From NCBI RefSeq assembly GCF_003315245.1, contig NZ_QNRT01000002.1:1295825-1359824 (forward strand): a DNA stretch of 64,000 nt, in the 5' to 3' direction. The number at the start of each line of letters is the position of its first letter. Within the stretch, counting starts at the first letter, position 1. The DNA is from Arenicella xantha (GTDB taxonomy: Bacteria > Pseudomonadota > Gammaproteobacteria > Arenicellales > Arenicellaceae). The position numbers were made by a program, and so were the translations under genes. The notes beneath the pieces were generated by a model. The model saw only the letters and a list, made by a program, of their open reading frames with translations, did not search any database and was not told where the DNA came from. Of the stretch, positions 1 through 64,000 are shown piece by piece.

Positions 1-281
1 GGGTCTGAGATCATGGTAAGGCAAGTTTACTCGGATCGACACTATCAACGCATACCCGCCACAAACTCACTGCTCTAGTCAGCAAACTTAGTCCCAAACC
101 AATCCAATCGCCAGTGGCGAGAACGACACTCGCCTAGCCATATCAAACACACTGGATTTATCGAGTTTGAACTCAGAAAATCTGAGCTTTGGGCGACAGA
201 CAAGTATATTTACTCGCAATTCGCGATCGGAAAATCAAGTTAATATCTCTCCTTAACATGCCGGTCCCTCTTATTTTATGT
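1..281. other. no gene seen
   Basis: I see no convincing reading frame, RNA gene or repeat here. It lies downstream of the minus-strand gene that ends at 282. The 3' end of tRNA-Leu (which is at 3674) is not repeated here, so if the block to the right is an integrated island its far boundary is outside the window or is no longer recognisable. Confidence 0.4.
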
Positions 282-734
282 TCAAAATGACCACGATACA
301 CCTCTTAAACTTGCATAAAAATATCCCGCTAAGAGTGCAAGAAAAACAACCGCAGTGTACAGAATATTCGCATGTCTGCTAGCTCTTTTAAGCTGAGCTT
401 TCTTAGCCACCACTAAACCTACATATTTTCTGCGATATATAAACATCATCCAGAGGCAAGGCCAAATCAAAGCAAAGCTCCCTAATGCAAGGGAAAAACC
501 AAGGACATTATTCGCATTATCGACCGTAATAAATAGGTTGTATAAATAGTCTTGTCCGGTAGTGTAAAAAATAAAATTATTCAGCCAAAAAACGATATTA
601 CAAATTAAAAACAAAATAAGGTAAAAAGGCGACCATAGCGCATACCTAGCAAAAATTACGTCTGTACTGAATTTGGACTGGTTGTAATTGAGTAATCCCT
701 TGTAATACCCGCCAAGAAAAAATAAGTTCATCAT
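282..734 (-). CDS. unknown multi-pass membrane protein
   Basis: A 150-residue protein that I cannot assign to a family. It has three or four hydrophobic segments, around residues 33-57, 73-98 and 122-143, with a basic stretch (residues 100-120, including RRKY and KKAQLKR) between the last two, so it is probably an inner-membrane protein. It starts with ATG ATG only 3 bp after the stop of the gene at 738-1427, so the two are surely co-transcribed. A small membrane protein directly behind an unknown gene is the layout of an effector and its membrane immunity protein, but no toxin motif supports that here. The region is AT-richer than the core part of the window. Confidence 0.6.
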   Translation of the reverse strand: MMNLFFLGGYYKGLLNYNQSKFSTDVIFARYALWSPFYLILFLICNIVFWLNNFIFYTTGQDYLYNLFITVDNANNVLGFSLALGSFALIWPCLWMMFIYRRKYVGLVVAKKAQLKRASRHANILYTAVVFLALLAGYFYASLRGVSWSF

Positions 735-737
735 AAT

Positions 738-1427
738 CTAGCAATCTTTCGGCGAGATGAATGCGCTAAAATCGCGTATTCCAGGTCTTTGTGAATGTTC
801 AATGGCATCTAAAATTTCGATTTGATTATTATCATAGATGAGTGAGCCGCCGGTCCAAGCACCCGAAAAGCTTGCGCCAACTGGGCCAGTATATCCAATA
901 GCGGATGCACCAAGGTTTGCTGAATGCTGCAGTGACGGATCAGCTATCATGTCTACAACAGCATAGTTTGTACCGACCGCTCCAGTTATTTTCCCAATAC
1001 GATCAAGATGAAGAACCCGAGCCCGCACTGTCTTTATGGTATTCGGGCTTGAACCATTACCAAAATAATCATCGCCGTATAGTTTCTTATGATGAACATC
1101 ATACCCTTGACCTGTTTTCGTATTGTACAAATATCCTGACCGCATGGAGTAGGTTGATGCCCCCATACTAGAGAAGGCAACCCAATCGCCGCCTAGAAAG
1201 CCTCTAGAAACTAACTCTTGAGGTGACAGTTCAGCCATCGGTTCAGCATAAATAGTAGGTCTTAGCGGATATGGGGTGCTAGTGTCACCAATAGGCAAGC
1301 GGTCATTTAGTCCTTCAAAGAATGACTTACCCGAGCTTTGAATCTTGGAAATAACCCCTCCTGAAATTAGATTAAACGCTCTCATAGCCCCAAAGGTAAC
1401 CACACCGACCCTAAAAATACTTAACAC
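738..1427 (-). CDS. unknown protein, first gene of a pair with a membrane protein
   Basis: A 229-residue protein with a GTG start preceded by AAGGACAG. No family is recognised. The N-terminal 30 residues are weakly hydrophobic. The middle holds a DVHHKK motif (about residue 109) and a polar stretch. Residues 165-200 are rich in Gly, Ala and Ser (SANLGASAIGYTGPVGAS), a composition that could form a membrane-active hairpin or a beta-rich fold. It ends 3 bp before the membrane protein at 282-734. The composition resembles C-terminal modules of Rhs-type or other polymorphic secreted proteins, but that is only an impression. A structural protein of a lost mobile element is equally possible. Confidence 0.55.
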   Translation of the reverse strand: MLSIFRVGVVTFGAMRAFNLISGGVISKIQSSGKSFFEGLNDRLPIGDTSTPYPLRPTIYAEPMAELSPQELVSRGFLGGDWVAFSSMGASTYSMRSGYLYNTKTGQGYDVHHKKLYGDDYFGNGSSPNTIKTVRARVLHLDRIGKITGAVGTNYAVVDMIADPSLQHSANLGASAIGYTGPVGASFSGAWTGGSLIYDNNQIEILDAIEHSQRPGIRDFSAFISPKDC

Positions 1428-1483
1428 GCCTGTCCTTGTTATTTTTCATTGAACATAAATTTCTACCGGCTTTCTTTTAAAAG

Positions 1484-2635
1484 CTATTCTTGATCTGGAA
1501 ATAAATCGTTATCGCCGAAAGCTTTGAAGTTCCTGCCATCCAGCAGCTTGGCAGTTTTTGGAGTAACATGTAAATCGCCTGTAACTTCGACCGGTTGTTG
1601 CCTTTTGTGGGCGCGGTGCGATTGCCAGTATTCGTCAATGGGTAATTCCACTGTGACGTTCTTTTGTCGGTCATTTACCATTGCATCAATAACAACGGTG
1701 CCGCTGTCTTCGTTAGGCTCATGAGTGAGCTTTATCACAAGACCAGAGATTGTCTTATTTGGTATTACATAGTTGTCTTTGTAGTACTCAGATGCTTTTT
1801 CCAAATAAGGTAATGCGTCTACTTCAAATCGGTGAGTAAGTTTAATTTCTTCTGATAGTTCTTCAGTTTGAGATAATGAGATCGAAATATTAATATTTCT
1901 ACTTCTTTGATCGCCACTTAAACCAAGTATTGCATCACAAAGGTTTGCGCTGACGCCTTTCTCAACGGCAGAATCAAACGCAGTTAGGCTATTGGTTGAC
2001 TTGAAGTCGTTGATAGACGAATCAATAGCTGTGAGACTTCTTGCAAGTGTTTTAGTGACTGACCGGGTTACACTAACTTTGTCGAAATCATTTTGATCTT
2101 GGGGGATAAGTTCGATAGGGGCAATTAAATTTACTATATAACTACCTCTTTCCGTTTGCCCCAGTCGGATGGTGTCAAGATAGTTCGCTATTTCCTCTGA
2201 AAGCTTTCCACCACCAAAATACTTTTTCTTACTGAAAGTGGACTTGGCAATTGATACAAAGAGTTCACGAGTTTTCTCAAATAGCCTTACACCATCATCA
2301 AGTGGTATTGAACCACTTTCAACATCGTCATGCGAAACACGGATTTTCACGACATCAGCATGGAAGTTGCTCAGTTCATCAAGTACTTCTTCAAACGCTC
2401 GTTTCTCAAAGTTGGTCAAACTCTCTACTAATTCGAAAACACGCTGTGAGTAATCACGAAATTTCTTTGTGAGCGGCTGTAGAAGCTCAAATGACTCGAA
2501 TTCTTCTTCCGGTCGGTGCCATAAAGATATATTTTCATCAAGGCTACTTTCCGTCCAGCCGGAAGACCTCAAATAGTTTGCGATGCTATCTGGTTTTAAT
2601 GAGTGGATCGAATCAACAAGATTGTCGGGGATCAT
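1484..2635 (-). CDS. unknown protein in operon with DUF4365 protein
   Basis: A 383-residue soluble, acidic protein with no signal peptide or membrane segment. I do not recognise a family. Residues 60-130 look alpha-helical and coiled-coil-like (runs such as FEKRAFEEVLDEL). The C-terminal half alternates beta-like strands and ends near VEVTGDLHV and a tail rich in Asp and Phe. The ATG overlaps the stop of the upstream DUF4365 gene by 4 bp (ATGA), so the two are translationally coupled. A nuclease-like partner plus a large unknown partner beside a tRNA gene is a layout often seen in defence islands. A role as partner or regulator of the DUF4365 protein is inference. Confidence 0.7.
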   Translation of the reverse strand: MIPDNLVDSIHSLKPDSIANYLRSSGWTESSLDENISLWHRPEEEFESFELLQPLTKKFRDYSQRVFELVESLTNFEKRAFEEVLDELSNFHADVVKIRVSHDDVESGSIPLDDGVRLFEKTRELFVSIAKSTFSKKKYFGGGKLSEEIANYLDTIRLGQTERGSYIVNLIAPIELIPQDQNDFDKVSVTRSVTKTLARSLTAIDSSINDFKSTNSLTAFDSAVEKGVSANLCDAILGLSGDQRSRNINISISLSQTEELSEEIKLTHRFEVDALPYLEKASEYYKDNYVIPNKTISGLVIKLTHEPNEDSGTVVIDAMVNDRQKNVTVELPIDEYWQSHRAHKRQQPVEVTGDLHVTPKTAKLLDGRNFKAFGDNDLFPDQE

Positions 2636-3138
2636 ATGAATTCCCTCTTACTTGCTTTCTCAATGAGATCGAGAAGCGATTCACTCGTTATCTTTTGGCT
2701 TGTGGGGATTTGCACCGTAACTTTGGATGTGTTTGATGTCTCAGGGAAGAAGCGCAGTGATTGCCAATAGCAGCAATATGACAAAGACATATTGTCCGAA
2801 TTGATTGTGATCCACTCTTCTGGTTTGCTTGGGACAATCAGCACCATCAAATAGCGTGGGCTTGTAATATCTTCACCCCGCAAATCGTTATAGTTTTTAA
2901 CGGGTAATTTAAATTTAAGCGAACCGTCTTTTTCTATATCTTGAGAAGTGCATTTAAGTTGAATTTCGATTTGTGGATTTCTTACTACTCTACCTGCTAC
3001 GTTGAAATTATCGGCTGAAAGGCGTAAATCTACACTGTCTATATCTACGCGGTCTACAGACGGGTTCAAGCCAAGACGTGCGGCTATTGCCTCAATATAA
3101 GCAATACTAAATTGTTCTTTTCGTGCGCTAATTTCCAT
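2632..3138 (-). CDS. DUF4365-like protein, possible PD-(D/E)XK-type fold
   Basis: A 168-residue protein whose layout matches the DUF4365 family: an N-terminal helix with SIAYIEAIAARLG, then a strand-turn with VDIDSVDLRLS (about residues 30-40), then IEIQLKCTS (about residues 57-65). The D...QxK arrangement is the kind of active site seen in PD-(D/E)XK nucleases that use Gln for the second acid, so a nucleic-acid-cleaving or -binding role is plausible but unproven. The pattern YLMVLIVP with a later YCCYWQSL also fits the family. It is the first gene of a two-gene operon with the 383-residue protein, overlapping by 4 bp. DUF4365 genes are frequent in accessory and defence islands. Confidence 0.7.
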   Translation of the reverse strand: MEISARKEQFSIAYIEAIAARLGLNPSVDRVDIDSVDLRLSADNFNVAGRVVRNPQIEIQLKCTSQDIEKDGSLKFKLPVKNYNDLRGEDITSPRYLMVLIVPSKPEEWITINSDNMSLSYCCYWQSLRFFPETSNTSKVTVQIPTSQKITSESLLDLIEKASKREFI

Positions 3139-3191
3139 ATTACTTAGTAGAGTAGATTGTTATTGTTAGAAAACGAGCCAGAAGTTAATTC

Positions 3192-3377
3192 TTATGTATG
3201 TATGTATTGATTTATAACTCGCTTAATAAACTGGGTTTTTGTTAAGTTCTCGGCTGCACAAATATTGTCCAGCTTGTCGGCTTCTTCACGATCAAGTACC
3301 ACCTGAAGGCGTTTCTTCTCGCCTTTGGCGATTTGTTCCCGGTATCGTTGTTGTCGTTGTGTGGCGGTTTTATCCAC
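3192..3377 (-). CDS. small ribbon-helix-helix-like DNA-binding protein
   Basis: A 61-residue, strongly basic protein from a GTG start. The segment KKRLQVVLDREEADKLDNI, followed by a helix with TKTQFIKRVINQYI, has the strand-helix-helix plan of Arc/MetJ-type or CopG-type regulators, with an N-terminal basic arm (RQQRYREQIAKG). A -10-like TATAAC lies about 35 bp upstream. The last codons form a short tetranucleotide run (three copies of TATG on the plus strand), a possible slippage site that would change the C-terminus. Such proteins act as autorepressors, plasmid-type regulators or antitoxins, but no toxin gene adjoins it. It may regulate the DUF4365 operon 53 bp downstream on the same strand. 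Confidence 0.65.
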   Translation of the reverse strand: MDKTATQRQQRYREQIAKGEKKRLQVVLDREEADKLDNICAAENLTKTQFIKRVINQYIHT

Positions 3378-3453
3378 GGTGAAGCCCCTAAGCTAAATCG
3401 CGTTATACTGTAACGGATTTGGGGGCTTTGGTCGAAGGGATTTTAAAGGCGGA

Positions 3454-3615
3454 TTACTTACGGTTATTCTTGCGCCATTCCCACGGTGGCACACGCTCAC
3501 TTTCGGGCAGTCGCCAAAACCCACGCTGTGCCGCCTTGGTGTCATTCTGAAGCTTTGGTTTCAGCGCACAATCTGGGACTATTACACGGGCATAAATCGC
3601 GGTTTTCAACCCACA
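3454..3615 (-). pseudogene. remnant of a thermonuclease (SNase)-like gene, C-terminal end only
   Basis: An open frame of 53 codons with no start codon, preceded in frame by a stop (TGA at 3616-3618). It ends with AAQRGFWRLPE, then PPWEWRKNNR and a stop. That ending is typical of bacterial secreted or island-borne thermonuclease-family proteins (usual form RRGLW, then PPWEWR). The N-terminal catalytic part is absent. The fragment lies between the small DNA-binding gene and tRNA-Leu, which suggests a decayed mobile-element gene or an insertion or deletion scar at the tRNA end of the island. It is too short to be a whole thermonuclease domain. Confidence 0.55.
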
Positions 3616-3673
3616 TCATCACGGCTAAAAGCCTTGATTTCTCTACGTTTCAGCCTTGAATCAGCATTAAGAG

Positions 3674-3760
3674 TGGTGCCCAGGAGAGGACTTGAACCTC
3701 CACGACCATACGGCCACTAGCACCTGAAGCTAGCGTGTCGACCAATTCCACCACCTGGGC
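3674..3760 (-). tRNA. tRNA-Leu (anticodon CAG)
   Basis: Read on the minus strand, the 87-nt gene begins GCCCAGG and ends CCTGGGC-A-CCA, so the acceptor stem pairs fully and CCA is encoded. The anticodon stem is CTAGC/GCTAG around the loop TTCAGGT, which gives anticodon CAG. The T arm carries GGTTCAAGTCC. A long variable arm (about TGGCCGTATGGTCGTG) is present, as expected for a class II tRNA-Leu. The accessory genes to the left adjoin its 3' end, the usual side for integration of genomic islands. Confidence 0.95.
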
Positions 3761-4127
3761 AATTATCGTATCGTTGAACGAGCACGGACTAAGATTATAT
3801 AGTGCCGACCGAGAGGCTAAAAGCGAAAGTTTTTAGATCGTTAAATGACGTGTAACAGCCCACGATTGCTTATGATTTTCAACCATCCATGTATAGCGTC
3901 AAACACCCGCTAGTCGCAGCTTTTAAGCCAAAATCAGGGGCTTACCATCGCTGACAAAATTTGACACCGCATAGGCAAAAGGTGTCCATTTGCAAATTCA
4001 AAACAAAGCTCAGATAATCCGCCAATAATAACAATCGACTAGTACCTGATTAGCTTAATCCATAGGTTCAATAAGCGGAACCGGGTTACCTACAAGCGTA
4101 TAATCAGGCACGACCAGGGTAGTCTTT
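3761..4127. other. intergenic region upstream of tRNA-Leu and of the gene at 4128
   Basis: About 370 bp without a coding sequence. It must hold the minus-strand tRNA promoter and the plus-strand promoter of the gene at 4128. No clear operator, repeat or terminator was seen. Confidence 0.4.
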
Positions 4128-4934
4128 ATGTCTCAAAACACAAACACTTTGTTACTATTTTTCGACCATGAAGATAGTCACAAAACATGCTTGCTTATGT
4201 TCCTTAAACTAAAAGAGGGAGATTTAGCTCAAGCACAATTATTTGCCAATCAATTTAAAATGAAGCTGCCTCGTCAATGGGGAGATTCTTGGTTTAATCA
4301 AAGAGTCACCGCGCAGCCGGACTTTATCCGCCTGGACTATGACAGCAGTACCTCAGAGGATCTACCACTAGAGATGCTGCACCCATTATTCAAGGCCGGC
4401 ATGAAAGGTGCCGCGATTGAGGTGTTTAACGATCAAGTTGGCGAATACCATCGCGCGCACTTCGTCAGTGGCTCCATGGTCAACCCGAAATCGCTATTTA
4501 AACGCGTCGAACGCTCTATTGCCGTCATTGATTCTGAGTTTGCGGCGAGTCCTGAAGAGTTGCAGCAAGCCCCACTCGATAAGCCTATTTCAATCCGTCG
4601 CTTACTCCAGCAACGTGAGCAAGAGCAAGCTGATGCGCAAGAAATGGTGGCGTTAATGCGAGACTTAGGCAAAGCCGCCAAAGACACAGGAAGCTCGCCC
4701 GAAGAGCTTTTACGTTCATCACTGGTACTTCGAGCTGTGGGCAAGGGCCTATTGCAAGGCGGAATCTTCGGACTGGTCACCATTTTACTGTTTAAAGGTT
4801 TATGGTTGTGGGTTGGCTTAACCGTGATTCTGTTGGTCGGGCTTCCACTCCTTTACGTATCGCAAGTGATCACTGAGCTTGACGGCGAAATTGACATCGA
4901 AGATGAATTTCCCGAGGTCAGCCATGCTGACTGA
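4128..4934 (+). CDS. unknown protein with C-terminal membrane anchor
   Basis: A 268-residue protein with a large soluble N-terminal region and two hydrophobic segments near the C-terminus (about residues 207-225 and 226-247, rich in Leu, Val and Gly), ending in an acidic tail (DGEIDIEDEFPE). Residues 150-185 form a charged, probably coiled-coil helix (LLQQREQEQADAQEM). No signal peptide is seen, so the soluble part is likely cytoplasmic. I do not recognise the family. Its last 11 bp overlap the start of the next gene, so the pair is translationally coupled and probably works together at the inner membrane. Confidence 0.75.
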   Translation: MSQNTNTLLLFFDHEDSHKTCLLMFLKLKEGDLAQAQLFANQFKMKLPRQWGDSWFNQRVTAQPDFIRLDYDSSTSEDLPLEMLHPLFKAGMKGAAIEVFNDQVGEYHRAHFVSGSMVNPKSLFKRVERSIAVIDSEFAASPEELQQAPLDKPISIRRLLQQREQEQADAQEMVALMRDLGKAAKDTGSSPEELLRSSLVLRAVGKGLLQGGIFGLVTILLFKGLWLWVGLTVILLVGLPLLYVSQVITELDGEIDIEDEFPEVSHAD

Positions 4935-5400
4935 AATCGAATGGTGGGGCGGAGTTTTATTCTTGTGGTGGGCGCTTTGTGTTTGGTTTTTACTCATCGC
5001 CACCAAATGGGTTAAGTACGGTTTTCAGTATGGCTACTCTGCGGGAGCTTTATTATTTACCGCGATTGTTTTAGCGCTGTTTTTCTATCCGCTCGACGCG
5101 CAGTGGGCGAAGTTCTTGTATGTTGGCGTTACCGCGCTGGCTGCCGTTTGTGTAGGGCTAGTCGGCTTTTATCCTGAGCACGATGATGCTATCGAGAGCC
5201 CTGACTCGATGCTGGAAATCACGATTGATGACATAGATCGCACTATAGTCGACACGGTCGAGCCAAACTCAACCGATAGCGACGACCCAGATGAAGAGGC
5301 CAAATATGAGTTAATTGGCAATCTGATATTGTTAACGCCACTTGGAATTATACTATTACTGGGCATTTTCAAGTGCTGGCAGCTATTCCAGTCAGTTTAA
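4924..5400 (+). CDS. unknown membrane protein, coupled to the preceding gene
   Basis: 158 residues from the ATG at 4924. The frame is open 45 bp further upstream, but starting at 4924 leaves only the short overlap normal for coupled genes. It has about four membrane segments: residues 8-26, 36-53, 60-78 and, at the C-terminus, about 133-152. Between the third and fourth is an acidic segment (SDDPDEEAKYE) probably in solution. No family is recognised. The last codons and the stop lie inside a 19-bp tandem duplication, so the stop codon and its context have been copied once downstream. Confidence 0.7.
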   Translation: MLTEIEWWGGVLFLWWALCVWFLLIATKWVKYGFQYGYSAGALLFTAIVLALFFYPLDAQWAKFLYVGVTALAAVCVGLVGFYPEHDDAIESPDSMLEITIDDIDRTIVDTVEPNSTDSDDPDEEAKYELIGNLILLTPLGIILLLGIFKCWQLFQSV

Positions 5401-5418
5401 GCTATTCCAGTCAGTTTA
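5381..5418. repeat. perfect 19-bp tandem duplication
   Basis: The unit AGCTATTCCAGTCAGTTTA occurs twice without a gap at 5381-5399 and 5400-5418, followed by AGCTAAG, the start of a third copy. The first copy encodes the last residues of the membrane protein (QLFQSV) and supplies the first two bases of its TAA stop. The second copy lies just after the stop. It looks like a recent replication-slippage duplication. Confidence 0.9.
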
Positions 5419-5461
5419 AGCTAAGTCGCTACGTTGATGTTTTAGAATGGCAGCGAGTGCA

Positions 5462-5707
5462 TTAAGTGCCCTGCTCGCGCATGGCTTTGTCGCGCTGGTC
5501 TAATTGTTCCTGCAAACTGTCTTCTACATTCTCAGCTTTTTTTAGTGCGTCTAATTGCGGCTCAATCGCTCGCTCCAGCGGGGTCGCCGAATCGGCTCGA
5601 TCCGACTGTGCATCACAGCCAGTAAGAGCCGCCGCACCAACCAAACCAAGCCCTAAAAGAAAAATACGGATACGCGAAATCGTCGTACAATTTTGTGTTT
5701 GCTTCAT
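5462..5707 (-). CDS. small lipoprotein
   Basis: 81 residues from the ATG at 5707. A basic N-terminus is followed by a hydrophobic stretch and a lipobox ending LTGC (Cys at about residue 31), so it should be exported and lipid-modified. The mature part is short and charged (EQLDQRDKAMREQ) and probably helical. It resembles the many small lipoproteins of unknown role in gammaproteobacteria; no specific family is recognised. It is convergent with the membrane pair to its left and divergent from the MFS gene. Confidence 0.7.
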   Translation of the reverse strand: MKQTQNCTTISRIRIFLLGLGLVGAAALTGCDAQSDRADSATPLERAIEPQLDALKKAENVEDSLQEQLDQRDKAMREQGT

Positions 5708-5916
5708 CAAAGCCTCTCAAGTCGCCTATTTGATGTTGATTTATAAACATTACTTTTATTGCGAATCTAAAGAATAGACCGCCAAAAAACTGTAGCACAT
5801 ACCAACCGATTCTAATATGCCGAAAAACTGAGACGTCATAGCGCTTTTTGGTTAAAGTCGAGCCTCACCCTTTACCGGAACCGTTAGCACGGAACCGTAA
5901 CGCCACGATATACCTT

Positions 5917-7158
5917 GTGATAGACGCCAATAAACAAAAAAATGCCTCGCGCTTTGTCCTCCTCACGGTATTTGCGTACTCCATGGGTTTCGGCATTATT
6001 ATGCCAGTTCTGCCTGAGCTAATCGTCGAACTGGAAAATGTAACCCTGTCGGAAGCCACGTGGATCGGCGGACTCATTGCCGCTTCTTACGCGGTATTTC
6101 AATTTCTAATGGGGCCTTTAGTCGGCAATTTAGGCGACCGTTTCGGTCGGCGCCCTGTATTTTTACTATCATTGGCTGGCTTCAGTGTTGACTTCCTATT
6201 GATGGGCTTTGCACAGAATATTCTTTGGCTATTCATTGGTCGAGCGGTCGCCGGCGCGCTTGGCGCCATATTCGGTCCAGCCAACGCCGTGATGGCGGAT
6301 ATTTCCAGCGTCGAGGACCGAGCTAAGCGGTTTGGCTCCGTCGGTGCAGCATTCGGTATTGGCTTTATGGTTGGCCCCGCTCTTGGTGGTTTACTCGGCG
6401 AGTTTGGTACACGAACCCCGTTCTTTGTTGCCGCCGCACTGGCCGCAGTCACCTTTGTGTATGGCTGGTTCGCGTTTCCGGAAACCATGCCCGAGAGCTC
6501 CAGACGGAGCTTTTCATTACGCCGCGCCAATCCGGTTGGCGCATTACTTAGTCTACGTAAGTTGCCAGGAGTGCTAGGTATCGCCTTGATCTACTTCATT
6601 TGGGTTACCAGCACGAATATTTACCCAGTCAGCTGGGCCTACTTCGCGCCAATCAAATATGGCTGGGACAGCAAGATGGTGGGCCTGTCGTTAACCTTAG
6701 TCGGTGTTTCAATGGCGTTAGTTCAAGTGTTGCTGCTAGGGCGTATGGTCAAGCGGTTTGGTGAGCGCATCACAGCCATGATCGGATTATTAGCGGCGGC
6801 GGCGTCAATGCTTGCTTACGCATTCAATGACAGTGCCACGATTGCTTTGATGTTGTGCTTATTTATTGGTGTGCAAGCGATGGTTATGCCAAGCATCAAC
6901 GCCATGATGTCAAAACGCACACCAACCGATGGCCAAGGCGAGCTGCAAGGTTTTAACGGTAGTTTAGCGGCATTGGCTGCACTAACCGCGCCACTCATTT
7001 ACAATACCAGTCTGTCGTATTTTACTTCGGACGCAGTCGCCGTGGCATTCCCTGGCGCACCGTTTATTTTGTCCGCCGCTCTCGCTGGCATTGCGCTCGC
7101 TTCACTATGGTTGCTAAAACCAGCTGATGCAACGCCGCCACTCAATGCGGATACGTAG
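5917..7158 (+). CDS. MFS transporter, TetA-like drug:H+ antiporter family
   Basis: An inner-membrane secondary transporter with about 12 hydrophobic helices, 413 residues from a GTG at 5917. The first helix ends in GFGIIMPVLPEL and loop 2-3 carries the motif A signature GDRFGRRP (about residues 72-79). Helix 5 has GPALGGLLGEFG, the antiporter motif C region. These features match the TetA/DHA1 group that exchanges drugs or metabolites for protons. The frame continues to a TTG at 5848, but the extra 23 residues are polar and unlike the family; no good ribosome-binding site decides between them. It stands alone, with no TetR-type repressor beside it, so its substrate is open. Confidence 0.8.
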   Translation: MIDANKQKNASRFVLLTVFAYSMGFGIIMPVLPELIVELENVTLSEATWIGGLIAASYAVFQFLMGPLVGNLGDRFGRRPVFLLSLAGFSVDFLLMGFAQNILWLFIGRAVAGALGAIFGPANAVMADISSVEDRAKRFGSVGAAFGIGFMVGPALGGLLGEFGTRTPFFVAAALAAVTFVYGWFAFPETMPESSRRSFSLRRANPVGALLSLRKLPGVLGIALIYFIWVTSTNIYPVSWAYFAPIKYGWDSKMVGLSLTLVGVSMALVQVLLLGRMVKRFGERITAMIGLLAAAASMLAYAFNDSATIALMLCLFIGVQAMVMPSINAMMSKRTPTDGQGELQGFNGSLAALAALTAPLIYNTSLSYFTSDAVAVAFPGAPFILSAALAGIALASLWLLKPADATPPLNADT

Positions 7159-7216
7159 TAAAAAATCAGGCCCGCAATAATACAATTTTGACCAACTATC
7201 TGTTTTGGAGAATCGA

Positions 7217-8674
7217 ATGAACTTTTTTTATGCGCCGCGAGTATTTGCCATTGGCGTAATACTGGCAATGACTTCTGCTGCTAGCGCGCAATCAGACACT
7301 AACCCGCCCGCCACGGTGGATGCCGATGTCATCGACACCGCCAGCCAGCTAATTGACACCGCATTAAACAGCTCACTCGGGTTTGACATTGTTGAATCAC
7401 TCACCACTGAAGTCGGCCCTCGACTCGCCGGCTCTGAAGCCGAACAACGAGCTCGTGACTGGGGCGTAAAACTCGGCGAGAGCTTGAGTTTTGATCGCGT
7501 ATCGGTAGAGCCATTCAGCATGCCATTTTGGGACCGAGGCGAATTGCAAATTGCATTAACCTCGCCCTATCAGCAAGCCTTATATGGAACTGCCTTAGGG
7601 GGATCGGGCACCAGCGACCAGCCGATTGACGCGCCAGTTGTTTATTTCCGATCGATTCACGACATCGAGACGGTTGAAGCCGGCTCGCTAAAAGGCAAAA
7701 TTGCCTTTATCGACGGTGAATTCATGGTCAAGAGCCAGACCGGTGCGGGCTACGGCGAAGCCAACCATAAACGTCGAGTTGGCTGGCAACATGCCGAACG
7801 TGGCGGCGCACAAGCATTGGTGATCCGTTCGGTAGGGTCAGACTCACATCGCTTTCCGCACACCGGCATGATGAGCAGCAAAGAAGACCAATGGGCAACA
7901 ATACCGGTAATCGCGGTATCCAACCCCGACGCCGATCATTTGCGTCGACTGCATGAACTGGGTCAAACCATGAGCATGCGCGTACATTCAACCGCTGGCT
8001 GGAAAGGCTCAGTATCCAGTGGCAATGTGGTATTCGACTTAGTCGGTCGCGACAAACCCGATGAAATTGTGCTGATCGGCGGTCACCTAGACAGCTGGGA
8101 CCTCGGCACCGGAGCGGTGGATGACGGAGCTGGCGTTGCTATCACAACCGCTGCAGCGGAACTAATTGCGCGACTACCGCATCGACCACGACGCACGATT
8201 CGAGTCGTGCTGTTTGGTGCAGAAGAAGTTGGGCTGTTAGGCGCCAGAGCTTATGCCGAACAACATGCCGACGAGTTGGACCAACATGTACTGGCCACCG
8301 AGTCTGATTTCGGTGCTGGCACAATTTGGCAATTAGTCTCAAACGTCAATGCAGAAGCGAATCCGGTGATTGATGCAATTGGTCGCGTTATTCAACCATT
8401 AGGTATTGCCCGTGGTGGCAGCGACGTACCCGGCGGTGGACCTGACATTATTCCGATGGCCATGCAAGGCGTGCCGACCGTACGCTTAAATCAAAATGGT
8501 ATGGACTACTTCGACCTACACCACACACCAGACGACACCTTAGACAAAATCAAACCGGCCGAACTAGCACAGAATATCGCTGCCTACGCCGCCTTGGTTT
8601 ATATTGCCGCCGAAACCGATGTTGAATTCCGCACTAAAAAAGACGAGCCGGAAGCAAGCACCGCCGACGAATAG
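7217..8674 (+). CDS. secreted M28-family peptidase (PGCP-like aminopeptidase or carboxypeptidase)
   Basis: 485 residues from the ATG at 7217, preceded by GGAG at 7207-7210. An N-terminal signal peptide ends near ASAQ (about residue 25). The peptidase_M28 domain shows the expected di-zinc ligands: H290 in GGHLDSWD, D302 in the VDDGAG motif, the catalytic and ligand pair E336-E337 in GAEEVG, D364 in ESDFG and H436 in LHHTPDD. A PA-like insert lies between, at about residues 130-250. It should be a periplasmic or secreted exopeptidase that releases amino acids from peptides, close to plasma glutamate carboxypeptidase-type enzymes. It is monocistronic and convergent with the CIA30 gene. Confidence 0.88.
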   Translation: MNFFYAPRVFAIGVILAMTSAASAQSDTNPPATVDADVIDTASQLIDTALNSSLGFDIVESLTTEVGPRLAGSEAEQRARDWGVKLGESLSFDRVSVEPFSMPFWDRGELQIALTSPYQQALYGTALGGSGTSDQPIDAPVVYFRSIHDIETVEAGSLKGKIAFIDGEFMVKSQTGAGYGEANHKRRVGWQHAERGGAQALVIRSVGSDSHRFPHTGMMSSKEDQWATIPVIAVSNPDADHLRRLHELGQTMSMRVHSTAGWKGSVSSGNVVFDLVGRDKPDEIVLIGGHLDSWDLGTGAVDDGAGVAITTAAAELIARLPHRPRRTIRVVLFGAEEVGLLGARAYAEQHADELDQHVLATESDFGAGTIWQLVSNVNAEANPVIDAIGRVIQPLGIARGGSDVPGGGPDIIPMAMQGVPTVRLNQNGMDYFDLHHTPDDTLDKIKPAELAQNIAAYAALVYIAAETDVEFRTKKDEPEASTADE

Positions 8675-8691
8675 ATAATCGCGCTGGCTAG

Positions 8692-9180
8692 CTATTTGAA
8701 CTCGATGTAATCCACATCGAGTTCAAATTGTCCGGCGACTTTATCATTAGAAATTAGGCCAACACGAATAGTATGGCGCAATGCCTGCTCGGTTAGCCGA
8801 CCCGCCAAACGCTCTCCCAACCGCACTTCCATAAATTCATCGAACGCAATGGTATCGGTATGCCATTCACCGTCTCGATGCGGTAACACTGCTTTAAAAC
8901 GCGGTTTGAAATATTCGGCATGTTGATTTAACGTAAGCGCAAATGACTGCCCACTGGCACGATAGCGGATCGTCACCATTTGGAATTTTGACAAATCATA
9001 ATCTGCGGTCGGGCTACGCAGTGAGGCAAACCCTCCATTATTCTGCAGCGATACCAACCCACTAAATTGCAGGTGATCGGCACTAACAGTAAGTTGCCCC
9101 GTCGACTCCCCGCCCATAACCTGATCAAACACCGGACGCCAATCGAGCACACCTTGTTCAGCACCAAAATCGAACCTCAT
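8692..9180 (-). CDS. CIA30-family protein
   Basis: 162 residues from the ATG at 9180. It contains the CIA30 domain pattern: WRPVFDQVMGGESTG near residue 17, FSGLVSLQNNGGFAS near residue 40, then YDLSKFQMVTIRYRASGQ. In mitochondria this family assists assembly of complex I, but bacterial members lack a known role and have a galactose-binding-like beta-sandwich fold. No signal peptide is seen. Its final codons, for FELDVDYIEFK, are written as a perfect DNA hairpin (see 8695-8727). Confidence 0.85.
   Translation of the reverse strand: MRFDFGAEQGVLDWRPVFDQVMGGESTGQLTVSADHLQFSGLVSLQNNGGFASLRSPTADYDLSKFQMVTIRYRASGQSFALTLNQHAEYFKPRFKAVLPHRDGEWHTDTIAFDEFMEVRLGERLAGRLTEQALRHTIRVGLISNDKVAGQFELDVDYIEFK
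8695..8727. terminator. 14-bp-arm hairpin at the convergent gene ends
   Basis: TTTGAACTCGATGT (8695-8708) and ACATCGAGTTCAAA (8714-8727) are perfect inverted copies with a 5-nt loop. The hairpin lies between the convergent M28 and CIA30 genes and is inside the last codons of CIA30. There is no T-tract on either side, so it is not a canonical intrinsic terminator. It could stabilise mRNA 3' ends or act as a bidirectional stop. Confidence 0.5.
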
Positions 9181-9382
9181 TCGCTTCACCACATCGGCCT
9201 ATGTTGATACGTTGTATGTCATTGTTAGACACCTTAATTATCTTTACTATACATAGCCACTTGCAGGGCGGTGTCAACCGAACGACGGTTTACCCAAACC
9301 AATGCCCACACACGGCTATATAGATGTAGTTAGCCGATCTAATGTTAGTCAACACCATGAAATCAACTCGAGGAGCAACACG

Positions 9383-9679
9383 ATGATCATTGTATGGGGC
9401 GCAATTGAAGCCAGCGAACAGAATCTTGCTGAATTGCTAGCACTTAGCTTAGCGCACGTGCGGCGCTCGCGGCTTGAGCCGGGCTGTATTCAGCACAGTG
9501 TCCAAATTGACGCGGAGAATCCACATCGCATTGTGTTTTACGAAGAGTGGCAAGATACCGCCGCCTTGCAAACACACTTCGCCGTGCCTGCCTCTAACGA
9601 CTTTGTACGTCAACTAAGAGCACTATGCCAAACAACGCCAGAGATGAAAATTTACCGCGCCGAGCCAGTCGAGATGTAA
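9383..9679 (+). CDS. ABM-domain protein (YgiN-like putative quinol monooxygenase)
   Basis: 98 residues from the ATG at 9383, which has GAGGAG about 8 nt upstream (9370-9375). The frame is open to 9302, but the extension has no ribosome-binding site. The domain starts MIIVWGAIEA, has a central EPGCIQHSVQID and ends with FYEEWQDTAALQTHF, the typical pattern of antibiotic biosynthesis monooxygenase family proteins, which are dimeric ferredoxin-like folds of about 95-100 residues. The substrate cannot be predicted. It is a single gene, convergent with the CheX gene. Confidence 0.85.
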   Translation: MIIVWGAIEASEQNLAELLALSLAHVRRSRLEPGCIQHSVQIDAENPHRIVFYEEWQDTAALQTHFAVPASNDFVRQLRALCQTTPEMKIYRAEPVEM

Positions 9680-9690
9680 GCTAAGGCCGA

Positions 9691-10158
9691 CTAGCGCTCG
9701 AATGAATCCAAGCTCACAATAAGTTGCGCGGCATTGCCCTTCCACTTTAACGGCAACACATAAGACAAACGGGCTTGATTCAAATTGTGCTTATCTATTT
9801 CACCAATGATCACCTGCGGTGGCGAGATATGAAATTCTGGACCTAATTCGCGGCGCGCATTACCGGCAATGGTATTGGCAACTTCGCCGACTAAGTCCGC
9901 TAGATACGTTTCCGTAAACGATGATTCGCCAAGACTTAGTAACACATACTTCAACAGCGATCGCGACGAGGAAAAGAACACAAACCCCGTGGTCTGACCG
10001 GTAATCGAAATCATTCCAGTTAAATCAAGCCCAAGGCTCTCGCGATTTCGCACTAGGTATGGCGCACCTAATTGTAATGCTTCTGAATCTTTACTGAGGT
10101 GTTCAAAGTAGCGACGCACGCCAGCCAAGAAAAGTTCAATCTGTTGTTGGTCTCGCAT
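9691..10158 (-). CDS. cheX: CheX-like chemotaxis phosphatase
   Basis: 155 residues. CheX proteins dephosphorylate CheY-P. The signature is visible: GMISITGQTTGFVFF (about residues 48-62), then LVGEVANTIAGNARR with the phosphatase motif E92-x-x-N95. The start overlaps the stop of the response-regulator gene by one base (TAATG), so it is translated together with its likely substrate. With the kinase gene upstream it makes a three-gene unit of kinase, receiver and phosphatase. Confidence 0.85.
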   Translation of the reverse strand: MRDQQQIELFLAGVRRYFEHLSKDSEALQLGAPYLVRNRESLGLDLTGMISITGQTTGFVFFSSSRSLLKYVLLSLGESSFTETYLADLVGEVANTIAGNARRELGPEFHISPPQVIIGEIDKHNLNQARLSYVLPLKWKGNAAQLIVSLDSFER

Positions 10159-10523
10159 TATCGGCGCCCCACTGCGAGCACACGCTCAATCGCACTGCAT
10201 AACTCATCTTCGGTGAACGGCTTGCACAAAAAACCGTTAGCACCATAGGTTAGTGCATCAATAGCCGTTGCTTTGTCCGACAAGGCAGAGATCACTAAGA
10301 TATACGCCTGCGGCAACATTTTAACCAGCGACTGAATGCACTCAACACCACCCATATGTGGCATGGTTAAATCCATGGTGATCAAGTCAGGCTGCTCGGC
10401 CTGAGCCAGTTTAAGCGCTTGATGGCCATTTTCAGCACGCGATATTTTTTCAAATCGGGTTAGCAAGCCACGATTGATCTTGTTTCGAATAACCAATGAG
10501 TCATCCACAATTAGTAGTTTCAA
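10158..10523 (-). CDS. CheY-like single-domain response regulator
   Basis: 121 residues from a TTG start at 10523, chosen because GGAGT lies 5 nt upstream and the protein then begins directly with the receiver fold (KLLIVDDS). The alternative upstream start would run back through the kinase gene. Receiver residues: acidic pair D7-D8, phosphoacceptor D51 in MDLTMP, S79 in VISALSD and K101 in CKPF. There is no output domain, so it signals by protein contact like CheY. It starts 12 bp after the kinase stop and overlaps cheX by one base. Confidence 0.88.
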   Translation of the reverse strand: MKLLIVDDSLVIRNKINRGLLTRFEKISRAENGHQALKLAQAEQPDLITMDLTMPHMGGVECIQSLVKMLPQAYILVISALSDKATAIDALTYGANGFLCKPFTEDELCSAIERVLAVGRR

Positions 10524-10534
10524 TGCGAACTCCG

Positions 10535-12673
10535 CTAAGCAACCTGTGCCGCGAGCAGACCATTTGTGGACGGCTCGGAGGACCAAGTAAAGGTAAACAC
10601 AAACTGCGAAAACTCATCCGCTACCGAACGCACCTTCAAACGCGCACCAAGCTCTTTTGACAATTGCCAAACCAGCGGCAAGCCCATTCCTCGCCCCGAC
10701 AACGAATCGACCACCTCTCGTGTACTAAAGCGGCTACTAAACGCCCACTTTATCAACTCACTATTCGACAAGCTAAGAACAGCCTCCGGCGCAACATCAC
10801 CTTGTTTGATTAGCTGCTCGCGGATCAACGCATAATCGAAACCACGACCGTCATCTTCAATCACAAAGCGATATCGACCGTGCCCATCATGACTAAGCGC
10901 TAAGTCGATACGCCCAGTGGCTGGTTTGCAGACCATCAAACGATCGGGTTTTGCTTCAAGCCCATGCGCAATACTGTTACGAATCAATTGGACCGCGATC
11001 GGGTAAAGTTTGTTTTCAAGCTCGATATCGAGAGCTTGATCAAACCCTCGAAAATTCACCAAAACATCTACGTCACGTGGTTTAGCAAACGCTTTCGCCA
11101 TAGACGTCAAGCCACGCCATCGCTCATTGATCGCGGGCTGATGCACGGTGTCATCATGCCTTGCATCAAGCCGCTCATATTGAATGCCATAATTCTTTAA
11201 GCGGGAGCAGAAGTCCTCGATCAACTCGACCTGCTCTACCAACTGCTTAAGCTCAACAGTTAATGGCAGAATGTCTTCGCCAGACAACGGCCGACGGTTC
11301 GCAGTCTTAAGTAGCAGCGCCACATTATCTTCAAATAAATGCACACGATCGCCCACCAATTTCAGCCCAATTGCTTGTGCGTCGCCTTTCACCTTATGTG
11401 CGGTTTGCATGATCTGCTCTAAACTATGCGGGTCACTATCGTCTTGCTTGCGGTGAGCTTTGAGCACTTGATTAATACTGGAAAATGACTCAAGACTTTG
11501 ATCGATAAAGCCTTGTAACTCAGCCGCCCGAATCGGCAACACCTGCGAGAACATAGCTAACTCGCCCTGCACTCGGCTTTCACTTTGCTCGGCTTGTTCG
11601 CGCAACAAGATTGAGTCGGTTATATCCTGCACCGTCACCAGTAATACCTCGCTGCCGTCGTCTTGCTGCAACGGAGAAAATGTGAAATCCAAATATTTTT
11701 CGACTAGTTTTCCATCGGCATGGGTAATCGAGGTTTTAACCCCTTTGAGTGGATTGATGTCGGCGATCAAATCAGGGCTTACGTGATCCTTAAAAAACAA
11801 TGCAACATAATCCAATGCGTTGCGTGCCATTTTGTCAGACACATAGTGGCGTAAAAACCCGCCGAGGCGTCGACCGGAAATCCGCTCAGTAGCAAATATT
11901 TCAGCTACTCGTGAAGAATATTGTTGGCCAATTCGAAACTGCTTATCAACTAAGAATACGCCATCATCAATACTGGCTAAAATTTGTTCCGATTCCTGTT
12001 GTTTAAGTTCGAGACGTCGGTCACGCGTTCGCAACTGCTTAAGAAAGTGAAATAGAATCACAAAAAAATTGATCGTCGCTAAACTAATCCCCACTACCTG
12101 TGCACGCCGCAACAACGTCGTTTGAGACTCAGCTTGATGACTAAAGTGATCGGTTAACGCGGTCATCAGTTTGAACAGCTCAAGGTTGTGTCGGGCGATA
12201 AACTCAGATGCCGGTAAAATCTCTTGATCAGTAATAAGAGTATCAACCATTAATGGCGCTAACACTGCATCAAACCCCGTCCATAGTTGATTAGTTGCTG
12301 CGAGGAGTCGCTGCCCTTCACTGCTAACAACGGCATCAATCTGAATTAATTCCCCAGTCTCCGGCGAGCTTGTGGCACCGCCGTTAGTGAGCGCGTCAAG
12401 CGTTTCGCCAAACGTTCGATAATGCTCTCGTAATTCCTCCAATCCGGTTTGATACACCCATTGTTGCAGCTTTTGTGACTTGATATACAGCGTCGCTTTC
12501 GACATCTGTTGGCTCAAAGTACTCTGGCGTGCCGCCAAATTAATGAGTTCCGTTTGTTGCGCGATTTTTCCTGAGGTATAAAAGTTCAATACCAATACAC
12601 CTAAGTCAAAAATCAAAAACAGCGCAATCGATACAACAAGAAAACGGTATTTACCGAATAGGTTTAACAACAC
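10535..12673 (-). CDS. membrane CheA-like sensor histidine kinase (PilJ-type N-terminus, PAS, Hpt, HATPase)
   Basis: 712 residues. A first membrane helix (about residues 10-32) is followed by a periplasmic region that resembles the PilJ-type sensor (NLAARQSTLSQQMSKA near residue 42), then a second membrane helix around residue 190-210. A PAS-like domain covers about residues 225-350. An Hpt domain carries the phosphoacceptor His in TAHKVKGDAQ (about residue 426). The ATPase domain has an N box (IRNSIAHG), a G1 box (EDDGRGFD) and a G2 box (SGRGMGL, about residue 658). Unlike CheA it has no CheW-like regulatory domain at the C-terminus. It senses directly and should phosphorylate the receiver encoded next. 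Confidence 0.88.
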   Translation of the reverse strand: MLLNLFGKYRFLVVSIALFLIFDLGVLVLNFYTSGKIAQQTELINLAARQSTLSQQMSKATLYIKSQKLQQWVYQTGLEELREHYRTFGETLDALTNGGATSSPETGELIQIDAVVSSEGQRLLAATNQLWTGFDAVLAPLMVDTLITDQEILPASEFIARHNLELFKLMTALTDHFSHQAESQTTLLRRAQVVGISLATINFFVILFHFLKQLRTRDRRLELKQQESEQILASIDDGVFLVDKQFRIGQQYSSRVAEIFATERISGRRLGGFLRHYVSDKMARNALDYVALFFKDHVSPDLIADINPLKGVKTSITHADGKLVEKYLDFTFSPLQQDDGSEVLLVTVQDITDSILLREQAEQSESRVQGELAMFSQVLPIRAAELQGFIDQSLESFSSINQVLKAHRKQDDSDPHSLEQIMQTAHKVKGDAQAIGLKLVGDRVHLFEDNVALLLKTANRRPLSGEDILPLTVELKQLVEQVELIEDFCSRLKNYGIQYERLDARHDDTVHQPAINERWRGLTSMAKAFAKPRDVDVLVNFRGFDQALDIELENKLYPIAVQLIRNSIAHGLEAKPDRLMVCKPATGRIDLALSHDGHGRYRFVIEDDGRGFDYALIREQLIKQGDVAPEAVLSLSNSELIKWAFSSRFSTREVVDSLSGRGMGLPLVWQLSKELGARLKVRSVADEFSQFVFTFTWSSEPSTNGLLAAQVA

Positions 12674-12818
12674 TACGTACTACCCCTGCCACGGACGTGA
12701 CGATACCCAAGCCAAAAGACCAATCTTGGGGGGATTCTCGATGCTTTACATGACAAGTGTATGACGGCGCGCAGACAACTCGGAAAATAGCCAGCAACAA
12801 TCGAAGCGTGGATCCTAA

Positions 12819-13670
12819 TTACTGTCGATTAATCCGTCGCCGCGGGCTGACAACGCCTTGGTTCGCTTTGGAGGCTCGAAAAGGGCAAATATCCAGACCT
12901 CCACGGCGCGTATACAGTGCTTGCACCGCAAGCCTGCTTGGCTGGCACACATTCAAAATATCCATATAAATTCGCTCCACACACTGTTCGTGAAACTCAT
13001 TATGTAAGCGAAACGAAACCAAATAGCGCAATAATGACTCATGATCTATCGGCGCGCCCTGATATTCGATGATAACGCTGGCCCAATCTGGCTGATTGGT
13101 AATCAGGCAGTTAGACTTCAATAAATGACTGTGCAGCGTTTCGCTAACCACCGCGTCAGACTCGCGCAACCTCAGCACATTAGGTGCCAATTGGTACGCA
13201 TCAATATCGATGTCTAATTCATCAATACACTTACCCGGCAACGGCATGGTGACCAGCGTTTGAACATCATCAGGAGCAATCAGCTCGACCGTGACAGGGC
13301 CGACCGCGACATTAGCCAGGTCTCGCAGCAGTGCTTCACGTACCGCAGCATGCGATTCAAAGCGTGATTGGTTAAAACTATTTAAATAGAGTTTGAACGA
13401 TTTCGATTCCACCAAGTTCACGGTACTCGCAGCAAAGCTAAATCGTGCGAGCGCGACAATCGGCTTACCTCGAGGATTCAACCAAGACAGCTCATAGGCG
13501 TGCCATACATCTTCGCCAGCAAACGGCTGCTCTTCAACCACACCCAGTTCCTGACGATTCAACTGCCGTGGCACAGCCTGCAGCAAGCTCGGCGTGTACG
13601 CAGAGACATAGGCGGTAGCTTGCCCCAGCGTAAGAGCGTTGAGCTCAGGTTTATCGGAATATTGAGTCAT
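12819..13670 (-). CDS. queF: NADPH-dependent 7-cyano-7-deazaguanine reductase
   Basis: Reduces preQ0 to preQ1 in the cytoplasm, a step of queuosine tRNA modification. At 283 residues it is the long, two-domain (YqeM-type, E. coli-like) form. Visible motifs: the catalytic Cys in KSNCLITNQPDW (about residue 188), the QueF motif and substrate-binding Glu-His near LHNEFHEQCVE (about residues 223-233), and a C-terminal LYTRRGGLDICPFR. It is monocistronic, convergent with nothing close, and lies upstream of the kinase operon on the same strand. Confidence 0.95.
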   Translation of the reverse strand: MTQYSDKPELNALTLGQATAYVSAYTPSLLQAVPRQLNRQELGVVEEQPFAGEDVWHAYELSWLNPRGKPIVALARFSFAASTVNLVESKSFKLYLNSFNQSRFESHAAVREALLRDLANVAVGPVTVELIAPDDVQTLVTMPLPGKCIDELDIDIDAYQLAPNVLRLRESDAVVSETLHSHLLKSNCLITNQPDWASVIIEYQGAPIDHESLLRYLVSFRLHNEFHEQCVERIYMDILNVCQPSRLAVQALYTRRGGLDICPFRASKANQGVVSPRRRINRQ

Positions 13671-13716
13671 CAGTGGCGTCTATTGTGATTGCTGCACTAA
13701 GCTATGCTGTCGCCGA

Positions 13717-14970
13717 CTAAACCGGCGCAACAGCTTGCATTAACAGCCCACATAACCACGCACCATAAGTACCTAGCACATAGCCAAACACGGCTAACAA
13801 CACACCTACTGGCGCCAGTGCCGGATGAAATGCCGCGGCCAACACCGGTGCTGAGGCCGCGCCACCGATATTCGCTTTGCTGCCAATTGCGAGAAAGAAG
13901 TACGGTGCGCGAATTAATTTCGCCATCACGACCAGCAATATAATATGGATTAGCATCCAGATACCACCAACCAAAAACAAGCCTGGGTAATCTGCAAGCG
14001 TGCGGATATCCATTTTCATACCAATGGTAGCAACCAGAATAAAGATAAACACTGTGCCAATTTTCGATGCCCCAGCTCCTTCATAGCTGCGCACTTTAGT
14101 GAACGATAAGATAACGCCAATCGTCGTTGCGATAACAATTAACCAGAAAAACTTTGAAGTAAGGCTGAATTTTTTCAGCCCCGGCGCAGTAGCTTCTAAG
14201 TAAGGTGCAATAAGATCGGCACAAAAGTGCGAGAATGCCGTGGCCGCAAACGCAATGCCCAACATCACCATCAAATCGCTAGCACTCGGATTACGCTCAA
14301 TGCTTTTACCGAAAGCTTCCATTTTGGTTTGGAGGTGAGTAACCGAACTTGAATCAGCTTTAAAGAACTTATCAATCTTGTCCTTCTTACCGATACCGAT
14401 TAACAACAGCGCCATCCACACTTCAGCCACGATGATGTCAACGGTAATCATGATGCCAAATAAACTGTTGGACGGACTAAACACCTCATACATGGCTGCT
14501 TGGTTTGCACCACCGCCAATCCAGCTGCCCGCTACTGTTGTCATGCCACGCCAGACCGCTTCCGGGCCGGCACCGCCAACTAACTCGGGGTTGACCATTG
14601 ATACCAATAGGATCGCGAGCGGCCCACCAATAATTACCCCAACAGTACCGGTCAAGAACATCACCACCGGTTTGTATCCCAAACGTGCTATTTCTTTGAG
14701 ATCGACACTCAGCGTTAGGAGAATTAAACACGCCGGTAGTAAATATCGCGAGGCCACAAAATACAGCTGCGAATGCTCACCATCGACAATGCCGAAAGTG
14801 TAAAGCAATGACGGTAAAAAGTAGCACAGCAGCAGCATCGGCACGATGCTGTAAAACTTTGTAAGTTTCGAGTTGGCGCTATTCGAGGTCCAAAATACGA
14901 AGGCGAGAATAGCCATCAACAGGCCAAATACCACCGCATCGTTGGTGATTAATGCATTAGAAGTTTCCAT
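13717..14970 (-). CDS. DUF819 family membrane protein (YjcL-like)
   Basis: 417 residues with about ten membrane helices. The family signature region GSWIGGGANQAAM (about residue 155) and the later repeat-like GSKANIGGAASAPVLAAAF (about residue 365) are clear. These two glycine-rich motifs sit in inverted halves, as in carboxylate-type secondary transporters, so a transporter role is likely, but no substrate is established for DUF819. It precedes, 79 bp away on the same strand, a gene for another inverted-repeat transporter (BASS family). Confidence 0.88.
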   Translation of the reverse strand: METSNALITNDAVVFGLLMAILAFVFWTSNSANSKLTKFYSIVPMLLLCYFLPSLLYTFGIVDGEHSQLYFVASRYLLPACLILLTLSVDLKEIARLGYKPVVMFLTGTVGVIIGGPLAILLVSMVNPELVGGAGPEAVWRGMTTVAGSWIGGGANQAAMYEVFSPSNSLFGIMITVDIIVAEVWMALLLIGIGKKDKIDKFFKADSSSVTHLQTKMEAFGKSIERNPSASDLMVMLGIAFAATAFSHFCADLIAPYLEATAPGLKKFSLTSKFFWLIVIATTIGVILSFTKVRSYEGAGASKIGTVFIFILVATIGMKMDIRTLADYPGLFLVGGIWMLIHIILLVVMAKLIRAPYFFLAIGSKANIGGAASAPVLAAAFHPALAPVGVLLAVFGYVLGTYGAWLCGLLMQAVAPV

Positions 14971-15049
14971 CGGCGTATCCTATCAGCGCGACTATCGCCG
15001 CACAATTTTTATCGTAGTAACAATTAGCGAGGCAAAACAGCGTACATCT

Positions 15050-15940
15050 CTAGGCGCGAGATGAACGGCGGCGCCAAACAATGAGCGCAGCAGCCATTAG
15101 TAGCTGCACTGCGCCGTACAACAAAATCGCCAGAAAAACCTGATCTCCAAGCGAATTGTCAGCACCGACAACAATCGGAAATAACGATGCTTTAAGCAAT
15201 ACAGCCAGATTAATGTTGCGCACAATTAATTCCATTTCTATCGCCGTTTGGTCCGACTCGGAAAAACCTATCAGCTCGCCAACCAACCAAGTCACCAGCG
15301 CGATCACGGCAAAAAAGCCCAATAGCAAGAGTGTATTGGATTGTCCAAAAGCGTCTAGATCTAAGCGACCGGCAGACGACGAACCGATCACGATTAGTAG
15401 AATCGCTAGTATCGAAGCGCGGATACACCACTTAGATATCCAAGCCGCGTAGTGCGGCAGAGCTTTGAGAATTACCATGCCCATACACAGCGGCAACAAC
15501 AACGTAAAACCAATTTCTTTTATGATCTGCTCGGTAGGCATACTAAAGCCTGGCGGGAGGTGTTCGGTGACCAGAATCGATAGAATCAACGGCGTGGTGA
15601 TCAGACAGGCTAGCGTGGTAATACCAGTAATTGAAATCGAAAGCGGCGCGTTACCGCGTGCCATATAAGTGAATATATTAGAAGTCGTACCGCCCGGTAT
15701 CGAAGCAATAAGCGCAATGCCAACCGCTATTCCCGCCGTCTGTGCACCGGCCTCGATGAACATAAACGCAATCGCCGGCACCAGTAACAACTGCATCAGC
15801 GTACCCGAAGTCACTGACTTAGGTTCTCGCAATACATCTTTGAAATCACTAACAGACAACGTTGCGCCCATGCCAAGCATGGCAAACACTAATTGAAACG
15901 CAGCCAACCCATATTCATACTTTAAAAACAACTCACCCAT
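15050..15940 (-). CDS. bile acid:sodium symporter (BASS) family protein
   Basis: 296 residues from the ATG at 15940, with GAGAGG upstream. About nine or ten hydrophobic helices. Family motifs include MLGMGATLSVSDF near the N-terminus and ASIPGGTTSNIFTYMARGN (about residues 83-101), the sodium-binding and substrate-binding region of ASBT-type transporters. Bacterial members carry organic anions such as pantoate, pyruvate or bile salts with sodium; no substrate can be fixed here. It may be co-expressed with the DUF819 gene downstream. Confidence 0.88.
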   Translation of the reverse strand: MGELFLKYEYGLAAFQLVFAMLGMGATLSVSDFKDVLREPKSVTSGTLMQLLLVPAIAFMFIEAGAQTAGIAVGIALIASIPGGTTSNIFTYMARGNAPLSISITGITTLACLITTPLILSILVTEHLPPGFSMPTEQIIKEIGFTLLLPLCMGMVILKALPHYAAWISKWCIRASILAILLIVIGSSSAGRLDLDAFGQSNTLLLLGFFAVIALVTWLVGELIGFSESDQTAIEMELIVRNINLAVLLKASLFPIVVGADNSLGDQVFLAILLYGAVQLLMAAALIVWRRRSSRA

Positions 15941-16157
15941 TAATCGCCTCTCAGCCCGAATAATCCAAGACACGTTTATACCATTGATCAAGCTTGCGAG
16001 TTAATCGTAATCGTCTTGCTAGCTCGCAGACAAATATGGCAAGCCTTGTGTTACAAGTGATACCAAGCTGGGCAAATGAAATTATTTTGAAAGCGCTTAA
16101 CGTGGCATACGTTATTATTCATTCTGTCGCGCGCACTGCTCAGCCTCATAGGTTCAC

Positions 16158-17072
16158 ATGTCCACACTGTTACCGTTAGTCTCCAGCCCATTCTACAGTT
16201 ATGAGTTCCCAACGCGGCATCGATTTCCAATGCAAAAGTTTCGCTATCTAGTCGAACATCTAAAGCAACAAAAAATCCTTAGTAGCCACAACTTATACCG
16301 ACCTGGCAGAGCACGACTAGACGTGTTACAGCAGGCGCATAGCGAGCAATACTTAAATGACTTTATCCACGGCAACTTGTGCGACAAGCAACTTCGGCGT
16401 TTGGGGCTACCGTGGTCACCAGGCTTGGTGACACGCACGTTGATCTCACCAAACGGCACGTTGCTAACTGCACAGCTTGCCTTACGCCACGGAATTGCCT
16501 GTCACCTTGCCGGCGGCACACACCATGCCCACCGAGACTTCGGCTCAGGGTATTGTGTATTGAACGACCTTGCAGTTGCCGCCTTAACATTAGTCGCGCA
16601 GAAAAAAGTCCAACGAGTGCTAATCTTTGATTGTGATGTCCACCAAGGCGACGGCACGGCTAGCATCTTGCAAAACACGCCAGAAGTCACAACGTGCTCG
16701 ATCCATTGCGAGAAGAATTTCCCTGCACGCAAACAAGTGAGCGACATAGATGTGGGTCTGCTACCTGAGGTATCTGACGATGCGTATATGCAAGCGGTTT
16801 GCGACACCCTGTTGCTAGCCATATCGCAAACTCAACCTGACTTGATTTTATACGATGCGGGGGTCGATATATTTTGTGATGACCCACTCGGCTTGCTGAA
16901 CGTTAGCGAGTTAGGCATTCGTCGCAGAGATGCATTTGTATTGCAGACCGCGATGGCCGCCAACATTCCCATCGCCACGGTTATTGGTGGCGGCTATGAT
17001 GACGACGAAGTCGCACTCGCTCGACGCCATGCCATTGTCGTCGAAGAAGCCCATCGTTTGCGCTCAAGCTAA
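16158..17072 (+). CDS. histone-deacetylase-family protein (AcuC/class II HDAC-like amidohydrolase)
   Basis: 304 residues. A zinc-dependent deacetylase of the arginase-deacetylase fold. Motifs: GGTHHAHRDFGSGYCVLND (His pair and Tyr region, about residues 118-136), IFDCDVHQGDGT (zinc-binding Asp and His, about residues 156-167) and YDAGVDIFCDDPLG (second zinc-binding Asp, about residues 234-247). A GGGYDDD loop follows near the C-terminus. The substrate may be an acetylated protein, polyamine or small molecule. It stands alone, convergent with the glycosyltransferase gene. Confidence 0.9.
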   Translation: MSTLLPLVSSPFYSYEFPTRHRFPMQKFRYLVEHLKQQKILSSHNLYRPGRARLDVLQQAHSEQYLNDFIHGNLCDKQLRRLGLPWSPGLVTRTLISPNGTLLTAQLALRHGIACHLAGGTHHAHRDFGSGYCVLNDLAVAALTLVAQKKVQRVLIFDCDVHQGDGTASILQNTPEVTTCSIHCEKNFPARKQVSDIDVGLLPEVSDDAYMQAVCDTLLLAISQTQPDLILYDAGVDIFCDDPLGLLNVSELGIRRRDAFVLQTAMAANIPIATVIGGGYDDDEVALARRHAIVVEEAHRLRSS

Positions 17073-17121
17073 GCAGATTGAGGCTAAGATAGCGCCTACC
17101 GCTTGGATAGTTTGATCAAAA

Positions 17122-17922
17122 CTAAGTACCACTGCGTATCAATCTAGTCTTCATCGCCATAAACAAATAAGTACCAAAGTAGAAAAACCGTCGCCAACCT
17201 AGGGGCTTGCCATCGATTCGATATTCTCGCAAAAGCATGTGGATTTTCTGAGCCATCTTGAGCTTTGACGCAGAGAGCGAATCCGAGCGACGTCGATAGT
17301 AGACCAATCGGTTGGTAAGAATAGCGCTTGAAAAGGAAGTTTGTTGATGCAAATACAACCACATTAAGTAATCTTCGATTGCACTATAACGTGGCGCCTC
17401 ATTGAATCTAAGCTCCCCAATATCGCTGGTTCGCATCAATGCACTTGATGTTGTTACATTATTCTTCCTCAGCAAGCGCGCATGCGAATTCCACTCAACA
17501 GTCAATGCGCTAACGTGAGGCGGCATTTGAACAGCAAAAGTACCTACGAACGCCTGATGCTCAGTTGAAACAAACGAGAGCCCGTGTTTATGTAATACCG
17601 CTAGCTGCAGCAATAATTTATCAGGATGCCAGATATCGTCGGCATCAAGGAACGCCAAATACTCTCCTTTTGCATGCCTCATACCTAAATTTCTAGGCGC
17701 GGCTGGCCCACCTGAATTTGATGTCATCGCTAGCACCAGCACTCGTGTGTCGCGCGCAGCAAATGCTCGAATGATATCCGCGGTTTGGTCATTGGACCCG
17801 TCATCAATCACGATAAGTTCAAGGTTAGCATGAGTTTGAGTTAACACCGACTCCAACGACTCTGCGATATGAGCCGCCGCGTTCCAAGCTGGAACAATCA
17901 CACTAACTAGATCATTATTCAT
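17122..17922 (-). CDS. glycosyltransferase family 2
   Basis: 266 residues with a GT-A fold. It begins with VSVIVPAWNAA, has LELIVIDDGSNDQT (nucleotide-binding Asp pair, about residues 34-47) and the metal-binding DxD-type motif in AFLDADDIW (about residues 90-98). It probably adds a sugar to a cell-envelope glycan or lipid. A weak hydrophobic stretch near the C-terminus (FGTYLFMAMK) could associate with the membrane. No other polysaccharide gene adjoins it, so its pathway is unknown. Confidence 0.88.
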   Translation of the reverse strand: MNNDLVSVIVPAWNAAAHIAESLESVLTQTHANLELIVIDDGSNDQTADIIRAFAARDTRVLVLAMTSNSGGPAAPRNLGMRHAKGEYLAFLDADDIWHPDKLLLQLAVLHKHGLSFVSTEHQAFVGTFAVQMPPHVSALTVEWNSHARLLRKNNVTTSSALMRTSDIGELRFNEAPRYSAIEDYLMWLYLHQQTSFSSAILTNRLVYYRRRSDSLSASKLKMAQKIHMLLREYRIDGKPLGWRRFFYFGTYLFMAMKTRLIRSGT

Positions 17923-18075
17923 AATGTTTTTGGCCGTATGACCATAGTATTAGAACCATGTTTTCGAGCCAATCAATAAACCACAAAACCTTAATGTCGA
18001 AAGAGTATCATTGAAATTAATATTTGACAGAATTCATCGCTCAAATCAACTTTGATCAAACTGCACACTCCAATT

Positions 18076-18423
18076 ATGAAAAAAATTCTAGTCGTTGTTT
18101 CTCTGTTGTTAGCCGTTTCAGCCTGCACACAGGAAACTCAAAACAAATTCGGCCGCGCGATCCAAAACTGGACTGGCACAGACGGCGTGCTCGAGATATA
18201 TGCTGGCGAGCGACTCGTGCGTCGATTTATGGAAATTGACAAACTATCTACCGCTATTTCGACCAAAGGTGAGAGCCCGCGCCCCTATCGATTTGGATAC
18301 GGCGTGTTAGACGCCAACCTTAACGGCAAGGTCGATAACGGCGAAGGGAAAGTCTATTTCGAGTTCAGCGATTACTCAACGTCTTATGTGTTTTTCGAAA
18401 AGCCCAAAAACTCAGCGCTCTGA
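18076..18423 (+). CDS. small lipoprotein of unknown function
   Basis: 115 residues from the ATG at 18076, which starts directly with MKKIL. The frame is open 24 bp further up, but that would put a polar extension before the signal. The signal ends in a lipobox VSAC (Cys at about residue 18). The mature domain is compact (NWTGTDGVLEIYAGERLVRRF), with DANLNGKVDNGEGK resembling a calcium-binding-like turn, and ends in an aromatic strand. A predicted beta-rich periplasmic protein with no recognised family. Confidence 0.72.
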   Translation: MKKILVVVSLLLAVSACTQETQNKFGRAIQNWTGTDGVLEIYAGERLVRRFMEIDKLSTAISTKGESPRPYRFGYGVLDANLNGKVDNGEGKVYFEFSDYSTSYVFFEKPKNSAL

Positions 18424-18553
18424 AATACCCCCGCACGCGGACCAAATCCAAATAAATTCATTAGAGTGCTCGCACACGGTGGTCAATTGAAACGGAGTTG
18501 ACTATCATATACGGCCTTTTATTCGACCCTCCTGTCGAGAGCGACCATTCACC

Positions 18554-19030
18554 ATGGCCAAAGTACACATTATCATGGGCTCACAGTCTGACTGGCCTAC
18601 TATGCAATTTGCCACTAAGCCGCTAGACGACTTGGGCGTTGAATACGAGACTAGCGTGGTGTCAGCTCACCGAACACCTGACCGCTTAGTCGAGTTCGCT
18701 AAATCTGCCGAAGACAATGGCATTGAGGTGATTATCGCCGGTGCTGGCGGAGCCGCACATTTGCCCGGAATGGCGGCAGCAATGACGTGGATTCCAGTAG
18801 TTGCGGTACCGGTTAAGTCGGCGAGCCTAAATGGCCTTGATAGCCTATTATCCATTGTGCAAATGCCCAAAGGCGTGGCCGTAGCGACGCAAGCAATTGG
18901 TAATTCCGGCGCATTTAATGCCGGTCTTATGGCAGCACAAATCCTAGCCGTGTCGGATACCGAGCTACGCAACAAGTTGAAAGATTGGCGTCTAGCGCAA
19001 ACTGAATCAGTCCCCACCGCAGTCGAGTAA
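18554..19030 (+). CDS. purE: N5-carboxyaminoimidazole ribonucleotide mutase
   Basis: Converts N5-CAIR to CAIR in purine synthesis. 158 residues, the normal length of bacterial class I PurE. The P-loop-like [10 protein letters not shown] lies at residues 8-17, SAHRTPDR at 37-44 and the [11 protein letters not shown] loop at 63-73, including the catalytic His. The gene is followed 2 bp later by purK, so the two subunits of the ATP-dependent carboxylation are made together. Confidence 0.96.
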
Positions 19031-19032
19031 TT

Positions 19033-20166
19033 ATGTCAGTTGTTATTCTTGGGAGCGGCCAGCTCGCCAAAATGTTGGCAGAAGCGGGCACTAAACTGAA
19101 TTTGCCGAGCGTTTTCGTAATTACGCCAGAAATATCTACCGACCCAGTAGCAGGTCTCGGCGAGGTCCTCAGACATGAGTCTTCGGCGGACGCCGCGACC
19201 CTTTTAGCCGAACTGGATAGCGTCGATGCAGTAACCGTTGAAACCGAGAACACCAGCAGCGAGCTACTTGCCCTACTCAGTACAAATTACCCGGTTCGCC
19301 CTAATACAGCCAGTGTAGTGGCTTGTCAAAATCGTGAGAACGAGCGGCAACTACTTGACGATTTAGCGATTCCCACCGCACCACATCAAGTTGCGCGCAA
19401 CAACGATGAATTCGTCGCGGCAGTAGCTTCGATTGGATTTCCTCTGGTAATTAAAACTCTAACAGAAGGGTATGACGGCAGAGGCCAATGGGTTATTGAT
19501 GATGCCGAGCAGTGGCGAGACTTCAATAAAGCCAGCGTGACGCTACCGGTTCTGGTTGAGGAAAAAATTCATTTCGCCCGCGAAGTATCACTCGTCGGCG
19601 TTCGCAGCATTGATGGCAGCATGCAATTTTACCCGCTAGCCGAAAATGTTCACGTAGGTGGCATCTTAATCGCGTCATTCGCACCAGCGTCAAACGTGTC
19701 CGAAGCATTACAGCAGCAGGCACATGACAATTTGTCAAAAATCATGACTCACCTCGACTATGTTGGAGTGATGGCAATGGAATGTTTTGAAACCGAGCAA
19801 GGCTTGCTGGTTAATGAGCTAGCGCCACGGGTACACAACAGCGGCCACTGGACGCTCGACAGCAATGTCACCAGCCAATTCGAGAACCACATGCGTGCAA
19901 TCACGGGGCTACCATTAGGCACTACCGACGCCGATGGCCCGACGCTGATGTTGAATATTCTAGGAGAAATCCCTGACGGTGTGCGCGACGAGAAGTGTCA
20001 ATTCCAACTTTATGACTATCAAAAAACCGCGCGCGCCGGGCGCAAGGTCGGTCATTTAAACCTGCGCTACGCAAACGCAGCCGCGCTATTAAATGCCCTA
20101 CAACAACTCGAAACTGTTTGGAAAAACCCATTTATCCAACAGCTGATCGCCCAATTAGAAGACTAA
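19033..20166 (+). CDS. purK: N5-carboxyaminoimidazole ribonucleotide synthase
   Basis: An ATP-grasp enzyme that carboxylates AIR with bicarbonate, feeding PurE. 377 residues. It begins with the dinucleotide-like VVILGSGQLAKMLAEAG, has the ATP-binding KTLTEGYDGRGQW (about residues 139-151), VEEKIHFAREVSL and the C-terminal NELAPRVHNSGHWT (about residues 258-271). These are standard PurK motifs. It starts 2 bp after the purE stop. Confidence 0.96.
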   Translation: MSVVILGSGQLAKMLAEAGTKLNLPSVFVITPEISTDPVAGLGEVLRHESSADAATLLAELDSVDAVTVETENTSSELLALLSTNYPVRPNTASVVACQNRENERQLLDDLAIPTAPHQVARNNDEFVAAVASIGFPLVIKTLTEGYDGRGQWVIDDAEQWRDFNKASVTLPVLVEEKIHFAREVSLVGVRSIDGSMQFYPLAENVHVGGILIASFAPASNVSEALQQQAHDNLSKIMTHLDYVGVMAMECFETEQGLLVNELAPRVHNSGHWTLDSNVTSQFENHMRAITGLPLGTTDADGPTLMLNILGEIPDGVRDEKCQFQLYDYQKTARAGRKVGHLNLRYANAAALLNALQQLETVWKNPFIQQLIAQLED

Positions 20167-20512
20167 CGGTCAAGGATTCATAGGCTTACGCGTCGACGCA
20201 AATTGGCGCGCCACTTATGACTTAAACACAGGATCAAAAATAGTGGCTTTCATCGCCACTGAATTAGCGTAAAATCACGCCCCAATAGATTGTTTGTTTA
20301 GCCATAAGAAGTGTAGGGGAATACTCGAGCCATAGCGCTTGCGATGCCTGATTTGTGATCGCCAAATAACAACTAGATAGCAGTCAAAACGCTAGCAAGC
20401 TTTGATTTTGGTGGCAAGCTAGCCGCTGACGATGAAATGACGCCCGCAGGATGTTGACGTCAAATTAGGGTCATATAAACGGATGTATCATAAATAAAGA
20501 AGAGACAAACCT
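20167..20512. other. intergenic region between purK and porin
   Basis: About 345 bp without a gene. It holds a small inverted repeat AGTGGC-N7-GCCACT (20242-20260) that has no T-tract in the purK direction, and otherwise only the upstream region of the porin gene, whose AAGAAGAGAC is its ribosome-binding region. Confidence 0.45.
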
Positions 20513-21976
20513 ATGAATACGAAATTAGTACTGATTTTATTATCAGCAAGCTTATTAACGATCTCATCCCAATCATGGTCTCAAGATTTTGATTTATCGA
20601 CAATTCTAGAGCGATTGGAAAAATTAGAAAATGAGAACAAAGAGCTGCGCGAGAAATATCAAGCATTAGCAGCGAGCGTTAATCAAGTTGCACAAGCATC
20701 AAACAGTATGGCGTCCGCTAGCACCACTAAGAGCTCAGCCGATGGCGTTATTCAATTTAACTCGGAGTACGGCTACCAGTTGCTTGACCCGTTGGTAAAT
20801 ATCAATCGCAAGCAATTGGGCGTATTGAATGCCAAGCAAGATGGCACGCTAGGCAAAAACGTTGTTAACCTCCAAGGAGCCGTGACCGCGATTGCTGACT
20901 ATCAAAGCACCAATGAGCCCAACCTATTTGGTTACTTGATGCGCCATCCAACAAGTAATAATCAACGTGGCACAACGGTATCCGAAGCGACAATTCATTC
21001 AGCACAACTTGGCTTTACTGCCACGGCTGGTGATTGGATAACCGCAAATGCCGAATTCTTGTTTGATCCGGAACAAAGCTTTGGCGCCGGCACCAATACC
21101 TCGCTGACGCGAAATCAAGTTCAAGTACGTCGTGCCTATGTGCTATTCGGCAACTTAGATGAATCACCGCTGTATGCGAGCTTAGGGAAAATGGCGGTGC
21201 CTTTCGGTTTGACCGACACCGTAAACCCATTTACCAACTCGACAGTTTGGCATGCGTTTGGTGGGTTGGCTAACGGTGCCACATTTGGCTACACCAAAGA
21301 TGGCCTGAATGTATCAGCTATGGCAATCCAAGGTGGTGCGCAATTCCGTTCTGCCAACACTCCAGTGGAAGGTACATCGGTTCCCAGTAAACTTAATAAC
21401 TACGCGGTTAACGCCAGTTACGAGTTTGGCTCAGAGTCAGATCAATCGCTATTAATTGGCGCGTCATATCAACGTGGTACCGCTTATTGTCAAGGCTTCC
21501 CAATTACTCACTTCTCTCAATGTGAAGAACCAAACGGTGCTTACGACGTGTACGCGAAGTGGCAATCAGACAATTGGACGGTCAAAACTGAATTTGCTAA
21601 AACTACTGACGAGTGGCCTGGCACATTCAATCCAACTATTCCTCAATTTGCCGCGAGCAAGGTATCAAGCATGGATTTTGGCGTGCAATACCGCGACGAG
21701 TTGTTCGGTAAGCCTGCGGCCTATTCGTTTGAGTTCAGCAACTTCGAAGCCGGCCCAGCTGGCGCCGAGTGGGAACGTCAGAATCAATGGGTTCTCGGCC
21801 TAGCGATGCATTACGCGCCAAATATTAAGTTATTCAGTGAGCTGATCAAAGTAGAAGGTTATGCGCCATTGAACTTCCTAAGTGGTGGACATATTCCTGA
21901 TCGCCCTGACATTCCGGTCAGCGACGCTTCAGCCGATTCAGAAATCTTAATGCTTGGGGTAAACGCAGCATTCTAG
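20513..21976 (+). CDS. outer-membrane porin, LbtU siderophore-receptor-like family
   Basis: 487 residues. The signal peptide ends near SQSWSQ (about residue 24). It is followed by a coiled-coil segment (LERLEKLENENKELREKYQALA, about residues 30-55), then a long beta-barrel-like part with alternating aromatic and polar residues that ends in Phe. The N-terminal coiled coil plus barrel matches the LbtU family of Legionella, which takes up legiobactin, but members elsewhere may pass other solutes. Motifs such as ASLGKMAVPFG resemble other phosphate-selective type porins too. It stands alone with its own terminator. Confidence 0.78.
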   Translation: MNTKLVLILLSASLLTISSQSWSQDFDLSTILERLEKLENENKELREKYQALAASVNQVAQASNSMASASTTKSSADGVIQFNSEYGYQLLDPLVNINRKQLGVLNAKQDGTLGKNVVNLQGAVTAIADYQSTNEPNLFGYLMRHPTSNNQRGTTVSEATIHSAQLGFTATAGDWITANAEFLFDPEQSFGAGTNTSLTRNQVQVRRAYVLFGNLDESPLYASLGKMAVPFGLTDTVNPFTNSTVWHAFGGLANGATFGYTKDGLNVSAMAIQGGAQFRSANTPVEGTSVPSKLNNYAVNASYEFGSESDQSLLIGASYQRGTAYCQGFPITHFSQCEEPNGAYDVYAKWQSDNWTVKTEFAKTTDEWPGTFNPTIPQFAASKVSSMDFGVQYRDELFGKPAAYSFEFSNFEAGPAGAEWERQNQWVLGLAMHYAPNIKLFSELIKVEGYAPLNFLSGGHIPDRPDIPVSDASADSEILMLGVNAAF

Positions 21977-21987
21977 AATATTTGACG

Positions 21988-22020
21988 GGGAGCTTGGTTG
22001 ACATAAACAGCCAAGCTCCC
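21988..22020 (+). terminator. terminator-like hairpin after the porin gene
   Basis: GGGAGCTTGG (21988-21997) and CCAAGCTCCC (22011-22020) form a perfect 10-bp stem with a 13-nt loop, 11 bp after the porin stop. The T-tract is poor, so it may work as a weak terminator or mRNA-end stabiliser. Confidence 0.6.
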
Positions 22021-22115
22021 TACTCTGGCGGCCCTTAACTCAAGGAATGAGTATTAATTAGCACACACGCTCTGTCTTACCTCTCGCAGCTTGGTCTATA
22101 GCTGCATGCCAGAGA

Positions 22116-22505
22116 CTATTTGCGAGCGCCTAGCAGCCCCACCGTATAGCCTTCTGCACGTAATCGTTTAGTCGCTCTCGCATTAATCCGCAGCATCACA
22201 AACAAATTGATCAGTGGCACAAACAGCAAAATAAACAGTAATATCTTAATCACGATATGGCTGTCTAGAACCGATAAAACTCGGAACAACCCAATGATCG
22301 ACATCAGCAAGCAGCCGAGCAGCAGCAATGGCCCCAATAAGCCGATAAAAGCTTGCGCAAAGAGCACCACAAAATACAGCAGCATGGCATAAATAATCAG
22401 CTTCTGTCCTTGCGCCAAACGCTCAGTCTGCGCTTGTTGCTCCTCGCTTTGATTATTCGCAACAATGTCTGAACTTGGGGCTTTATACGGGTTACCGATA
22501 GGCAT
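22116..22505 (-). CDS. unknown membrane protein with N-terminal NPYKAP motif
   Basis: 129 residues from the ATG at 22505. It starts MPIGNPYKAPSSD, which is a common N-terminal motif of uncharacterised gammaproteobacterial membrane proteins, and GGAAT lies upstream; the frame stays open to 22691 but a promoter for the divergent HMG-CoA reductase gene would then have no room. Three hydrophobic segments follow (about residues 39-60, 62-80 and 85-110). Its tail is basic (RINARATKRLRAEGYTVG). Function unknown. Confidence 0.65.
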   Translation of the reverse strand: MPIGNPYKAPSSDIVANNQSEEQQAQTERLAQGQKLIIYAMLLYFVVLFAQAFIGLLGPLLLLGCLLMSIIGLFRVLSVLDSHIVIKILLFILLFVPLINLFVMLRINARATKRLRAEGYTVGLLGARK

Positions 22506-22731
22506 TAAAAATTCCATTTGGCGGTTTAAGGTCACCGAGATGCTGACTAAAGCTCCGATGATAATAAGCGATACAAACCAGTGCACGGCAGCAGCGCCGC
22601 TTCTTTCTAGTCGCCCAAGTATAGCAAAGAATCCGTTAAGCAGACCTTGGCGGTAGGTGGCAGCCAACACAAGTTCTGTTACTCTATCCACACAACTAGT
22701 TCAGTAAATTCCAACGAGTGAGTCCCAATCA

Positions 22732-23916
22732 ATGAGTAATCAGCCATCGGATGCCGCAAAAATTCCCCGTCAACAAGACAATTACACGCCTGAATCCATT
22801 GCTGAACGACAAGCGTTTTTACTCAAGCAAACCGGTGTAACGCTCAAGCACGTTGCTCATTCATCAGTGGATCCAGCCACCTTAGCCGGCAACATAGAAA
22901 ACCCAATTGGCATGGCACAAGTTCCAATTGGACTCGCCGGACCAATATTGATAAATGGCGAACATGCGGCTGGACACTTTTATGTACCGATGGCCACCAC
23001 CGAAGGCACCTTAGTCGCAAGCTATAGTCGTGGTATGCGAGTTTTGTCGGAGATCGGCGGCGTCACGACCACGGTCGTCGAGCGGTATATGCAACGCGCA
23101 CCGGTATTTCATTTTGAGAACGCGCGAGAAGCAAAGGAGTTTGGCGCCTGGTTCGATGCTCACTTAGCGGATATTCGCACTGCCGCGGAGGCTACCACCT
23201 CAGTGGGGAAGTTGTCACATGTTGAACAGTATGGCGTGTCTCGCATGCGCTTCCTTCGATTCAACTACACCACCGGCGATGCGGCAGGTCAGAATATGTG
23301 TGGCAAGGCGACCTTAGCGGCCTGCACCTGGATCCAAAAAAATTATCCACACAAATCACGCTACACGCTATCAGGAGCTATCGACACCGACAAAAAGCAC
23401 TCACACATTAATACTCTGCATTCTCGTGGCGCACGAGTAGTGGCGGAAGTGGTATTACCCAAAGAAGTGATGCAACGCGTTATGCGCGTTGACACCAAAG
23501 CACTGTTCGCTGCACGCCAGGTATCCAACGTCGGTGGCATGTTGGCGGGTACGACGAATAATGGCTTGCATGCCGCCAATGGCTTGGCTGCGATATTTAT
23601 CGCCACTGGCCAAGATGCCGCCAATATTGCCGAATCACAAGCGGGCATCGTGTATGTGGATTTGCTCGACAATGGCGATTTATATTGGTCAATCACCTTA
23701 CCCTCGGTGATTGTCGCCAGTTACGGAGGCGGTACTGGGCTCGGTTCACAACGCGAATGCTTAGAAATTATGGACTGCTACGGCGACGGCAAGGCCTTAA
23801 AATTGGCCGAGATCTGTGCCGCCACGGTGTTAGCTGGTGAATTGTCATTAGCCAGTGCTGTGCTTGCCGGCGACTGGGTCGAAAGTCACGATCGACTGGG
23901 TCGCAATCGGCCTTAA
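22732..23916 (+). CDS. hydroxymethylglutaryl-CoA reductase, class I-like
   Basis: Reduces HMG-CoA to mevalonate with two NADPH (or the reverse in catabolic forms). 394 residues, soluble, with no membrane domain. Family motifs: ENPIGMAQVPIGLAGP, then TTEGTLVAS with the catalytic Glu (E91), DTDKKHS with the catalytic Lys (K221-K222), GQDAANIAES with Asp (D295) and a C-terminal His (H386) in WVESHDRLGRN. The spacings of about 130, 73 and 91 residues resemble class I rather than class II enzymes. No other mevalonate-pathway gene is in this window. Gammaproteobacteria usually use the MEP pathway, so its presence is notable. Confidence 0.9.
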   Translation: MSNQPSDAAKIPRQQDNYTPESIAERQAFLLKQTGVTLKHVAHSSVDPATLAGNIENPIGMAQVPIGLAGPILINGEHAAGHFYVPMATTEGTLVASYSRGMRVLSEIGGVTTTVVERYMQRAPVFHFENAREAKEFGAWFDAHLADIRTAAEATTSVGKLSHVEQYGVSRMRFLRFNYTTGDAAGQNMCGKATLAACTWIQKNYPHKSRYTLSGAIDTDKKHSHINTLHSRGARVVAEVVLPKEVMQRVMRVDTKALFAARQVSNVGGMLAGTTNNGLHAANGLAAIFIATGQDAANIAESQAGIVYVDLLDNGDLYWSITLPSVIVASYGGGTGLGSQRECLEIMDCYGDGKALKLAEICAATVLAGELSLASAVLAGDWVESHDRLGRNRP

Positions 23917-23984
23917 TGGCGCATTATTAACCTAATTCTACGAACATATGGCTAATAACAGTAACTCTAACCAGTACCTAGAGC

Positions 23985-24719
23985 CTAGCTTGCTGCCCAG
24001 TGAATGGCTGCAAAACTGTCGCGCAAGGCTTTTGACCACGAGTCTGACAGCGCACTAAACTCTGGGTCTCCCGCTTCAATTCGCTGATATTGTGAGACTT
24101 GGTATTCACCGTCGCGAATCATCGCTAAGTCTAGTGGCATACCGACTGACAAATTCGAGCGCAAAGTACTATCCATCGACAATAATGCGGCCTTGCGCGC
24201 ATCTTTCAAACTAGTTGATTTTCGGATTACTCGATCAAGAATCGGCTTGCCGTACTTGTGCTCACCGATTTGCAGATAAGGGGTATCGTGAGTCGCCTCA
24301 ATATAGTTACCCTCAGGGTAAACTAAAAACATTCGGGCTTCGCCTCCGGCACGTTGGCCAGCCACAATAAATGATGCCGACGCCGCTTGGTTCATTCGAT
24401 TCATTTTCTCGCTGATTTCGAGCGTTACGTCGGACAACATATTGCCAATAATGTCGACCGCAGCTAATAGGGTGGGAGCCAACATAAACGACGTTTCGGG
24501 CGTGGCATCAGGGTGCTCGATAGCTTCCGACAGCTTCGCGATTACCGTTTGCGTAGTCGATAGACTGCCCGCCGTCAGAATAACAATGACGCGCTCGCCG
24601 GGTTCCTCAAAAGTAAACATCTTTTGGTACGTGGCAATATTATCTAACCCAGCATTGGTGCGTGTATCACTTAACAACACCATGCCCTCATCAACCATTA
24701 GCCCAACACAATAGGTCAT
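23985..24719 (-). CDS. Anbu proteasome-like peptidase
   Basis: 244 residues with an Ntn-hydrolase fold. The protein begins MTYCVGLMVDEGMVLLSDTR; in Anbu the residue after the initiator Met (Thr2) is the putative nucleophile, and the Asp and Lys of the TRTNAG region (about residues 19-25) are conserved. It forms the last gene of a four-gene minus-strand cluster with a transglutaminase-like protein, an alpha-E protein and a circularly permuted ATP-grasp protein. This is the classical Anbu operon, thought to relate to a peptide ligation and hydrolysis system, perhaps under nitrogen control. Confidence 0.9.
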   Translation of the reverse strand: MTYCVGLMVDEGMVLLSDTRTNAGLDNIATYQKMFTFEEPGERVIVILTAGSLSTTQTVIAKLSEAIEHPDATPETSFMLAPTLLAAVDIIGNMLSDVTLEISEKMNRMNQAASASFIVAGQRAGGEARMFLVYPEGNYIEATHDTPYLQIGEHKYGKPILDRVIRKSTSLKDARKAALLSMDSTLRSNLSVGMPLDLAMIRDGEYQVSQYQRIEAGDPEFSALSDSWSKALRDSFAAIHWAAS

Positions 24720-24783
24720 AGCAAAAACTACTTTAGTACGTAATAAAACACGCAGATTAAGGCAAGCGAGACCAGAAAGGAAG

Positions 24784-25599
24784 CTATTGTTGCGCGTTTA
24801 CGATATTAACGTCTGTGTGCATGGTTTCTTCACCAACACCACGTGAAATACCACGAATTAATGCCGCATCCTGCGCATCTAAGCCTGACCCAACCCGCAC
24901 GTAACGCGCATCTGGACAGCAATCGTTAGTCGCATCAAAGCCAACCCAGCCTAAGCCTTCAATCAGCAGCTCGGCCCACGCATGACTCGCATCATGCTGC
25001 TCGCCACTTGCGTCCATATGCAGATAGCCGGTGGTGTAACGTGCCGGAATACGATTTAGCCGGGCAGCGGCAATTAAACAGTGAGCAAAGTCTTGGCAAA
25101 CACCCGTGCCCTGTTCTAGCGCTTGACTCGCGGTATAGGAACTATCGGTCGCGCCGGGAATATACTTAAACGCACCACTGACCTCACTCATGATGCCGTG
25201 CGCTACGTCCAACTGGTTTTCACCGCTCAAGTCTAGTGCGCGTTTCGCCAATTCAGCAATTCGGTCATCGGGCCGAGTAAGCTCAGTGTCGCGCAGGTAC
25301 ACCAATGGCGACACACGTTCATTGCGAAGTTTGATTAGTCCGTTAGTGTCGCTTGTTTCGATTTCCCCAGTAACACGAATTTCGACATCTCGTTCTAAAT
25401 TTTCAACACACATGGTACGTATTTGATCACCGCCGCCATCTAAAAAATAGCTACCAAATAGAGCATCTTCGCAGTGTACCTCCCAATTAATGATTTTTTG
25501 CGAATCACACGCGGCAGGCCACAGACGGTGGCTTTGAATAATCATTCGCTGCGGTTCCGAATAGCGGTATGAGGTAGTATGGTTGATCAACATTCTCAT
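24784..25599 (-). CDS. transglutaminase-like protein of the Anbu operon
   Basis: 271 residues. An N-terminal beta-domain (bacterial transglutaminase N-terminal region) precedes a papain-like transglutaminase core with Cys in EQGTGVCQDFAH (about residue 166), His in ASHAWAE (about residue 207) and Asp in GFDATND (about residue 225). The catalytic triad is intact. Cytoplasmic, no signal peptide. The ATG overlaps the stop of the alpha-E gene by one base (TAATG), so they are translationally coupled. Expected to act as a protease or amide-bond-forming enzyme with the ATP-grasp partner. Confidence 0.9.
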   Translation of the reverse strand: MRMLINHTTSYRYSEPQRMIIQSHRLWPAACDSQKIINWEVHCEDALFGSYFLDGGGDQIRTMCVENLERDVEIRVTGEIETSDTNGLIKLRNERVSPLVYLRDTELTRPDDRIAELAKRALDLSGENQLDVAHGIMSEVSGAFKYIPGATDSSYTASQALEQGTGVCQDFAHCLIAAARLNRIPARYTTGYLHMDASGEQHDASHAWAELLIEGLGWVGFDATNDCCPDARYVRVGSGLDAQDAALIRGISRGVGEETMHTDVNIVNAQQ

Positions 25600-26549
25600 T
25601 AGCGTTCACCAAATAGAAATGACTCACCAATCCGTTCGGCTAAGTGATTGTTTTCTTGAACAAATTGCATAAGGTACTCATGCAAACCATTGGCGATAAT
25701 CTTATTCACACTAATCGTCCTGAGTTCATCCAGCATGCGCATAGCATGGGTCTGCGCCGGAGTATATTTGCCGTAGCTCGAACATAGCTGCTCAAGGTGT
25801 AAGGTTATTTTCTCAATGCAGTAGCACAACGAGCGCGGGCATGATCGATTCAAAATCAAAAAATCGGCGATTCGATCCGGAGAGTACTCACCACCATAGG
25901 CCCAATGAAACGAGCGATAAGCTCCCAGAGAACGCAGCAATGTCGACCACTGGTAATTATCAATACTGCCACCGAGCATATCAATGGTTGGCAACAACAC
26001 GTGGTACTTAATGTCGATAGAGCGCGCGGTGTTATCGGCACGTTCGACATAATAACCCAGATTAAAAAAACTATATCCGTCAGTCTGCAACTGCGTGTTG
26101 ATAAACGCGCCACGCACCATAGAGGCTTGTCGTTTTACCCAGTCACAAATAGTTGGGAGGTCGACGCGGTTTTCAACAGAGTCATCGAAGTCTTTAAACT
26201 CCAAGTATGCTTGATTGAAAGCTAACCATGTATCACGTGTGATCGCCGTTCTAACTTGTCGCGCATTGTCGCGTGCCATTCTCAGGCAGCTTCGAATGCT
26301 GCTGAAATTACTATTGTCGTAGACAAGGAAACTCTCAACATTTTCTTCGCTGATTTCGGAGTAACTTTCCTGAAATTGTTGCAGCGTGCTCGTGGCTGTC
26401 AAAATAGACTTCCACTCTGACGTATAACCACCGTTTTTGGCTGGCATCATCGACATGCGATACCCCACCTCTAAGTTACGCGCCATGGTATCGGCACGCT
26501 CCATATAGCGTGACGCCCAGAAAAGTGATTCTGCGTTACGGCTTAACAT
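25599..26549 (-). CDS. alpha-E domain protein
   Basis: 316 residues, all-helical. The N-terminus MLSRNAESLFWASRYMERADT is the family hallmark, repeated later in the YVERADNTARSID motif (about residue 163). Alpha-E proteins are always linked with circularly permuted ATP-grasp and transglutaminase-like genes, as here. Their biochemical role is unknown; a scaffold or substrate for the ligase has been suggested by context. It lies 55 bp after the ATP-grasp gene and overlaps the transglutaminase gene by one base. Confidence 0.92.
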   Translation of the reverse strand: MLSRNAESLFWASRYMERADTMARNLEVGYRMSMMPAKNGGYTSEWKSILTATSTLQQFQESYSEISEENVESFLVYDNSNFSSIRSCLRMARDNARQVRTAITRDTWLAFNQAYLEFKDFDDSVENRVDLPTICDWVKRQASMVRGAFINTQLQTDGYSFFNLGYYVERADNTARSIDIKYHVLLPTIDMLGGSIDNYQWSTLLRSLGAYRSFHWAYGGEYSPDRIADFLILNRSCPRSLCYCIEKITLHLEQLCSSYGKYTPAQTHAMRMLDELRTISVNKIIANGLHEYLMQFVQENNHLAERIGESFLFGER

Positions 26550-26604
26550 AGTCTATTCCTAAATATTATTTTTGGTTGCTTACTGTCGATACCTACAGAC
26601 AAAT

Positions 26605-28011
26605 CTAGTTCGACAATACCCATGTATCTTTAACACCACCGCCTTGCGACGAATTCACCACCAACGAACCTTCCCGCATCGCTACCCGAGTCAAGCCGCC
26701 AGGGCAAAGTTCGATCGATTCTCCAACTAAACAGTACGGACGCAAATCCACGTGGCGTGGTGCTAACTCTTGCTCAACATAAGTTGGTGTAGTCGACAGC
26801 GCCAAGGTTGGTTGAGCAATAAAATCTTCTGGGTCGGCTAAGATACGCAAGCGATACTGCTCAATTTCGGCTTTAGTGGAGGCTGGACCGACCAGCATTC
26901 CATATCCACCGGAACCATGCACCTCTTTAACAACCAGATCGGCGAGGTTATCTAACACGTATTTCAAGTCGTCAGCTTCAGAACAGCGCCAAGTTTGCAC
27001 ATTATTCAGAATTGGTTCCTCTCCTAAATAAAAGCGAATCATTTCAGGCACATAGGTATACACCGCTTTATCATCAGCCACACCAGCACCGGGTGCAGAG
27101 CATATTTGGACACCGCCAGCGCGATAAGCGTTCATCAAGCCAGGGACACCCAGCAGCGAATCTGCACGAAAACACAACGGATCAATAAACGCATCATCGA
27201 TCCGGCGATAGATCACATCCACCCGCCGTGGCCCGCGGGTCGTTCGCATAAAAACAAAATCACCTTTTATAAAAAGATCACGCCCCTCGACTAGCTCAAC
27301 CCCCATTTGATCAGCCAAAAAAGAATGTTCGAAATAGGCTGAGTTTGCAGCGCCCGGCGTCAGTACCACCACGGTTGGCTCATTATCACATTTTTCCGGC
27401 GCCACCGACTTGAGTGTCTTGCGTAATAAACCGGGATAATTATCGACCGGCATAATTCGGTTAGTACGAAACAACTGCGGAAACAAGCGCATCATAATTT
27501 CGCGATTTTCGAGCATATAAGACACGCCGGAAGGAGTCCGGCAATTGTCTTCAAGCACGTAAAATTCGTCGGCTCCAGTACGAACTAAGTCGACACCGAT
27601 AATATGCGAGAACACTTTTTGGGAAGGCGAAAACCCCACAACAGACGGTTCATAAGCATCATTTTGATAAACCAGTTTGCCGGGCATACGACCCGATAAT
27701 ATTATTTCACCGCGATGATATACATCCCATAAAAAGGCGTTGAGTGCCCGAGCTCGCTGTTTAACACCACGCTCCAATTTTTCCCATTCAGTTGCGGTAA
27801 AAACTCTGGGCATAATGTCGAATGGAATAAGTCGCTCACTATCTCCGCCCTCACCATATACCGCAAACGTTATACCAATCTGCCGAAATAGTGCTTCGGC
27901 TTGTCGATGCTTCTGATGAATTAGATTAGGATCAGTCTGCTCGATCCACTTCATTACTTCTTTGTAGGGCTCTCGTACATGACCGCCCGAGGTCATTTCA
28001 TTAAATGACAC
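26605..28011 (-). CDS. circularly permuted type 2 ATP-grasp protein
   Basis: 468 residues. Motifs: a GEGGDSERLIPFD element near residue 55, ENREIMMRLFPQLF, the ATP-binding VVKEVHGSGGYGMLVGP (about residues 364-380) and the metal-binding region ALSTTPTYVEQELAPRHVDLRPY. This family (DUF404/DUF407 region) is predicted to form carboxylate-amine bonds. It is the first gene of the Anbu operon on the minus strand and has about 180 bp of upstream non-coding sequence in which its promoter should lie. Confidence 0.92.
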   Translation of the reverse strand: MSFNEMTSGGHVREPYKEVMKWIEQTDPNLIHQKHRQAEALFRQIGITFAVYGEGGDSERLIPFDIMPRVFTATEWEKLERGVKQRARALNAFLWDVYHRGEIILSGRMPGKLVYQNDAYEPSVVGFSPSQKVFSHIIGVDLVRTGADEFYVLEDNCRTPSGVSYMLENREIMMRLFPQLFRTNRIMPVDNYPGLLRKTLKSVAPEKCDNEPTVVVLTPGAANSAYFEHSFLADQMGVELVEGRDLFIKGDFVFMRTTRGPRRVDVIYRRIDDAFIDPLCFRADSLLGVPGLMNAYRAGGVQICSAPGAGVADDKAVYTYVPEMIRFYLGEEPILNNVQTWRCSEADDLKYVLDNLADLVVKEVHGSGGYGMLVGPASTKAEIEQYRLRILADPEDFIAQPTLALSTTPTYVEQELAPRHVDLRPYCLVGESIELCPGGLTRVAMREGSLVVNSSQGGGVKDTWVLSN

Positions 28012-28188
28012 GTATTATCAACCTAGTTAGTCGTAACTTTATAAGGGGAAATCCAACTCCACTGCTGGACGGTGACTAGCTAGCAGCTTCAGATCTTTGG
28101 CGATTTTCGTCGCTCATTGCTACCAGCCTCTTCAATAATGACATAAACCGAGCCTCAATTGCGTGAAAATATAGCGAATTAAAACCGC

Positions 28189-28854
28189 TCAAATCTCTCT
28201 CAACCAACTCTCTAGCTTGTCTAAATCGGGCATACGAATCGACCGATACCCTAATTCAATTAAACCTTCACGTTGCAAACCTTGCAGCGCCTTGCCTAGT
28301 GAAACACGCGACACACCAATAGTGTACGCGAGCTCGTCTTGTCGACAAATCAGCTCATTCGGATTATTCGAGGTCTGTGACATTGCCAATAAAATACGCG
28401 CGGTCCGTTGCGGAATCGGCAACCGGCGAATCGCATCAAGCATCTCAAGCAGAATATGTGATCGCAACAAGGTAGTTTTCAACAGCGCGCGTGAGATCTC
28501 CGGCTCTGCCTCATAAAGACGCATAAATACCGCGCCACCAAGCTGATGCACTTGGCAGTCTCTGCCAGCGTACACATCATGGGTTCTCGGTAATTCGGTA
28601 AACAAGGTAAATTCACCAAAGCATTCGCCGGGTCCCAAGATAGTCGTCATCACGAACTTACCGTCATCGCCGTAAATTCCCACATGCACAGATCCTGATG
28701 CCACTATTGACAGGCCTGGAGGTTTCGCACCGCGGCTATGTATCAACTGACCGTCGCTATAGCGCATCAGACGAGCCTTTGATACCAACTGTTCAGTAGT
28801 CGCATCGGACAACAGCGCCATGAAATTAGGTGTATTAACCCGTAATAAATCCAT
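28189..28854 (-). CDS. Crp/Fnr family transcriptional regulator
   Basis: 221 residues. A cyclic-nucleotide-binding-like domain (about residues 15-125) has the roll motif GPGECFGEFTLF; there are no clustered N-terminal cysteines, so it is not an Fnr-type iron-sulfur sensor. The C-terminal winged helix includes RQDELAYTIGVSRVSLGKAL (recognition region, about residues 169-188). An almost perfect 24-bp palindrome lies 10 bp before its start, which suggests autoregulation and control of the divergent desaturase gene. Close relatives often respond to cAMP, but I cannot confirm the ligand. Confidence 0.9.
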   Translation of the reverse strand: MDLLRVNTPNFMALLSDATTEQLVSKARLMRYSDGQLIHSRGAKPPGLSIVASGSVHVGIYGDDGKFVMTTILGPGECFGEFTLFTELPRTHDVYAGRDCQVHQLGGAVFMRLYEAEPEISRALLKTTLLRSHILLEMLDAIRRLPIPQRTARILLAMSQTSNNPNELICRQDELAYTIGVSRVSLGKALQGLQREGLIELGYRSIRMPDLDKLESWLREI

Positions 28855-28864
28855 AGATATACCC

Positions 28865-28888
28865 AGAATGCTAAATACTTAGCATTCT
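28865..28888. promoter_or_regulatory. palindromic operator between crp-like and desaturase genes
   Basis: AGAATGCTAA-ATAC-TTAGCATTCT: two perfect 10-bp arms with a 4-nt centre. It lies 10 bp upstream of the Crp/Fnr gene start and 60 bp upstream of the divergent desaturase gene. The size and symmetry fit a dimeric winged-helix regulator, though the sequence is not the E. coli CRP (TGTGA) consensus. Confidence 0.7.
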
Positions 28889-28948
28889 ATCGCAATACTC
28901 GGTGCTAATCTGCTCAAGCGCTAACCCAATAAGGCATAGAGAATTGAA

Positions 28949-29812
28949 ATGAAACTAGAACTAATAGTAATTTTGGCCATTCTGCTCGGATTTGTCGTGC
29001 TCGAGATTTTGTTTACTCAATTCTTCAATAAGCCAGGTCAAACGCGCTCCGACGGATTAGTCGAGTCCATTAGCACCGCCATCCTAACGCTGTTTACCCA
29101 ACCTTTTGCAATCGCCGGCGGCCTAGGAATTGCCGCGCTAGTGGCACCAGACTTTCAAGGAGCACTCGAAGACTGGCCATTTTGGGCTGTGTTTGCGCTG
29201 TTTTTAATTTTCGATGACCTAACTCAATATTGGTGGCATCGGCTTTCGCACTCGATTCCATGGCTATATAACTTACATCGCCCACATCACAACGCGCCAT
29301 ACTTATCAATTCGTGTCGTGTACCGAAATAATCTATTTTATTATCTATTGATGCCCGGGCTATGGCTTTCCGGCGCGCTCATTTACTTCGGTGGTGGATG
29401 GGTCTATGCAGTCTATATCGTGTTGAAGATGACGGTGATCTTTGGTGCACACAGCGACGTTCGCTGGGATGCACCACTATATCGAATCAAATGGCTGTCA
29501 CCACTCATGTGGGTTGTCGAGCGAACCATCTCTACGCCAGCAACACATAGCGCACACCACGGCAAACATGCCAGCGACGGCATCACCAACTACAAAGGAA
29601 ACTATGGGAATTTGTTGTTCTTTTGGGACGTGTTATTCGGCACCGCAAAAATCACACGCCGCTATCCTGAGCAGATGGGAGTCGAAAATCTACCGGAGAC
29701 ATCAACGGCTGAACAACTGTTTTGGCCACTGATTCGAACCAAACCGGTAGAACAGATTTACCGTGCAGAGACCACTTCGCCCGAGACAACTGCTCACCAG
29801 ACACCAACTTAG
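28949..29812 (+). CDS. sterol desaturase / fatty acid hydroxylase superfamily protein
   Basis: 287 residues, integral membrane, with about four or five hydrophobic helices in the first 170 residues. The di-iron histidine boxes are visible: HRLSH (about residue 96), HRPHHN (about residue 110) and HSAHHGKH (about residue 200). Such enzymes hydroxylate or desaturate fatty acids, sterols, ether lipids or carotenoids with O2. The gene is divergent from the Crp/Fnr regulator and shares its palindrome-bearing promoter region. Confidence 0.9.
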   Translation: MKLELIVILAILLGFVVLEILFTQFFNKPGQTRSDGLVESISTAILTLFTQPFAIAGGLGIAALVAPDFQGALEDWPFWAVFALFLIFDDLTQYWWHRLSHSIPWLYNLHRPHHNAPYLSIRVVYRNNLFYYLLMPGLWLSGALIYFGGGWVYAVYIVLKMTVIFGAHSDVRWDAPLYRIKWLSPLMWVVERTISTPATHSAHHGKHASDGITNYKGNYGNLLFFWDVLFGTAKITRRYPEQMGVENLPETSTAEQLFWPLIRTKPVEQIYRAETTSPETTAHQTPT

Positions 29813-30064
29813 CGGTAGAAACCTTGACCATTTAAGCACGCTATAACTAAGGCTGACAGTCAGTTTATTGCCCTTTGCGGACATTCAGCGTTAGCTGGAC
29901 AGGCGATGAAAAACTGAATTTCCCTCGTCCATGATATGGAACTTTTGTCGGGGAGGAAGTTAAAGTCTTCGAATGAAAAACAACCTGATTACTATTGGAA
30001 GTGTGTCTTAAACAGACACTCGACGCAGAGTAAAAAGCTTGGCCCCTCCTGCTTTCTCGCTTCA

Positions 30065-31144
30065 CTAGTTAACATCTTCAAGGTAGGAGGAGTAACCAGA
30101 AATTAGTTCCGCGCAACTACAACTCTCAGTCAGTATATTTCCTTCAACTGTGTTTAAACGATTAGCCAGGACCTTCACATACTGGTCGCGGTTTGGCTCA
30201 GATATTCCTTTGACAGTCGCTATGCATTTGAAAGACCCTCTACGAGTGTATTGCTGATTGAAAGGCGCAATCAAATCGAGATTCAATGGAATGAAGCCAA
30301 AGCCGAGGAATACTAGCCGTTCACACTGCTGGACTTGTGATTGGATGGAGTTGACAGTTCCCTCAACCAATTTCTCAGCTTCTGTAAATGTCAGGATGTT
30401 TTCCGAGAGCTCGATATATTTGTCCTCAGAACCGGGTTGACCGCCAAACTCAACGTCGGGTCCACCCTTTCCCTTGACTTGCCAGCCGAGGGTGCCTAAT
30501 CTGCCATAAGGATGCTCCAAGTTCAGATTAGACATTATTTCAAAAATATCGTCATCGTCAAGCACCGGGTAGTACACTTTAAGCGCTCGTTCTAGAAAAT
30601 GCTCAATGCAGCGATCGTAATTGAAAATTATGAACGAGTACTTTTTAAATCTTTCCTTAAGGTCCGAGGCCTTACATTTGTCGGTCATTAGTTGGAATAG
30701 TGCTGGATACCAACTGTTTTCATATCTTTTGCGCCCAATCCACTGCGTGGAATCAGCGGGTCTACGATCTGGGTCGATCCATAAATCTGATTTCCGCTCC
30801 GCCTCCAATATGCTGGACACAATTGCAAGTTTTCCGATCTGTACTATCTGAGGGTCACTGGAATGATCATGTAAGTAGTTGTCTATCGATCTCGCTAAGG
30901 GCAACCCTCGCGCCATCTGATTAGCTTTTTTCTGGAATTCTCCAAAAATGTGGTTTTTGTCATTTGTCTTATTTGCAATCCTATTGAAGATTGCCCTTAG
31001 ATTTTCATCGGTGGTTCCCTGAGCATTTCCGTCGCGATCAAGTTTTAGTTTATGTGTAATCAAGGTTTTCAGATCGAATCCTAAGGGCAGCCCGACTTCT
31101 GAGCTGGCTCCTGCGCCGACAACAAACACGGTTTTTCCAGACAT
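30065..31144 (-). CDS. SIR2-like protein
   Basis: 359 residues. The N-terminus TVFVVGAGASSEVGLPLG (about residues 4-21) is the NAD-binding GAGAS motif of SIR2-type proteins; FIIFNYDRCIEHFL (about residues 190-203) matches the Asn-Tyr-Asp segment, and LVFLGFGF (about residue 280) the later Rossmann strand. It lacks zinc-binding Cys pairs, as in the defence-type SIR2 proteins that hydrolyse NAD rather than deacetylate proteins. A good ribosome-binding site (AGGGG and AAGGG) precedes the ATG. It is the first recognisable gene of the accessory block at 29.8-38.6 kb. Confidence 0.75.
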   Translation of the reverse strand: MSGKTVFVVGAGASSEVGLPLGFDLKTLITHKLKLDRDGNAQGTTDENLRAIFNRIANKTNDKNHIFGEFQKKANQMARGLPLARSIDNYLHDHSSDPQIVQIGKLAIVSSILEAERKSDLWIDPDRRPADSTQWIGRKRYENSWYPALFQLMTDKCKASDLKERFKKYSFIIFNYDRCIEHFLERALKVYYPVLDDDDIFEIMSNLNLEHPYGRLGTLGWQVKGKGGPDVEFGGQPGSEDKYIELSENILTFTEAEKLVEGTVNSIQSQVQQCERLVFLGFGFIPLNLDLIAPFNQQYTRRGSFKCIATVKGISEPNRDQYVKVLANRLNTVEGNILTESCSCAELISGYSSYLEDVN

Positions 31145-31423
31145 CCCTTTTCCCCTAGCCTTTAGCGTTCAATAGACGACTCGTCCAAAAAAACGGCCGC
31201 AATGCGTCCATGATGTGGCATGGAGAAGCAGCCTGTCAACCACGCGAGACACTAGAAACGAAAACGAGCCACATCTTCATATCAATCTCAATGCCCGCTT
31301 AGAGTATCGAACTGCCAATTAGCCAAATCAAGGGACAAAGGTCGCATGCTTGCTCATTTGAGACATTTACAACCACCGATCAAGCAGCGGGTTAAGGCGA
31401 GAAATCAAATAACTCGGAGTTCA

Positions 31424-32014
31424 TCATTCCTGAATTTGGTCACGATTTTTCTCAGCACTATCTACTATTTCCAACCAATCAGGAGAACGAATGTACTTTT
31501 GGACATTACTAACAAAGTCTCTTTTCTGTTTTACTATTTCTTTATCCAAGCCCTTATTTTTATTGCAATCTAGATAGTCTAGTTTTTTGCCAATCAATGA
31601 AATCCGAACCAATGGATCAAGCACTTTGTGACGGAATCCACGAAATGCCTCTTCCTTTTCTTGACCGTGAGGAATAGAAGTATCGTTGTTGAAAAAACAG
31701 CGTCCAGAATCTATGTCTGTAGAAATTCTAGCAACGCAAAATACTTGTCTTGTTCTGTAGTTAATATCTGTTCGAGCCGGATCAAGTTTCGATAGCGCGA
31801 TTAACTCATCTGTATTTCGGATTACAGATACGGTCCATTCCCTAACTTCCCGTTGGTATTCAAGAACCAATTGCGCTTTTTGAACTGCTAAACTTTCGTT
31901 CGCGATAGTATCCGCTGCACTGGAAGAATGCTCAGCGGCAACCCTAGCGGCTCGTGCAGAAAAGTACGCTAACAATCCAATTAGAGCGGTAATTATGGCA
32001 GTTACTATTTCCAT
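31424..32014 (-). CDS. unknown membrane-anchored protein
   Basis: 196 residues. A hydrophobic N-terminal helix (residues 3-24) is followed by a helical, partly coiled-coil region (AAEHSSSAADTIANESLAVQ) and a soluble C-terminal part ending in EIVDSAEKNRDQIQE. This is the plan of a small inner-membrane anchor with a cytoplasmic helical domain. No family recognised. It follows the 89-residue gene by 15 bp and is likely co-transcribed with it. AT-rich, like its neighbours. Confidence 0.65.
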   Translation of the reverse strand: MEIVTAIITALIGLLAYFSARAARVAAEHSSSAADTIANESLAVQKAQLVLEYQREVREWTVSVIRNTDELIALSKLDPARTDINYRTRQVFCVARISTDIDSGRCFFNNDTSIPHGQEKEEAFRGFRHKVLDPLVRISLIGKKLDYLDCNKNKGLDKEIVKQKRDFVSNVQKYIRSPDWLEIVDSAEKNRDQIQE

Positions 32015-32029
32015 TAGATTTCTCCAAAC

Positions 32030-32299
32030 TCAGTCAGGTACTGGCTTACTAGGCTCCTTTTGCTCACCCTCAATTTCAGCCAAATGGACAGTAGTGTAAT
32101 GCACTGTGCTTTTATACTCACTGCTGTAACCGATCCAGTGTCCCTTATGACTTACTTTACCACCGAACAACCCTTGGTCTGATTCTAACGAGACATAATC
32201 TGCGTTCTGCGGAACTACAATTGGCTTACTATCAGCCAGCCTGAGAGATTTTTTAAAATCAGGAGAATAGTACTCAATTAAATATACGATAGCGTCCAA
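32030..32299 (-). CDS. small unknown protein
   Basis: 89 residues, acidic C-terminus (EIEGEQKEPSKPVPD), no signal or membrane helix. A compact beta-rich protein is suggested by YVSLESDQGLFGGKVSHKGHWIGYSSEY. No family recognised. It lies 15 bp upstream of the membrane-anchored protein gene on the same strand, and one copy of a 54-bp direct repeat lies 93 bp upstream of its start. Confidence 0.6.
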   Translation of the reverse strand: MDAIVYLIEYYSPDFKKSLRLADSKPIVVPQNADYVSLESDQGLFGGKVSHKGHWIGYSSEYKSTVHYTTVHLAEIEGEQKEPSKPVPD

Positions 32300-32391
32300 A
32301 ATAATTTCCCCCGTAGTTCAAAATAGACGGTCGCCCAATACACTAATAGTGCGATTCAATCTTGATTTCTCTCACTTCGCAAACGACTGTT

Positions 32392-32445
32392 ATGAGTATT
32401 TAAGACCCAGTCGATTATGTCAATGCGAATGGGGCAAAGTTGCCC
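32392..32445. repeat. 54-bp direct repeat, copy A
   Basis: Starts ATGAGTATTTAAGACCCAG and ends GGGGCAAAGTTGCCC. It matches copy B at 33251-33304 in 46 of 54 positions without gaps. The two copies bracket the TPR gene at 32484-33269. The end contains a small GGGCAA...TTGCCC inverted repeat. Confidence 0.85.
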
Positions 32446-32483
32446 TTTTCAGCCGTTCGAATAAAACCAACATTCAGCTAAAA

Positions 32484-33269
32484 CTAATCGCTAATGCTTG
32501 AATTATCGTACTTTTTACGCAATCGGTTAATTCTAGCCATGAGCTCTGGAGTTGGCTTAGAGTCATACATGTTCGAAAGTGCGATAACCGCATCTCTATT
32601 ACGACCTAGTTTTTCGTAAACTGCGGCTTGAATCGAAAAAACTTGTCGTTCCGCATCTTCTACATCTTTCGTATTTACTTGGAGTGAAACCGCCTTTGCA
32701 TTTTCAGCCTCGGCCAGTGCCTCTTGATAGTTCTCTTGTAAATACTCACAGTAGGCAAGAAAGATAACACTCTTCCAAACTGGCTTTGACTTTTGCTCAA
32801 AAGTTAGTTTTCGTCCGTATTCACATGCTAACTTCGGCTTGTCTAATACTAAGTAGTTACCAGCTATAAGCCGCAAGGCCATACTATAAATTTGGCCGTT
32901 TCCTAAACTATCTTTTAGCGACAAAATTTCTTTATAAGCATTGATGCCTAAATCGTATTCCTCGATTTGATCATACCGTTGCCCCACCTCTATTAGAAAC
33001 ATCCCTTTAACGTATCCGGCTATATTGTCATCACTTTTAATATCTAAAATAGTATTAAATACCTTTTCATTATCGCCTTCATCAATCGCCGCAAAAACTA
33101 AATCAAGTTGAGATCGATATGGGCTTAAAGGTGATGGCGAGGCTAGTGCTATTTCAAAGCTAACCAATGTGAGTAATGCAATGTAAGCGACAAAAAGATA
33201 TTTTTTTAGGTTTATATTCAATCTCAAAATCCGATTTGTGAATGGCAGAAATGAGTATTTAAGACTCAT
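32484..33269 (-). CDS. secreted or anchored TPR-repeat protein
   Basis: 261 residues. After a basic start (residues 17-25) a hydrophobic segment (YLFVAYIALLTLVSFEIALA, about residues 24-43) acts as signal or anchor. The rest is helical with repeat-like pairs, for example YDQIEEYDLGINAYKEIL and NYQEALAEAENAKAV, typical of tetratricopeptide repeats. It probably serves as a protein-binding scaffold in the periplasm. The gene is bracketed by two 54-bp direct repeats; its first codons lie inside copy B. It could have arrived as a repeat-bounded unit. Confidence 0.7.
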   Translation of the reverse strand: MSLKYSFLPFTNRILRLNINLKKYLFVAYIALLTLVSFEIALASPSPLSPYRSQLDLVFAAIDEGDNEKVFNTILDIKSDDNIAGYVKGMFLIEVGQRYDQIEEYDLGINAYKEILSLKDSLGNGQIYSMALRLIAGNYLVLDKPKLACEYGRKLTFEQKSKPVWKSVIFLAYCEYLQENYQEALAEAENAKAVSLQVNTKDVEDAERQVFSIQAAVYEKLGRNRDAVIALSNMYDSKPTPELMARINRLRKKYDNSSISD

Positions 33270-33304
33270 TCAATTATGTCAATACGAGCGGGTGAAAGTT
33301 GCCC
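33251..33304. repeat. 54-bp direct repeat, copy B
   Basis: Starts ATGAGTATTTAAGACTCAT and ends GGGTGAAAGTTGCCC; 46 of 54 positions match copy A at 32392-32445. It covers the start codon and first codons of the TPR gene. The distance between the copies is 859 bp. Confidence 0.85.
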
Positions 33305-33434
33305 AAAGCGTGCTCTCAGCGAATTCGCCTCCCAGCGTAGCAGCTGATAATTTTCACTAACCCTTTGAATTCGGCGAGACAAAAGGAAAAGGTAAAAACT
33401 CTCTCCAGCATATCTGGGCAGTACGTGCTGGAGT

Positions 33435-34202
33435 TTAAATCCAGCCCATCTCGCGAAGTAACGCAACTTTAGAACGGGCAACCGGCACGCACTCACCCGA
33501 GACTAGTTGGATTACATAGTCACGCTCCTGCTTTGTTACACTAGACACTGCAGCGCGCGCAACCCACCAAGAACGATGCACTTGGATTCCATCGAGACCC
33601 TTCAATTGAGCAACTTGCTCACGGAATTTGCCACGTCGAATCTTAGTTCCTTCTGCAGTGGTGAGCAGGATGTAATGTTCTTGCGCCTGCACCGTTAGTA
33701 TTTCTGAGGCTGGTCTATTCGCGGCGATGTTCTTAGAGTGGTTTTGCTGGGAACTAACGAATCGATCTAGTAACAGAGCACCGCCGCCAAGAATAAAGAC
33801 TGGCGCTATCAAAAAGAGGACGAACTCAAAATATGGATCGTGGCTTTTCGGGAGTAATGGTGTGTATTTCAATAGGGCTAATTCGGCGGCGCAAAGGAAC
33901 GATGTTAAGGTGAGAGTGACGGCTTCTGCAACCACCGGTAATGGGAGCCTTGGTTGAATAAAGCCGAAAATAATGCGCGTTTGTACAACGATCAAGCCAA
34001 CAATAATTGACCACATAGCAAGCCGCAGGGGAAAACCAATATTGTCGGTGGCATACGCTCTTCCCATCACCAAAAGCGATACAAGCAAAGCGGCATAGCC
34101 AATTTGGAGTGGCCAATTCTTGAAAACTAAATATTTCAGACCATTCATGACATATTCAGACCATTCAAGAAATAAGGTTTTAAGTTCATTGCTCACCGCC
34201 AT
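33435..34202 (-). CDS. LytTR-type DNA-binding regulator with membrane domain
   Basis: 255 residues. About four hydrophobic helices (around residues 30-48, 58-75, 88-108 and 125-147) precede a LytTR domain at about residues 165-250 with LTVQAQEHYILLTTAEG, IQVHRSWWVARAAV and a final VARSKVALLREMGW. LytTR proteins bind paired direct repeats; the membrane part replaces the usual receiver domain, so it probably responds to a membrane signal. It is divergent from the NTF2-like gene across 45 bp and might regulate it. A 14-bp repeat in the coding DNA (CAGACCATTCA twice near 34150) adds near-repeat residues. Confidence 0.88.
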   Translation of the reverse strand: MAVSNELKTLFLEWSEYVMNGLKYLVFKNWPLQIGYAALLVSLLVMGRAYATDNIGFPLRLAMWSIIVGLIVVQTRIIFGFIQPRLPLPVVAEAVTLTLTSFLCAAELALLKYTPLLPKSHDPYFEFVLFLIAPVFILGGGALLLDRFVSSQQNHSKNIAANRPASEILTVQAQEHYILLTTAEGTKIRRGKFREQVAQLKGLDGIQVHRSWWVARAAVSSVTKQERDYVIQLVSGECVPVARSKVALLREMGWI

Positions 34203-34246
34203 AGAGTAAGCACATCCTCAACTCAGACTAGCAAATTTAAAACTCT

Positions 34247-34747
34247 ATGAAAAACTTTCTCTGTATTTGTTCTGCGCTATGCTTGCTTAGCTTTAACCAT
34301 CAAACTCTAGCGCAAGCGCGTGGTGAAATACCTGCATACGCTCACTTTGGTGATAAAAAAACTGCTTCTATTGATGACTTTATTACCCAATATCAGACCG
34401 CTTGGCGTGAACTCGACGCAAGCTCATTCGCCAAAATGCACTCTAAAGACACTGAATGGACAAACGCTTTCGCGCGAATTTTTCGTGGCCGCGAGGCACT
34501 CGAGATTTTCGTTAAAGAAAGATTATTCCCACAGTTTGCACAAATGCAAAGTAACATTGACACGTTAGACCTGCATGCAATCTCAAGTAGAATTCTGTCG
34601 GACTCTGCGGCCGTTCTTCATCTTTATACTGACCTAGGAACACCCACTGATCAAAGCGTGCGTCGTGTTCATTTTCACTTGGTGTTGGCCAACAATGGTG
34701 GCGAATGGGAGATTGTTCACACGGCGATTATGGATCCGCGACAGTAA
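34247..34747 (+). CDS. secreted NTF2-like (SnoaL/DUF4440) protein
   Basis: 166 residues with a signal peptide ending at about TLAQA (residue 24). The domain has DFITQYQTAWRELDASSFAKMHSKDTEW followed by FRGREALEIF, the pattern of NTF2-like polyketide-cyclase or ketosteroid-isomerase type proteins with a deep pocket. Activity cannot be predicted. It is divergent from the LytTR gene and ends at a strong terminator. Confidence 0.82.
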   Translation: MKNFLCICSALCLLSFNHQTLAQARGEIPAYAHFGDKKTASIDDFITQYQTAWRELDASSFAKMHSKDTEWTNAFARIFRGREALEIFVKERLFPQFAQMQSNIDTLDLHAISSRILSDSAAVLHLYTDLGTPTDQSVRRVHFHLVLANNGGEWEIVHTAIMDPRQ

Positions 34748-34764
34748 CCATCTCGGCAGCCACA

Positions 34765-34792
34765 AAAAAGCCCGGCTAAAACCGGGCTTTTT
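34765..34792 (+). terminator. intrinsic terminator after NTF2-like gene
   Basis: AGCCCGG (34769-34775) pairs with CCGGGCT (34782-34788) around a 6-nt loop and is followed by a run of five T, with A-rich DNA before. A standard Rho-independent terminator 18 bp after the stop. Confidence 0.92.
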
Positions 34793-34929
34793 CAGAGTAA
34801 TTGCAGTTGGCTATCTAGCAACTCTGGCTCTTCTACTATGGTAGAGCCTCTGCCCCAAAGCACGTTCACAGGCTCTTAGTTGCTAAGCAGTCATTCAAGA
34901 CTTGAGTTACTTTCTTGATCTTTCGGAAC

Positions 34930-35781
34930 CTAGTTCTCAAAACTTAGGTTGGTAAACTCCGAGACAACAATCGACGGTGCCTGCGCAAAGTAATCATACA
35001 ATTCGTCATAACTGGAAAGATAACTGTTCGCAGTAGACTTAGCGAGTGACTGCCCTTGTTCAACTACTGCAATATGATCAAACTCTACGATATTCAAACC
35101 TTTTGACCATAGGACGATTGAAACCGCTTCGCAATTTTCGGGCACACTCACTTCGACATTGAACCGATTCCACAAATCGTTTTGATTAGCATGCCCTGCC
35201 GATGTTGGTATATGTTTGTAGATACGCCGTTTTTCATACTGACCCTCCTCCATATGCAGGAACACCCAAATACCAAAATCGGCAATTGCATTAGAACGCC
35301 TCATCTCTTCAGCGAATAACTCACGCTGCAACTTCGAGCTCAGGAGCAGGTTTTCTTCGTACCACGCTCTATACTTATTAGCCATGTCCTCATTGAAATT
35401 AACCATTCTCATTTCAAATTTCTCTCTGTCTGATTCAGCAACCTTTTCATCGAACAGTTCTTCCAGTTTTAAAAAATCAGGAGTGGTACTTTTTGCAAAC
35501 CCTGAGATGTGAAGGTGTTTCCCTTGGAGCTTATTAGGCACTATGGTTTGAATCAAATAGGCTTCGTGTCGAAAGAGGTCATAAAACGAGCTGGAGTCAT
35601 TTTCAAAGTCTAGCTCGGTACTGTCGATAATAAGTAAATTATCTCCATCCTGAGAATCGGTTGATCGCGCGACTTCTACTCTAGAACTCGACACATTGTA
35701 AAACGTCCATGCATCCAGATCTGCTGTCAGAGCATCAGATGACCAACAGCCAAGCCACAATATTGTTATCAAGCACTTCAA
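34930..35781 (-). CDS. unknown secreted protein
   Basis: 283 residues. A short signal peptide (MKCLITILWLGCWSSDALTA) is cleaved near residue 20. The mature protein starts DLDAWTFYNVSSSRVEV and is beta-rich at both ends, with a helical middle (residues 110-150, AWYEENLLLSSKLQRE). It has the look of a carbohydrate-binding-like jelly roll with an insertion, but I cannot name a family. AT-rich island gene, read alone. Confidence 0.65.
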   Translation of the reverse strand: MKCLITILWLGCWSSDALTADLDAWTFYNVSSSRVEVARSTDSQDGDNLLIIDSTELDFENDSSSFYDLFRHEAYLIQTIVPNKLQGKHLHISGFAKSTTPDFLKLEELFDEKVAESDREKFEMRMVNFNEDMANKYRAWYEENLLLSSKLQRELFAEEMRRSNAIADFGIWVFLHMEEGQYEKRRIYKHIPTSAGHANQNDLWNRFNVEVSVPENCEAVSIVLWSKGLNIVEFDHIAVVEQGQSLAKSTANSYLSSYDELYDYFAQAPSIVVSEFTNLSFEN

Positions 35782-35889
35782 AACTTCAGTTCACGAGTAA
35801 ATAAGCATCTATTTCGTCCCAACAAATATTCCTATTTTTTTGCACGAATTATGCAGCAACTTAGTGAACATCGAATTTCCGTACTGACC

Positions 35890-35924
35890 ATTCCACAGGC
35901 AGTCATTTGGCGCAAAATTGCCCT
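35890..35924. repeat. 35-bp direct repeat, copy 1
   Basis: ATTCCACAG..GTCATTTGGCGCAAAatTGCCCT. It matches the second copy at 36834-36868 in 31 of 35 positions. The two bracket the lipoprotein gene at 36073-36714. A related core (TTGCCCTTTGCGGACATTCA) is seen near 29870. Confidence 0.8.
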
Positions 35925-36072
35925 TTATAGTCCAGTGTTGTCTTAAAGGGCTCTGATCCCTTAAGATTACTTTGCGGCCATTCAATGAAGAGGCAATGGC
36001 AACGCAAGACACCGTACCTGCGTTTAACGACTTGCACCGTAAAACACGTTGTTGGTGATTAGCAGATTGCCG

Positions 36073-36714
36073 CTACAGCCCTTTTTCGTCAAGGAGCTTG
36101 TCTAGATTCTCCAGAAAGTTCAGGTATGCCCTTTCATAAGCCAGTTTCCAATTAGCGTCACTTGCAACCTGTCCCTTATTGATACCATAGCCTGTCACAT
36201 CGACAGTTACATTTTCGGAAGATGAGTCAAATTCAATTTGAGTTTGCAAATCTGACTCAAAACTAACCGACCACATCCCCGGTGAAAACCAAGCCCAAAA
36301 TTTCGCTATGTCGACAGTGACATGATTAGGGGCATTTTCGTCATCAACTACATTATAGCCACGACTTTCAAAGCCGATAGTTAATAACTCCCGAACTTTG
36401 TCTTGAACGGTTTGACCTTCAGGTAGCGCAACGTCACCCATTGCAGCACCATAGCCATTTCTTTGCCGGCCAATCAGGGTTGACAGCTTATCTTGAGAAG
36501 TGGCACTTAAATCGCCTTTAACCGAGGGAGTGGAAGGGGCTCGAGGTTTCTGTTCGAACGCCCTTTTGTCGTGTATTTCGGAAATATAGATTGCTCCGGT
36601 CACGTTTTTTTCATTACTGTATTGAGGGATATCAAGATCAATATTTCGAGTGCCTGTTACGCATCCAGTTAACGTAAAAATAGCCAGCAGGCATACAATT
36701 TGAATTTTTTTCAT
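36073..36714 (-). CDS. lipoprotein, distantly YajG-like
   Basis: 213 residues. The signal peptide ends in the lipobox LTGC (Cys at about residue 18). The mature part has the pattern of YajG-type lipoproteins: a strand with GAIYISEIHDKR, VQDKVRELLTIGFESRGYNVV, HVTVDIAKFWAWFSPGMW and a C-terminal helix. The similarity is at the level of pattern only. It probably sits in the outer membrane facing the periplasm. Bracketed by two 35-bp direct repeats, so possibly a mobile single-gene unit. Confidence 0.7.
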   Translation of the reverse strand: MKKIQIVCLLAIFTLTGCVTGTRNIDLDIPQYSNEKNVTGAIYISEIHDKRAFEQKPRAPSTPSVKGDLSATSQDKLSTLIGRQRNGYGAAMGDVALPEGQTVQDKVRELLTIGFESRGYNVVDDENAPNHVTVDIAKFWAWFSPGMWSVSFESDLQTQIEFDSSSENVTVDVTGYGINKGQVASDANWKLAYERAYLNFLENLDKLLDEKGL

Positions 36715-36833
36715 GGGTTATCCTTTTCTAAAATATTGATGAAATATTAGTGAGCACAAAATTTACGCTGCGAGCCCGCGCTTGTGAAACCCTTCCGAAC
36801 GAAACGGAGGTGTTTTACGTAACGGCTTTGAGT

Positions 36834-36868
36834 ATTCCACAGCCGGTCATTTGGCGCAAACCTGCCCT
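36834..36868. repeat. 35-bp direct repeat, copy 2
   Basis: ATTCCACAG..GTCATTTGGCGCAAAccTGCCCT, 31 of 35 positions as in the copy at 35890-35924, 944 bp apart. It continues into AAGCGGACACTCA, which resembles GCGGACATTCA near 29880. Confidence 0.8.
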
Positions 36869-36961
36869 AAGCGGACACTCATTAATTTCACTCTGGCCCC
36901 ATTAATTTCATCGCAACGTACCAAAGCCCCAAAACTTGATGCTTATCTCGAGATAACAAAA

Positions 36962-38338
36962 TTATGGCGCTCCAAGCAACAATTCAACGTCGAACCCAGT
37001 AAGGTCGAACTCCTTGATCCAGACTGCAGCGAGGTTGGACGATGTCGTAAGAGGCGCGGCGCCTATGTTGGTTATATACGTTGGGTCTCCTACCAGACCA
37101 GAGTCGCAACTATTACACTGAATTTCAATTCGCCAGAGCTCTGAAGTGCTATCGGTCGGAGCAGCAACATCAAAGATTATTTCGTTGTCTCCAGATTCAG
37201 GGTAGTAGAAAAAGGAGAACGATTCAGGGATACCAAATCCGCTGACCACTTCTGTTACAGTTACTACTATTTGTTCACCGCCACTTGCTAAAAAACCGTT
37301 TGGAAAAGAAATTGTGCCGGTATAACGTGTTCCAGGTTCAAGTGCAATAGGTACTTCAGTTCTGGTATTGACATCAAAGTCACTCGCTCCAAAAAAGTCG
37401 GTCGTTCCAGTGACTGTGCTCCAAAAACCACCAGTAGCTAGATCCAATGCGGTACAACCCGATAAACATTTGTACTGAATCTCTCTGGTGACAGCGTCTC
37501 CTTCAACTAAAAATGGAAGTTCATAGGGAATGCTGGAAGCGCCCTCTGGAATTGTGACCTCGATTTGACTGGTTTCGATAAATGGGCTACTAAAGTCGAA
37601 ATCGAGCGGAAAAGTTTGTATTTCGACGGTGACTCCGCCTACTGGCGCAAGCAAGCCTTCTGGCAAAAGCACGTAACCATAGATCGCAGGTTCACCTTGA
37701 TCACCATCGTCTTCATTCAGCAGTAAACCAATTATACCGCTTAAAGCTGGAGTAAAACCGTTAGAGGGCAAGTTAGATCCTTGCCCATTATTATTTGCTG
37801 AATCAGAGCACGATTCTGGTTGGACGTTATTAGTCGGCTCTATATTAAAATTATCAAACAGAACTTCGGAATTTGAACCGGCCGCAAAAAGAATACTCCA
37901 TTGCACGAACATAGGGTCAAAACTCAAGTAGAAAGACTTGGTACACCAAAGGTTATTTGTGTCCGGCAATGACAATTCCTTTAGCCCAGTGGGTGAGTCA
38001 TAAAGAATTTCCAAGGACTCGTCAACGTTGTCGAAGCGGTTATCTCTGTTGTATTTGTATTCAAAGGTCACAGTAACCGGTCGATCTACAAAGTATCCGC
38101 CAGTAACACCGGTATGCGCAGATTCCTCTATTACCTGAAGCGAAGACCCACCCTGACGATAATCGTCCTTATTCTCTATATAATGATGAGAAAAAGCTTC
38201 CCATCTTGTTTCTTCCAAAATCTTATTAATAGGTCCATTCCAAAACTGTGCATCAGCCGTATGTTGGGAAAATATCAAGACTAAGAAAATCACAGCCTTT
38301 AGGATCGGGTTATTGGGTTGTTCAATTCCGTTTGGCAT
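36962..38338 (-). CDS. large secreted protein of unknown function
   Basis: 458 residues. A hydrophobic segment (AVIFLVLIFSQHTADA, about residues 15-30) serves as signal peptide. The mature part appears to contain two or three beta-sandwich-like domains: an N-terminal one with FSHHYIENKDDYRQGG (about residues 47-62), a linker rich in Asn, Gly and Ser, then repeated segments with paired Cys (EIQYKCLSGCTALD; IEIQCNSCDSG) that suggest two related disulfide-stabilised modules. No catalytic motif seen. Probably extracellular or cell-surface. Confidence 0.65.
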   Translation of the reverse strand: MPNGIEQPNNPILKAVIFLVLIFSQHTADAQFWNGPINKILEETRWEAFSHHYIENKDDYRQGGSSLQVIEESAHTGVTGGYFVDRPVTVTFEYKYNRDNRFDNVDESLEILYDSPTGLKELSLPDTNNLWCTKSFYLSFDPMFVQWSILFAAGSNSEVLFDNFNIEPTNNVQPESCSDSANNNGQGSNLPSNGFTPALSGIIGLLLNEDDGDQGEPAIYGYVLLPEGLLAPVGGVTVEIQTFPLDFDFSSPFIETSQIEVTIPEGASSIPYELPFLVEGDAVTREIQYKCLSGCTALDLATGGFWSTVTGTTDFFGASDFDVNTRTEVPIALEPGTRYTGTISFPNGFLASGGEQIVVTVTEVVSGFGIPESFSFFYYPESGDNEIIFDVAAPTDSTSELWRIEIQCNSCDSGLVGDPTYITNIGAAPLTTSSNLAAVWIKEFDLTGFDVELLLGAP

Positions 38339-38587
38339 GTTTTATCGAGGAATGGCTCATTTATTTCGCCGAAAGTCTAGCACGAAACGAATTGATGGCA
38401 TAAGAAGAACATCTGAGTACTCCATCAAAAAGTGCGTGCAGACCCCAGCGTTCCTTCTCATGGCCAATGACCGTTTTGAGTTTTACGGACATTGGCTGAA
38501 ACCTAGCAGTCTAAAACACCAAGATCAGGTTCCAACATTTACCCCTTAGCTTATCAAGTTAACGGATGAATGCACGATATTCCCCAA

Positions 38588-39544
38588 CTAATCAGTTTGT
38601 TTGAAGTGCTTTATGGAGAACTCAACACGTTGCTCAACACTCTGCGTTCGTCGATGAGTCAGCCCTTCAATAGCTCGCAGTCTGGGTAGAATCCCCATCC
38701 CGTTGGCCATTTGAATGGCTAATCCGGGTCGGGCATTGAGCTCTAGCACCAAGGGGCCACGGTTCTTATCTAATACAATGTCAGCCCCTAAATATCCTAG
38801 ACCACTCATTTCAAAGCAGGCCGCGGACAAATGCAATAAACGCTCCCAGCCATCAATTTGGATTGCCTTAAGGTCCATGCCAGTATCCGGATGTTTACTC
38901 ACTGGGCGATCATATTGCACCGCCGATCGCGCAACCCCAGTCGAAATATCCAGTCCGACGCCAACCGCGCCCTGATGCAAATTAGCTTTACCGTCACTAG
39001 CATGAGTTGCCAACCGCAGCATCGACATCACTGGGTAGCCTTTAAACACGATCATGCGAATATCCGGCACACCTTCATGACTTAGTCCGTTGAACACCGG
39101 GTCAAACTCAATAAGCGCCTCAATCACCGCTACATCCGCCGCTCCGGCCAAACTAAATAATCCAGCGAGAATATTTGAAATATGGCGCACAATTTCATCA
39201 CGCGAAACGTAATCGCCGCTGGCCTTTTTATAACCATTTTCATCGGAATGAAGAATGACCAAAATGCCCTTTCCGCCGCTACCCTTAGCTGGCTTAATAC
39301 AAAACCCCTCATGTTGTTCCAAAATTTGGAACACCTCTTCCACATCGTGTTGCATGCGCACCACACCCAATAGGTCAGGCACGGCAATGCCATACTCAAG
39401 GGCCAAGGTCTTCGTCTTTAACTTGTTGTCCACATTCGGGAACATAGACCGATCGTTGTAGCGCGATATATAAGCAAAATTGCGCTGATTCATACCCATT
39501 ACGCCGCGCCGACGTAGCTCGAAGGGATTAGCAAAATTAAACAT
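38588..39544 (-). CDS. RimK-like ATP-grasp ligase of the 7TM-transglutaminase cluster
   Basis: 318 residues. An alpha-L-glutamate-ligase-related ATP-grasp enzyme: GFCIKPAKGSGGKGILV (ATP-binding loop, about residues 100-116), DIRMIVFKGYPVMSMLRLAT, GYLGADIVLDKNRGPLVLELNARPGLAIQ (metal-binding acids and Asn). It probably forms an amide bond onto an unknown substrate. It is the third gene of a minus-strand operon, 8 bp after the gene for a transglutaminase-like membrane protein, an arrangement widespread in gammaproteobacteria whose overall function remains undefined. Confidence 0.9.
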   Translation of the reverse strand: MFNFANPFELRRRGVMGMNQRNFAYISRYNDRSMFPNVDNKLKTKTLALEYGIAVPDLLGVVRMQHDVEEVFQILEQHEGFCIKPAKGSGGKGILVILHSDENGYKKASGDYVSRDEIVRHISNILAGLFSLAGAADVAVIEALIEFDPVFNGLSHEGVPDIRMIVFKGYPVMSMLRLATHASDGKANLHQGAVGVGLDISTGVARSAVQYDRPVSKHPDTGMDLKAIQIDGWERLLHLSAACFEMSGLGYLGADIVLDKNRGPLVLELNARPGLAIQMANGMGILPRLRAIEGLTHRRTQSVEQRVEFSIKHFKQTD

Positions 39545-39552
39545 GATTACGC

Positions 39553-41049
39553 TTAGTCGTCCGTCATAGGCTTGAAGCGACGAAGCTCTGATAAGCGATA
39601 ACCGGTGTATTGCCCCATCAGCAGAATCGCGGCCATAATCAATGCGTGTACGCCCAAGAAATTAAACGCCCAATGACGGATCAGTGCATTGTCCATCATA
39701 AGATAGGCGATCACCGCCACCAGCAGGCTGCCACCGCCCTGAACTAAAACTTCTTGACCGCCTTCTTCTTCCCACAGAATGGACATCCTCTCGATGGTCC
39801 AGGCCATAATAATCATTGGAAAAAAGGTGATGGTAAGTGCATCGGTTAGCCCCAACCTAAAAGCAATAATCGTAAACAGCACGATAATTCCGATCACCAC
39901 GATGACCACTGCCGATATCCTCGACACCAGCAGTAAATTCAGGTGCGACAAATAGGATCGAATGACTAAGCCGGTTGATACCACCAGCAAAAAGCCCAAG
40001 ACTCCATTTAATAATTCTGTTTGAATAAACGAAGTCGCAATTAATATTGGCATAAAGGTGCCGCTGCATTTAACGCCGACAATCACGCGTAAAAACACCA
40101 CCACTAGCGCCCCAATTGGCAACAACAGAATCCCTTTAAATAAATTTTGCTCAGCGATCGGTAAGTTGTACAAACCAAAGTTGAACAGATCGCCATTAGC
40201 GAGTTCTGCGTTAGCCGCTTGCAACGCACTACGCGTAACCTGACTGATCGAAAAGGAGATGCTCGAGTTTTCACCACCAACCACATCCAATAACGCGGGC
40301 GAATCTTGCAGCCAAATAATAACCGGCAGATCAGGATCTAGGCCTTCAGACTGCAGGTCGAACAACTCCCATTGCTGATTTATGTACACCTGCACTAACG
40401 GCACCAACGTCTGGTGTCGACGGCCATCTTCAAGCACCAAACCACCAACTCGCTTAGAGGGTACCGCCGCCATTTCCAGCAACTGCAAAAACACCTCGGT
40501 TCGAGAATAACGCGACAACAACATTGCGACGCTTTGATCATCAGACTGCAGCACACTTTCTAACTGCATTACCAACAACTCTCGATTGCCCGACTTTGCG
40601 TAAGCATCGTTTAGCAGGGCTTGTGCCGTGGCTTGATAAGGCTCGAGCCAAGGCTCAAACTCGGGCCGTTGAATCGGCTCGTCGACTCGCTCTTGATCAC
40701 GGTTCTCTTTAAATAAGCCCTGGTAGTACAAGGTTTGTGGACCGGAAACTTGGCGTTTGCTCCAAACCACTTTGGAGTCGGCCGCTTCACGTAGAACATG
40801 CACACCATAGGCCGGCGACGCGGTAAACTCTTCGACCAACTCAAACTCAGGGTCTTGCGGAAGGGTTAGCTGCGCACTGACGGCATCATTCTTACCAGTA
40901 AAACTGATCTCTGCCTCTATCTGCCACAGGGTAATCTGCTCACCAGTGGTTAACGGCACACCACTTTCGACGTGCCGATAGTAGATGCTGGTCAGACCAA
41001 CCGCAATCAGCGTAAAGATTAGAAATAGAAATGGGCCTCTGGCTGACAA
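39553..41049 (-). CDS. inactive transglutaminase fused to seven membrane helices
   Basis: 498 residues. An N-terminal membrane helix (residues 5-22) anchors a periplasmic domain of the inactive-transglutaminase type (about residues 30-265), without a Cys nucleophile in the expected place. The C-terminal half (about residues 300-485) has seven hydrophobic helices. It is 1 bp from the upstream protease-like gene and 8 bp from the RimK-like gene. The periplasmic domain may bind the substrate handled by its partners. Confidence 0.9.
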   Translation of the reverse strand: MSARGPFLFLIFTLIAVGLTSIYYRHVESGVPLTTGEQITLWQIEAEISFTGKNDAVSAQLTLPQDPEFELVEEFTASPAYGVHVLREAADSKVVWSKRQVSGPQTLYYQGLFKENRDQERVDEPIQRPEFEPWLEPYQATAQALLNDAYAKSGNRELLVMQLESVLQSDDQSVAMLLSRYSRTEVFLQLLEMAAVPSKRVGGLVLEDGRRHQTLVPLVQVYINQQWELFDLQSEGLDPDLPVIIWLQDSPALLDVVGGENSSISFSISQVTRSALQAANAELANGDLFNFGLYNLPIAEQNLFKGILLLPIGALVVVFLRVIVGVKCSGTFMPILIATSFIQTELLNGVLGFLLVVSTGLVIRSYLSHLNLLLVSRISAVVIVVIGIIVLFTIIAFRLGLTDALTITFFPMIIMAWTIERMSILWEEEGGQEVLVQGGGSLLVAVIAYLMMDNALIRHWAFNFLGVHALIMAAILLMGQYTGYRLSELRRFKPMTDD

Positions 41050-41050
41050 A

Positions 41051-41740
41051 CTAGTTGCTCCGTAATATCAATTTGCGACTCACATCCACCACCGCTATGT
41101 CACGAATAAAGCTTCTACCGATCAAGATTTGATAATCCAAATTTCGTCGGTCCGCGAGATTAAATAATTGCTTCCGGTAGATTTTTCCACCAATTAGCAC
41201 ATCCATCTTGATCTCAAAGCGGTCCTCGGTGATCGAGCCACTTTGTTTAATCCTAACCGTATCAAACACTGGGTATTCGTAGATCTCAGCATCTTTCTTG
41301 GTGCTTAAGGTAAAACGAATCCAGTCTTTGCCGTCGCGCTCAAAGGGCTTTAAATTATAAACCCCAAGCGACGATGTATCCGCGCCAGTATCAACCCGCG
41401 CGTTGAATCTTAAGTCTTCCTTTATTAATTTGACGCGCTCGACCTCCCCCATTATTAGCTTGCCGTCTTTAACGACTTTGGGAGCTTGCACCGGGCTAAC
41501 ACAACGATCAACAATCTTCGTAGTTTCCTTGACGGTTTCGAGCTTTTTCAATTCTTCAGAAAGAGTACTAATGTTCTTCTGACAGCTTTCTTCAAACGCA
41601 TCGGCCAAACGACTTTCCATTCCGTCTAAGCGACTTTCCACACGCTCTAATTCGACCGCATATTGCGGGTCAGGATCAAGTTGCGAAATGCAGCCGGATA
41701 AGCCGACGGCTATTAAGAGTGGAAGAGTCAGTCTGAACAT
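41051..41740 (-). CDS. retropepsin-like (RimK-associated, pfam05618-type) lipoprotein protease
   Basis: 229 residues. A signal with lipobox LSGC (Cys about residue 17) and a coiled-coil stalk (residues 28-70) precede the domain. Its key segment NARVDTGADTSSLG has the Asp-Thr-Gly of aspartic proteases, and ILIGRSFIRD is the second conserved motif. The family is commonly named ATP-dependent zinc protease, but the sequence fits a single-lobe, probably dimeric aspartic protease. First gene of the three-gene operon; the gap to the next gene is one base. Confidence 0.88.
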   Translation of the reverse strand: MFRLTLPLLIAVGLSGCISQLDPDPQYAVELERVESRLDGMESRLADAFEESCQKNISTLSEELKKLETVKETTKIVDRCVSPVQAPKVVKDGKLIMGEVERVKLIKEDLRFNARVDTGADTSSLGVYNLKPFERDGKDWIRFTLSTKKDAEIYEYPVFDTVRIKQSGSITEDRFEIKMDVLIGGKIYRKQLFNLADRRNLDYQILIGRSFIRDIAVVDVSRKLILRSN

Positions 41741-41858
41741 TGCGGGGTCGTTATTTACTTTTGCAGCTTATGGTATCGACTATTGCAAAAAATGAATAGT
41801 GGTAAGCCAATTTAAATAGATGTTAGCGAATGACACAAGACCGTCGTCATCGGCGTGA

Positions 41859-42776
41859 CTAATGTCCATTAGTGGTGAGTTGGTAGCCCGAGGTCGGGAA
41901 GTGCACATGCAGAATACCAAATTGCTTAGTGTGGCGTGCAATTACCCAACGACTGTCATCAGCGCCCACCAACAAACCGGTCACGGAGTCGCGCGCATAG
42001 TCATTAGGCTCAATACTGACACTTGCGCCAACATCAGGGTGACTTAATAACTCCGCACTTAAGCCTCGCGGCTGACTTTCTAAGGCGGTCTGAAACACGA
42101 AATCACGACTGATCTTGGCCTTGTTACCATGACCGAATGCTTTCATTCTAGCTTGCCAAGCCAACGCTTTATCGCAACCATCAAGAAACACTCCCGGCCG
42201 GGTCAGGTCAGCAAACCACACTAGATGATAAGCGGCAAAATCGGCTAACGTAGGGGTATCACTAAACAGGAAATCATGGGCCAACAACTGCTGTTCAAGC
42301 TCCGCTTTAAATTGATCGAGTCGGACTTCCAAATCACTACGTTTCACACGAGGCATGTTCGATGTTTTGCCTATTCCGGCTCGATCTTTCATCAACTTAA
42401 CTATCTGCCAAGGCCAGTAGCGCGTAACTAACATCGCAAGTACCGACTTCGGCACGGCGGTCTGCACAATAGCCATAAACCGTTCGGAATAGGTTTGGTC
42501 AATGAACGATTGGGCTTGCGAGGAGCAACCAGTGTAAGCTAACTCAGGACGATTGCTAAGTGCCGCAATCTCGGCCGCTATAATCCGTGTATCACAGAAT
42601 AGATCAGCGCCAATTTGCGCCACAGGAATCCGCCGATAACCGCCAACTAAAGGGTCGACTATTGGCCGAGGTGGCATTGGTGGCGAAATAGCTGATTGCC
42701 ATGCCAAGCCCGTATAACCGAACATTAAGCGTATTTTTTCAGAATAAGGAGATAAATCATAGTGATGTAAAATCAA
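41859..42776 (-). CDS. glutathione S-transferase family protein
   Basis: 305 residues. The N-terminal thioredoxin-like domain starts HHYDLSPYSEKIRLMFGY with the GST Ser/Tyr region, followed by RRIPVAQIGADLFCDTRII. A helical C-terminal domain contains HDFLFSDTPTLADFAAYHLVWF (about residues 176-197). It is longer than usual (about 200-230) because of an extra C-terminal segment rich in Ser. Probably cytoplasmic, conjugation substrate unknown. Confidence 0.88.
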   Translation of the reverse strand: MILHHYDLSPYSEKIRLMFGYTGLAWQSAISPPMPPRPIVDPLVGGYRRIPVAQIGADLFCDTRIIAAEIAALSNRPELAYTGCSSQAQSFIDQTYSERFMAIVQTAVPKSVLAMLVTRYWPWQIVKLMKDRAGIGKTSNMPRVKRSDLEVRLDQFKAELEQQLLAHDFLFSDTPTLADFAAYHLVWFADLTRPGVFLDGCDKALAWQARMKAFGHGNKAKISRDFVFQTALESQPRGLSAELLSHPDVGASVSIEPNDYARDSVTGLLVGADDSRWVIARHTKQFGILHVHFPTSGYQLTTNGH

Positions 42777-42795
42777 GCAGCAACTCCTGGGACTT

Positions 42796-42833
42796 TAAGT
42801 CGGTAGCGGGTCGGTAGAGGTAAGTCGGTAGCG
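42796..42833. repeat. short tandem-like repeat upstream of the GST gene
   Basis: TAAGTCGGTAGCG occurs at 42796-42808 and 42821-42833, with a shorter copy (GTCGGTAG) between them. It lies just upstream of the GST start on the minus strand and could be part of its promoter region. Confidence 0.6.
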
Positions 42834-42907
42834 TTAATTATTGTGGTCACACAATAGTTGAAGCCTGAGTATAGCGTATTCCTAGCGGCGGTTAGATCCA
42901 ACGACCG

Positions 42908-43606
42908 CTAGCTGTTAGCATGCGCCAGGCGTGCTAGTTGCGCCGTTACTTGCCGCAGATGGCCAGATTTTACCCAGACCTTGGCATCACTACCGCCAAC
43001 GATTACCTCGAGCTGCGTACCGCACGGCAGTCTTATCCAGCTGGCTTCTCGTAAGCAATGACCATTGACTTGCAATTCACCGTCAAGGACAAACAGCTCG
43101 ATTCCGTCGGGCCACGCGAAGGTCTGCGTGAAGCCCGCACGCCAATACTGTATCGACACCGACTCGAATTCGTTTTCAAACAACTGATTATGGCTAGTCG
43201 CAGACGCTGGAGACTCACTCCCGATACTTGCTGACGCTGAGACTAGTCGTATTTGCTGTGTATCGCTAGGGTCAAACTGCCAGAGCTTAACTAAAATAGT
43301 GCATCCTGTTTGTGACCCTGGCGTGTGACTAGTACCCGGCGGATTGCGTACATAAGAACCCGCCGGATAATCACCATGTTCATCTTGAAACACGCCTTCC
43401 AACACCAAGAACTCTTCGCCACCGTCATGTCTATGAGCTGAAAATTGGCTAGCCGGAGCGTAACGCACAACCGAGGTAGCACGGGCGACTTCGTCACCAA
43501 CACGTTCCAGCGGTCGTCGCAGAACACCAGGCATCGGCGAGTTGACCCATTCTTGCTCAGCAGAATGCACCACCGCCAGCGCCTGAAAATCGGCATTAAT
43601 ATCCAT
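42908..43606 (-). CDS. cupin-domain protein of the ChrR type
   Basis: 232 residues. The cupin metal site is visible in AHRHDGGEEFLVLEGVF (two His, Glu; about residues 56-72) and PPGTSHTPG (third His, about residue 92). The second half is a degenerate cupin-like repeat. ChrR-type cupins act as anti-sigma-like zinc regulators, but here the N-terminal zinc-binding domain of ChrR is missing and no sigma factor gene adjoins. A small-molecule dioxygenase or binding role is equally possible. Confidence 0.82.
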   Translation of the reverse strand: MDINADFQALAVVHSAEQEWVNSPMPGVLRRPLERVGDEVARATSVVRYAPASQFSAHRHDGGEEFLVLEGVFQDEHGDYPAGSYVRNPPGTSHTPGSQTGCTILVKLWQFDPSDTQQIRLVSASASIGSESPASATSHNQLFENEFESVSIQYWRAGFTQTFAWPDGIELFVLDGELQVNGHCLREASWIRLPCGTQLEVIVGGSDAKVWVKSGHLRQVTAQLARLAHANS

Positions 43607-43640
43607 AAACAGTCAGCACTACCCAGCGAGTTTCTCGGTA

Positions 43641-44735
43641 TTAACTACTGGACGTCGCGGTACTTTCAGGTACCGCTTCGACCGACCAGCTGCGTGTGAC
43701 ATGCGGGTCCCACAATCGAGAGAACAGTGTTGGCAGGGTCCACACAAATAAAATCATGGCGACAATAATGTACATCACGTAGTGATCGATAAACCACGCG
43801 CCCGCGCACAATATCAACAGCGAAATCAATGAGAAGCGAGCGGCTTCTAATCGGGTGCGTTCGCGCTTAACATAAATCTTAGCTTGGGGAACCGCCGCTA
43901 AAATTCGCTTTAGTGCATGCGTTTTAACTTTCACATTGAGAAACTCCAGCGAGTGCAGCTCGTCGTCATGCGTCGCATAAATGACATCAGAATTATGATC
44001 TGTGCTGATTTGGGTAATCTCGCCCAACGGTAACAACGTGATCTTGCTGTGCTTACTCAAATGCACCAAATCGTTGATTGATCGACCACTTTGAAATGCA
44101 CCCTGTACGTCACGCAGACATTTTTTATTAATATCAAAACACACTAAGTTGCCTTGATCGATCGCGACCACATATTTGTCGTCAACATCTAACCAACTAG
44201 ATTCAGTGTAGAAACCTTCTGGCAACTTTTTCTTCGATTCACGAACCAACACAAAGCCCAGCAGCAAGTACATAAAATACGCGGCGCCGCCAGAAAATGG
44301 TAATGTCGAAATAGCATAACTGGTGAGTGAGTCATTGCGTTGCTTGGATTTCACTTGATACTCCAAGGCGTGTTCCTCAGGATTGCCAGGCTGATACAAC
44401 ACGGTCAGCTCTTCACCAAGCCCAGACAGCTCAAAAAAATTACTCACATCGATTCTATCTGAAACCGTCTTGCCTTCGGCTTGGAACTCATATGCTAGCC
44501 ACACGTGATCGCGATAACGCTTGCGCCCTTTTAGGTTTCGATACTCTTCCGTTTCCTCAGTAATCGATAATACAGTAGCGGTCGCCGTGTCAGCGTTGCT
44601 GGTCCACTTCAAGGACTCGTGAGACACAAAGCGGGTTAAGCTCGAAATCAGTAACACCGCCAGCACGAAAAAAACCGCGGTAATAATCTGCACCAGAGTT
44701 TTTCGTTTTTGACCGGGCGATTTAATAATAGACAT
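43641..44735 (-). CDS. DUF3592-type membrane protein
   Basis: 364 residues from the ATG at 44735, preceded by AAGGAG. Four hydrophobic helices: two near the N-terminus (about residues 14-35 and 130-155) flank a beta-rich domain with VLYQPGNPEEHAL (about residue 99), a hallmark of DUF3592, and a C-terminal pair (about residues 305-345). Its role is unknown. Read alone on the minus strand. Confidence 0.82.
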   Translation of the reverse strand: MSIIKSPGQKRKTLVQIITAVFFVLAVLLISSLTRFVSHESLKWTSNADTATATVLSITEETEEYRNLKGRKRYRDHVWLAYEFQAEGKTVSDRIDVSNFFELSGLGEELTVLYQPGNPEEHALEYQVKSKQRNDSLTSYAISTLPFSGGAAYFMYLLLGFVLVRESKKKLPEGFYTESSWLDVDDKYVVAIDQGNLVCFDINKKCLRDVQGAFQSGRSINDLVHLSKHSKITLLPLGEITQISTDHNSDVIYATHDDELHSLEFLNVKVKTHALKRILAAVPQAKIYVKRERTRLEAARFSLISLLILCAGAWFIDHYVMYIIVAMILFVWTLPTLFSRLWDPHVTRSWSVEAVPESTATSSS

Positions 44736-44843
44736 GCAAACTCCTTGCAGTGGAAGGTATAGTTTCACTTAATTAGAGTCGGAGTATAGCGTCTGATCTT
44801 TTAGTGTCTACTATTGCGGTGATATCACGATGCCGAACTGGGG

Positions 44844-45092
44844 CTAATCGACGGATGATTTTTGCAACTTCTCGCGCTGTCGTTGATATTCCTCATATTG
44901 CATATCACTGCCTTCCAAGCATTCCTCGTAGTCAGATGGAGGCAGTCCTTGGCAAGCTAAACGGTTGTTATACTGAAATGCATCGTATGTTCCCTGAAAC
45001 GAGCACGCCGACGCAATGAACGCTACTGAACATATGAAAGCGACAAGCTGCAGCCTAATTCGAACAGCGTAAATCTCGCACGATTTCAACAT
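44844..45092 (-). CDS. small lipoprotein coupled to a Rap1a/Tai-like protein
   Basis: 82 residues. A hydrophobic signal is followed by a lipobox ending SAC (Cys about residue 30). The short mature part (NNRLACQGLPPSDYEECLEG, then a charged helix) is typical of small outer-membrane lipoproteins. Its ATG overlaps the stop of the upstream gene by 7 bp, so the two are translated together. Confidence 0.7.
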   Translation of the reverse strand: MLKSCEIYAVRIRLQLVAFICSVAFIASACSFQGTYDAFQYNNRLACQGLPPSDYEECLEGSDMQYEEYQRQREKLQKSSVD

Positions 45093-45430
45093 GAGCCCTC
45101 GCGTTGTAGATAAGAAATCACCTGATGCATGGCGTTTTTTGCTTTAGCATCGTCTTTGGCCGAGCTTAGAAAATCCAATATTTTATCCACATCGAATAGC
45201 TCATCGGAAGGCTCGCACAATTGAATTCCAGTTAGCGTACCTTGCTCTTTTAGCGTTGCGAGCATATCTAAGCCACCACCGACATAAGCTTGTAGAAAAG
45301 GATTGTCACGACAGCTTGTGTCATATTCGGCACAAATGCCTTGCACTTGACCGACGGTAAGTGCTTGCGCACTGCAACTTAGCACTACCATAAGTAAGCA
45401 AAAAAACGATAGACGTAAATTGAGCCTCAT
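45086..45430 (-). CDS. small secreted protein, Rap1a/Tai-like pattern
   Basis: 114 residues from the ATG at 45430, which follows GAGGA by six to seven bases. The signal peptide ends near SAQA. The mature part has VQGICAEYDTSC, an AYVGGGLDML stretch, LCEPSDEL and a final REGSC: an all-helical, disulfide-bonded pattern like Rap1a/Tai family proteins, which neutralise T6SS amidase effectors in the periplasm. This is a pattern match only. No T6SS gene is in this window, and many members are not immunity proteins. Confidence 0.65.
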   Translation of the reverse strand: MRLNLRLSFFCLLMVVLSCSAQALTVGQVQGICAEYDTSCRDNPFLQAYVGGGLDMLATLKEQGTLTGIQLCEPSDELFDVDKILDFLSSAKDDAKAKNAMHQVISYLQREGSC

Positions 45431-45503
45431 ACAAATCCTCTTGATTTGATTACTGTAAAACGATAATTTATAGCTGTTAAGCAATCATTTCAAGGTTTTT
45501 ATA

Positions 45504-46025
45504 ATGACTAAACAACTTTCTACGATTATTTATTGGGCGTGTCTTATCGCCTTGCTGCTACTGCCAATAGGAGCATGCTATCTATTATTTCAACTACCGA
45601 TATTGAGCCAGTTAGCACAGCAAAACTTAAACCTGCCAATAAGCTGGGAGTCAGTAAGCCGTGAGCAATGGATAGTGGTGTGGGCGTTGGGCGTGGCCTA
45701 CGCAAGTATCGGCTGGTTGGGCATCTACTTTCTCCGCATACCATTTACTAACTTTGCCCGCGGTGAGTTATTCACTTACCGAAACACCAAAAATCTGCGT
45801 AGCTTTGCTAAATGCCTGCTGGCCCAAACATTATTGACGCCGATATTTCATGCCTGCCTAAGTGTTGTGCTGTCGTGGAATCATCCCGCAGGGCAAAAAA
45901 TCTTATCCATCACCATGGGCAGCAACGAACTTCGCTCAATTAGCTTAGCGCTGATTATTTGGGTTGTAAGCGATATCTTGCTGGCTGGCGAACAACTAAA
46001 ACTTGAAAATCAGCAATTCATATAG
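45504..46025 (+). CDS. DUF2975 membrane protein
   Basis: 173 residues with four hydrophobic helices (about residues 10-32, 54-75, 105-128 and 145-165). DUF2975 proteins occur beside a small Cro/CI-type regulator gene, exactly as here (8 bp before the next gene). They may signal to, or be controlled by, that regulator. Function unknown. Confidence 0.85.
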   Translation: MTKQLSTIIYWACLIALLLLPIGACYLLFQLPILSQLAQQNLNLPISWESVSREQWIVVWALGVAYASIGWLGIYFLRIPFTNFARGELFTYRNTKNLRSFAKCLLAQTLLTPIFHACLSVVLSWNHPAGQKILSITMGSNELRSISLALIIWVVSDILLAGEQLKLENQQFI

Positions 46026-46033
46026 AGAATCTT

Positions 46034-46249
46034 ATGGCTATTCGTATTCGACTCGACGTGGTTTTAGCTGAAAGACAAATGAAAGGTAAGGAGTTAGCCG
46101 AACAAGTCGGCATTACCGAGCAAAACCTGTCATTGCTTCGCACCGGTAAAGTTAAGGGTCTTAGATTCACGACTTTAGACAAAATTTGCCAAATACTGGA
46201 ATGTCAGCCCGGCGACATATTGTCTTATATTGACGATGACGCTAACTAG
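46034..46249 (+). CDS. small Cro/CI-type (YozG-like) HTH regulator
   Basis: 71 residues and a single helix-turn-helix: KGKELAEQVGITEQNLSLLRTG (about residues 17-38), then FTTLDKICQILECQPGDIL. No other domain. It follows the DUF2975 gene by 8 bp. This pair is widespread in bacteria and may form a membrane-linked regulatory module. Confidence 0.9.
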   Translation: MAIRIRLDVVLAERQMKGKELAEQVGITEQNLSLLRTGKVKGLRFTTLDKICQILECQPGDILSYIDDDAN

Positions 46250-46483
46250 CACAGCGACACATGGCAGGCGGCCAGCGTCGCCACTATCCAAACAACAATA
46301 CACGACTTTAGGCCGTTTCAGCCATAGGCCACGAACCCAAATCAGCAGCGCTTTATCCATTGCGTTACCGGCTTATAAATATATCGTTACCGCTTGTAAC
46401 ATAGACACATTGCGGACACTTGAGTCAGGCATAATAGGCCAAGAATTTAGGTTACTGGACGTCAAACAGACATTCGCCACAGC

Positions 46484-48031
46484 ATGACAACTCTCACTCA
46501 AAGCACTCTTCATAGCTCGGCCCTAGCCTTGCTACTAGCCATTGGCTCTCACACTGTGTCGGCGCAAACCGAACCAACTCAGGACCAAGCTGCGAGCGAG
46601 TCTAACTCAGCGGCGGTGCCACTCGACAATACGGCGCCAGCTAAAGCAGTTATTGCGCCGACAGCGCCGTTAGACAGCCCTAGCGTTCCGGCCTCGAATG
46701 CTGCCAATACCGACCCAAGCACAAGCTCCGAATTAATTCCAACAGCCATTGAGCCAGTAAATTCTGCAACCCAAACGGAAGTCGCATCAGACCCCGTGCT
46801 TGCAGAGCAAGCGAGCGCGATAGAAGCCAAGCAAATACTAGAGCCCAGCGGCCCGGTATTAATGCCACTTCATTTACTCGGCACCACGGTTCAACCTAAT
46901 CAAGCAACGCTATTGCAATGGGAGTTTGAAGCGACGTTTGTTGACGCCTCGGCGCAAGTTCCGGTTCTCGTGGTGAACGGGGCCAACCCCGGTCCGACGC
47001 TATGCTTAACCGCCGCCGTACATGGCGATGAATTAAATGGCATCGAAATGGTGCGACGCGTGATCCACTCAGTCGACCCCGAAAAGCTATCTGGCGCGTT
47101 AATCGGTGTGCCGATAGTCAACTTACAGGGCTTTCAACGCGCCAATCGCTACTTACCCGATCGACGTGACCTTAATCGCTATTTCCCAGGCCATGTGAAA
47201 GGCAGTTACGCATCACGTATAGCGTATTCGTTCTTCACTCAGGTAGTGCAACATTGCGACTTTTTGGTGGACATCCACACGGGTTCTTTGAGCCGCACCA
47301 ACTTGCCACAAATTCGAGCAAATTTATTAATTCCCGAAGTCGCAGCCTTAGCAGAAAAAATGGGCTCAATCGTTGTGCTGCAAAGCAAGGGCGGGTCAGG
47401 CACACTTCGTCGTGCCACCACAGACCTCGGCATTCCGGCAGTCACGCTTGAAGCTGGTGCACCGAATAATTTGCAAAAAGAGGCGGTTGAATCAGGTGTT
47501 AAAAGCATCATGAGCGCCATAGATTCGCTAGGGATGACTACTCCCAAGCCATTCTGGAAACGCAGCGAAGAGCCGGTTTTTTATCAATCAACGTGGATCC
47601 GTGCACGCAAGGGCGGCATTTTATTTAGCAAGGTCGAGCTAGGTGACTCCGTGCGTAAAGGCAATGTATTAGGTTTACTCAGCGACCCGATCACTAATAA
47701 AACCACCAAAATCATCGCGCCGTTCGACGGCAGGGTCATCGGTATGGCCCTGAATCAAGTCATGTATCAAGGCTTTGCTGCGTACCATATTGGCTTAAAA
47801 TCATCGATCGTTGAAGCAGCCCAACCACCAGAGTTAGTACCAGAAGACATTTCGCTAGAGACCAGCAACGAAACATCAGCGCCGAGCGAGTTAGCGAGCC
47901 CAGCAAACGATGCAGAACAACTCATCGACGAGACCGTGCCGAACAATAGTGACAACCCAGTATTGGAGCCAGAGTCAAAACCAAATCCAATCGAAGACAT
48001 GGCATTACCGACCGCCGATCCTGACGAGTGA
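46484..48031 (+). CDS. succinylglutamate desuccinylase/aspartoacylase (AstE/AspA) family protein, exported
   Basis: 515 residues. A signal peptide ends near VSAQ (about residue 28). A low-complexity region of about 90 residues rich in Ala, Pro, Thr and Glu follows. The M14-like zinc enzyme domain begins at about residue 130: AAVHGDELNG (zinc His and Glu) and DIHTGS (second His). A biotin-lipoyl-like hammerhead (GGILFSKVELGDSVRKGNVLG) follows, then a Pro/Glu-rich tail. It probably removes an acyl group from an amino acid or envelope molecule in the periplasm. Confidence 0.85.
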   Translation: MTTLTQSTLHSSALALLLAIGSHTVSAQTEPTQDQAASESNSAAVPLDNTAPAKAVIAPTAPLDSPSVPASNAANTDPSTSSELIPTAIEPVNSATQTEVASDPVLAEQASAIEAKQILEPSGPVLMPLHLLGTTVQPNQATLLQWEFEATFVDASAQVPVLVVNGANPGPTLCLTAAVHGDELNGIEMVRRVIHSVDPEKLSGALIGVPIVNLQGFQRANRYLPDRRDLNRYFPGHVKGSYASRIAYSFFTQVVQHCDFLVDIHTGSLSRTNLPQIRANLLIPEVAALAEKMGSIVVLQSKGGSGTLRRATTDLGIPAVTLEAGAPNNLQKEAVESGVKSIMSAIDSLGMTTPKPFWKRSEEPVFYQSTWIRARKGGILFSKVELGDSVRKGNVLGLLSDPITNKTTKIIAPFDGRVIGMALNQVMYQGFAAYHIGLKSSIVEAAQPPELVPEDISLETSNETSAPSELASPANDAEQLIDETVPNNSDNPVLEPESKPNPIEDMALPTADPDE

Positions 48032-48163
48032 TCCGTGTATCGCATTTTCACTAGCGGTTTCTAAGCTATACTCAACTATTGAGTATTGAATCGGTTCTAA
48101 TTGCCATTAGCATGAAACCAACCGCGTCAATTTTTACCTTTTGTTATTTAAATAGAACAAATT

Positions 48164-48550
48164 ATGACTGTACATATTCCAGCTAAAGCGGCATTACTGC
48201 TAGCCACGATAACCATTACCGCTATCGATGGCGAACTTGATGCTCACGAAGTCGCCATTATTAATCGTTTAGATGGTTTCACTACTTCGGAAGATTGGGA
48301 CAGCGCAATTGCGGTCTGGAATGATACGCCGTTAGAGGATTGTATTGCTGTGGTCGCGGCCTCTCTCAATGAAAAGCAACAACGTGTAGCGATGGCAAAC
48401 ATGTTTGATATCGCAATGGCCGACGGTAGGCTTGACGAAGCTGAAAATGTGTTGTTACGTGCCTACGCGAACGCATTCACCGTCAGCGACGAGGACATCG
48501 AAAGAATCGTTGATGTCATCACCATTAAGAACGATAAGACAAAATTCTAA
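48164..48550 (+). CDS. TerB-like protein
   Basis: 128 residues, all-helical. The TerB/DjlA-type repeat is visible in ITAIDGELDAHEVAIINRL and FDIAMADGRLDEAENVLLRAYA: each holds an acidic metal-binding-like loop (DGELD; DGRLD). The role of such free-standing TerB-like domains is unknown; tellurite resistance is not implied. A terminator follows. Confidence 0.8.
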   Translation: MTVHIPAKAALLLATITITAIDGELDAHEVAIINRLDGFTTSEDWDSAIAVWNDTPLEDCIAVVAASLNEKQQRVAMANMFDIAMADGRLDEAENVLLRAYANAFTVSDEDIERIVDVITIKNDKTKF

Positions 48551-48556
48551 ACCAGT

Positions 48557-48586
48557 AAAAAAGAGCGTTTCTGATACGCCCTTTTT
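48557..48586 (+). terminator. intrinsic terminator after the TerB-like gene
   Basis: AAAAAGAGCGT and ACGCCCTTTTT pair with one mismatch around a 7-nt loop and end in a T run, directly after the stop at 48550. Because the A and T tracts flank the stem, it could act on both strands. Confidence 0.75.
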
Positions 48587-48644
48587 CGTTGCACTTCCTG
48601 CTTTGCAAATACACGAATCGCTAAGACAGGTCGCCGGTATGAAA

Positions 48645-49114
48645 TTAGTTGATTGCTGACAATAACTGCGGGTCGGTTACCAATTTTCTTACGCCGTGCG
48701 CATGGTCCTCTTCAAACACGTTACTCTCACACCATTTACCAATGGTGTTGATGTCAAGCTTCGCGCACTGAGGCCTAACGCTCCAAGTAACTTGCAGTGG
48801 AGAGCAAGCTTGTGCGCTGTAGCTAGGTCCGGTTGTTGATCCCATAAACTCAACAGAAGTGCCAGTATAGTATCCCCTGGTTTCAAACCTTTGCACATGT
48901 CACCTTCAGGTGTTTGCAATTCAGCATCCGAAAGCGATTTTGAGATAGCACATTGATACCCACTACCGTGGCCATCTTTTCCGTCACCAGCATAGATAGC
49001 AAAATCCGCGGCCTTATGCTCAGCATTTGAATGGAAATAGATATTGCACAAATTAAGCTCTGAAGCCGGCGGCGCGAGATCGAACTTAACGGGATTCGTC
49101 CCCGCCTGAATCCA
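48645..49114 (-). pseudogene. delta-class carbonic anhydrase, broken
   Basis: Two frames of the same gene are clear. The upstream frame, open directly from the stop of the gene at 49115, reads AGTNPVKFDLAPPASELNLC, then IYFHSNAEHKAADFA (zinc-ligand region), GHGSGYQCA and KGLKPGDTI. The downstream frame reads TGTSVEFMGSTTGPSYS, CSPLQVTWSVRPQCAKLDIN, then DHAHGVRKLV and a stop at 48645. Both match delta carbonic anhydrases, but the N-terminal signal is missing and the stretch expected between GDTI and TGTS (with EVHW) is absent, with a shift of frame at about 48865-48875. So there is a 5' truncation and an internal frameshifting deletion. Confidence 0.8.
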
Positions 49115-49771
49115 CTACGCCGGAAACACTTGCTCCAACTTAAAGGTATAAGTGCCTGCCCCTGCCTGTAGGCTCTCACTGACCATCTTATGCGCGACCT
49201 GAGTGCCTCGAATAGGACGATATCGCCGCAGACCCGGCAGTCGGCAGATTAACGGTAACAGCTTGCTCGCGAGTGCTTCACCAGCTCTGGTGTCCTGTCG
49301 TTCACCAAGCAATAATGATGGTTGAAAAATGCTAATCCGCGGGAACGGCAAAGCCTTAATCGCCTGCTCCAATTCGCCTTTCATCTTTAAATAGGGGCTC
49401 ACACTCTTTGCATTCGCACCACTCGACGATACTAGAAGATAATGCGCAACGCCCTGCTCACACGCGATCTCGGCGGCTTGCAGTTGATAATCCAGATCGA
49501 CTGAGCGCTGCGCTTCAATTGAGCCAGCCTGTTTAAGCGTAGTACCCAAGCAGGAAAATAGTACATCGCCTTTGAACAGACTGGAAAAATCCCCTAAGCG
49601 GTCAAAGTCAACAACATGGTTGACTACCTTATTGCCGTTGAATGCAACCGGCCGACGAGTTAGCGTAACGATCGAATTAAATGCATCCGTTCGCTCAAGT
49701 TGAGCCACAATAGCCGAGCCAATTAATCCAGTCGCACCAATTACAATGGCGGTTTTATTTGGTTCGATCAT
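49115..49771 (-). CDS. NAD(P)H-binding protein, atypical SDR (HTATIP2/YwnB-like)
   Basis: 218 residues from the ATG at 49771. The Rossmann motif is IVIGATGLIGSAIVAQL (about residues 8-24); it continues with DVLFSCLGTTLKQAGS and HYLLVSSSGANAKSVSPYLKMKGELE (Ser and Tyr-x-x-x-Lys-like region, about residues 113-138). It probably binds NADPH and may lack classical dehydrogenase activity. Its stop is followed, in the same frame, by the remains of a delta carbonic anhydrase. Confidence 0.85.
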   Translation of the reverse strand: MIEPNKTAIVIGATGLIGSAIVAQLERTDAFNSIVTLTRRPVAFNGNKVVNHVVDFDRLGDFSSLFKGDVLFSCLGTTLKQAGSIEAQRSVDLDYQLQAAEIACEQGVAHYLLVSSSGANAKSVSPYLKMKGELEQAIKALPFPRISIFQPSLLLGERQDTRAGEALASKLLPLICRLPGLRRYRPIRGTQVAHKMVSESLQAGAGTYTFKLEQVFPA

Positions 49772-49851
49772 CTTCGGCAATTGAGGGTCTAAGTAACGAG
49801 GGAGCTACGTTACCACACAATGAGTGAACCTCTCGCAAGCACCACCGGCGG

Positions 49852-51879
49852 TTAGGGGCAACTAGCCAATTCAAAGTAGCCGGTGCTGGTTTCGGCGAGG
49901 GTTCGCACGGTAAAGGTATTGTACCAGCCGAGATAGTCACTGGAACCGAGCGCGTAGACCAAGTAACCCGAAGTAGTAGCCCGCCCTGCCGCGACATGCG
50001 CATAATTACTACTCGTAATCTCAGTACAACTTCCCCCGCCGGAGGAATTGTCACACACGTCACCGATGCCATCGCCGTCGGTATCTGATTGGTTGCTATT
50101 GGCATCGACTGGGCAGTTGTCGACATTATCAGCAACACCATCTCCGTCAGTATCTAGCGCCCCACCACCGCCAGAGCAAACTTGCAAAGGGCCGGCACAA
50201 CTTGGCTCAGCATCAGCCACCCATTGGCATTGTGATTGACCGTTTGGGACTTCACGCATGGTAAAACTAGCCGTGCCAAACGCTAAATAGCACTGAGAAT
50301 AGCCGACGCCCCAGGTAATATGCCCTTGCGAAATATGCAGGTTATAGTCACCCGTTATGCCAGCATCGACTTGAAAAATTACGGTTTGCGTACTGCTCAA
50401 ATTAGCGCCATCGAGCGCAACCACGGTTGCACTATTCGAGCCGCCAGCAAGGTCGCACTGGCTTGCTGAAAACTGGCTACCTTCAACCACGGCGGCGACC
50501 ACTGGGCCGTTAGCAAAGGTCACGGTAACTGAACTCAAATCTTGGTTCACATCAATTACGGTGCCAGCAATTGTCGCGCATTGACCAACAACTGACGCTG
50601 TCAGGTCACTGAGTGTTGGCGGGCTCGACGGCGGCGGTGGTCCAACTCTGACGGTCACTTCAACAGACTCACCCAGTGCGTTGATATTGTCTTCAGCGCG
50701 TGCAATGACTTGATAGAGACCGTCAGCCAACGCGATAGTTTGCGCCGCAAAGTCACCAGTTACCGCATCAACAGGTGTGTTGATGGTTTGCGTCAGCACC
50801 GGCGGATTAGCATCAATTTTTGAAACGCTTAGCGCTACTTGCAATACACTGCCATCAGCATCGCTAGCATTGCCAGTAATCAACAATACCCCAGACCCCG
50901 ACACAGCGCTTAAACCACTAACGACGGGACGTTGGTTTCGGTCAACGCGTAAATTGTGTTGCGCAAAATAGCTGGCTAGGTAAGACGCGAAATTGATACT
51001 TTCACCGCTAACATAACTGCCTGATGCGCCGTCTCCTCCTGACCATGAGTGATCAAGACCATCGAACCACAACATCGCGACACGATCGTCCGACCATCGC
51101 GACTCTTGGGCAGTGTGACCCACACCATCACTGACAAGATTGCTCCCAGCGATTGCTGAAACACCATAGAGCTGCGCATAGCCATTTGCGTTTTGCTGGT
51201 TATAGCAGGTGTTAACCGTGGTATCGGCTGAGCCATGACCAACCACAGCGAGTTGCGTTGCAAAGTGCGAAGAAGCGGCGCCAGCATATGCAGTGCAGCG
51301 AGAGCTAAAGGTTGCCGGGCTCACCACCTCACAGCTTGATATTGCCCCATTTGAGCTGGTTCCAATGGTCGGACCAGCGCTCGGCGCTACTCCAGCAAAC
51401 ACATCTGGCGCTGCGCAAGCAGCTTGTGCAGCGAAAGCCGCACCGGACGACAAGCCCGTTAGATATACCTGCTCAGGATCAATATTCCTCAGCGGATCAT
51501 TGCTCAAAGTATTCGCGAGCGAGACTAAGTTAGCATAGTCTCCGGAATTACGATTCACCGCGCCTTGCCAGTACGACCAACAACTAAAGCCCGCCTTATT
51601 CATAGCATCAGGAACGGCAACCACCATGCCATACTGCTCAGCGGCGTCCTCTAAATTAGCCGTGAGATAGTTGCTAATTGGTTGAACACAGCCATGCAAA
51701 ACCAGCATCAAGGCTTTGCCTGATCCAATTGAAGACACGGTATCTGGCGTATAAATATTGACCGAATTAAAACCGCCGATCGCCACGTTTTGCTGCCAAC
51801 TGCCGGCGAAGGCGGCTTGACTCAGACTCCCGACCGCACACAGCACGGCGACAACATAAATTAACTGTTTCTTGAACAT
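49852..51879 (-). CDS. secreted PHB-depolymerase-type esterase with calcium-binding repeats
   Basis: 675 residues from the ATG at 51879, preceded by AAGGAGG. A signal peptide ends near AAFA (about residue 25). The catalytic domain has an oxyanion-type HGCVQPISNYL, the lipase box GLSSG with Ser144 and a late His in LDHSWSGGDG, as in type 1 short-chain-length PHA depolymerases. Fibronectin-like linker segments and a thrombospondin type 3 calcium-binding stretch (DTDGDGVADNVDNC and a second copy, about residues 582-615) follow, then a C-terminal module with SSNYAHVAAGRA. It should hydrolyse an extracellular polyester such as PHB. Confidence 0.88.
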   Translation of the reverse strand: MFKKQLIYVVAVLCAVGSLSQAAFAGSWQQNVAIGGFNSVNIYTPDTVSSIGSGKALMLVLHGCVQPISNYLTANLEDAAEQYGMVVAVPDAMNKAGFSCWSYWQGAVNRNSGDYANLVSLANTLSNDPLRNIDPEQVYLTGLSSGAAFAAQAACAAPDVFAGVAPSAGPTIGTSSNGAISSCEVVSPATFSSRCTAYAGAASSHFATQLAVVGHGSADTTVNTCYNQQNANGYAQLYGVSAIAGSNLVSDGVGHTAQESRWSDDRVAMLWFDGLDHSWSGGDGASGSYVSGESINFASYLASYFAQHNLRVDRNQRPVVSGLSAVSGSGVLLITGNASDADGSVLQVALSVSKIDANPPVLTQTINTPVDAVTGDFAAQTIALADGLYQVIARAEDNINALGESVEVTVRVGPPPPSSPPTLSDLTASVVGQCATIAGTVIDVNQDLSSVTVTFANGPVVAAVVEGSQFSASQCDLAGGSNSATVVALDGANLSSTQTVIFQVDAGITGDYNLHISQGHITWGVGYSQCYLAFGTASFTMREVPNGQSQCQWVADAEPSCAGPLQVCSGGGGALDTDGDGVADNVDNCPVDANSNQSDTDGDGIGDVCDNSSGGGSCTEITSSNYAHVAAGRATTSGYLVYALGSSDYLGWYNTFTVRTLAETSTGYFELASCP

Positions 51880-52000
51880 AGATAGTTCCTCCTTATGGTG
51901 AGTTGGCCTGCAATGTCGCTGCAAAAATCCGCCATACACAGCAAACCAGTGACCGCCCTAGCGCTGAGCTTTTGCTCTATTTTCTAAGGTAGCTCGTGAA

Positions 52001-52016
52001 TTCAACAAGAGTTGAA
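52001..52016. promoter_or_regulatory. TetR-type operator, depolymerase promoter, downstream site
   Basis: TTCAACAAGAGTTGAA, a 16-bp palindrome with 6-bp outer arms. It lies between the presumed transcription start of the depolymerase and its start codon. One of five related sites in this locus. Confidence 0.78.
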
Positions 52017-52025
52017 TTGACAGGC

Positions 52026-52055
52026 AATATAGTTCAACACTTGTTGAATAGTCAA
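52026..52055 (-). promoter_or_regulatory. depolymerase promoter with operator in the spacer
   Basis: On the minus strand TTGACT (52050-52055) and TATATT (52026-52031) are separated by 18 bp, and the palindrome TTCAACACTTGTTGAA (52033-52048) fills that spacer. This position would block RNA polymerase when the operator is bound. Confidence 0.72.
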
Positions 52056-52206
52056 GCTAGCCACTTTTACCACGCCGGTGAATGGCAGACGCTAAATTAT
52101 TATGAAGGAGTAAGAGCCGCTAGATCGCGAGGCTGCAACAGAGCGACATTCAGTGTTATTGAAGGGTATCAATATGAGTGAACGCGGAGATAATCAAATA
52201 TACCAA

Positions 52207-52842
52207 CTACCCACAGACTCGAATAAAGCCTGCCGCGATAAATGGAATCATAGTGCCATAGGCGGCTTCAAAATCATCTGACCGGCAACGTCCGTTGGAC
52301 AGTTTATCGATACGGCCAGTTTGCGCAAACGTAAGAGTTAAAGCGCCCGAAAGATTTTGGTAGCACCAATAAATATCGTCATCTTTAGCGTTTGGTAACG
52401 CTTTCTTTAACGCGTCGATAAACTCTTGCACCAGTTTGTCAAACATCGATGACATCATCGACTTACCCCAAACCGGCGAGTTATTGACATATGCAATCAA
52501 TGCTAAATAGTTCTTCCAACCGGGGTCCGTGGTTTCTTGCGCCATTTCCAATGGTCGCAAAAACGCTTCAATAATCTGTTCAACACTTGGTCCCGCTTCG
52601 CCAGCATCACGCTGACAAGCTCTTAAGGCGTTAACCCGAGAGCTATTGAGAAGTTCAGCACGACGTTCAAACACCGCGTTAAATACGTCGATTTTGCGAC
52701 CAAAATGGTAATTAGCTAATGCGACGTCGACATCGGCATGGCTAGCAATTTGACGCATTGTGACGCCATCATAGCCATGCACTGCGAATAATGATTCGGC
52801 AGCATCTAAGATTCGTTCACTTTTTGAGGGAGTTGCTGACAC
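52207..52842 (-). CDS. TetR/AcrR-family repressor, likely regulator of the ester-utilisation locus
   Basis: 211 residues. The N-terminal helix-turn-helix reads ILDAAESLFAVHGYDGVTMRQIASHADVDVALANYHFG (typical TetR). The C-terminal ligand domain is of the TetR_C_30-like type (WCYQNLSGALTLTFAQTGRI). It is surrounded by genes whose promoters carry the palindrome TTCAACANNNGTTGAA, so it is the best candidate for the protein binding it. It lacks that palindrome in its own 145-bp upstream region, which instead holds three tandem 17-bp repeats. The inducer is probably a hydroxyacid or its CoA ester. Confidence 0.88.
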   Translation of the reverse strand: MSATPSKSERILDAAESLFAVHGYDGVTMRQIASHADVDVALANYHFGRKIDVFNAVFERRAELLNSSRVNALRACQRDAGEAGPSVEQIIEAFLRPLEMAQETTDPGWKNYLALIAYVNNSPVWGKSMMSSMFDKLVQEFIDALKKALPNAKDDDIYWCYQNLSGALTLTFAQTGRIDKLSNGRCRSDDFEAAYGTMIPFIAAGFIRVCG

Positions 52843-52900
52843 TGAGAATGACTAGTACGTCGGAAGATGTCGATCATTATATGGAGCGCACCTAGCAGCG

Positions 52901-52951
52901 TCAATTTAGCCGCACTATCAATATAGCCATACTGTCAATTTAGCGGTACTG
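52901..52951. repeat. three tandem 17-bp repeats upstream of tetR
   Basis: TCAATTTAGCCGCACTA (52901-52917), TCAATATAGCCATACTG (52918-52934) and TCAATTTAGCGGTACTG (52935-52951) are head to tail. They lie 59-109 bp upstream of the TetR gene start, in its promoter region, and could be binding sites of another regulator. Confidence 0.8.
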
Positions 52952-52987
52952 TTGAAGCTGCTTATTGGCTACAGTTGCAGCATACCG

Positions 52988-53734
52988 TTACAGCCTTAGT
53001 CCGCCATCAATCTCTAAGACTCGCCCATTAAAATAGTCGTTTTCGATCGCAAACAATACACCCGAGGCAATTTCATTCGGCTCGCCGAGTCGTTTAAGCG
53101 GAATGGTTTGTTCAATTTTACTCAGCACCTCTGCCGGCACTTTAGAAGTCATCGCCGTTTTAATAAACCCTGGGGCAATCGCAACCACTCTAATATTATA
53201 TTTTGCCAACTCCTTACACCAGGTCGAGGTAAATGCCACCACGCCTGCTTTAGCCGCAGCATAGCTACTTTGTCCAACATTCCCAGCACGACTGATACTC
53301 GAAATATTAATAATTAAGCCGGACGATTGAGCATCAATCATTAAGGCGCTGGCTTCACGCGCGCACAAAAATGACCCAGTTAAATTAACATCTAAGACTG
53401 GTTGAAATTTTGCCAGCGGTGTTTTACTAACAACACCCTCACGCTGCTTAACCATTAGCCCATCATTGGTAATACCCGCATTATTTATCAATACGTCGAC
53501 GCACCCAAAGTCTTGCTTGATCGACTCAAACACGCGCTCGACCTGCTCTTCATCGCTAATATTAGCCGCATAACCTTTGGCCGCTGGAAGAACCTCAATC
53601 GCGGTCGCGATACAGGCAGGATCAAGATCAATAATAGCAATGCTTGCGCCCTTAGCGGCTAAGGCACTCGCCATTGATAAACCCAGACCGCCGGCACCGC
53701 CAGTGATCACTACTGTTTTTCCTTCAATATTCAT
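52988..53734 (-). CDS. SDR-family dehydrogenase (FabG or hydroxyacid dehydrogenase type)
   Basis: 248 residues from the ATG at 53734. The cofactor site TGGAGGLG is at residues 11-18, followed by NNAG (84-87) and the catalytic triad Ser146, Tyr158 and Lys162 in the SYAAAKAG segment. This is a classical SDR that could oxidise a 3-hydroxyacid such as 3-hydroxybutyrate or its CoA ester. It is divergent from the symporter gene and shares a promoter region that carries one operator. Confidence 0.88.
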   Translation of the reverse strand: MNIEGKTVVITGGAGGLGLSMASALAAKGASIAIIDLDPACIATAIEVLPAAKGYAANISDEEQVERVFESIKQDFGCVDVLINNAGITNDGLMVKQREGVVSKTPLAKFQPVLDVNLTGSFLCAREASALMIDAQSSGLIINISSISRAGNVGQSSYAAAKAGVVAFTSTWCKELAKYNIRVVAIAPGFIKTAMTSKVPAEVLSKIEQTIPLKRLGEPNEIASGVLFAIENDYFNGRVLEIDGGLRL

Positions 53735-53797
53735 GAATGAGAACCCTATCCTACTTAGGAGATTAGTCGAGAAGGCCGCTATTCTGCCTAATCTAAT

Positions 53798-53826
53798 TTG
53801 CAAATTCAACACGCGTTGAATATAGT
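53798..53826 (+). promoter_or_regulatory. symporter promoter with operator in the spacer
   Basis: TTGCAA (53798-53803) and TATAGT (53821-53826) with 17 bp between; TTCAACACGCGTTGAA (53805-53820) fills the spacer. The site is palindromic and would also lie near the -35 of the divergent SDR gene (TTGAAT, then CAGAAT 17 bp later on the minus strand). Confidence 0.75.
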
Positions 53827-53842
53827 TTGATCACAAAAATTA

Positions 53843-55291
53843 ATGAGAAAAACCATGACTCCCGAAATTTTCAAATATTCCCTAACTATTGGCTATGCCT
53901 TGTTTGTACTCTGGCTGTCTTGGGTTGGCATGCGGCGAACTCGTGATTTAAAGGGCTTTGCTATCGGCAACAAAGATATGAGCCCGTATGTTATTGGCTT
54001 TACTCTAGCGGCTTCAATTGCGTCGACCGCCACCTTTGTGATTAACCCTGGTTTTGTCTATGCCGACGGACTCTCTGCCTTTTTACATTACGGCGTTTCT
54101 GCCTCATTAGGTATTTGTGCCGCGTTTGTCGTGCTCACGCGTGGCTTCCTACGTCTCGGCGAGACGCACCAAGCATTAACGATCCCAGAGTGGATATATC
54201 ACCGCTACCAGAGCCGCGAACTCAGACTATTTTTCGCGTTGATCAATTTGCTGTCGATCACGTTTGTGGTATTAATTTTAGTCGGTTGCGCGCTACTTAT
54301 GACTGGGCTATTCCCAATAGACCACAAGCAAGCACTAGTGGTTATTTTGTTGTTCGTCTTCGCGTACGTGCTGATGGGCGGCACCTATGCGCATGCCTAT
54401 ACCAACACGCTGCAGGGCGGCATGATGCTCTTAATCGCGATATTTCTATTTGCTGATGGCTTTGGCTTTGTTGACGGTGGGTTCATCCATTCACTGCAAA
54501 ACGTGAGTGAAAATTACGCCGCCGTCTATAACCCAGAAAGTCGCCTGTACTTTGATTTTGTATCGGTATTTTTAAGCGGCTTTGTGGTTACCTTTGCGCT
54601 CATGTTGCAACCGCACATCTTGACCAAAGTTTTGTACCTGCGCAGTGAGCGAGACATAAAAAAGTTTATTGGCACTACGGTAATTGTTGGGTTTTGCTTC
54701 AGTCTGATGCTCGCCATTGGGTTTTATGCTCGCTTCGCAGGACTGGAAATCGACAATCAAGATGCCGTTGTTCGGGAGTACTTACTGTTCCGCTTTGGTG
54801 ATTCCGCAGTCGGTCAATACATTCTCACGTTTATATTCCTAACCTTGTTGGCTGCCGGCATGAGCACCTTAGATGGAATACTGGTGTCGCTCTCGGCCAT
54901 GGTTATAAACGACATTGCCACCCCTCTATTTGGCGGTATTAAAAATGCCTTATTGTGGTCGCGTATATTGCTTGTAGTGGTCGGTGTAGTGGCATTGTTA
55001 TTGGCATGGAACCCACCAGCATTGATCGGCTTGTTTGCGCAAAAAGGAGTGTATGGGCTCGCCGCCGCTTCCGCAGCACCATTATTATTCGGCGTTTTGT
55101 ATCAGGGCCAACTACCCAAATCGATGATTTTTCTAGCCGCGATAAGCGGTCTCGTTTTGCACCTAATTTTGAACTTATTTCTGGGCGTGGCCAATCCAGC
55201 GGTATCTGCGACCATCGCCATTGGCGTGTCGGTCGCATTAGTGAGCGGCTCTTTAATAATCACTAGAATCAAGATCACTTCAGGGTCATAA
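53843..55291 (+). CDS. sodium:solute symporter (SSS) family transporter
   Basis: 482 residues with about 13 hydrophobic helices. The LeuT-type fold motif is seen in GNKDMSPYVIGFTLAASIASTATF near residue 43-66, and a later LTLLAAGMSTLDGILVSLSAM (about residues 335-355) is the conserved SSS signature region. The first ATG lies only a few bases after the expected transcript start; a second ATG at 53855 (MTPEIF) may be the true one. Known relatives import monocarboxylates, amino acids or sugars with sodium. In this locus a hydroxyacid or short oligomer is the likely cargo. Confidence 0.9.
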   Translation: MRKTMTPEIFKYSLTIGYALFVLWLSWVGMRRTRDLKGFAIGNKDMSPYVIGFTLAASIASTATFVINPGFVYADGLSAFLHYGVSASLGICAAFVVLTRGFLRLGETHQALTIPEWIYHRYQSRELRLFFALINLLSITFVVLILVGCALLMTGLFPIDHKQALVVILLFVFAYVLMGGTYAHAYTNTLQGGMMLLIAIFLFADGFGFVDGGFIHSLQNVSENYAAVYNPESRLYFDFVSVFLSGFVVTFALMLQPHILTKVLYLRSERDIKKFIGTTVIVGFCFSLMLAIGFYARFAGLEIDNQDAVVREYLLFRFGDSAVGQYILTFIFLTLLAAGMSTLDGILVSLSAMVINDIATPLFGGIKNALLWSRILLVVVGVVALLLAWNPPALIGLFAQKGVYGLAAASAAPLLFGVLYQGQLPKSMIFLAAISGLVLHLILNLFLGVANPAVSATIAIGVSVALVSGSLIITRIKITSGS

Positions 55292-55327
55292 CAGAACCGC
55301 ACCATTGATCTATCAAACTAACCATCG

Positions 55328-55383
55328 TTGACATTTCAACAAGCGTTGAGTAGACTTTATTTCAACACGCGTTGAAATAAAGT
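55328..55383 (+). promoter_or_regulatory. TonB-receptor promoter with two operators
   Basis: TTGACA (55328-55333) and TAGACT (55351-55356) with a 17-bp spacer; TTCAACAAGCGTTGAG (55335-55350) lies in the spacer. A second operator, TTCAACACGCGTTGAA (55361-55376), lies at the presumed start of transcription and is the core of a 30-bp palindrome (55354-55383) with 13-bp perfect arms. Confidence 0.8.
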
Positions 55384-55459
55384 CTTATGCTTGTTTTTGA
55401 CGGTGTCGATGAACAATAAAAATAAAATACATAATGACCACATTCCAGAGGAGAAACCA

Positions 55460-57706
55460 ATGTCCAAGCAGTCATCGCCCAGATTAGTTCCAACCCTGAT
55501 AGCACTAGCCTGCGTAGCCGCATCAGCCAATACACAAGCCCAATCGACCGACGGTGAATCAGTCAGTCGCCTTGAAGAAATCATCGTTACGTCGCGAAGA
55601 ATTTCAGAAAACTTGCAAGATGTCCCAGTTGCGGTATCCGCGTTTAGCGATAATGCACTAACTGAAATGGGCATCGAAAACATTACCGACCTACAACAGC
55701 GCTTACCCAACACCACGTTGCAAGTTAGTCGTGGCACTAACACTACCCTAACAGCCTATATTCGTGGCGTAGGACAGCAGGATCCGTTGTGGGGATTCGA
55801 ACCAGGTGTTGGTGTGTACGTAGACGATGTCTACATTGCTCGTCCGCAAGGTGCGGTGCTCGATATCCTCGATGTCGAGCGAGTGGAAGTACTGCGCGGA
55901 CCGCAAGGCACTTTATATGGCAAAAATACCATCGGTGGTGCACTCAAATACGTTACGCGAAAACTACGTGATGCTGATGCCTTTTCGGTTGAAGCCAAAC
56001 TGGGGTCCTATTCTCAGCGAGACCTCAAGCTTTCCGCCGCAGCGCCAATCGTAGAAGATAAGTTTTATATTGGCGGCGCTGTTGCAACACTGAATCGTGA
56101 CGGCTTCGGCGAGTTTATCAACCTAGGTGAAGAGAACTATAATAAAGACATGACAGCTGGACGTGTTTCGGCAGAATGGTACCCATCAGATTCAGTCTCA
56201 TTTAGATTCACCGCTGACCGCACCGAAGACAATTCCAACGCCAAAGGCGGACATCGATTAACACCAAGTGACTTAACCGGCGAACCCGTATTAGACGATG
56301 TATTCAGCACACGCGCCGGCATGTCAACCGACAACTATGTTGAAAGCGAAGGCTATGCATTACACGCTGAGTGGGCAATTAGCGACTCTCTAACATTTCG
56401 CTCAATTTCAGCAACCCGTGAAGGCTATTCAGACACCAATATAGATTTCGACAATACCGCACTACGTTCCTTCGACGTGCCGGCCATTTATGAAGATGAC
56501 CAAACCACGCAAGAGTTTCAGTTAAATTATAGTGGTGAAAATTGGGATTTAGTCAGTGGGTTGTATTACTACACTGGCGAAGCTTGCGGGGTATTTCACG
56601 CGGTGTTAGAAGAATTCGCTGGTGGCACACTGCCGCTCACCGCGACCACCGAAGGCTGTGTCGAAACCGACAGTACCTCAGCATACGCGCAAGCCAATTG
56701 GACAATTAATGATAGCTGGTCAATGACCCTTGGCGGACGCTATACCAAAGATGAAAAAGTCGCCTTTGCAAAGAACACGCTCTATCTCTTTCAAGTCGTT
56801 GACTTCGATAACCCACCAGTGGCACCAGGTATTGTGCGAACCGACGCTACCGGCAGCGAAGACTGGTCAGAATTCTCACCGCGAATCGGTTTTGAATACC
56901 GTACTGACAGCGGCAACTTAATTTACGCTAGCTACAGTGAAGGGTTTAAATCAGGTGGCTTCGACATGCGTGCGCGCACCGACCAACTGTCATCAGGCTT
57001 TGATCCTTACGACCCCGAAACCGTCGGATCGTTTGAGATAGGTTTCAAAGCAGACTTACTCGATGATCGCTTACGTACCAACATCGCCTATTTCAATGCC
57101 GACTACCAAGACCAACAGGTGACCATTCAACGCACCATCGATAGCGGCGCGGACTTCGCTTCCACCGTTCTAAATGCCGCTGATTCCGGTATCCAAGGTG
57201 TGGAACTAGAAATGGTCTACGCGGTTAATGATGCGCTAACCGCGACGCTAGGAGTTGGCTTATTAGACGCAGAGTTCGATCGCGTAACCACCACCGACCC
57301 AGCCAGCGGACAGCTAGTGGATGTGTCTAATTTATGGGACTTCGCGAATACTCCGGACACGTCGATCAATCTTGGGTTTGCCTACAACCGAACAGTCTTT
57401 TCAGATTGGGCCATGACATTCACCGGCAATGTCGCGTATCGCAGCGACACGCAAATATTCGAAGTACCATCAGCGCTCGACGAAGAGGCCTACAGCTTAT
57501 TCAATGCCGGTCTTACGTTTACCTCTCCTGATGAAAAACTTTGGGTTTCACTACAAGGCAAAAATCTCGGTGATAAAGAATATCGGCTAGCCGGCTACAA
57601 CTTTGCAACCACAGCTGCCGGGCCAGGTCTTGGCGGCGAAGATACTGTCGTCGGTTATTACGGCGATCCGCGGATGATTAGCCTAAGTGTTGGATATCGT
57701 TATTAA
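55460..57706 (+). CDS. TonB-dependent outer-membrane receptor
   Basis: 748 residues from the ATG at 55460, preceded by GAGGAG. The signal peptide ends near NTQA (about residue 28). The plug domain has the TonB-box-like EEIIVTSRR start (about residues 39-47) and QDVPVAVSAFS; GPQGTLYGKNTIGGA is the typical plug motif. The beta-barrel follows and ends in Tyr. Not an iron-regulated locus by context, so its cargo is likely an ester oligomer or hydrophobic compound. Two operators lie at its promoter. Confidence 0.9.
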   Translation: MSKQSSPRLVPTLIALACVAASANTQAQSTDGESVSRLEEIIVTSRRISENLQDVPVAVSAFSDNALTEMGIENITDLQQRLPNTTLQVSRGTNTTLTAYIRGVGQQDPLWGFEPGVGVYVDDVYIARPQGAVLDILDVERVEVLRGPQGTLYGKNTIGGALKYVTRKLRDADAFSVEAKLGSYSQRDLKLSAAAPIVEDKFYIGGAVATLNRDGFGEFINLGEENYNKDMTAGRVSAEWYPSDSVSFRFTADRTEDNSNAKGGHRLTPSDLTGEPVLDDVFSTRAGMSTDNYVESEGYALHAEWAISDSLTFRSISATREGYSDTNIDFDNTALRSFDVPAIYEDDQTTQEFQLNYSGENWDLVSGLYYYTGEACGVFHAVLEEFAGGTLPLTATTEGCVETDSTSAYAQANWTINDSWSMTLGGRYTKDEKVAFAKNTLYLFQVVDFDNPPVAPGIVRTDATGSEDWSEFSPRIGFEYRTDSGNLIYASYSEGFKSGGFDMRARTDQLSSGFDPYDPETVGSFEIGFKADLLDDRLRTNIAYFNADYQDQQVTIQRTIDSGADFASTVLNAADSGIQGVELEMVYAVNDALTATLGVGLLDAEFDRVTTTDPASGQLVDVSNLWDFANTPDTSINLGFAYNRTVFSDWAMTFTGNVAYRSDTQIFEVPSALDEEAYSLFNAGLTFTSPDEKLWVSLQGKNLGDKEYRLAGYNFATTAAGPGLGGEDTVVGYYGDPRMISLSVGYRY

Positions 57707-57732
57707 CGTCGCACCATAGATGACCTGAAGTA

Positions 57733-57766
57733 CCTAGCTATTCGTCCAAACTGACGAGTAGCTAGG
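57733..57766 (+). terminator. long hairpin after the TonB-receptor gene
   Basis: CCTAGCTATTCGTC (57733-57746) and GACGAGTAGCTAGG (57753-57766) pair along 14 bp with one G-T wobble and a 6-nt loop, 26 bp after the stop. There is no clear T-tract. It could terminate or stabilise the transcript. Confidence 0.55.
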
Positions 57767-57852
57767 CCACCACTATTAATTATAAGGAACGACCTGAGCG
57801 CCACTAACAAAATAGCGTTGGCTTTAGGCGCTCAATAATCTACGTGAGTTGT

Positions 57853-59418
57853 ATGAATCATTTTCAAGCGAAAAGCCCTTTATTACCCGAAATACTAGCG
57901 CTACACGGTAAGTGGCGCGCTCAGCAAGATGCGGTTATTTGTCACAACCAACGCCTCACTTGGCGGCAGTTTACCGAGACATACCATCAGTTCGCTCACG
58001 GAATGCTTGCACAAGGTGTTCAACCCGCCGACAAGGTCGGAATCATTATGTCGAACGGCATTCCCATGCTCAGCGCTTTAATGGGTTGCATGGCGGCCGG
58101 CTTAGTATCAGTTCCCATTAACCTATCGGTCAACGATGATGCATTACTTGGAATGTTGAGCGATGCCAAGGTCACCGCCATCGTCGTGAGTCACGACCAA
58201 CAGCAACGAATCGAAGCACTAGCGGGCCAACTTCCAACCAGCATTTTGATCAAAGTTTGCGATTCACCAACGAATCAACCTTGGGTAGCATGGCAAGACT
58301 TGCTTTACGATCAACCAACCACCCTTCCCGACGTTACTATTGATGACACAAGTGAGCTCAATATTATATATAGCTCAGGTACTACCGGCCTTCCCAAAGG
58401 CATTGTACATAACCATGCCGGACGACGAGATTGGGCTTATGATTTAGCCATCGCACTGCGCTACCACTGCAACAGTAAAACGCTACTGACCTTGGGTCTG
58501 TACTCTAATATTTCATGGGTCGCAATGCTAACAACCTTGCTGGCTGGTGGCACGTTGGTGATCCATCAGCAATTCAACGTTGTACAATTTTTAACCACAG
58601 TTGCTACTGAGTCCATCACACACACGGCAATGGTACCCATTCAATTCCAACGTATTTTGGAACAACTAGAAGCCAATACCAACAAATGGGACCTCTCTAG
58701 CATGCAGGCCATGATGAGCTGCGGCTCACCACTACACGCCGAGCTCAAGCAGCGAATTTTCAAACACTTTGACTGCGGAATCATTGAGCTCTACGGCTTA
58801 ACAGAGGGCGTCATCACAACGATCGAGCCAGAGCAATCCGAAGGACGCTGGTCGTCAGTTGGCAAACCTCTTATCGGTACCGACATCCGAATTGTTAACG
58901 AAGATAACCAAGAGCTGGATGCCAACCAAAGTGGCGAAATTGTGTCGCGCGGTCGAATCACCATGCCCGGCTATCTAAACCGGCCCGATGCCAACCAAGA
59001 TGCCAGCTACACCGACCCACAAGGCAAGCTATGGTTACGCACCGGCGACATCGGCTATTTTGATGAAGAAGGTTTTCTATATATTGTCGACCGCAAAAAA
59101 GACATGATTTTGTCCGGTAGCCAGAACATATATCCTCAAGACATCGAAGCGGTGTTAATCGAACATGGCGACGTTAACGACGTTGCGGTAATCGCAGCTA
59201 GCAGTGAGCGATGGGGCGAAACACCGATCGCGCTGATCGTACCCAACAACCCGAACAGCGTAAACCAACAGAGCTTGCTGCAGTGGGCGAATAGCTGCCT
59301 CGGTAAGCAACAACGAATTGCCGATGTTATCTTTGTAGAAGAACTGCCGAGAAACCCTAACGGAAAAGTACTCAAGCGCGAGCTTCGAAATACCTTCGCG
59401 ACAAAGCAGTATCCTTGA
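57853..59418 (+). CDS. acyl-CoA ligase (AMP-forming)
   Basis: 521 residues from the ATG at 57853 (a GTG at 57844 is possible). Class I adenylate-forming enzyme: P-loop SSGTTGLPKGIVHNH (about residue 175), YGLTEGVITT, TGDIGYFDEEGFLYIVDRKK (hinge and Asp) and a C-terminal PRNPNGKVLKREL with the catalytic Lys. It activates a carboxylic acid to its CoA thioester. It comes next after the TonB receptor and is followed by an alpha/beta hydrolase, consistent with ester hydrolysis then CoA activation. Confidence 0.88.
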   Translation: MNHFQAKSPLLPEILALHGKWRAQQDAVICHNQRLTWRQFTETYHQFAHGMLAQGVQPADKVGIIMSNGIPMLSALMGCMAAGLVSVPINLSVNDDALLGMLSDAKVTAIVVSHDQQQRIEALAGQLPTSILIKVCDSPTNQPWVAWQDLLYDQPTTLPDVTIDDTSELNIIYSSGTTGLPKGIVHNHAGRRDWAYDLAIALRYHCNSKTLLTLGLYSNISWVAMLTTLLAGGTLVIHQQFNVVQFLTTVATESITHTAMVPIQFQRILEQLEANTNKWDLSSMQAMMSCGSPLHAELKQRIFKHFDCGIIELYGLTEGVITTIEPEQSEGRWSSVGKPLIGTDIRIVNEDNQELDANQSGEIVSRGRITMPGYLNRPDANQDASYTDPQGKLWLRTGDIGYFDEEGFLYIVDRKKDMILSGSQNIYPQDIEAVLIEHGDVNDVAVIAASSERWGETPIALIVPNNPNSVNQQSLLQWANSCLGKQQRIADVIFVEELPRNPNGKVLKRELRNTFATKQYP

Positions 59419-59465
59419 TACTCTAATTCGAATACTCCTCAGCAGAACTTTCGCCAGGAATCTCT

Positions 59466-60359
59466 ATGAATGATTACGCCGACGTTTGGTACACCAGCGC
59501 AGATAAACTAAGCCTGTATGCTCGTGACTACGGCTCATCACCTAAAACCAATTCAGCGCCCGTGACCACCGTTTTGTGCATGCACGGCTTGACTCGCAAT
59601 TCAGCTGATTTTGCACCGCTTTGTTCGGCTCTCAAAGTGGCATTACCAGGGGGCTTTCGTTTGATCGCAGTAGACCAGCGAGGCCGAGGACGGTCAGACT
59701 ACGACGACAACCCTGAGAATTATACGCCAGCGGTCTATATGCATGACATGTTTGCCTTACTTGAACATTTAGATGTTGATTCAGTGATTGCGATTGGCAC
59801 GTCAATGGGAGGAATCATTGCCATGTTAATGGCGGCGTATCGGCCCGACACCGTTCGAGCCATGGTCATCAATGACATCGCCCCTGAAGTTCCGCCCGCC
59901 GCGATCAAACGTTTACAGCGTTATGTAGGCCAGCTCGCACCAGTGAAATCGTGGGACGATGCGATCGCACAAACTAAACTAATCAATGAGTTTGCTTTTC
60001 CAAACGCCAGCGCTGCTGACTGGCAAGCTTTTGCCGAACGGCTATTTGTTGAAAACACACAAGGTATTCCAGAGCTGGCTTATGACGCGAATATCAAACA
60101 AGCTTTTAGTACCGACTATGACGAAACACCGCCAGATATGTGGGGGCTTTTCGAGCAGATAATCGATATCCCGATGTTATTGATTCGCGGCGAGTTGTCC
60201 GACTTACTCACGAGCCAATTAGCTGAGGCAATGCGTCACAAAAAACCAGACTTAAACATAGCGCTAGTGCCGCAGGTCGGGCACGCTCCTATGCTGACGG
60301 AGCCCGAAGCATTTAGCGCGATCACAGATTTTTTAGTCGGCCTCGCTAACCCCATTTAA
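59466..60359 (+). CDS. alpha/beta hydrolase
   Basis: 297 residues. The oxyanion-type HGLTRNSADF (about residue 40), the nucleophile elbow GTSMGG (Ser about residue 116), and the late His in QVGHAPML (about residue 279) are visible, along with VDQRGRGRSDYDDNPE. It is a soluble esterase or hydrolase with no signal peptide. It lies 47 bp after the CoA ligase and is likely co-transcribed. A cytoplasmic oligomer hydrolase is the natural role for this locus, by inference. Confidence 0.85.
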   Translation: MNDYADVWYTSADKLSLYARDYGSSPKTNSAPVTTVLCMHGLTRNSADFAPLCSALKVALPGGFRLIAVDQRGRGRSDYDDNPENYTPAVYMHDMFALLEHLDVDSVIAIGTSMGGIIAMLMAAYRPDTVRAMVINDIAPEVPPAAIKRLQRYVGQLAPVKSWDDAIAQTKLINEFAFPNASAADWQAFAERLFVENTQGIPELAYDANIKQAFSTDYDETPPDMWGLFEQIIDIPMLLIRGELSDLLTSQLAEAMRHKKPDLNIALVPQVGHAPMLTEPEAFSAITDFLVGLANPI

Positions 60360-60440
60360 TACCTAGATACCCACGCCATCAAAGATTAAACCGCACCGGA
60401 TAGCTGTGCCCTCCTGCGGGCGCTTAATTAAGTTGGTGCG

Positions 60441-61052
60441 TTAAGATAGTTTTTCTAAGGCCCGCTCAAGCTGCTCGATTCGAGCCTCTAACTCAGCCAA
60501 CTTGTCACTATTAGGCACTTTTGCTGGCGTCGCGACCTTGTCAAGCTGAGTCAGATCAGGCTCACCACATAACAGATGCGTATAACGGTCTTCTCGGCGA
60601 CCAGGCCCTTTCGGTATGAGCATTACCAACGGTTGCTCGCGTTGCATAAGATCTTCAACCACCACAGACACCGCATCAAGATCATCAAACTCAACCATGC
60701 GGTCAGTACGCGCTTTGATCTCAGCGAGGGTTAGTGGTGCACGTAGCATCAACATTGCCATTACCGCTTGGCCATGGCGATCGATCTTCAATTCACCTGG
60801 CCCACGATGGGTTATTTTGTTGGCGCGATCGCCATAGTCAATTCGCGCCAAGTTTAACGCAACCAACTCGCCGACTACATGACCGACCTGACCTTCGGTT
60901 AAACTCATAACCGGTTCACGGTTACTCTTCTGGTTGCACGCCAACACCAATGAATTGATCGTTAACGGATAATTATTCGGCGTCGCTAAATGCTTTTCCA
61001 TTAAGCAGGCAAATACCCGAGCTTGATGTACGGTCAATTGATTTTCAATCAT
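60441..61052 (-). CDS. YceH family protein (DUF480)
   Basis: 203 residues, the usual size for YceH. N-terminal LTVHQARVFACLMEKHLATPNNYPLT and the later QKSNREPVMSLTEGQVG are family marks; the structure is two winged-helix-like domains followed by a C-terminal coiled coil (LAELEARIEQLERALEKL). Cytoplasmic, of unknown function. Single gene, convergent with the hydrolase. Confidence 0.9.
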   Translation of the reverse strand: MIENQLTVHQARVFACLMEKHLATPNNYPLTINSLVLACNQKSNREPVMSLTEGQVGHVVGELVALNLARIDYGDRANKITHRGPGELKIDRHGQAVMAMLMLRAPLTLAEIKARTDRMVEFDDLDAVSVVVEDLMQREQPLVMLIPKGPGRREDRYTHLLCGEPDLTQLDKVATPAKVPNSDKLAELEARIEQLERALEKLS

Positions 61053-61110
61053 GGCTTTATGTCACTATGTTGGTTAAATGTGGTTACAAGTTCAAACGTA
61101 ACAATGCGGG

Positions 61111-61680
61111 CTAGTCAACTAGCGAAAGCACTGCGGTAAAACGCGGCTTGCCATGTCTCTCTAGGTGATACGTCAGCTCATCATATTGCGTGTTAAATGA
61201 CACCGTCCAAACATTGGTGGCCGCCGCCGGTATTAAATCTATAGTGTGTTGATCGGCCGCAAATGACTGACTTAAGATGGTTCCGCTGTCGGTCGAGTCG
61301 CCGCCATAATCAGTGATTTCATCCGCCGTCCCATCGGCATGACGGTGGTCATGCTTTAAGCGTAAACCTGATTCAGTACGACTAAATACCCAAGTACGCG
61401 ACCGGTCTTCTCCAACAATAAATGGCACACGCACTTCGTCTGCGCTGCATGCGTCAAAGCGCGCGACTAAGACTTTACCTGCGAAATCATCTTGCCCTTC
61501 AACTGGGAACGTCATTTCGCCTCTAAACTCAGCGCCACACAGCGCATTAAGCGACGCAAAGTAGCCCTCGGCTGAATCTACCGAAGCATTGTTGGTATCG
61601 GCGCTAACAAGCGATACTGCAAACGCTTGTGACACTAGGCTAAATAAAATAAACACACACCGCTTAGCTAGGTATTTCAT
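61111..61680 (-). CDS. unknown secreted protein
   Basis: 189 residues with a signal peptide ending near VSLVSA (about residue 27). The mature domain is beta-rich and carries KHDHRHADG (about residues 110-118), a His cluster that may bind metal, and a YGGDS segment. It resembles uncharacterised secreted proteins of marine bacteria; no family name is available. Single gene. Confidence 0.7.
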   Translation of the reverse strand: MKYLAKRCVFILFSLVSQAFAVSLVSADTNNASVDSAEGYFASLNALCGAEFRGEMTFPVEGQDDFAGKVLVARFDACSADEVRVPFIVGEDRSRTWVFSRTESGLRLKHDHRHADGTADEITDYGGDSTDSGTILSQSFAADQHTIDLIPAAATNVWTVSFNTQYDELTYHLERHGKPRFTAVLSLVD

Positions 61681-61982
61681 TAATTTCTATACTCCAGTTG
61701 TTCAAGAAAATCGAGTTGATAACTATAACTCAATTGTGACGGAATCTGATGGCACTTTGAACGAGCAACCAAACCAACCCTGCGCACAAAAATAGTGCGC
61801 TAGGCCAGAGCCTTCGATTGATTTGCTAGCGAGGCGCAACGCCATCAACTAGGCACGCCGCTCTAAGCCATTAATTTTATTGACTAATTATATCTAGGCA
61901 CATTTAATTAAATTACTGGCACTCTAATTGCTGAGTCAACCGTACTGGGTTGTTTAATGGGTCATAGACGGGTAGCAAGACT
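61681..61982. other. intergenic region, no gene seen
   Basis: About 300 bp between divergent genes. AT-rich stretches near 61875-61910 could contain promoters, but I see no clear operator, repeat or terminator. Confidence 0.4.
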
Positions 61983-62339
61983 ATGAAAATTGACAGGTAC
62001 ATGGTGAATTTGTTCTTCGAAATACGCCGGAATTTACCACATGCAATGCAAGCAGAAATGGCCATATCCAACCCTCATTTGGGCGATCAAATGGTCGCTC
62101 TTTACCGGCAGACTGAAGACCAAAATATTAAACTGTTGGTCAAGGTGTTCTTACAGCGCGCGGGGGAAGACTGGCATGCAAAAGTGTCGGCAAAGAAACG
62201 ACGTTATCGCGGTGCAGAGGTGGCTGACTCGGTGACAGCGACAACGCAAAACAAACGCGCGACGGAAAAAACCACAACTAACATGCCGCAGGCGAGAACT
62301 AAATCCAAACGTATCTACCGTGGCCAAGTAGTAGAGTAG
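61983..62339 (+). CDS. small basic unknown protein
   Basis: 118 residues. The first 65 residues form a helical domain (MVNLFFEIRRNLPHAMQAEMAI). The rest is strongly basic, rich in Lys, Arg, Thr and Ala (SAKKRRYRG; ending KSKRIYRGQVVE) and probably disordered. The repeat of the RYRG/IYRG motif is notable. Nucleic-acid binding is possible but unproven. No family recognised. Confidence 0.65.
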   Translation: MKIDRYMVNLFFEIRRNLPHAMQAEMAISNPHLGDQMVALYRQTEDQNIKLLVKVFLQRAGEDWHAKVSAKKRRYRGAEVADSVTATTQNKRATEKTTTNMPQARTKSKRIYRGQVVE

Positions 62340-62387
62340 CGAACTTCAATTACCACAGCATACTAGCGGTTGAACAACGATGTGTGG

Positions 62388-62819
62388 CTAGGCTGAGGTT
62401 TTACGCACCACCACCGTATGCGCAAACATATCCTGAAACCCACGATTTCGCTTTGCAGCGAAAAGGGGTATTAGAAATACCACGTTTAACGACACCAACA
62501 ATGCAAATGGCAAACAACGCCTAAAATACTGGAACGGTGATGGCTTTTTACCCGTTTCGGCATCCACGATGCGTAGGCCAAATAACCGTTTACCTAAATG
62601 TATATTACATGCCCAATAGACAAAGAAACCAAGCGGGATACATAACAGCATAATCACTTCGACCGCAAACATCTCGCTAGTCCAGTGCAGCTTAATCGCT
62701 AGTTTGTTAACCGCGACAATCGCCAACATAACAACCGCAAAATCAATTAGGCCGGCAGGTAGCCTAAGCAAGGTGGCTCGCATATCACCAGTTTCTACTG
62801 GCGTTTCCTGATTGACCAT
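62388..62819 (-). CDS. RDD family membrane protein
   Basis: 143 residues from the ATG at 62819, preceded by AAGGTAAG. The RDD domain starts RLPAGLIDFAVVMLAIVAVNKL (first helix) with two further helices and NIHLGKRLFGLRIVDAETGKKP (about residues 77-99), the family signature. It ends with a helix and FQDMFAHTVVVRK. RDD proteins are small inner-membrane proteins, some of them transporters; the role here is unknown. Confidence 0.88.
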   Translation of the reverse strand: MVNQETPVETGDMRATLLRLPAGLIDFAVVMLAIVAVNKLAIKLHWTSEMFAVEVIMLLCIPLGFFVYWACNIHLGKRLFGLRIVDAETGKKPSPFQYFRRCLPFALLVSLNVVFLIPLFAAKRNRGFQDMFAHTVVVRKTSA

Positions 62820-62853
62820 CAACTTACCTTAGTACTCAATTTGTGGTTACTAG

Positions 62854-64000
62854 TTAGTCGGCGCTGCTCACAATATTATGGCTTGCCCATTCACGAAAGA
62901 GTTTAGACTCTAATAATGTCTGGTAAAGCGGCTCACTCGCAAAGTACTCATCGGTAAATTCATAGCCATAGTTATCCACCAGCACATCGAGGGCATTAAC
63001 AACCCCGTTAAAATCGCCTGACCGCGATAACTTATCAACCACATTCCAATAGCCATCCTCGTAGTCAGGTTCTACTTCAAGTGCACGGCGCGCGTACATA
63101 ACCGATTGCTGCAAATCACCGGACTCAAAAAATAATTGCGAGAAAATGAGATTAAACGACCCGTCATCGAGCCAATAATCGCGCGACGTCGTGGTGGCTT
63201 TGATTGCCTTGTCCCATTGCTGCTCATAAAAATAATGATCAATCAACAGAAACGCGAGGCCTGGGTCATCGCCATGATGTTGAGCTAGAAGAGCCAACTC
63301 CTCGCGATACAAATCGTCATCTAAAAAACCCGCTAAGCTAATCGACAAGTGCAACATCTCTACTCGATGTCGCAACGTGTCAGGCAGCGCCACCACAATT
63401 TCATAAGCTTCCAACAATTTACCTTCGGCACGCAGCTTACCAAGCTCGACAAATTGACCAATCAGCGCTTTATCAACATCGACCTTGCCAAATAATCGCT
63501 TAATAATGGATTCGCTCGGGCGCAACATCAATTGCGACACCGCCCCCATTGAAACACTCGTCAAACGCCCAGAGCTACCGGTGTAGAAGTCGTTTATGCG
63601 CAAACGACCACGGCCATCTAGGCGTGCAAATAATTTGATGTACTCACTGCCGCCGTTAGCGTGGTCTACTCGCAGAATCGGGTAACGCGAATCTTTTAAA
63701 CCTAAATACACGGTATTAAATTCTGCAGGAATTGATTCAACAAATAATTGCTTGGAAAATGACGTATCTTTGAACCCCTTTTGCAAGCCAGCGGCATAAT
63801 CACGACGATCACGCTCATCGTCGAACACCGTAGCAGCCACCTTTTTAGAGAAGGCCTTAATATCTATTAGACCATCCATACTCTCCACGTCGCGGGCATT
63901 ATGATAAGCGGCGAAGTTTTGTCCCAACTGTTCGTAGAGCTTCCAATTCTCTATTTGCCGAGCACTTGCTGAAGACGTTAGTAACGCAGCCACCGCGAGT
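62854..64000 (-). CDS. unknown TPR-type exported protein, 5' end cut by the window
   Basis: The frame is open to the right edge, so the true start lies beyond 64000; the visible signal-like segment ends near SASA. After a globular N-terminal domain (about 170 residues, with VLDVLVDNYGYEF near the end) come helical repeats such as DLQQSVMYARRALEVEPDYEDGYWN, typical TPR. Likely periplasmic. Its stop at 62854 lies 34 bp before the RDD gene start, so they may share a transcript. Confidence 0.7.
   Translation of the reverse strand, partial: LAVAALLTSSASARQIENWKLYEQLGQNFAAYHNARDVESMDGLIDIKAFSKKVAATVFDDERDRRDYAAGLQKGFKDTSFSKQLFVESIPAEFNTVYLGLKDSRYPILRVDHANGGSEYIKLFARLDGRGRLRINDFYTGSSGRLTSVSMGAVSQLMLRPSESIIKRLFGKVDVDKALIGQFVELGKLRAEGKLLEAYEIVVALPDTLRHRVEMLHLSISLAGFLDDDLYREELALLAQHHGDDPGLAFLLIDHYFYEQQWDKAIKATTTSRDYWLDDGSFNLIFSQLFFESGDLQQSVMYARRALEVEPDYEDGYWNVVDKLSRSGDFNGVVNALDVLVDNYGYEFTDEYFASEPLYQTLLESKLFREWASHNIVSSAD

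Follow-up and report, generated by a model that had tools for sequence, protein, structure and literature searches.

A predicted TetR-controlled regulon for PHB and 3-hydroxybutyrate utilisation in Arenicella xantha and gammaproteobacterial relatives

Background

Polysaccharide utilisation loci of Bacteroidetes bring together a secreted polymer hydrolase, TonB-linked uptake, an inner-membrane carrier and a regulator. They serve glycans with a SusC/SusD pair, whereas the Arenicella xantha locus studied here, predicted to serve a polyester, has no SusC/SusD and a TetR-type regulator. A dedicated regulator of 3-hydroxybutyrate (3HB) catabolism is described for Pseudomonas, where HbcR is reported to respond to (R)-3-hydroxybutyrate and to be an RpoN-dependent activator (PMC10482368); the A. 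xantha locus instead combines a predicted TetR repressor with a TonB receptor, an SSS carrier and a depolymerase and contains no BdhA. PhaR/AniA PHB-binding regulators likewise regulate PHB metabolism but, in the literature matches listed, are tied to PHB storage. Among TetR proteins, PsrA senses fatty acids. The TetR of the locus is closest to PsrA/NicR and shares the C-terminal TetR_C_30 domain with PsrA-type regulators; its best named match is NCBIfam NF053516 (94.6 bits), however, far below the PsrA equivalog cut-off of 300, and its regulon is different.

Extracellular PHB depolymerases include the type 1 enzymes and PhaZ7 of Paucimonas lemoignei, both with counterparts in the genomes described below; the A. 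xantha enzyme differs in lying under a palindromic operator common to uptake genes. The control of extracellular PHB breakdown and product uptake seems little described. In the searched text of two papers on PHA degradation (PMC7830162, PMC11893044) neither TonB nor a transporter was named, and no TonB/TetR system of this kind appeared by title or abstract start among the open-licence matches listed.

Results

Gene content of the locus

The window is a stretch of 64,000 nucleotides of A. xantha contig NZ_QNRT01000002.1, and its positions 49852-60359 hold seven genes, each an intact ORF (Table 1). All family assignments of an earlier sequence-only reading (esterase, TetR, SDR, SSS, TonB, ligase and hydrolase) held. 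A clear Shine-Dalgarno-like sequence makes 55460 the most likely start of the TonB protein, and family models and relatives make 53734 that of the SDR.

Table 1 Features of the locus (window coordinates)
Feature	Position	Strand	Basis or remark
PHB-depolymerase-type esterase, secreted	49852..51939	-	likely start 51879; family models and lipase box
Operator, proximal copy upstream of depolymerase	52001..52016		palindrome match
Depolymerase promoter-like sequence TTGACT-18-TATATT	52026..52055	-	operator within spacer
Operator, distal copy, depolymerase promoter spacer	52033..52048		palindrome match
TetR repressor (TetR_C_30; PsrA/NicR-like)	52207..52842	-	family models
tetR promoter-like sequence TTGACG-17-TATAAT, operator-free	52876..52904	-	hexamers
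FabG-like SDR, probable 3-hydroxyacyl-CoA dehydrogenase using NAD(H)	52988..53734	-	ORF from 53812; family models
SSS promoter-like sequence TTTGCA-18-TATAGT	53797..53826	+	operator within spacer
Operator between SDR and SSS	53805..53820		palindrome match
SSS-family symporter, predicted importer of 3HB (or short oligomer)	53843..55291	+	family models
TonB-receptor promoter-like sequence TTGACA-17-TAGACT	55328..55356	+	operator within spacer
Distal operator before the TonB receptor	55335..55350		one mismatch
Proximal operator before the TonB receptor	55361..55376		inside 34-bp palindrome 55352-55385
TonB-dependent receptor, predicted 3HB-oligomer importer	55460..57706	+	ORF from 55391; homologues preceded by operator pair
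AMP-forming acyl-CoA ligase, predicted 3HB-CoA ligase	57844..59418	+	reciprocal with BdhA
Alpha/beta hydrolase, predicted intracellular 3HB-oligomer hydrolase	59466..60359	+	no evident signal peptide; conserved core gene

The esterase scored 167 bits against NF050058 (cut-off 150) and 151.9 bits against TIGR01840 (cut-off 107.85), and by family it is predicted to be an extracellular type-1 short-chain PHA depolymerase that hydrolyses PHB. It consists of a catalytic domain with a single GLSSG lipase box, TSP3-type repeats and a C-terminal domain also found in other esterases of the PHB-depolymerase family; the N-terminus is hydrophobic, with the signal judged by eye.

The SDR is FabG-like (PRK08217, 348.5 bits, cut-off 298) and does not exceed the BdhA cut-off of 307 (TIGR01963; in the own-genome search at E 1e-60 one match was obtained on contig C1, 206.6 bits, and none at the window SDR). 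An Asp follows the second strand (IIDLDP), which in SDRs indicates NAD(H) as cofactor, and the enzyme is probably an NAD(H)-dependent 3-hydroxyacyl-CoA dehydrogenase. Because the protein is FabG-like by family and not a 3HB dehydrogenase, oxidation probably takes place after CoA activation, and the earlier reading changes at this step. Searches of PDB sequences with the SDR, the ligase, the hydrolase and the TonB receptor pointed to no ligand, and family models gave none for SSS, TonB receptor, ligase or hydrolase.

Operators and promoters

The 16-bp operator that had been noticed at three promoters turned out to be richer, with five sites in a 2-1-2 layout at the depolymerase, SDR/SSS and TonB promoters. 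The exact palindrome TTCAACNNNNGTTGAA occurs exactly 4 times in the genome of 4,436,813 bases, always at the locus, versus about 0.3 copies expected from base composition, which speaks against a chance repeat; the fifth site is a near-copy. The second copy lies at a spacing of 32 bases at the depolymerase and 26 bases at the TonB receptor. Since one operator copy fills the promoter spacer of each of the depolymerase, SSS and TonB genes, TetR should act there as a repressor. The tetR gene has its own operator-free promoter-like sequence and is therefore probably not auto-repressed in the A. xantha genome. The 34-bp palindrome around the proximal TonB site also scores as terminator-like.

The same arrangement was seen across related loci. 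Promoter hexamers bracketed 32/55 distal TonB sites (mean with shuffled flanks 2.4) and 23/53 SSS sites (shuffled mean 1.6), and none of 55 proximal TonB sites (shuffled mean 1.6); two loci are counted twice in these numbers (L050 = L123, same contig; L040 = L119, judged by length and sites). Judged by a palindrome shared among promoters of co-inherited genes and conserved in relatives, the set is probably a TetR-operator regulon.

A conserved core in relatives

In Halieaceae, Spongiibacteraceae and Cellvibrionaceae the core consists of TetR, SSS, TonB receptor, hydrolase and usually the ligase, with the same operators and mostly without a depolymerase; carriers include Spongiibacter marinus, Zhongshania antarctica, Parahaliea and Pseudohalioglobus. 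Conservation of the gene set together with its operator, as proposed earlier, was thus found for the core, whereas depolymerase and SDR were absent from most relatives, among them the congener G004, and look like additions to it. The operator was present in 32/32 core genomes and confined to the locus in 26 of these. An exact operator pair was found in 30/140 genomes of one family and in 19/390 genomes of an order sample (reversed-pattern controls 0/140 and 0/390). TonB homologues were preceded by the pair, and in one locus (L127) the ligase has its own operator. A tetR homologue was present in 33/34 gammaproteobacterial loci compared; L050/L123 had none within the stretch examined. Three loci repeating other genomes (L031, L039 and L065, for G005, G004 and G007) were excluded from counts, and three with distant SSS (L058, L063, L066) from the core.

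Eight single operator sites lay away from the loci. Five of them fall within ORFs, L080 and L082 are intergenic and L085 is at an ORF start; the genes after these last three had no evident PHB link, and the singles appear to be mostly chance. Neighbouring genes (ten proteins, including fasciclin, sulfotransferase, PhoD, glycosyltransferase and FAD oxidoreductase) were considered as substrate clues and rejected, as they vary between loci. Five further genes, from the surroundings of the Spongiibacter and Zhongshania loci, did not point to a pathway either.

Depolymerases under the same operator

Orthologues of the A. xantha esterase in G005, G015 and G163 also passed the NF050058 cut-off. In G163 an exact operator pair on contig C5 precedes such an orthologue (62%), unlinked to the core and the only one found among 140 genomes of its family. 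In G007 an exact pair on contig C175 precedes a homologue of PhaZ7, an enzyme not in the window (residues 36-368 on 1-335 of PDB 2vtv, E 8e-114); tetranucleotide usage of this contig matches that of the genome's core contig (r 0.907). Among the exact pairs examined, the only two found apart from the gene set thus stand in front of extracellular PHB depolymerases. G007 also has a type-1 depolymerase, about 74 bases upstream of which its contig ends.

In L032 and L033 an esterase passing NF050058 follows the hydrolase within the locus, without an own operator. Esterase_PHB genes that core genomes carry away from the loci (L089-L091, L097-L100, L102) had no upstream operator with up to one mismatch and are therefore probably outside the regulon. 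In Sessilibacter (L095) a weak operator pair with 1 and 2 mismatches lies after an esterase and before an ATP-grasp gene. Relatives with the depolymerase but with neither the gene set nor the operator had been named beforehand as evidence against the regulon; in Pseudoalteromonas a 57% identical depolymerase indeed occurs without TetR, SSS or operator in the stretch examined. We read this case as a depolymerase moving between contexts, which leaves the regulon untouched where the regulator exists.

Ligase and BdhA

BdhA directly follows tetR in L034, L035 and L037 (over TIGR01963 and PRK12429) and, by position, in L125, L130 and L131 (over TIGR01963). In L036 it takes the ligase slot between TonB receptor and hydrolase (over PRK12429 only), and an acetoacetyl-CoA reductase follows tetR. 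Over 59 genomes, BdhA was found in 1/42 with the ligase (G139) and in 11/17 without it (Fisher p 4.7e-7, kinship not corrected; three changes on the SSS tree); at most 25 ligase candidates were scored per genome, so a miss is possible. The six genomes with neither a ligase match nor a BdhA over cut-off were G104, where BdhA is just below cut-off but over PRK12429, G116, G126 and G154, with loci cut by contig ends, G140, with a ligase fragment at a contig end, and G378, without explanation. We predict that a 3HB-CoA ligase route replaces BdhA.

Discussion

Gene content, operators and their placement in promoter spacers, conservation, operators at other PHB depolymerases, BdhA linkage and ligase/BdhA exclusion together point to a PHB/3HB utilisation regulon under one TetR repressor, to which we give a probability of about 0.8. 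The earlier proposal that a single TetR regulon covers ester hydrolysis outside the cell, uptake and entry into CoA metabolism is well supported, and its substrate can be narrowed to PHB/3HB because of the off-core operator pairs at depolymerases, BdhA within loci and the ligase/BdhA exclusion.

For repression, inducer, transport cargo, the steps catalysed by ligase, SDR and hydrolase, and TonB uptake of PHB oligomers we infer the following scheme. When no inducer is present, TetR would block RNA polymerase by sitting in the -35/-10 spacer at each of the three promoters (depolymerase, SSS and TonB receptor), and it would also occupy the second operator copy at depolymerase and TonB receptor; it would come off in the presence of 3HB, an oligomer of 3HB or its CoA derivative. 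The secreted depolymerase would then cut PHB, and the TonB receptor would take oligomers across the outer membrane. The SSS symporter would import 3HB or short oligomers into the cytoplasm, where the hydrolase would complete oligomer breakdown. The ligase would make (R)-3HB-CoA, the FabG-like SDR would convert it to acetoacetyl-CoA, and a general thiolase would split the latter.

It is highly improbable that the 16-bp repeats serve a different regulator or are merely structural. The pairing of TetR and palindrome does come from sequence, and one palindrome scores as terminator-like, but the palindromes sit in promoter spacers, do not recur elsewhere in the genome and adjoin tetR in nearly all loci; L128 and L129 keep tetR with the TonB operator pair though the stretch contains no SSS. 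It is less far-fetched, yet still unlikely, that the uptake substrate of the core is a different hydroxyacid, fatty acid or ester (e.g. longer 3-hydroxyalkanoates) and that PHB depolymerases were added later. The kinship of TetR to PsrA/NicR, the resemblance of the ligase to fatty-acid ligases and the PAF-AH-type, probably secreted lipase after the hydrolase in G004 (PETase model only below cut-off) fit this view, as does the lack of any Esterase_PHB protein at E 1e-5 in 21/33 core genomes; together with G004, these genomes imply that the core substrate there need not be polymer-derived. Against it stand the 3HB dehydrogenase in seven loci, the acetoacetyl-CoA reductase in one, and the depolymerases behind both unlinked operator pairs.

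A slightly better, though still small, chance is left for the same regulon with an acetoacetate-CoA ligase, some SDR first oxidising 3HB to acetoacetate. The models matched by the ligase are broad acyl-CoA ligase ones, and among the 25 matches listed none reaches its cut-off; free 3HB could be a substrate of the window SDR, and a first look gave between 12 and 121 SDR-like candidates per core genome. However, 41/42 ligase genomes lack BdhA over cut-off, which would be odd if 3HB were oxidised as free acid, and the FabG family acts on thioesters. BdhA genomes, moreover, do not keep the ligase, though acetoacetate activation is needed there too (a CoA transferase is possible).

Returning to the 3HB-CoA ligase reading, we lean modestly towards regarding the whole as a polyester utilisation locus in which a 3HB-oligomer TonB receptor has its own TetR/operator regulon, depolymerases (type 1, PhaZ7) joined this regulon on more than one occasion, and a previously unassigned 3HB-CoA ligase pathway substitutes for 3HB dehydrogenase. 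The locus gives candidates for every step and predicts a CoA-ligase activity. The many carriers that have no depolymerase from this family may feed on oligomers which other organisms set free. This suggests competition for PHB fragments among numerous gammaproteobacteria that do not produce such an enzyme themselves, which bears on the fate of bioplastics in nature. In distant Bacteriovoracaceae-type loci an esterase passing NF050058 lies beside a different TetR in 3/10, and one such locus has a PhaC-like gene nearby.

Operators and gene content of the locus

A 16-bp operator shared by three promoters had been claimed from the sequence-only reading and was recovered as four exact sites and one further copy with one mismatch (table below). 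No additional exact copy was found in the whole A. xantha genome (4.44 Mb, 29 contigs, 99% complete), in which about 0.3 would be expected. All three promoters have one copy in the spacer between the -35-like and -10-like hexamers, and a second copy lies 32 bases off at the depolymerase promoter and 26 bases off at the TonB receptor promoter. The hexamers by themselves are weak proof, because scanning of the stretch yielded 9 promoter-like sites compared to 6.2 in shuffles; the argument for the predicted promoters is the placement of the hexamers around the operators, which recurs in relatives. The predicted layout is that of a repressor excluding RNA polymerase. The tetR gene has a promoter-like sequence of its own, without operator.

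All seven genes of the locus are intact. The esterase scores over the NF050058 model of extracellular type-1 short-chain PHA depolymerases, and its C-terminal part was also found in 10 plasmid records, in eight of them inside a protein annotated as PHB depolymerase family esterase and in two without a listed gene.

Features of the locus and of related loci
Feature	Position	Strand	Remark
Secreted esterase, TetR, SDR	within 49852-60359	minus	
SSS symporter, TonB receptor, AMP-forming ligase, alpha/beta hydrolase	within 49852-60359	plus	
Operator TTCAACNNNNGTTGAA	52001, 52033, 53805, 55361		exact
Operator copy	55335		one mismatch
34-bp palindrome	55352-55385		encloses proximal TonB operator, soon after SSS gene; scores as terminator-like hairpin, may have a double role (operator and terminator)
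PAF-AH-type lipase, probably secreted	L030:16142-17698		congener G004; directly behind hydrolase gene; possibly another polyester or lipid esterase
Extra exact operator copy	L050:150		G247 contig; 3.3 kb ahead of SSS operator
Degenerate operator pair	L095: 562, 595		Sessilibacter corallicola; 1 and 2 mismatches, 33 bases apart; precedes ATP-grasp gene, downstream of esterase
Bacteriovoracaceae-type operon	L051:4209-11446; L061:3836-11503		KAS III-like PRK06840, two hydrolases, SDR, ligase, SSS
SSS homologue (56%)	L063:8825-11458		Candidatus Uabimicrobium amorphum; divergent to KAS III-like gene

Conservation of the core and its operators

When 100 genomes were searched, A. xantha included, an SSS orthologue (68-81% identity) was detected in four of the 17 other congeners. 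All seven genes are present in G007 and G015, and six in G005, the contig of which stops inside the ligase gene. Allowing one mismatch, the 2-1-2 operator layout is unchanged in G005 and G015; in G007 the depolymerase gene sits on the opposite side of the locus, where the contig ends, and its promoter is outside the contig. The fourth congener, G004, carries TetR, SSS, TonB receptor, ligase, hydrolase and operators, with neither SDR nor depolymerase at the locus and no Esterase_PHB protein found at E 1e-5.

A profile of the SSS protein, run against the GTDB genome collection, picked out 46 loci. Conservation of the gene set with the operator in related genomes was borne out, as the core repeats across gammaproteobacterial loci (Halieaceae, Spongiibacteraceae, Cellvibrionaceae and unclassified gammaproteobacteria) in the order tetR, one operator, SSS, two operators, TonB receptor, usually ligase, and hydrolase. 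TetR was found in 33 of 34 of these loci, several of which are cut by contig ends. The whole-genome search revealed the exact palindrome in 32 of 32 core genomes, and in 26 of them all exact copies lie at the core locus. The remaining six genomes have ten off-locus sites. Eight are single (five inside ORFs, one at an ORF start and two intergenic, the latter before genes with no evident link), and two form one pair, 28 bases apart, in G007.

Operator pairs at depolymerase genes

The gene behind the G007 pair encodes a match to PhaZ7, the extracellular PHB depolymerase of Paucimonas lemoignei (E 8e-114), and a homologue of such strength was found in G007 only among 46 genomes searched; G100 and G101 gave weak partial matches (27-32%). 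Contamination by a foreign contig is argued against by the tetranucleotide usage that the PhaZ7 contig has in common with the core contig (r 0.907, versus 0.50-0.74 for other compared pairs).

Pairs of exact operators with 8-24 bases between them were then counted, using the reversed pattern as control. In the Pseudohalioglobus lutimaris family such pairs occurred in 30 of 140 genomes (31 pairs; control 0), and inspection of all 31 placed 30 before a TonB receptor homologue. The gene behind the remaining one (G163, contig C5), which is not on the contig of the core, encodes an orthologue of the window depolymerase; this orthologue scores over NF050058, and G163 was the only one of the 140 genomes with a homologue (protein search, E 1e-20). 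An order-level sample of 390 genomes contained exact pairs in 19 (control 0), and all eight pairs new to the earlier set stand before TonB receptor genes. Judged by position, the operator pair, once away from the core, has reached a predicted PHB depolymerase, and this of two unrelated kinds. Ligase and hydrolase appear to belong to the regulon as well, since in L127 their operon is separate from the TonB receptor gene and bears its own operator.

A search for Esterase_PHB proteins gave none in 21 of 33 core genomes, so many carriers probably live by scavenging 3HB or oligomers, or with depolymerases of other families. A full-length depolymerase orthologue (57%) is encoded on plasmid p1 of Pseudoalteromonas shioyasakiensis (L108), where it stands alone: the 22-kb stretch contains no operator (at most one mismatch), TetR or SSS.

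Ligase, BdhA and the probable substrate

Two sets of core genomes were scored with TIGR01963, the model of the 3HB dehydrogenase BdhA; six of 34 in the first and six of 25 in the second have a protein over the cut-off. In six of these twelve genomes BdhA is the SDR directly behind tetR (L034, L035 and L037 by hmmscan; L125, L130 and L131 by coordinates). A ligase orthologue is present in 42 of 59 core genomes. BdhA over the cut-off occurred in 1 of 42 genomes with ligase versus 11 of 17 without (Fisher p 4.7e-7, a value inflated by kinship). Mapped onto a tree of 47 SSS proteins, presence or absence of the ligase has to switch three times (around Cellvibrionaceae, Spongiibacteraceae and L036), each switch being forced by well-supported branches. 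A 3HB dehydrogenase accompanies every one of the 12 ligase-less loci of this tree, either at the locus itself or at another place in the genome. L036 clusters on the tree with ligase-bearing Halieaceae and carries a 3HB dehydrogenase between TonB receptor and hydrolase (PRK12429 over the cut-off, TIGR01963 just below) and an acetoacetyl-CoA reductase behind tetR; in the sister locus L073 the ligase holds the slot of BdhA. From this mutual avoidance and the locus slot, ligase and BdhA therefore seem to substitute for each other in one role, the entry of 3HB into metabolism.

PHB would be cut outside the cell and oligomers, a cargo suggested by size and linkage, taken up through the TonB receptor; import by the SSS protein and hydrolysis would follow, the ligase would perform CoA activation and the FabG-like SDR would oxidise 3HB-CoA. 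We lean towards a 3HB-CoA ligase rather than an acetoacetate ligase. For the regulation and the substrate class (PHB/3HB), which rest on genome comparison, we estimate a probability of about 0.8.

The nearest described control that we met is HbcR, an activator that depends on RpoN and responds to (R)-3HB (PMC10482368), whereas the system described here has a TetR and the layout of a repressor. Word searches of PMC7830162 and PMC11893044 gave no hit for TonB or for transporter, and among open-licence PMC papers none was found linking TonB to PhaZ7, to 3HB together with sodium solute symporters, to the proteomics of marine PHB degradation, or to polyhydroxybutyrate depolymerase and oligomers.

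The carrier in distant relatives

Ten Bacteriovoracaceae-type loci encode an SSS homologue (56-63%) beside a ligase, nine of them also a ketoacyl-synthase III-like protein, an SDR and a hydrolase, and six a TetR of a different kind; no exact operator copy was found in the ten. In L055, L061 and L076 an esterase over NF050058 adjoins this TetR, and in L051 a PhaC-like gene, below the cut-off of its model, lies nearby. The Cellvibrionaceae-type loci L032 and L033 have an esterase over NF050058 behind the hydrolase gene. These esterases and the PhaC-like gene support a tie of the carrier itself to 3HB. Bacteriovoracaceae-type bacteria are predators, and their prey may store PHB; in some of their loci a PHB-depolymerase-type esterase adjoins the operon.
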